DNA of 21,810 bases, from contig JADGIF010000087.1 of the NCBI GenBank assembly GCA_018985225.1, positions 1 to 21,810 on the forward strand, given 5' to 3'. Positions 1 through 21,810 of this stretch are shown in pieces. This DNA comes from Amoeboradix gromovi. Taxonomy: Eukaryota; Sanchytriomycota; Sanchytriomycetes; Sanchytriales; Sanchytriaceae. Within the stretch, counting starts at the first letter, position 1. The number at the start of each line of letters is the position of its first letter. A model generated the notes under the pieces. It was not told the DNA's origin, searched no databases, and saw only the letters and a list, made by a program, of their open reading frames with translations. The translations under genes and the position numbers were made by a program.

Positions 1-120
1 CTCTTCACCCGCTTTTTACCCCTAGTCTAGTTTTTACAGAGCATGTCCCAACTGGTATATCAAATATAAAAACTTGACTAACTTTCTGAAATAGTTTGAA
101 TCATTATATCAAGTGTGTAT
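1..120 (+). repeat. LTR-like repeat fragment A (3' part)
   Basis: Bases 60-106 match 21661-21707 at 40 of 47 positions without gaps, and include a TATA box (TATAAAA at 65-71). Flanking bases on both sides are also alike but more diverged. Because the copy at the window end lies just downstream of a decayed retrotransposon pol tail, I read this as the 3' half of an LTR whose beginning lies outside the window. The LTR interpretation is inference; the repeat itself is seen. Confidence 0.6.
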
Positions 121-900
121 TAACCGACAGTAAATTACATTAAATTAATCTTATTGGTTGCATCTTTTGCTTAGACACTCAAAGACCTTATTTGAAAGAG
201 AAAGTGGGTCATCTTGTTTTATTTTAAAGAGAGGAATGACATTAATGAAAGAAAATTGGTTTAAAAGAAGAAGGACTTTTATTAATAACAGTATTTCCTC
301 CTTATGGAGTACCTCATTTAAAAACTACTTGGTCTAGTTTTTATATTTGGTGTCCCATGTATACAAATCTGCATATCCTTATTAAAGATTTCAAGTTATA
401 CGAAAAAAGAGATCATTTTCTGACACTGAATGGTGCGTTATTGGATTTTTGTATCTAGGTACATCACCTGAAGTATTCAGTTTCTTGTCATTAGAGTTAT
501 ACTTGGCTTTCCTATTTGGGAAAAAGTTTTTCGGCTCATTAGCGTCCCAGGACTTGATTTAACTTGCACAGAAGTAGACAATGACTCTCTCTATAGCATT
601 TTCTATTGCTCATCAATTGGCAGATCATTAAAAAGTCCATTACATAGAATGCTGGTAAAGACTGTTGAATAAATGAATATCTTTAATTTTGCAGCTCATC
701 TAGTACAACCTACAGTAAAAGCACTACTTCTTGTTGAAAACAAATAGAGGTTGGAATATAAATACAATTAGTGATACCTAGAATATGCAAATTAACAAAT
801 GATCAAGACAAGCTGTGTACAAGTATAAACACTAGAGATGTGGCATGATGTACTTGCCTATTAAAGTTGGAAAGCAATTAATTGCTTATCCCGACAAGAT
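121..900. other. Gene-free region, probably decayed retroelement
   Basis: No reading frame of useful length and no tRNA or other RNA gene could be recognised here. Short open stretches are broken by many stops in every frame. It lies between an LTR-like fragment and a stretch resembling copia reverse transcriptase, so it is probably the decayed interior of the same element, but no specific domain can be shown in it. Confidence 0.4.
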
Positions 901-1310
901 ACAAGCAAACCAATAGGAGTAGTTCGAAATCTAACTAGTCCACGAAAGTCTATTCGTATATGAAAATTGTTTGGAAGAGAAGAGGAATTCGAAACGAGAC
1001 TCCGTTGGTATGTTAGATTAAGTCAGTCTTCAAGATTGATTAAGGACGGATTCCGATTAAAACGTAATACGTCCAGTGCTCTATGCCAAATGTTTATGAA
1101 ATGCTACAATTACTGCCAAAATCCATTTTTTAAAGGTACCGAGAATCACATAACTGCATATATCTTTGTGGTTCGTAGGGAAAATAAAATAAAAAAGGCT
1201 TTCTTAGACAGGTTATTGAAGATTAACCACACGCAATCAATGCACCCAAAACAGGCTGCACTTGGTGATCCCTGAACAAGACGACATTAAAAACATCAAG
1301 ACAGAATATC
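900..1310 (+). pseudogene. Decayed Ty1/copia-like reverse transcriptase fragment
   Basis: The frame open from about 967 to 1275 has no good start. It reads like a worn part of a copia-type reverse transcriptase. A WYVRL then LIKDGFRLKRN segment resembles the region after the YGLKQ motif. An ITAYIFVV segment followed by IKKAFLDRLLKI sits where copia enzymes carry the YVDD active site and the helix behind it, but the two aspartates are gone. Frames are broken on both sides. It lies between two LTR-like fragments in the same orientation. The match is by eye and weak, so the call is tentative; it is not a working gene. Confidence 0.4.
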
Positions 1311-1534
1311 AAAATATTTATCTATTGAGATATCGCAGCATCTGCTAAGTGGGAACTAGCCAAGCTATTTCGAAAGAGATATTGCCAGTGCATTTTCATA
1401 TTGATAGAAGGCTTAAAGTCATATTTTGGGACTGACAGAACTTCCAGGAGGTCCTCAGACTTAAAGTGGAGATATTTTGTGAAATTGGGTCCCATATGTA
1501 TAGCTACTCAACCCTTCTTTACGACAGTGGAGGT

Positions 1535-1567
1535 GCTACTAGTTTTTCTGTGTAAATTCTCAATTTC
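1535..1567 (+). repeat. LTR-like repeat fragment D
   Basis: These 33 bases differ from 21575-21607 at only three positions, and both align with 12229 onward. Downstream the match fades quickly. Together with fragment A and the reverse-transcriptase-like stretch between them, this fits a decayed, internally deleted element of about 1.6 kb on the plus strand. Confidence 0.6.
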
Positions 1568-1912
1568 TTGTTTGGCTTCCATTATTGAAGGAGTTGGAGT
1601 TCAATTGACAAAAAAGTTAGATAGCCTAGTCTAATCTAGCGACAAAGTTCGGGACAAGTTTATCATTATAAGTTGTGGGTGTTGTCCCGCGTGAAGTAAA
1701 AGTTTTGAAAAGCAAATTGAGAGATTTAATTATAGTATTGAGTTAGAGAAATAAAAATGATACTGTCAGCAACAATTGATTTCTTCGCTAGGATTCAGAT
1801 CAGGTCTGTGGTTAGCATCATTCAGTATTAGTGAAGTTTCGATATTGCAAGAGATTCAGTTACTCACGTGAGCCGGCGAATCATCGAAAGTTATAACATC
1901 TCCTACTTTACA
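1568..1912. other. POB3 upstream region
   Basis: No gene is seen. The stretch holds an 8-bp inverted repeat (CGGGACAA at 1650-1657, TTGTCCCG at 1682-1689) and must contain the POB3 promoter. No convincing TATA box is evident just upstream of the start codon. Confidence 0.4.
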
Positions 1913-3395
1913 ATGTCCATAAAGGAATTCTCCAACATCTTTTGCTATAGTGCAGAAGGGTTCCCAAGTACAGACTCAGGCACACTAAGAATTGCGCCTG
2001 CAGGATTAGGTTGGAAAAGCAAAACTGTAATTACAATCGCGACAGATGAGATTGTCAAAGCACAATGGATGCGATCTTTTAGAGGATACCAGTTTCGTGT
2101 ATTTTGCAAGAATGATCCATTTAAATCAAAAAGTCCATTTGTTAAATTTGATGGGTTTGATAGGAACGACTTAGATGATTTGAATTCTGCAATTAAGCAG
2201 CATTTTAAACAATCTATTGAAATAAAAGAATGGAATGTTAAAGGCCAGAATTGGGGAAAGGCAGAACTAACGGGTTCTCATTTGAACTTTGTGTCTGGTA
2301 AACCTGTTTTTGAAATCCCATATGGATGCATCACTAATGCCAATCTTGCGAATAAGAACGAAGTAGCTCTTGATATAGAGCCCTATGATCAAGGTGATCA
2401 GCTTGTGGATATTAGAATGTTTGTTCCTGGCATGTCCGCAGGCAACGATGAACAAACTGCTGCAGAGTATCTTCACAATAGCGTCAAGATGAAGGCTGAT
2501 CTTCAAGCCGTTTCTGGAAAGACTGTGATGTCTTTCAATGAACTTCCGTTTCTTACACCTCGCGGTAGATATGAAATGGATATTTATGAAGATTTTATCC
2601 GTCTTCGCGGCAAAACTTATGATTTTAAAATTGATTTCCGAAGCATCATTAAGATATTCAGTTTACAAAAGCCTGATGATAACAACCACCTAGTGGTTAT
2701 TGCTCTTGATCCTCCTGTAAGCCAAGGTCAAACGAGATACCCATTTCTGGTATTAAATTTTAGCTCTGAGGATGAAGAAGAAATCCAGATTAACGCCAAT
2801 GACACATTTAAATCTAGATACGGTCTTCCCGCCTCTTACGAAAACCCTCTTTATTTTACAATCACTGATGTAATTTCAAAGATATCAGGAAGGGAAGCTA
2901 TCTTCAGTGGAGCTTTTCAGAGGTATTTTATATTAATATAGTCATTATAGGAAGGGCGGAGTTAAGTGCTCCTCCAAGGCTACCGAAGGGTTCTTGTACT
3001 TATTAGAAAATGCTTTTTTATTTATTCCAAAGAATTCGTTATTCATTCCTTATAATGATGTCTCTCATGTTAGCTTTTCCCGTGTAAGTGCTAGTGGCTC
3101 AAATGCTAGTCGCACTTTTGATATGAACCTTAATTTGAAATCTGGCCAAACCGTCTTATTTTCAAACATTGGAAGAGAAGAACATGCCAATATCAACAAA
3201 TTCCTACAAACTAAACAAATCGAGACTATCGAAGAAGAAGAAGCTGCTCAGCAGTATACGATTGACGAGGTTGTCCCAATGGATTTGGATGATGATGATG
3301 ATGATGAGAGCTCCCCTGATGAAGATTTTAATCCAAACGCTGTTGATCCTGAAGAATTAGAAGTCAGCGATGTTGAGCCTGAGACCGATGGGTAA
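1913..3395 (+). CDS. POB3: FACT complex subunit POB3 (SSRP1 family), spliced
   Basis: This encodes the Pob3/SSRP1 subunit of FACT, the nuclear histone chaperone that partners Spt16 during transcription and replication. Exons 1913-2922 and 2942-3395 give 487 residues. The first ATG of the conserved part is at 1913, followed by a family-typical N-terminus with GLGWK at 31-35. A GKPVFEIPY segment and NEVALDI follow in the SSRP1 structure-recognition region. Exon 2 supplies the second half of the middle domain. The tail, from about 450, is acidic (six consecutive Asp, then Glu-rich). There is no HMG box, as in fungal Pob3 and unlike animal or plant SSRP1. An AATAAA lies four bases after the stop. 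An alternative acceptor nine bases downstream would also keep frame. Identity is very secure. Confidence 0.96.
2923..2941 (+). other. 19-nt spliceosomal intron in POB3
   Basis: Sequence GTATTTTATATTAATATAG. The upstream frame stops inside or just after it, and the downstream frame is shifted. Removing exactly these 19 bases restores a protein whose spacing matches SSRP1 relatives (FQ, seven residues, then VKCS). It carries a TTAAT branch-like motif ending four bases before the intron end. Confidence 0.85.
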
Positions 3396-3689
3396 TTTAA
3401 TAAAGTACTTATCGTGACTGTATGTTCTATATCGCTCATCTTTTTAACTTTACAACACCTCGATAATGTTTTTATCAACCGTAAACGGCTCAAGTCGTCT
3501 TATCCTCAATCTTTCAATTCCAAGCCAGTAGACATAGAATATGTTCTTCCTTTACCTCTGTCTGATGTCTCTCAGCACCCAGAAAGAGAATTCTATATAA
3601 TCTACAAGGCACTCTGGAGCCCTTTGATATTCCAGATATTCCTCAAAAGAGGTTACCATCTAATAAACACAGTGGAACTGGCCATTTAC
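3396..3689. other. Intergenic region after POB3
   Basis: Only the POB3 poly(A)-type hexamer (AATAAA at 3399-3404) can be supported. Two overlapping frames are open for 75-93 codons, one of them from 3566 into the repeat that follows. Neither has a recognisable domain nor a convincing start, and they may be retroelement debris. Confidence 0.4.
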
Positions 3690-3870
3690 AGTTAGATAGA
3701 CATCATATAGTAGCAAGAAATATAAACCTCGAAATTTATGCATCCGTATTCAAATATACCTCAGGGTACTGCAAGCGTGAGGAGCAGCTGTGATGGATCG
3801 ACTAGCATTGTTAGAGTGTCTGCGGATGTTATTAATTTTCTCTTAAACTGAGGACTTTTAAGGAGTTAAA
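3690..3870 (+). repeat. Retroelement-derived repeat fragment B
   Basis: This aligns with 12120-12290 and 21465-21640. Shared landmarks are CATCATAT with AGCAAG, CATCC then TATTC, CTCAGGGT, GCAAGCGTGAG, a small hairpin around 3802-3814, and GGACTTTTAA. In copy C the left part reads as the end of a copia-like pol. The same frame here gives RHHIVARN against RDHMAARD. The proposed LTR begins near TG at 3770. It is the most diverged of the copies. Confidence 0.55.
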
Positions 3871-4027
3871 GAATATGAATTTACATTTAACATTGTTTAT
3901 TATCTTGTTTCCCAAGTATCAAATGTCATCCAGAAAGTATTTGTCAGCACATCTTCCTTTGCTACTCGCTCTAAAAGCCCTTCTAGTTTTTTCTTTAATC
4001 CTATTAAGTGTGAGTTTTGAGATGGAT

Positions 4028-6226
4028 CTACGTTAATACAAATCTACCAAAATATAGGTTAAACACCTCCCACTGCATAACTACCTCTCTATTATTAATC
4101 GATACTTCTATCCAGGTCCCCTCTTGTTTTCCGTAGAGTAAATGTGCCATACCAATTGCTGACTCGCCTTGTGAATTTATCAAAAACGGATCAGCTCCCA
4201 TCCACAATAACACTTGTATGCATTCCAAGTGTCCATTTTGTATTGCCTCGTGTAATGGGGTATATTGATCTACATTGTCTTGGTCATTTATGTTGATATA
4301 TTGCAACGCTAACAAACACATATAAGAGTTACCATGTCTCGCAGCAACATGCAGCAGTGTGCTACCAGTTTCTGTTCTCATTTCTGCATTTGCATTGTAT
4401 TTCAGTAGCACAGCATTAACTCCTACATTTTGATGGCATAATAATATGAACAGCGAATGCTTTACAGTGCTAGTATTGTTTCTAAGCAGCAATAACATTA
4501 TCGACCAGTTATTGCGTGCACAGGCAATGTCTATTGGTAGTACTTGAGAGTGTATGTTAGGAGCTCTAATAACCCTCACTTTTGGACTATTTGATGACAC
4601 GTTGAGATTGGGATTAGATGCACTACCACCGGTGTTTTTCATGTATGTACTCAGGTAGTGGCAGTTACTCTGGGCCAAAATGATTCGGGGTATTCTCTTA
4701 ATTGCGTAACAGCCAGTATGTTCTTTAGTAGGTACGCTAAATTTGAATTCATCAGGACTGGCCTTAAAAGTTTCGTTCCACTTAGAGGTACTTGCACTAT
4801 AGTCTACTGTACATTTGTTACTAGTCTTAAAATACTGCCATCTAAAACCATCTGCAGATTTTACTAAAGGATCAACAAACTCCAAGTGATTACCCAAATT
4901 GGCAATTAAAGCATAAAGTCCTAGTCTAATCCCTCTCATTTGATCCGCGCCACTAGTTAGCAACAAAGCAACACATTCAGGCGATGTTAGATTACTGCAG
5001 CAACAAGCGGCTAGCAATGGAGTAACATCGTACCAGCTGTGATCTATTTTAGGCTGCTTAGATTGAAGCCACTCTATTAGCACTTCGTTTAGCCCTGCAA
5101 ATGCACTAGCGATAATTGTTGATGGTTTCTTGATAGATGTATCCATAGGCATAAAACAGCTACGTTCAGTATACTGTACAGAAATCGGGTCATTGATAAC
5201 TAGCTTGTTGATTATCTTTTCTTCACAATAAACATCAAAAGGTATAGAATATGACATTACTGGTTTATCTTTTTTGCTCTTTTTAGCCGGAGATATTGAA
5301 TTAGTAACAGTTGTGCCATGTAGAGTGTTGACTGAATTATCGCTTTCATTAGACATCTTTTTATCTTGATTCTTTTTAACCCATTTAAGAAGAGAGGTGC
5401 CACTAACTGATTTCTTGTGGGATTTCTTGATGCTGTAAGTTATTTCATTATTAGCGAACAAGTACTCATTGCTAGAAGCACTATGATTAGCCTCCTTCAG
5501 ATCCATAGAATAGTGTGATTTTGACAAAGTAGGAGGGACTAGAAATGAACCAGGACCAAATTCAAAAACAGTCCTTTCAATTACTTTTGACACGAAGTCA
5601 TAAATAGCAAAAGGAATTTCTGGTTCATTAGAAGGAGGACCAATATTTAGCCATCTACTTCTGTCAGTTTTTAAAATGTTGGTAAACAGCAACAAACACA
5701 TTATAGATAGATCCGAAAATGCTAACAAATCTTGTTCATAAGAGGATATAGGAAAGTCGTCATACAAAGAGGGCCAGTGTTTTTGCATTGGTATCGTGTT
5801 GATTACAATTTTACCATCTTTGGAGTTCAATAATAACTCCTGATCGTACACTCTCTCACTTATCTTAATTTGATGGCTGGTCTCATGGCTAACTGTGGAT
5901 ATGGTCATCTTTTTGGGTAACGGAAGTACTGGAGGAGAAGTTTGGATTCTATCAACCAAAAATAGTAAGTTCTTATGAATGTTAATATTTCTCTTTCGTT
6001 GGTGCTTCTTGTACGTAAATAGTTTCTTCTTCAGTTTAGCGGAAGGAACATCTGTCCGAAAATTAGGCTTACCAAGAACAGTTGGGAAATGGATTGAATA
6101 TAATGGAATCTTCCGTTTCTTTAAATATTCGCTGCTGAAATTAATTAAAATTATATCTTGCGTATGATGTAGACAGTTATTGCTTAGCACTTGCTCAGCC
6201 CAATTCAATTGTGAGTATTTAAGCAT
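4028..6226 (-). CDS. Ankyrin-repeat protein of unknown function (732 aa)
   Basis: This is an uninterrupted frame starting at ATG (6226), with no intron needed. The N-terminal 130 residues are basic (runs of Lys and Arg). A hydrophobic stretch around 165-185 (DLLAFSDLSIMCLLLFTNIL) looks like buried helix rather than a clear membrane anchor. Residues about 245-330 are Ser/Lys-rich and probably disordered. Ankyrin-type units appear near 390-425, then as a C-terminal block about 565-715. Clear signatures there are GSTLLHVAARHGN and YTPLHEAIQNGHLECIQVLLWMGADP. Ankyrin repeats bind proteins, so a scaffold or adaptor role is likely, but I do not recognise the family. It diverges from the succinyl-CoA ligase gene across 271 bp. 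The real-gene call is firm; the function is open. Confidence 0.85.
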   Translation of the reverse strand: MLKYSQLNWAEQVLSNNCLHHTQDIILINFSSEYLKKRKIPLYSIHFPTVLGKPNFRTDVPSAKLKKKLFTYKKHQRKRNINIHKNLLFLVDRIQTSPPVLPLPKKMTISTVSHETSHQIKISERVYDQELLLNSKDGKIVINTIPMQKHWPSLYDDFPISSYEQDLLAFSDLSIMCLLLFTNILKTDRSRWLNIGPPSNEPEIPFAIYDFVSKVIERTVFEFGPGSFLVPPTLSKSHYSMDLKEANHSASSNEYLFANNEITYSIKKSHKKSVSGTSLLKWVKKNQDKKMSNESDNSVNTLHGTTVTNSISPAKKSKKDKPVMSYSIPFDVYCEEKIINKLVINDPISVQYTERSCFMPMDTSIKKPSTIIASAFAGLNEVLIEWLQSKQPKIDHSWYDVTPLLAACCCSNLTSPECVALLLTSGADQMRGIRLGLYALIANLGNHLEFVDPLVKSADGFRWQYFKTSNKCTVDYSASTSKWNETFKASPDEFKFSVPTKEHTGCYAIKRIPRIILAQSNCHYLSTYMKNTGGSASNPNLNVSSNSPKVRVIRAPNIHSQVLPIDIACARNNWSIMLLLLRNNTSTVKHSLFILLCHQNVGVNAVLLKYNANAEMRTETGSTLLHVAARHGNSYMCLLALQYININDQDNVDQYTPLHEAIQNGHLECIQVLLWMGADPFLINSQGESAIGMAHLLYGKQEGTWIEVSINNREVVMQWEVFNLYFGRFVLT

Positions 6227-6497
6227 TTGAAATTCGTAAGATTCTTGGTGTTTCGAAATTATTAACCACTAATTTTAAATTCCTATGCAACACATAAGCT
6301 AAAACCAATTGATTGCAGAGTCAGATAACGTGCTCTTATTTATAAGATGTAATGGGTATTCCAGGAGTGTTATCTTAATTTTTTTAATTAAGTAAATCTG
6401 GAAAACTAAAATAAAGCTCTGGTAGTTCACATTGAACACTTCAAATTATTTTGAAATATTTTAATGGTGTTGTAATTTCAAGATAATCCGTGTAACA
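6227..6497. promoter_or_regulatory. Shared divergent promoter region
   Basis: This 271-bp, very AT-rich spacer lies head-to-head between the ankyrin gene and the succinyl-CoA ligase gene, so both promoters should sit here. It includes a 7-bp inverted repeat (CTTAATT at 6374-6380 and AATTAAG at 6386-6392) around a T-tract. No specific factor site can be named. Confidence 0.5.
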
Positions 6498-7761
6498 ATG
6501 CTTCGTTGCGCAAAAAGGTTTTTAAACTTGCATGAGTATCAGTCTATGCAAATCTTGAGCGACTTTAAAATTGCCATTCCCAAAGGTAAGGTAGCCTCTA
6601 CTCCTGAGGAGGCCGCTCAGTTTTCAAAAGAGTTCCCAAGTGCTGTAATTAAAGCTCAGGTCTTGGCAGGTGGTCGCGGAAAAGGCCATTTTGATTCTGG
6701 ACTGCAAGGCGGTGTCCAGCTCACCAGCAACTCTGCTCAAATTAAGGAATACGCTCAGAAAATGCTTGGTCATCGACTGATTACGAAGCAAACGGGTGCC
6801 CAAGGTAAACCATGTAACAAAGTATTTATTGTAGAGAAACTGCAACTAAAGAAAGAATATTACTTTGCTATTCTAAATGATCGTAAGCACCAAGGCCCCG
6901 TCTTGATTGCGAGTTCTGAGGGAGGTATGGATATTGAGCATGTTGCAGCCACTAATCCAAAAGCTATTGTGACTCAGCCTATAAACATCCACAATGGACT
7001 CACAAACTCGATTGCCAGAGATGTTGCAACTAAAATTGGATTTTCTGGTGATGCCATTGACCAGGCAGTTGGAATATTTCAAAAGCTTTACAAGGTGTTT
7101 ACAGAGAAGGATTGTACCATGATAGAAATCAATCCACTAGCTGAGCTTACTAACGGCAAAGTACTTTGCATGGATGCGAAACTAGGATTTGATGATAACG
7201 CAGAATTTAGACAGGAATCTATTTTCAAACAACGTGACTTTTCACAAGAGGATACTAGAGAGGTAGAAGCATCCAAGTACCTTTTAAACTATATTGGACT
7301 AGACGGACATGTAGGGTGCCTTGTTAATGGTGCGGGTTTAGCAATGGCGACAATGGATGTTTTGAAACTCAATGGCGGCGATCCTGCTAATTTCTTGGAT
7401 GTTGGTGGCTCTGCAAGTACAAAGCAGGTTACAGCTGCATTTAAGATTATCTCTTCAGATGAAAGAGTAGATGCCATCTTTGTAAATATCTTTGGAGGTA
7501 TTCAGTAATAATATAGGGATAATGAAATGCGACGTGATTGCTGAAGGTATCATTACTGCTTGCAAAACTCTTGATTTAAAGATTCCTCTAATTGTTAGAT
7601 TGCAAGGTACTAATGTGGAAAAGGCAAAAAAAATGATTGCATCATCGCAACTTCCTATTATTAGTGAAGACGACTTGGACAAGGCAGCAAATAAAGCTGT
7701 TGTTTTTTCAAAGATATATTCATTAGCCAAGTCAGTAGGAGTTAACATTAAAGTGGAATAA
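6498..7761 (+). CDS. LSC2: Succinyl-CoA ligase beta subunit, mitochondrial, spliced
   Basis: This is the beta subunit of succinyl-CoA synthetase, the TCA-cycle enzyme that couples succinyl-CoA cleavage to NTP formation with an alpha subunit in the mitochondrial matrix. Exons 6498-7497 and 7517-7761 give 414 residues. An ATP-grasp domain fills the first half: [11 protein letters not shown] at 58-68 and the metal-binding region EINP at 210-213 with MDAK at 225-228. The CoA-ligase half has the [10 protein letters not shown] and DVGG motifs, and NIFGGIMKCD spans the splice junction. Several positions resemble animal GTP-type subunits, but nucleotide choice cannot be settled here. Only about ten residues precede the conserved LHEYQS, so the targeting presequence is very short. 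The stop codon lies within an AATAAA. Identity is certain. Confidence 0.96.
7498..7516 (+). other. 19-nt spliceosomal intron in succinyl-CoA ligase gene
   Basis: Sequence GTATTCAGTAATAATATAG. It contains an in-frame TAA if retained. Its removal joins NIFGG to [11 protein letters not shown], a strongly conserved motif of the family, so the boundaries are fixed to the base. TAAT lies at intron bases 12-15, exactly as in the other 19-nt introns. Confidence 0.95.
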
Positions 7762-7802
7762 ATAATTTTTAACCATCTATAAAGAGGCCATTGGCTTGAT
7801 AA

Positions 7803-9373
7803 ATGGAATCGAAAAAGAATTCACTATCTTCTCTGATGCTTAATAGTTGGGACTCGAACGAAGATACAAATGCTAAAAATAAAAAGGTTGATAATGATGG
7901 GGAAGAGATATTAGATTTTTTAAAGAAAAATCTTGATAACAAACATAGCAGCAATGAAAGTTTGTTGGGATTTCTTGAAGATAACAAGCAGAGAAGAGTC
8001 CCTGAAAACCCCAAATTAAAGACCAACGAGAATATTAATACTAGTCTATTAGATTTACTAGATTCTAGGGACAAGAAGAACCAGCAAGACAAGAAAGATG
8101 GCGAGAGGCCGCCTTTAAGGGATAAGAATAATCAGGAGCAAATTCATAAACTAGAAGACAAGATCAGTGCTGATGACTTGCTAAAAATAGTGGAATCTTC
8201 AATACCTATCTCCGAAAAAGACCTGCCTAAAAATGACAAATCAAAATTAACTGCAACTAAAAACATCGAGATAAGAAAAATTGTAGAAGACGCTCTAGAC
8301 TCTAAATTTGGTTTATTGGTGACTGATTTTCAGAAAAAGTTTGACTTTGTTGAGGAGATTCAATCTAATCTTAACAGCGTCGTAAATGAATTAAACACTG
8401 AAAATAACAAGCGAAAGATGTATCAGCAGGATCTGGTAAATATCAAGGATTCGATCTCAGATGCCGGAGAGAAGATTTTGTTTGTAGTAGAAAAAACCAA
8501 TGATGCATATGAAAAAACTTGCAACTTACTAAATGGCGTTAGCGATACTAAATCGAAGGTAACTGTCTTTTAATTTAGCTGGAATCATCCTCCTCTAAAA
8601 TTGATTTTGCCCTCAAAGCTTTCGCATCAGACATTTCAACAAATTTAAAGAGTTCTCAAAAATTGCATTCTGATGTCGAAATGTGTCTGAATTCCATTGA
8701 AGATATGAAGAGTCTAATCTGTCAGAACTCTCAAGATAGAGAGAGCTTTAGTAAAGAAAAAAGGGATTGGATGGATTTAGAAATGAAAATAAGTGACATG
8801 CTACTTGAGCAGGAAAAAAAACTTCAACTCGATAAATCAGAACTCGAACATACTTATAGTCAGAGAATTAAGGATTTAGAGGTGAAAGAAAAGAAATTGG
8901 TAGTAAAAGATGGGATTTTTAAAGCCGAGGTAGACAGAAACTGGGCAGAACAGCAATCCCTAAGTTGTCTAAAAGAAGAAATATTGGATATCAAAAGGGA
9001 TCTAGAGAAACAGAGAAGAGAGCTTGCTATGGAAAAATCATCACTTCATTCAGAAAAGCAAATTTTTGATTCAGAAAAGACTCAGTTTGCGAGTTTATAT
9101 AAGGAAATCTGTGAAAACAGGGACTTCCTTAGCAAAGAAAGGAAAAGACTTAAAGATTGGACCGAAAGTAACAAAACACAAGAGGACCAGCTGCTATTAA
9201 CATTGGAAGAGATTCGGGAAGAAAAGGAATCACTTTCTGAATTAAAGAAAGAGCTTATGACCATTCCTTTAAAACCATACCGAAGAAAGAATAATTCTGA
9301 TATTGTAATGAAGAGAAAACTAGCTATAAATAGGCTAGAAAGGTATAGTCACGACATTCAGCAGAAACTATAG
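7803..9373 (+). CDS. Coiled-coil protein with repeated LLxLL-type motifs, spliced
   Basis: Exons 7803-8558 and 8579-9373 give 516 residues. The start ATG is 41 bp after the ligase stop. The first 130 residues are polar and probably disordered, with four short hydrophobic motifs in similar settings (ILDFL 36-40, LLGFL 54-58, LLDLL 82-86, LLKIV 126-130), suggesting repeated docking peptides. From about residue 155 to the end it is almost pure heptad-like coiled coil rich in Lys and Glu, ending in a basic stretch. No enzyme domain is seen. The layout recalls ciliary or centrosomal coiled-coil proteins such as FBF1, or vesicle tethers, but coiled coils mimic each other and I would not assign it. 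It is clearly a real gene, since both halves share one character across the splice. Confidence 0.8.
8559..8578 (+). other. 20-nt spliceosomal intron in coiled-coil gene
   Basis: Sequence GTAACTGTCTTTTAATTTAG. It introduces a stop and frameshift if kept. Removal joins two long open frames of the same coiled-coil composition between codons. TTAAT sits at the same distance from the acceptor as in the 19-nt introns; the extra base lies on the donor side. There is no sharply conserved protein motif across the junction, so the boundaries rest on frame and motif. Confidence 0.85.
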
Positions 9374-9498
9374 TTCCTAACAAGTTTTTAATATAAATAG
9401 ATTGAAAGTAATAAATAACTCTAACTAGTTAAATCAATTTATAGGTAAGTTTCATTTTTGCGTTGAAATACGTGACTCACCCAAAACCTTTTACCAAT

Positions 9499-10566
9499 AT
9501 GAACTTTTTAGATTTATTATACTCTATACCCATTCTGGTTGTTTATGCTTCTATTCAGATTTCTACAATATTAAGCCCTATGAACTGTTTGGATGATAGA
9601 CCGAGCTCGAGCTTATTTCTATTTATAGCAGACCCGCAGATTGAGGGAATGTACAAACTAAATCAAGGATGGATTGATGCACTTGACTTATATGTCAATG
9701 ACATCTCAATGTCATTGGTATACAGATTGGCGTATTTTCAGTATCAACCAGAATATGTGGTGATTTTAGGAGATCTTTTTAGCTTTCAGCATACTCAGAA
9801 CCCGGAGTTCGAATGGAGATTAAAGCGGTACAAAAGAATGTTCCCTATTTATAATGAGCATTTTTATAATTTGTCGGGAAATCATGATATTGGGTATGGC
9901 TGGGATATGCGAGAATGGATGGTAAAGAGATATGAGTCAGCTTTTGGTCAAACAAACTTCATTGTTAAGACTGCTGAATTTGAAATGATATTTCTTAATT
10001 CGATGGCTCTGGATGGTACATTTGAAGATTCTATTTTCAACAACACATGGAATTTTGTAAAATCCTTACCTGAAAAAGAAAAGCCAAGGTTGTTGTTTAT
10101 GCATATACCATTGTATCCTAGTAACGTCACTTACTGTGAATCGAATAGCTATCGAGAATCAAACGGGTTGTTCCATTTCCAAAACTACTTAACAAAAGAC
10201 TCATCATTATCACTTCTAAATCTTTTAAGCCCAGATTTCGTTATATCCGGGCATAATCACGATGGCTGCTTAAGCGAAATACATAGAAGCCCAGATTATA
10301 AAGTTGAAGAATTTAAGTCTAGAGAACTAAACGGCACTCTGAGAAATACAACTTTTGCGCTTACTGTTAGATCCGTTATGGGTTTATATGATGGTGGGTT
10401 TGCTTTTCTTTCGGTGAGAGGCAGCAAATTTCATTACAAAGAGTGTATATCAGTCAATTTTTTGACGGTCAGAATATTTCTAGTTATTAATTTCATAATA
10501 TTGATTAGTTTTTTGATACTAATTTGCGCCTTTCGCCTTAGTAAATCTTTTAAAGGAGTAAAATAA
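9499..10566 (+). CDS. TED1/CDC1/PGAP5-like metallophosphoesterase (ER/Golgi membrane)
   Basis: This is a calcineurin-like phosphoesterase of the Cdc1/Ted1/PGAP5 group. Studied members remove ethanolamine phosphate from GPI anchors in the ER. The 355-residue protein starts at the first ATG (9499); the frame runs 12 codons further up without another ATG. A hydrophobic signal or anchor covers residues about 5-25. Metal-site motifs appear in order: ADPQ (44-47), GDLF (91-94), GNHD (127-130), H202 in MHIPLY, and GHNHDG (251-256), so the two-metal centre looks intact. A second membrane helix is at about 323-345, leaving a short basic tail. Residues 99-125 fit the insert seen in this family. Which paralogue (Ted1 or Cdc1) cannot be decided. 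It lies 35 bp before the VDAC start. Confidence 0.9.
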   Translation: MNFLDLLYSIPILVVYASIQISTILSPMNCLDDRPSSSLFLFIADPQIEGMYKLNQGWIDALDLYVNDISMSLVYRLAYFQYQPEYVVILGDLFSFQHTQNPEFEWRLKRYKRMFPIYNEHFYNLSGNHDIGYGWDMREWMVKRYESAFGQTNFIVKTAEFEMIFLNSMALDGTFEDSIFNNTWNFVKSLPEKEKPRLLFMHIPLYPSNVTYCESNSYRESNGLFHFQNYLTKDSSLSLLNLLSPDFVISGHNHDGCLSEIHRSPDYKVEEFKSRELNGTLRNTTFALTVRSVMGLYDGGFAFLSVRGSKFHYKECISVNFLTVRIFLVINFIILISFLILICAFRLSKSFKGVK

Positions 10567-10601
10567 TTAAGAAGTGTTGATTCACAATTTATTTTTGTAA
10601 C

Positions 10602-11472
10602 ATGGCAGCTAGTTTCGCAGACATTGGGAAAAGCATTAATGACTTGTTGAGCAAAGACTTGCCAACAGCTATAAAGTTTGATTTCAAGAGCGTCCCGACT
10701 GACAAGAGAGCAGAATTCAAGGTCTCAGGTGCAAAAGACAACAAAGGTAATTTAACAGCGAAGTTGGAACAGACCTACAAAAACGCAGATGGCTTATCAA
10801 TTACTCACTCTTGGTCTACCGATAACAAAATCGGTCTAGACGTTGATTTGAGTGATTCGTTTACAAAGGGCCTTAAATTAGGTGCTGCATCAGGTTTTAA
10901 TACAAACGCAGGAATAGATGCTTTCAAGTTGTCTGCCACTTTAAAGAAGGAGGAATTTCATGTAGTTTTATTTAATTTAGGTCAAGACTACAATTGACGC
11001 TTTCAAGGGCCCAACAGTAGGTTTGGCTGCGAGCGCTGCTATTTCTGCTATTGAAGGCTTGATTGTTGGCACTGACGTCTCTTTTGACACAACCTCTACT
11101 GCTATCGACAAGTACAATTTTGCTATTGGTTATGCTCATCCAGATTATTATGTTGGTGTATTTTCAACCAACCAATTGCAAGATGTATCTGTAGGATACT
11201 ACCACAAAATCAGCTCTGACTTAGAAGCAGGGGCTAAGGCGTTGTGGAAAAGAACTGCTGGCGTTTTGGGAGGAATTGAGTTTGCAACAAAGTACAAATT
11301 GGATGATGTCAATGTTTTGAAGACTAAGATTGACCAAGCAGGAAAATTAGGACTGGGCTTTACTCACCAGTTGAAAGACGGATTCAAGGTTACTGTGGGT
11401 GGTAGTTTCGACACAACTAAGTTGGATGGCGGCTCACATTCAGTTGGCTTGTCATTCAATTTAGAAGCTTGA
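10602..11472 (+). CDS. POR1: Mitochondrial porin VDAC, spliced
   Basis: This is the voltage-dependent anion channel, a 19-strand beta barrel of the mitochondrial outer membrane that passes metabolites such as ATP and ADP. Exons 10602-10961 and 10981-11472 give 283 residues, the usual porin length. The N-terminus (ASFADIGKSINDLLSKDLP) forms the expected amphipathic helix. After it, alternating hydrophobic-polar strands continue to the end, including KFDFKS, FKGPTVGL and a C-terminal KLGLGFTHQL, then HSVGLSFNLEA, as in VDAC. The sequence lacks a cleavable presequence, as expected. The leader carries TGTAAC just before ATG, similar to the ligase gene. Codons look rich in A/T-ending choices with many G-starting ones, fitting high expression. 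Confidence 0.93.
10962..10980 (+). other. 19-nt spliceosomal intron in VDAC gene
   Basis: Sequence GTAGTTTTATTTAATTTAG. Without removal the frame ends at 10997. With removal, exons join between codons to give a continuous 283-residue barrel with FKGPTVGL soon after the junction. TTAAT is placed as in the other introns. Confidence 0.93.
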
Positions 11473-11797
11473 GTAAAAAATTGAATTTTAGATCTTTTGG
11501 TTTCTTGCTTTAACTGTTATTTACACTCTACGCTTAATGTAGATTTAAAATCCTTCCATTTTCGAAGAAGTTCCGCGTTCTTAAACTTTAGACAACTTGT
11601 TACATATCATATTGGTACAATTCTACCTATTTTGCTTTTGAATTGCTCGATTAACTCTCGATGATCTTAATGATGAGACACTTTGCCGTCTGCAAAAATA
11701 TTCTTCACTGTCTCTGCTATGTTTTTACGGATAAACCCTCGCTGTAATAAAACAGCTTGACTATTTTCTTGAATAAATCATTTATCGCGAATTTGTA
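11473..11797. other. Intergenic region after VDAC
   Basis: Nothing recognisable. No open frame of note, no RNA gene and no clear repeat is seen. The VDAC 3' end must lie here, though no AATAAA directly follows its stop; one occurs farther on, at 11774. Confidence 0.35.
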
Positions 11798-11950
11798 CGC
11801 ATTTTTGTATAATTTCAAGGCTTTTCCAGATTTTTTTAATAGCCTAAATACTCGAAATTATTTTCGCAAATGGTAAGTCAATTCTAAAGAAATAACTAAT
11901 AGGTACAGCATACATTCGTCTCAGACTGATAAGCTGGTCCAAACACGAAA

Positions 11951-12137
11951 ATTCGATGCCATGTACAATATAAGGCACTCTAAAGAAAACCAAGTTGGAG
12001 AGCTATTCATGTACATGGACCAGATGGCATCAAGGAACAAATTCGATGCCATGTACGAGGTATGGTACTTTAAAGAAAACCAACTTAGAAACCTGAACCT
12101 GTACAAAGTGTCGTTTGAAGATAGAGACCATATGGCA
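11951..12137 (+). repeat. Direct tandem duplication, about 90 bp, inside pol tail
   Basis: ATTCGATGCCATGTAC occurs at 11951 and again at 12041, and AAAGAAAACCAA follows each at the same distance. Both units read in the same frame, KFDAMY followed by KENQ. Their ends also match (ATGGCATCAAGG against ATGGCAGCAAGG), with the first unit shorter inside. The second unit fits the pol consensus better, so the first is an old tandem duplicate. Confidence 0.8.
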
Positions 12138-12219
12138 GCAAGGGACATATACATCAATTATCTGCATCCTCATTCAATCCCGCCTAAGGGTAGTGCAAGC
12201 GTGAGCAATCACTGCAACG

Positions 12220-12241
12220 GAGAAACTAGCATTAGTTTCTC
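12220..12241 (+). repeat. 9-bp perfect hairpin in LTR-like repeat
   Basis: GAGAAACTA and TAGTTTCTC pair perfectly around a GCAT loop. The equivalent place in the copy at the window end (21569-21583) holds ACTAGC-GCT-GCTAGT, and in fragment B (3802-3814) CTAGC-ATT-GTTAG, so a stem survives with altered sequence. Confidence 0.7.
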
Positions 12242-12310
12242 TGTGGAAATTCTCGATTTTCTCGGAAATCAGGACTTTTAACGAGTACTAATTTGAGCCC
12301 AATCTGTGGA

Positions 12311-12509
12311 CCAATCATAAGAAGAGAGAATGTGAAGAAACCAGGTCATTTAGCAATTCTGACGCACAGAAAGCCCTTTGACAACTGCAAAGAAGATCCG
12401 GTAAAAGATCTGATACGTTTAAAAACAACCTACTTAGCCTAGAGAACCTAAATTTATTGAAGAGGTGTCATTTTACAACACCATTAGGTCAGAAACAGTT
12501 TCAACTATA
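12311..12509. promoter_or_regulatory. Upstream region of the 627-aa gene
   Basis: This is about 200 bp between the truncated repeat and the first ATG at 12510. The coding frame is open back to 12465 but without an ATG. The region presumably holds the promoter. No specific motif is recognised. Confidence 0.35.
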
Positions 12510-14393
12510 ATGGATCAAATATTTCAAGATACATTTTCAATTATAGCAGAACTACAAACTATAGCATCAGAAAAAGGTTCAAAAACCTTTAAAAATGCAT
12601 ATGTTGGATCGGATGGACAGACAGAGTTTAAGAACGAATATGCCGCAACAGACACGGCTACCGAGAGAAAAATACCGATTATTTTGAGTATGGGGAATCT
12701 TAGAATGTCTGCAAGAGGATCAATTGAAAACTTTAACAGCCCTGAATCTCTTAAAATTGAAAATGAACAAACTAGACTAAAGAAGATCAACCCCCCAGAA
12801 GTTTTAATTCGAAAATTAGATTCTATGATTATGGACAGTCCGATCAAGAGCGCGGAAGATTACAATAATGACCCAAAATTTGAGGTAATTATTTCAGAAA
12901 ACAAGGATTTGCAGTCGGGGAACTTGAAAAAGTCCAAGTCTTCTAGTTTAGATGAGTTGAAGAAACTCAGTTTGCGAAAGATTAAAGGCACATTCATGTC
13001 AAATGTGAAGTCGCCACTGAAAGCTCAGGTCGAGCAAAAAAGCCGAAATCAAAAAATTAATCGTTCTGACACGCTGGTTATAGCAAACCCTACCCTGTCT
13101 AACCTTTCAGGTAATATCCTATTGTCCAGGGATCCAACACATATGAATAACATAAACATAGATGCAGAGAGAGATAAAAGCTTTAAAGTCCCAGAAACTG
13201 ATACAACGGTAAGTTCAGTTGATATGCAGGCGCACGCTCGGAAAACTGAACTACTTAGTCCTTCAAAAACACCTAAACTTACTGAGTTAATGATTCAACA
13301 GTTCGAGGATCAGAAAAACCTAATTCATAACCGTCGAATGACTGACTACAAAGGCCCACAGTACCCGTGGAACAATTTGTTTGACCTAGAACCACAACAC
13401 TTCATAGGTGATATTGACAAATATATAAAGTACATAACACAGTACATCGCTTCACCGCAGTTAACGACGAAAAAGTCAGATATTGATGTAAAAAAGCCAT
13501 ATCAAGGATTTTGGTTTTTGTTAAACATATGCAAATTCCCTGCAGAGGCTTTTCCAATAAGACTTTTAACAACAAAAGACATAAACCCGGAGATTAAAAG
13601 ACACCTACTCAAGGATAATGCGGTCTATACATCGTTTAACTTTCTGCTAACCAAAATTGGACCTTTTTTACCTAATAGAGAGACGTGGACATGGATTTGT
13701 TATGCAATTCCTGTACAACCGAGTCACGGATTCGATATAGATACAATCTTAAGTGACCCCTTGCCATTTATAGTAGCTGCGAAGGAATTCAACTTGCCGG
13801 AAATGAAAGATTTATATAAGCTGCTAGACCTAAATGGCAGCAGTTTCGGATTAATAAGCTACATCACTTTGGATATATCTGTCTTTGATATAAAGCATGC
13901 GTATTATCCTCTGGTGCATGACTTCATAGAAGCTAACGTTTATTATTGGATGAACAAAGTATGGCTTCCAATCTTGAAACTTAAACATGAAAAATGGCTC
14001 GATGGATTTTGTGATGAGATTACCAAAGTAGCGATCCCATATATAATTCACAGATTTTTTAGAGTTATAAACTCTAGGTACGGACTGCTGTTTCTTAAAA
14101 ACATCATATTTAACTTTTGCATCAACCCTACATACAATACCTCAAAAACTGCCGTCCCTGATATGACAGAGGGAAATAAAAAGAAACTGAATTCGGCTAT
14201 AGAAAAGTTGCTAAGATCTAGTATGACTTCCAATTACATACCTAAACTTAATGATAGCAGTTTTACTTTTAAACTTGCGTCACAAGAGATCACCGATATT
14301 GTTAAAAACTTTAATTTCATTAAGTACAGTAGACTAGTCGAAACCTCCTTGGTAATAGAAACACTGGCATTGCAACATTTTTATGATCAATAG
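12510..14393 (+). CDS. Unrecognised 627-aa protein with helical C-terminal domain
   Basis: The protein is read from the first ATG (12510). The N-terminal half, to about residue 270, is polar, rich in Ser, Lys and Asn with scattered KSPLK and LSPSKTPK sites, and is probably disordered and phosphorylated. From about 280 (YPWNNLFDLEP) the rest is compact and rich in aromatics. It has many predicted helices (FWFLLNICKFP, TWTWICYAIPV, YYPLVHDFIEANVYYWMNKVW) and looks like one large helical domain ending near the C-terminus. I see no enzyme motif or known domain signature. No intron is needed. Its stop is 12 bp from the end of the convergent tRNA synthetase gene. Length and composition make it a secure gene with unknown function. 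Confidence 0.82.
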   Translation: MDQIFQDTFSIIAELQTIASEKGSKTFKNAYVGSDGQTEFKNEYAATDTATERKIPIILSMGNLRMSARGSIENFNSPESLKIENEQTRLKKINPPEVLIRKLDSMIMDSPIKSAEDYNNDPKFEVIISENKDLQSGNLKKSKSSSLDELKKLSLRKIKGTFMSNVKSPLKAQVEQKSRNQKINRSDTLVIANPTLSNLSGNILLSRDPTHMNNINIDAERDKSFKVPETDTTVSSVDMQAHARKTELLSPSKTPKLTELMIQQFEDQKNLIHNRRMTDYKGPQYPWNNLFDLEPQHFIGDIDKYIKYITQYIASPQLTTKKSDIDVKKPYQGFWFLLNICKFPAEAFPIRLLTTKDINPEIKRHLLKDNAVYTSFNFLLTKIGPFLPNRETWTWICYAIPVQPSHGFDIDTILSDPLPFIVAAKEFNLPEMKDLYKLLDLNGSSFGLISYITLDISVFDIKHAYYPLVHDFIEANVYYWMNKVWLPILKLKHEKWLDGFCDEITKVAIPYIIHRFFRVINSRYGLLFLKNIIFNFCINPTYNTSKTAVPDMTEGNKKKLNSAIEKLLRSSMTSNYIPKLNDSSFTFKLASQEITDIVKNFNFIKYSRLVETSLVIETLALQHFYDQ

Positions 14394-14405
14394 ACTTATT
14401 TTGTT

Positions 14406-16152
14406 TTACTTTTTTTTCTTTTTTGCTTTCATTTCGCCGCTTGCCAGGTCTGACTTTGAGGCCAACTTCTTTTTCTTTCCATCTGGGATAGAAATCAGTT
14501 TAATAATACGATCCCCAGTTTTGTAGCCTAGCATATCATTTACCAATTCACCTACAAAATGCACAATGAAGTTTCCCTTTCTTTCTAGTTGCAACTTGTC
14601 TCCAATTTTTAAATTTTTAAATTCAAATACACCCACAGCACTTGTCTTAGTTAGTTTAAAATACCAAAAATTGAGTCTTTTCTGAGAGAATATCTTCGAT
14701 ATTGTCATTTTCTTCTGGCTTAGGCTTGTTTATTAAATAATCAAAATCAGTCAAAACTAGGTTTTCCAGCTGATACTCTGAAGATTTAGCAAGCCAAGTC
14801 AACTTCTTTGTTTTCTTATAGTCACCTCCCAGGTTTATTCGACCTTTTAATTTGATTATCGAGTTATTGTCCTTAACAATCTCTAGAATTTTAACGTTAC
14901 CCCAATTCATCAAAGTGACTTCTTCGTCTAGAACTAACAATTCAGCATCGACGTATTCAACATAAACTACATTTGTGTATGGCACCTTACGATGACCCAA
15001 AGATTCATTCTTTTGATGATTTAAATGCAGCTTAACAAATGCGGCAGTTTTGGGATTGCCCAAGTCTTCGCTAGACTCAGGATCGGCTAGTAGCTCTAAT
15101 TCAACTAAGGGCTTAGATGTTTCTAAAGCAGTTAGTCTTCCAACGTTGGCATCAATGATCTTTTTATTTAAAGACCAAATCTTGTCCCATTCGCACAAGT
15201 TGTTTTTGCTTGAGTTGCCTTGCATTAATATAAATGTTTTCAGTCCTTCCACGGTCATTCCTCTGTTAATTATCCCTTGGACAGTTGGAAATCTTGGATC
15301 AAACCAAGATTCCACTCTTTTTGTGTCAACAAACCACTGCAATTTACGCTTTGATAACAGAGTATATACAAAGTTTAGTCTAGAAAAGTCAGATATACTT
15401 ACAGGTCTTAATTCTAGCTTTTCAATAAACCACTGGTATTGAGGTGCTCTATCTCTATACTCATTCGTTCTCATAGCATGTGTTACTCCCTCAATGCTAT
15501 CGACAACAGGGCAAGCAAAGTCGTATGTGGGATACACTTTAAACTTATCTTTAGTCTGATGATGCGGTGTAGTGTTGCACCTGTAGATTACAGGATCTCT
15601 TAAACATTTGTTGTTATCATCTATAGAAATTTTAGCACGTAAACAGCAAGTCAAACCATACTCTGTGGCTCTTTTCATCTCATCAAAGTCGCTAAAATTC
15701 TTTTCCAACGACTTGTCTCGACATCTGCTAGCAATACCCTTCATTCTCTGATGCCTCATATCTTCTATCGAAGTGTCATCAACATAAGCCAGATCCAATT
15801 TTATTAGCTTCTCTGCGTAGTCGAGTAAAACTGAGAAATGATCGCTGGTGTGCGAAGTTTTGAAAGGAATAATTCCAAGAGTTTTGCAATCCTGCAAAAT
15901 GGCGTCCTCATAGTCCTGCTTTTCTTTTGTTGGATTAGTGTCATCCATTCTAATTAGTAGCTTACCGTTGTACCTTTTTGCAAAATAGTCGTTTATTAAT
16001 GCTGCCTTTACATGGCCAATATGCATATATCCACTTGGTTCCGGCGGGAAGCGAGTTACGACTTTTCCGTCCTCTGCATTTGCTAGATTAAGCTGCTTTT
16101 CAATTTCGTTATTGTACTGATCAAGACAAGTAAAATCCCATTGAGAATTCAT
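14406..16152 (-). CDS. GUS1: Glutamyl-tRNA synthetase, cytosolic type, spliced
   Basis: This charges tRNA-Glu with glutamate in the cytosol. Exons (minus strand) 16152-14665 and 14645-14406 give 575 residues from the first ATG. Class I motifs are clear: PPEPSGYMHIGH at 36-47 and LSKRK (the KMSKS equivalent) at 266-270, with YDFACPVVDSIEGVTHAMR before it. The anticodon-binding part is the beta-barrel type of eukaryotic and archaeal GluRS/GlnRS, ending in KNLKIGDKLQLERKGNFIVH in the second exon, then a Lys-rich tail. Unlike yeast and animal enzymes it has no GST-like N-terminal domain; only about 30 residues precede the catalytic core. GluRS rather than GlnRS is favoured by the overall match to Gus1. 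It is head-to-head with URA5, 24 bp apart. Confidence 0.93.
14646..14664 (-). other. 19-nt spliceosomal intron in GluRS gene
   Basis: On the coding strand it reads GTATTTTAAACTAACTAAG. Retention ends the protein two codons later. Removal joins KTQFL to TSAVGVFEFKNLKIGD, which continues the conserved C-terminal barrel. It has a textbook CTAAC branch sequence at the same place as TAAT in the others, and AAG rather than TAG at its end. Confidence 0.92.
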
Positions 16153-16176
16153 TTTGTACCAAGGAGTTCTGGGGTG
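16153..16176. promoter_or_regulatory. 24-bp head-to-head gap between GluRS and URA5 starts
   Basis: Only 24 bases separate the two divergent start codons (16152 minus, 16177 plus). Both starts are the first ATG of clearly conserved proteins. Promoters and 5' leaders must therefore overlap the neighbouring coding sequence or be extremely short. Confidence 0.75.
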
Positions 16177-16785
16177 ATGCAAAATAATTTGATTAAAGAA
16201 TGCATTGAAAACAATTGTTTATTATTCGGAGACTTCACTTTGAAGTCGGGTAAAAAGTCTTCTTTTTTTTTCAATGCCACGTTTGACAATGGAAGATTAC
16301 TCTACTTAATAGCTGAAGCCTATGCAGATCATTTATATACTATTTTGAAAGCCGATTTGAGTAACTATACTCTTTTTGGTGCTGCATATAAAGGGATTCC
16401 TTTAGTTAGTGCAATTGGTTCACTATTGTATTCAAAACACAAAATCATCTGTAACATTGTCTTCAACCGCAAGGAAAAGAAAGATCACGGTGAAGGTGGT
16501 AATTTTGTTGGTAAAATTCTATGTGATAAGCTAATCGTAATAGACGATGTACTAACAAAAGGTACTGCCCTGCATCAAGTTATTACAATGATAAAGCAAG
16601 AATTTCCAGCTGTAAAAATAGATAGGGCATTAATTCTTTTGGATAGAATGGAAGTAGTAAAATCTACAACTGCAAAGGAAATTTTAGTTAGAGAGACTGG
16701 CATAAAAATAGATTCTTTGATCTGTTTGAAAGACATTATTCAGTATCTTAAGGATACCAATAAGGACACAAATCTCTTAGAATAA
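16177..16785 (+). CDS. URA5: Orotate phosphoribosyltransferase
   Basis: This catalyses orotate plus PRPP to orotidine 5'-phosphate in de novo pyrimidine synthesis, in the cytosol. The 202 residues are a little shorter than yeast Ura5. The start is the first ATG in frame and gives a family-like N-terminus (CLLFGDFTLKSGKKSSFFFN, residues 14-33). FGAAYKGIPL at 67-76 follows, then the flexible catalytic loop FNRKEKKDHGEGG (96-108). The PRPP-binding motif VIDDVLTKGTA is at 121-131, with TKGT where TAGT is usual. It is a stand-alone transferase, not fused to OMP decarboxylase as in animals, which again points to fungi. The stop codon overlaps an AATAAA. HIBCH follows after 37 bp on the same strand. 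Confidence 0.95.
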   Translation: MQNNLIKECIENNCLLFGDFTLKSGKKSSFFFNATFDNGRLLYLIAEAYADHLYTILKADLSNYTLFGAAYKGIPLVSAIGSLLYSKHKIICNIVFNRKEKKDHGEGGNFVGKILCDKLIVIDDVLTKGTALHQVITMIKQEFPAVKIDRALILLDRMEVVKSTTAKEILVRETGIKIDSLICLKDIIQYLKDTNKDTNLLE

Positions 16786-16822
16786 ACTTTTTCTTTGTCA
16801 ATTTTTTGTCACATTCTCCACA

Positions 16823-17851
16823 ATGTCACTCAAACACATTTTGGCTGAAAAACAGTTAAGTTCTCTGTTGCTGACATTAAATAGACCCGAAAAACTGAAC
16901 TCTTTAACCACCGACATGGTTATACAGTTGAAGTCCTATTTTGAGACATCTGGATTGAAGATTTTGCAGAGTCTTAACCCAAAAGCATTTTGTGCGGGTG
17001 GCGATGTGGTTGGTCTATTGAAGGATCCAAATCTAGGTCTTAATTTCTTTAAGCAAGAATATAAAATGAATCTGGCACTACACAACAGAAAGCAACTTAT
17101 GGATGTTGTTTGCATTGTGAACGGCATATGTTTTGGTGGCGGTGTAGGCATTAGTGCTCACGCGCCTTATGTCGTGATATCTGAAAATGTAAAGTACGCT
17201 ATGCCTGAGACTAAAATAGGTCTGCACCCAGATGTTGGCGGCAGTTTCTTTCTAAACAGATTGAAATCTGGAACCGGTTTGTTACTTGGTTTGACAGGGA
17301 AAATCGTTACCTCGCCTTGGCTATTGCGCGAAATAGGATATGCAAACTTTTATGTTCCATCACAAAGAATCCCCCATCTTGTGAAGGAGCTCGGCAATAT
17401 AACAGATCTAGAAGTAGTCCCAGATGTTATCGGCGAATTCGCGGAGACACCAGAGCCTCAGCCAGGCGACTCAAAAATATTGGAAGTTGCGAATGATTGC
17501 TTTTTAAATAACTCTTTGTTTGAAATATTTGACGCGTTGGAAGAAAAGGATAACTGCTCACTTTGTCAAGAGTTGCTCTTAAGTTTGAAAGCTGCATCCC
17601 CTCTGTCATTGCATTTGACTCACCGATTATATAACTTGAAAGCAGAAACCCTACCAGAAGCACTGAGAAATGAGTACCGAGTGTCTAGTAGATTACTTGG
17701 AAACCAAACTGATTTCCATATTGGCGTAGAGAGTCTTTTGATTAAAAAGTCTAAAGACCCAGTGAAATGGACCCACAACTCAATTGAAGATGTAACCACT
17801 GCAGAAATTGATGAATATTTTCAGCCATTAAAAGAAGAATGGCATCCGTGA
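16823..17851 (+). CDS. EHD3: 3-hydroxyisobutyryl-CoA hydrolase (HIBCH/EHD3)
   Basis: This is a crotonase-fold enzyme that hydrolyses 3-hydroxyisobutyryl-CoA in valine breakdown, normally in mitochondria. The 342 residues start at ATG 16823. Signatures are NRPEKLNSL (20-28), FCAGGD (56-61), the oxyanion-hole loop GICFGGGVG (101-109) and MPETKIGLHPDVGG (127-140) with the acidic catalytic pair (E129, D137). The C-terminal half keeps the hydrolase-specific SPLSLHLTHRL, EYRVSSRLL and DFHIGVESLLI segments, which separate it from enoyl-CoA hydratases. The protein begins almost directly with the crotonase fold, so no clear mitochondrial presequence is visible. An upstream mini-exon is possible but not seen. 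Its end lies 20 bp from the convergent RPF1 gene. Confidence 0.93.
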   Translation: MSLKHILAEKQLSSLLLTLNRPEKLNSLTTDMVIQLKSYFETSGLKILQSLNPKAFCAGGDVVGLLKDPNLGLNFFKQEYKMNLALHNRKQLMDVVCIVNGICFGGGVGISAHAPYVVISENVKYAMPETKIGLHPDVGGSFFLNRLKSGTGLLLGLTGKIVTSPWLLREIGYANFYVPSQRIPHLVKELGNITDLEVVPDVIGEFAETPEPQPGDSKILEVANDCFLNNSLFEIFDALEEKDNCSLCQELLLSLKAASPLSLHLTHRLYNLKAETLPEALRNEYRVSSRLLGNQTDFHIGVESLLIKKSKDPVKWTHNSIEDVTTAEIDEYFQPLKEEWHP

Positions 17852-17871
17852 ATAGATCAATAAATTTACTT

Positions 17872-18771
17872 CTATGACAGGAAAAATTTTCTACGATCCA
17901 CTTGCATCTTTGGATGCCATTTAAACTCAACCTCTGCATCGTGGTCAAAAAGCCCTTTCTTCAGCCATCGTAACTTTAGAGAAAACCGAGGACCGATCTC
18001 TTGCAATCTTGATTTACCATTATCAAACATATATCTATGTCGCCTAAAGAAAATAAAATCTCGCTGATTATGAAAAGTACAAACTTGACGGCCATCAAAC
18101 TCGGGTAATTTAGGAAATAAACAAGCAAAAAATCTTCCGATTGTACGACCAAGCCTAGAATCAAAGTTATTTAAGATCAATTCAGGCTGATGAGCTGTAC
18201 TTCTGCCATGGTTGTGAATTTCTTTCGATAAGACAGGATTAGTCAATCTAAAAAATGCAGTAGGACCTTCTGGAAGATGAATAATTGTAAGATAATCAGG
18301 AATTTTGTTATTTTCGTTAATTATAATTATATCAGAGAAATTTCTCGAATTGCAGAATGTCACAATTTCTTTTACATCATATTGCTTTCTCTTAACAAAT
18401 TGACAATTTGGAAAAATGTCAGAAAATTCGTGGACAAAGTCATATATCTTACCAGAAGGGTTTCTGGATGTGGTTAGTAAGATTTTAGTTTCAGCATTCT
18501 CTGCTTTAAAAAATTCAGCAAACTCATCTTGGTCCTCCTCCAAGATGACCTCTTCATCATCTACATTTACAGTCTCGTTGGGGATTCTACTGTTCTCGAT
18601 AGTGATAGGGATGTTAGCTTTTAGTCTCTCCTCAAGTAACTGTGGATTTTCATTTTCCTCATTGCGTCGCAACTTGATCATCTTCTTTTTCTCTTTGAGC
18701 ATCTCCTTGGCTCTACGCTTAACGGCACTGTACCTTCTAACTTTGTTCTTAATATCATGATAATCAGACAT
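17872..18771 (-). CDS. RPF1: Ribosome production factor 1 (Brix-domain, RPF1)
   Basis: This is a nucleolar Brix-family protein required for assembly of the large (60S) ribosomal subunit. Read from the ATG at 18771 it has 299 residues. Its frame is open further upstream, but without another ATG. The order is a basic N-terminal helix (KVRRYSAVKRRAKEMLKEKK), an IENSRIPNETV segment at 58-68 typical of Rpf1, an acidic linker, then the Brix domain from about 96. Within it are LLTTSRNPSGKIYDF, the family signature PELILNNFDSRLGR, and CTFHNQRDFIFFRRHRY with LQEIGPRFSLKLR. These fit Rpf1 better than the relatives Imp4, Brx1 or Ssf1. It is convergent with HIBCH. Confidence 0.94.
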   Translation of the reverse strand: MSDYHDIKNKVRRYSAVKRRAKEMLKEKKKMIKLRRNEENENPQLLEERLKANIPITIENSRIPNETVNVDDEEVILEEDQDEFAEFFKAENAETKILLTTSRNPSGKIYDFVHEFSDIFPNCQFVKRKQYDVKEIVTFCNSRNFSDIIIINENNKIPDYLTIIHLPEGPTAFFRLTNPVLSKEIHNHGRSTAHQPELILNNFDSRLGRTIGRFFACLFPKLPEFDGRQVCTFHNQRDFIFFRRHRYMFDNGKSRLQEIGPRFSLKLRWLKKGLFDHDAEVEFKWHPKMQVDRRKFFLS

Positions 18772-19432
18772 CAATGTTGTTTGCAATTCCTCGTTTTGTC
18801 CTGACGAGTGGGACAATGCTCTGTCAAAAGTATATCAAGGGGTAAAAGAAAGAGATACTACACCAACATTGAAATCATCGAAATCATCGAAACCACCAGT
18901 CGATTCAATTAACAGCAGTTCCAACGTTTTAATTGCAAATAAGATATGCGATTGTGAAAGAACTTTGCAGAGTTCTTTGCTTGGTTATTGCAGTTATACT
19001 TGGCCTAAAGAGTATTGCATCATGGTGAAAAAGAAACTACTGTGTTTACTGGCATAAACGCATTGGTGTTGCTTATCCTAGAAAGTAATACTTCTAAATT
19101 ATCTTATAGCTTACATGGGACTGATGGCTGGTATAGTAGAATTCAGTGATCTCTTAAGCTCAGGGTTGTATCAGCATACCTACTGTGACGTAGAGTGGAC
19201 TAAGGTGTGAATTCGTGGTACATAAATCCTCAATTCATAAGAAGTCTGTTGAGCAACGTTGAAAGACTTGGAAGGCAGAGGAGAGATTTGTCAACCAACA
19301 GCGTTGATGGTGGATATCAGATATTTACACTCTACTACATCTACTTTTGAGACATCTGTTTTGGACTCGTTTTCTAGTTTTTATCAAATCTAGTTTGCAA
19401 ATCAAATACGGAGACAATTCCATACAAGAGGA
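18772..19432. other. Gene-poor gap upstream of RPF1 and PXR1-like gene
   Basis: RPF1 and the next gene diverge here, so promoters are expected. A 62-codon open frame at 18869-19057 (from a TTG) contains two AAATCATCG units, giving KSSKSS, followed by a Cys- and Trp-containing part. It has no ATG at its head and no known domain. No match to the copia-like repeats of the other gaps was seen. I cannot say whether it is a small gene, a relic or chance. Confidence 0.35.
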
Positions 19433-19759
19433 ATGTCTCTAGCAGGACCAAAAAGAAAACAAAAAATAACGGCAGATCCAAACAACAAAAGCTGGACTGT
19501 GAAATCTTCGGTTGCATACAAATATTTAAGAAAGTATGACATAAAGCAAATGAAGTCAAAGCCCGTTCAAATGAGAAAGAAATTGAATACAGATGGTATA
19601 GGTCACCAGTTGCATAAGGAAACTAGCTGCTATTTGGCCGATCTTGATGCCTTGTTTTCAAAGAAGTCTCAAACCCAAAACAAAAATGGAATGAATGTTC
19701 AAAAATTATCAATACAGGCTTACTTCGATCGAAAGAAGAGAGGAATAGTGGCTCTCTAA
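19433..19759 (+). CDS. Short PXR1/PINX1-like protein lacking canonical G-patch
   Basis: This is a 108-residue basic protein starting at ATG 19433. Its first 25 residues (LAGPKRKQKITADPNNKSW) closely follow the start of Pxr1/PINX1, nucleolar factors that stimulate the Prp43 helicase in rRNA and snoRNA processing. In that family a G-patch follows at once. Here the matching stretch (KYLRKYDIKQMKSKP, about 30-44) has no glycines. The later LNTDGIGHQL and YLADLDALFSKK parts resemble the family's region after the G-patch. The usual long Lys-rich C-terminal tail is absent, though a basic end remains. The relationship is probable; loss of the helicase-activating motif, if real, would change its role. 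An AATAAA begins at the last base of the stop. Confidence 0.62.
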   Translation: MSLAGPKRKQKITADPNNKSWTVKSSVAYKYLRKYDIKQMKSKPVQMRKKLNTDGIGHQLHKETSCYLADLDALFSKKSQTQNKNGMNVQKLSIQAYFDRKKRGIVAL

Positions 19760-19837
19760 ATAAATATAGATGTTTTATATGATTTATTCTTCTCTAGTGG
19801 CGAGAGGTTTTAGTGCAAAGGAGGGAACATCTAAAAT

Positions 19838-21016
19838 ATGTTTTCCCCAACTATATTAACATTTTTCGTTGGAATATATTTCCTCGGAGCCCTCACATTA
19901 TTTTCGTGTAGAAATTCACCTCATTTTAAGTATAGATTTCCCATACTGGTGTATTTGATGAGTATTCACCTGTTAGGAAAAGGAGTGCTCGACATCATTA
20001 AACTCTGCAATTTTGAAGGCTTTGGTGAGTTGAACTGCCTAGAGTTATATTGGTTGAATAACGTCTCCACTATTCCCTTTCATGTTTTGTTCCCTTTTGT
20101 AGCTTTTCTATTTATGATTTTGTATAAATCTCATACCAATTTAACAATCCCCAAATATCTTTGCAGAGCACTAAATATAGAAAGTGAAAGGTTTCTTATC
20201 CAGAAATTTCCTTGGTACATCTATTTTAGCATTTATATTGTTTCACTACTTGTCCCTGTACTGGTTTATTTAGTCGACTTGGCTAGCGGTGTGCTATTAG
20301 ACCTAAACAAGACGTACCCGCTGCATAACTCTACTCTCTGTACGGGTCCTTCCAACTACAGTAACTTTGTTATCAAAGGTTTATCTTGCATTGTTGATTT
20401 GTTTTTATTTTTTAAATTAAAAAATTATAAAGACGGACTTGGAATAAGGAACCAGCTTAGGATTATGGTGGTTATTCATCCACCTCTCTTCGTACTCTCA
20501 ATGATATTCATCTCTGTATTTTTAGACAATAATTCAACCTTCTCCATAACTGCCTTGTTTAGCTTCTTATTCGAGTTAATTCAGTTGCTGCTGCTATTTT
20601 ATGCTCCTATTTACTTTCATGCTAGGTTTAAGTATACACTTTCTAAATTGAAATCCCACGATCAGCATACTCAAGTAGAAATGTTGCAACTATTGAAACA
20701 TCCGTCATATCGTAGGCTGTTTTACATTTATGCCTGCAAACAGTTCTCATCAAACTATTTGCAATTTTTGGACAAATATGAAGATGTTAAGAAATGCAAG
20801 TCAAATGATGTTTATAATTTAAAGAGCCAGCAGCTGTACAATGACTTTATATCAAATTCTGCTTGCTTCTACATAAAGATTCCCAAGGAATTGAAAATAG
20901 AATTGTTAAGCTACAAAATATTACCCAAGCCTGTTCTAGAATCAATCAATACCTATGTCAAAGACTATGCATACGATAATCTATATTTGCCATTTATAAG
21001 GTATAGAGAACAATAA
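19838..21016 (+). CDS. Seven-helix membrane protein with C-terminal RGS domain
   Basis: This is a 392-residue protein from ATG 19838. Hydrophobic helices lie at about 4-22, 34-54, 77-97, 125-147, 177-193, 207-229 and 234-260, the topology of a heptahelical receptor with N-terminus outside. An RGS domain fills about 283-390: LLKHPSYRRLFYIYACKQFS and NYLQFLDKYED in the first helices, LYNDFISNSACFYIKIP in the middle, and YAYDNLYLPFI at the end. RGS domains speed GTP hydrolysis by G-alpha subunits, so it should damp heterotrimeric G-protein signalling at the plasma membrane. Such 7TM-RGS fusions are known in plants (AtRGS1) and fungi (GprK-like). NSTLC and NYSN in the loop at 164-176 could be glycosylated. 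The stop overlaps AATAAA. Confidence 0.83.
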   Translation: MFSPTILTFFVGIYFLGALTLFSCRNSPHFKYRFPILVYLMSIHLLGKGVLDIIKLCNFEGFGELNCLELYWLNNVSTIPFHVLFPFVAFLFMILYKSHTNLTIPKYLCRALNIESERFLIQKFPWYIYFSIYIVSLLVPVLVYLVDLASGVLLDLNKTYPLHNSTLCTGPSNYSNFVIKGLSCIVDLFLFFKLKNYKDGLGIRNQLRIMVVIHPPLFVLSMIFISVFLDNNSTFSITALFSFLFELIQLLLLFYAPIYFHARFKYTLSKLKSHDQHTQVEMLQLLKHPSYRRLFYIYACKQFSSNYLQFLDKYEDVKKCKSNDVYNLKSQQLYNDFISNSACFYIKIPKELKIELLSYKILPKPVLESINTYVKDYAYDNLYLPFIRYREQ

Positions 21017-21169
21017 ATATAATCTAATTTTTATATAAAACCACTCTCCAGTGTCACTAAGACTCTCTTTATCTTACTATAATGTCATCGGCCTTTAATT
21101 GTAACTTAAGCAAACTGGTTTCTTGTATTCTGTTCAAAAAGCTGAATTTTGTAAAATAAATCATATATC
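21017..21169. other. Short spacer after RGS gene
   Basis: This is AT-rich 3' flank of the RGS gene with an AATAAA at its first bases (21012-21017). No gene is seen. Confidence 0.4.
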
Positions 21170-21810
21170 GAGACTTTGTATATGTACATAATTTCATGAC
21201 TTTTTTATATTTTTCCAATACCTCAAGTACTCGGTATTCTATATTTTCGCAAATTGTAAATGGAAACAATGGATATAATCCTGAACATGTCAAATCTAAA
21301 GAAATAACTAATAGTTACAGTATACATTCATCGATGTTGAGGAACTGGCCCAAACATGGAATAACTAGATGTCTTTCAATGCCTAGAAAAAGATCAACGA
21401 TAAATAAACCTGTGAACCGCTAATTTAACAATTGGTATGCGATTGGTCTTGCGATATGTGCAACAGTAGATATCATATGGCAACAAGGAGTATCACATCA
21501 AGTATATACATCCTTATTCGATCACGCCTCAGGGTGGTCAAAGCGTGAGCACTCACTGTTACGGATTTACTAGCGCTGCTAGTTTCTCTGTGAAAATTCT
21601 CAATTTCCCGGAAATCAAGACTTTTAACGAGTACACTAACTACAATTTCCAATTGGGACATCAAATATAAAAACTGGACTAACTTTCTGTAACAACTTGG
21701 AACATTATTTAAGAGGCGAGTGGACATTCAGCTAGTTGCGGAGTTGACGAGTATAAAGGAAAATAAATATTCTGTACAGCTATTCTCTTACTCTTTCATC
21801 CAATCTTTAT
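21170..21810 (+). mobile_element. Decayed copia-like pol tail plus LTR (copy E)
   Basis: The left part matches 11798-11949, with TCTAAAGAAATAACTAATAG almost identical in both copies and the same frame (SKEITN, YSIHSS) open at 21199-21423. From about 21465 it matches the end of copy C. A purine-rich CAGGGTGG near 21530-21537 would mark the LTR start. The LTR then runs through the hairpin at 21569-21583, an ACTTTTAACGAG block and a TATA box (TATAAAA at 21666-21672) that also occurs in fragment A. It continues to at least 21720 and possibly beyond the window. Frameshifts and stops show it is dead. Repeat secure; element class probable. Confidence 0.6.

Follow-up and report, generated by a model that had tools for sequence, protein, structure and literature searches.

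Putative spliceosomal introns of 19 to 21 nucleotides in nuclear genes of Amoeboradix gromovi

Several genes in a 21,810-nucleotide stretch of DNA from Amoeboradix gromovi (hereafter the window; contig C353 of an assembly of 6,779,989 bases in 366 contigs) are broken by segments of about 20 nt, which raises the question of whether these segments are spliceosomal introns and, if so, whether the genome holds any other kind. Introns of 19 to 20 bases rank among the shortest known in any organism. How small an intron can be and still be spliced is an open question of structure, and the extremes so far known come from lineages remote from the model spliceosomes; a fungal example moves that limit nearer to the yeasts, which are open to experiment.

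Interrupted genes in the window

The initial annotation described five genes, each broken once and repaired by removing 19, 19, 20, 19, and 19 nt. All five segments begin with GT and end with AG at the positions and lengths it gave, each shifts the reading frame, and excising the segment rejoins the gene; the count, however, is six, since an ankyrin-repeat gene on the minus strand has to be added. In the succinyl-CoA ligase beta gene (SCS-beta; plus strand, exons 6498-7497 and 7517-7761), the segment is 19 nt long, in phase 1, and lies at 7498..7516 (GTATTCAGTAATAATATAG); the 15-residue stretch over the repaired junction aligns without gaps to four fungal orthologues. The glutamyl-tRNA synthetase gene (GluRS; minus strand, exons 16152-14665 and 14645-14406) is interrupted at 14646..14664 by 19 nt in phase 0 (GTATTTTAAACTAACTAAG), and its junction, TQFL/TSAVG (the slash marks the junction), was aligned with four fungal orthologues, Allomyces and Blastocladiella having TEAVG or THAVG. 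In the VDAC/porin gene (plus strand, exons 10602-10961 and 10981-11472), the 19-nt, phase 0 segment at 10962..10980 (GTAGTTTTATTTAATTTAG) falls within Porin_3, and the spliced protein matches residues 4-283 of the solved VDAC2. The proposal that excision restores conserved protein in these three genes is thus upheld, by alignment for the ligase and GluRS and by a Pfam domain above cut-off spanning the junction in all three.

The remaining segments were assessed in other ways. In POB3/SSRP1 (plus strand, exons 1913-2922 and 2942-3395), the phase 2 segment of 19 nt at 2923..2941 (GTATTTTATATTAATATAG) lies between two Pfam domains, neither of which spans the junction. In an alignment with Schizosaccharomyces pombe and Tuber, removal of 19 nt keeps an SH common to both, whereas a 28-nt alternative ending at the next AG was rejected because it deletes three residues. 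The coiled-coil gene (plus strand, exons 7803-8558 and 8579-9373) carries a 20-nt, phase 0 segment at 8559..8578 (GTAACTGTCTTTTAATTTAG), recognized from frame and motif; the single Pfam match spanning its junction is below cut-off. Motif and frame likewise identify the 20-nt, phase 1 segment of the ankyrin-repeat gene at 4028..4047 (4047-4028 on the minus strand; GTAGATTTGTATTAACGTAG), where removal extends 740 open codons by 41 and the Pfam Ank matches all precede the junction. As far as tested, the claim that the window requires no intron of greater length holds: the 14- and 69-nt introns proposed there by our gene-finder are dispensable, sitting where the frame had just ended or was open anyway. 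No tRNAs or Rfam families were found in the window.

Intron lengths, motif, and chance controls

Length was first set against chance by joining open frames with no motif imposed, comparing GT..AG with ten decoy dinucleotide pairs over 23 sequences (228,113 bases). Requiring 100 or more open codons to either side left 10 GT..AG joins of 19 nt, against 0-4 for the decoys, and requiring 60 left 14, against 0-8; no decoy ends gave a comparable peak at 19 nt. The 20-nt joins lay within the decoy range (8 against 0-8 at 60 codons, 2 against 0-2 at 100), so that frame-joining alone fails to separate a 20-nt class, and summed over all lengths GT..AG joins showed no enrichment (410 against 259-599). 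A whole-genome search with the pattern GTATN{4,34}TAACNTAG returned 172 matches, and lengths were tallied for the first 100 of them: 30 were 19 nt long, 13 were 20 nt, and 4 were 21 nt, whereas the other 28 lengths averaged 1.9 matches with a maximum of 5. The tabulation thus peaks at 19 nt among the matches listed. A backward control pattern gave more matches than the real one across the genome (257 against 172); the evidence is therefore the length peak, not the total.

A gene-finder using splice-site weights with no length preference was then run on the window and 20 further stretches (L002-L021; 221,810 bases in all). Its 111 models contained 70 introns, and 29 of these measured 18-21 nt, against 1-14 of that length under eight decoy weightings; two early runs with weak coding models had given 16 and 28 introns, of which 4 and 7 were 19 nt long. 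Excluding candidates that scored 9 or below, or whose length was divisible by three with no stop inside, left 24 introns, of 19 nt (16 introns), 20 nt (7), and 21 nt (1). The initial description of a uniform class of 19-20 nt therefore stands as to uniformity and peak, but the range has to be widened to 19-21 nt. Over 133,032 nt of predicted coding sequence, the density is 0.18 intron per kb, and the genome is intron-poor; crude extrapolation gives about 730 introns genome-wide. An intron of 19 or 20 nt occurs in 23 of the 111 models, so that roughly a fifth of the genes would come out truncated from any predictor whose shortest permitted intron exceeds 20 nt. Left out of the set were four frame-keeping, stop-free candidates (18, 18, 21, and 24 nt), a low-scoring one of 18 nt (score 7.3), and GTATAAGTTTCTAACATAG in L006 (score 8.9), which is probably a real intron.

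Spliced proteins from 27 junctions (the 24 scored introns and three stop-free candidates) were tested against Pfam, and 12 had a match above cut-off spanning the junction; with one false case (ALAD) and one doubtful case (CYFIP-like, 18 nt) removed, 10 of 24 stand. The ALAD candidate is coding, because retaining it gives MVKPGYPYLDICR, the stretch that other ALADs have. The alignment of an AKT-like kinase runs ungapped through its junction. In fetched pieces of two further split kinases, introns of 20 nt (GTPDYI/APEVF), 19 nt (HRDLK/PENILL), and 19 nt (GTAEYV(S)/PEVL) restore conserved protein at every junction. A kinase match on contig C26 has one TAA inside it, with a 21-nt motif hit within.

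All six window introns and all 24 scored ones have GT..AG ends, which the search required. In the scored set, GTA begins every intron (24/24), position 4 is free, and T-rich bases come next, ahead of the branch site, with T at position 5 in 19 and at position 6 in 23; donor positions 3-6 carry 5.0 bits. An A stands five bases before the end in all 24, within TAAY in 22 and YTAAY in 20, so that the usual form is GTA...YTAAY-NN-AG, the second A of YTAAY being the 14th base of a 19-nt intron or the 15th of a 20-nt one. The purity of this motif is partly circular, as the weights were trained on such sequences; read by eye, 9 of the 10 19-nt joins found without any motif nevertheless end in T(A/T)AY-NN-AG. 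A clear intron on contig C77 starts with GTT, and GTA is therefore not obligatory.

There is a modest chance that the 19-21-nt introns, though real, are not the sole class and that some longer ones were missed. Close reading covered 221,810 of 6,779,989 bases, about 3% of the genome; the gene-finder proposed 38 introns longer than 25 nt; and several further split kinases (such as those on contigs C11 and C358) stand beside the ones explained above. The eight decoy weightings, however, yield 50-83 introns longer than 25 nt, and since the real weights yield fewer, we see no sign of a longer class. A long intron was also considered for the largest gap among the kinases fetched (158 nt, contig C300) and was rejected, as this gap consists of a coding insert and one 20-nt intron.

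Relatives, splicing machinery, and rival readings

The closest proteins, taken from European Nucleotide Archive (ENA) contigs and one EukProt set, break where the window genes do: across three genes, this holds to the residue for 9 of the 10 proteins compared. All four SCS-beta relatives (87-89% identical) end 3-5 residues past NIFGG, the three POB3 relatives (74-84%) end at FQR or five residues later, and two of three GluRS relatives diverge from the family at the matching residue, P0124 being the one that breaks earlier. The stop of three SCS-beta relatives and of two POB3 relatives sits where a TAG would close a 20- or 19-nt intron; these ends come from back-translation on the assumption that the stop is TAG, and with that assumption the residue before it (M or I) forces an A five bases before the intron end. 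On this sequence evidence, introns seem to occupy matching positions in the relatives, whose ENA contigs, if RNA-derived, would represent unspliced messages. The EukProt relatives include P0002, P0123, and P0244.

Parts of a spliceosome are encoded in the genome. U2 RNA was found once (102.1 bits) and keeps GTAGTA, and U6 RNA was found once (65.1 bits) and keeps ACAGAGA; by sequence, YTAAY is complementary to the GUAGUA of U2. The N-terminus of U1-70K scored over cut-off (41.6 bits). A U2AF-large-like protein reached 167 bits, below the cut-off of 310, and as 2 of 14 prokaryote controls likewise gave a hit to this family, the match is not specific. Isy1, which we looked at because its N-terminus is reported as not conserved in Stentor (PMC9505925), gave a weak match over cut-off (34 bits) and has no recognizable start. 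The genome gave no match to U1 RNA (RF00003) or to the U1C finger, SF1-HH, RED_N, or Cir_N (Cwc25), but four of these five were silent in all control genomes as well; they are weak tests, and absence is unproven.

Very probably, what interrupts these genes is a set of ordinary U2-type spliceosomal introns that have been reduced to a lower limit of 19-20 nt, some measuring 21 nt. The original claim of a spliceosomal class of about 19 nt in ordinary nuclear genes is supported by the length peak, the shared motif, the U2 and U6 genes, and the relatives' break points. From the sequences we infer excision, the branch nucleotide, the order of events, and the participating proteins as follows. U1, and then U6, would read GUA; U2 would pair with YUAAY, bulging the A; and the AG would be placed at a fixed five bases from the branch A, too close for a polypyrimidine tract to fit behind the branch site or for scanning to take place there. 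Excision would yield a lariat whose loop measures 14-15 nt and whose tail measures 5 nt.

We think it very unlikely that the message keeps the segments and the ribosome skips them, by programmed bypassing or frameshifting. Their being short, precise, and mostly frame-shifting would suit such a reading, but GT/AG ends and a U2-complementary branch motif recur across many unrelated genes, and among the 24 there is one, of 21 nt, whose length is divisible by three and which contains a stop; frameshifting would have no need of it. Still less probable is that the segments are eliminated from the DNA in development, like the internal eliminated sequences (IESs) of ciliates: short, precise interruptions of genes would fit, but ciliate IESs are defined by TA repeats, whereas here the ends are GT/AG with a branch motif, and the named best protein matches are fungal. 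Assembly or sequencing errors, or decaying genes, are comparably improbable even in a draft of 366 contigs, as many genes share an identical length class and motif and independently sequenced relatives break at the same points.

Comparison with known tiny introns and placement

Two of the precedents cited for introns this short hold up: chlorarachniophyte nucleomorph introns, at 18-21 nt, match in length class, and heterotrichs such as Stentor have introns of 15-16 nt. Mikrocytids (16-17 nt) have to be added to the list (all as reported in the available part of PMC10245619). Nucleomorph introns (19 nt in Bigelowiella natans) are described in the accessible text of a 2008 survey as relatively dense, lacking a branch-point signature, and mostly confined to GT(A) at the donor (PMC2483917). 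The likeness is in length class and narrow spread; the genome studied here differs in its 6.78 Mb, fungal-type genes, few introns, and strong YTAAY. A nucleomorph of green-algal descent does not agree with that size or with the named best matches of three proteins, which are fungal. Stentor coeruleus introns, from the part of PMC9505925 available, have a 10-11-nt loop, a fixed branch A, and a 5-nt 3' tail. The fixed A and the tail are as here, whereas Stentor combines its shorter loop with a weak branch consensus and the loop here would be 14-15 nt with a strong one; because the tail is the same, the 3' spacing may be the shared constraint and the loop the variable part.

The same 2008 survey, in the text accessible, treats short, weakly conserved introns as the opposite of the strong consensus seen in intron-poor genomes (PMC2483917), and the union of few, tiny, and strongly conserved introns is an unusual combination. 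Mikrocytos mackini, with 224 introns in a reduced genome (PMC10245619, available part), shares this mix: its introns are highly uniform as well as tiny, and their sequence is conserved. The parallel suggests a convergent end-point; mikrocytids differ in being rhizarian parasites with a very reduced spliceosome and introns two to four bases shorter. Among fungi and their kin, Encephalitozoon cuniculi, a fungal relative poor in introns, has strong motifs at donor and branch site and a mean intron length of 35.8 nt, and Yarrowia lipolytica has two bases between branch motif and AG, with no polypyrimidine tract there, in introns that are rather long for a yeast (PMC2483917, as far as its accessible text goes). 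The spacing and missing tract of Yarrowia are shared here; its intron length is not. Microsporidian introns are longer than those described here. To our knowledge, microsporidia also lack mitochondrial metabolism of the kind that succinyl-CoA ligase implies. In the literature, searched by title or start of abstract and mostly open-access, we found no fungal case of such tiny introns; the available part of a fungal intron survey (PMC8476143) makes no mention of such a class, and in the sanchytrid genome paper the word "intron" occurs only within a reference title.

A broader proposal is plausible, though we stop somewhat short of favoring it: introns of 19-21 nt may be the sole class throughout a deep fungal clade that probably comprises the sanchytrids and their relatives, with a rigid geometry of 13 nt from donor to branch and 5 nt from branch to end, and with unspliced protein sets cut off at these points. 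Were this true of the whole clade, some reported gene losses may be artefacts of unspliced prediction. In a tree of SCS-beta, the window protein and its four relatives are joined (100/100) on a long stem and are unplaced among the fungi. GC content in the fetched 10-kb stretches is 35-41%, close to the 35-36% of the sanchytrids, and the SCS-beta and GluRS genes of the EukProt set lie on one contig (NODE_138), as they lie together in the window.

Putative introns in a kinase gene and in public proteins

Two putative 19-nt introns lie about 150 bases or less apart in one kinase gene on another contig of the assembly (L055, G000:C77:30830-31060); one of the two has a GTT donor, and by eye the gene is PDK1-like. 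The public EukProt proteins P0002, P0123, and P0244 stop at apparent unspliced introns, and further proteins in the same set are probably cut off likewise.

Gene arrangement and long open frames

GluRS and a stand-alone gene that we named by eye as orotate phosphoribosyltransferase-like lie on opposite strands with their starts about 24 bases apart (window 16152-16177); this gap is a putative, very compact divergent promoter. A 651-codon open frame occupies window 12438-14393, and its length looks conserved. Around the Isy1-like match at L053 (G000:C339:7280-7800), the enclosing open frame runs to 1049 codons, far beyond the length of a usual Isy1; this could reflect either a fusion or an overlooked start.

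A dispersed intergenic repeat

Several copies of a diverged, dispersed repeat were observed between genes in the window, some close to both of its ends, with pairwise identities of 66-91%. Three copies form one set (3727-3806, 12151-12230, and 21495-21574), and others pair 48-107 with 21649-21708 and 11809-11920 with 21188-21332; the repeat may be a decayed mobile element.
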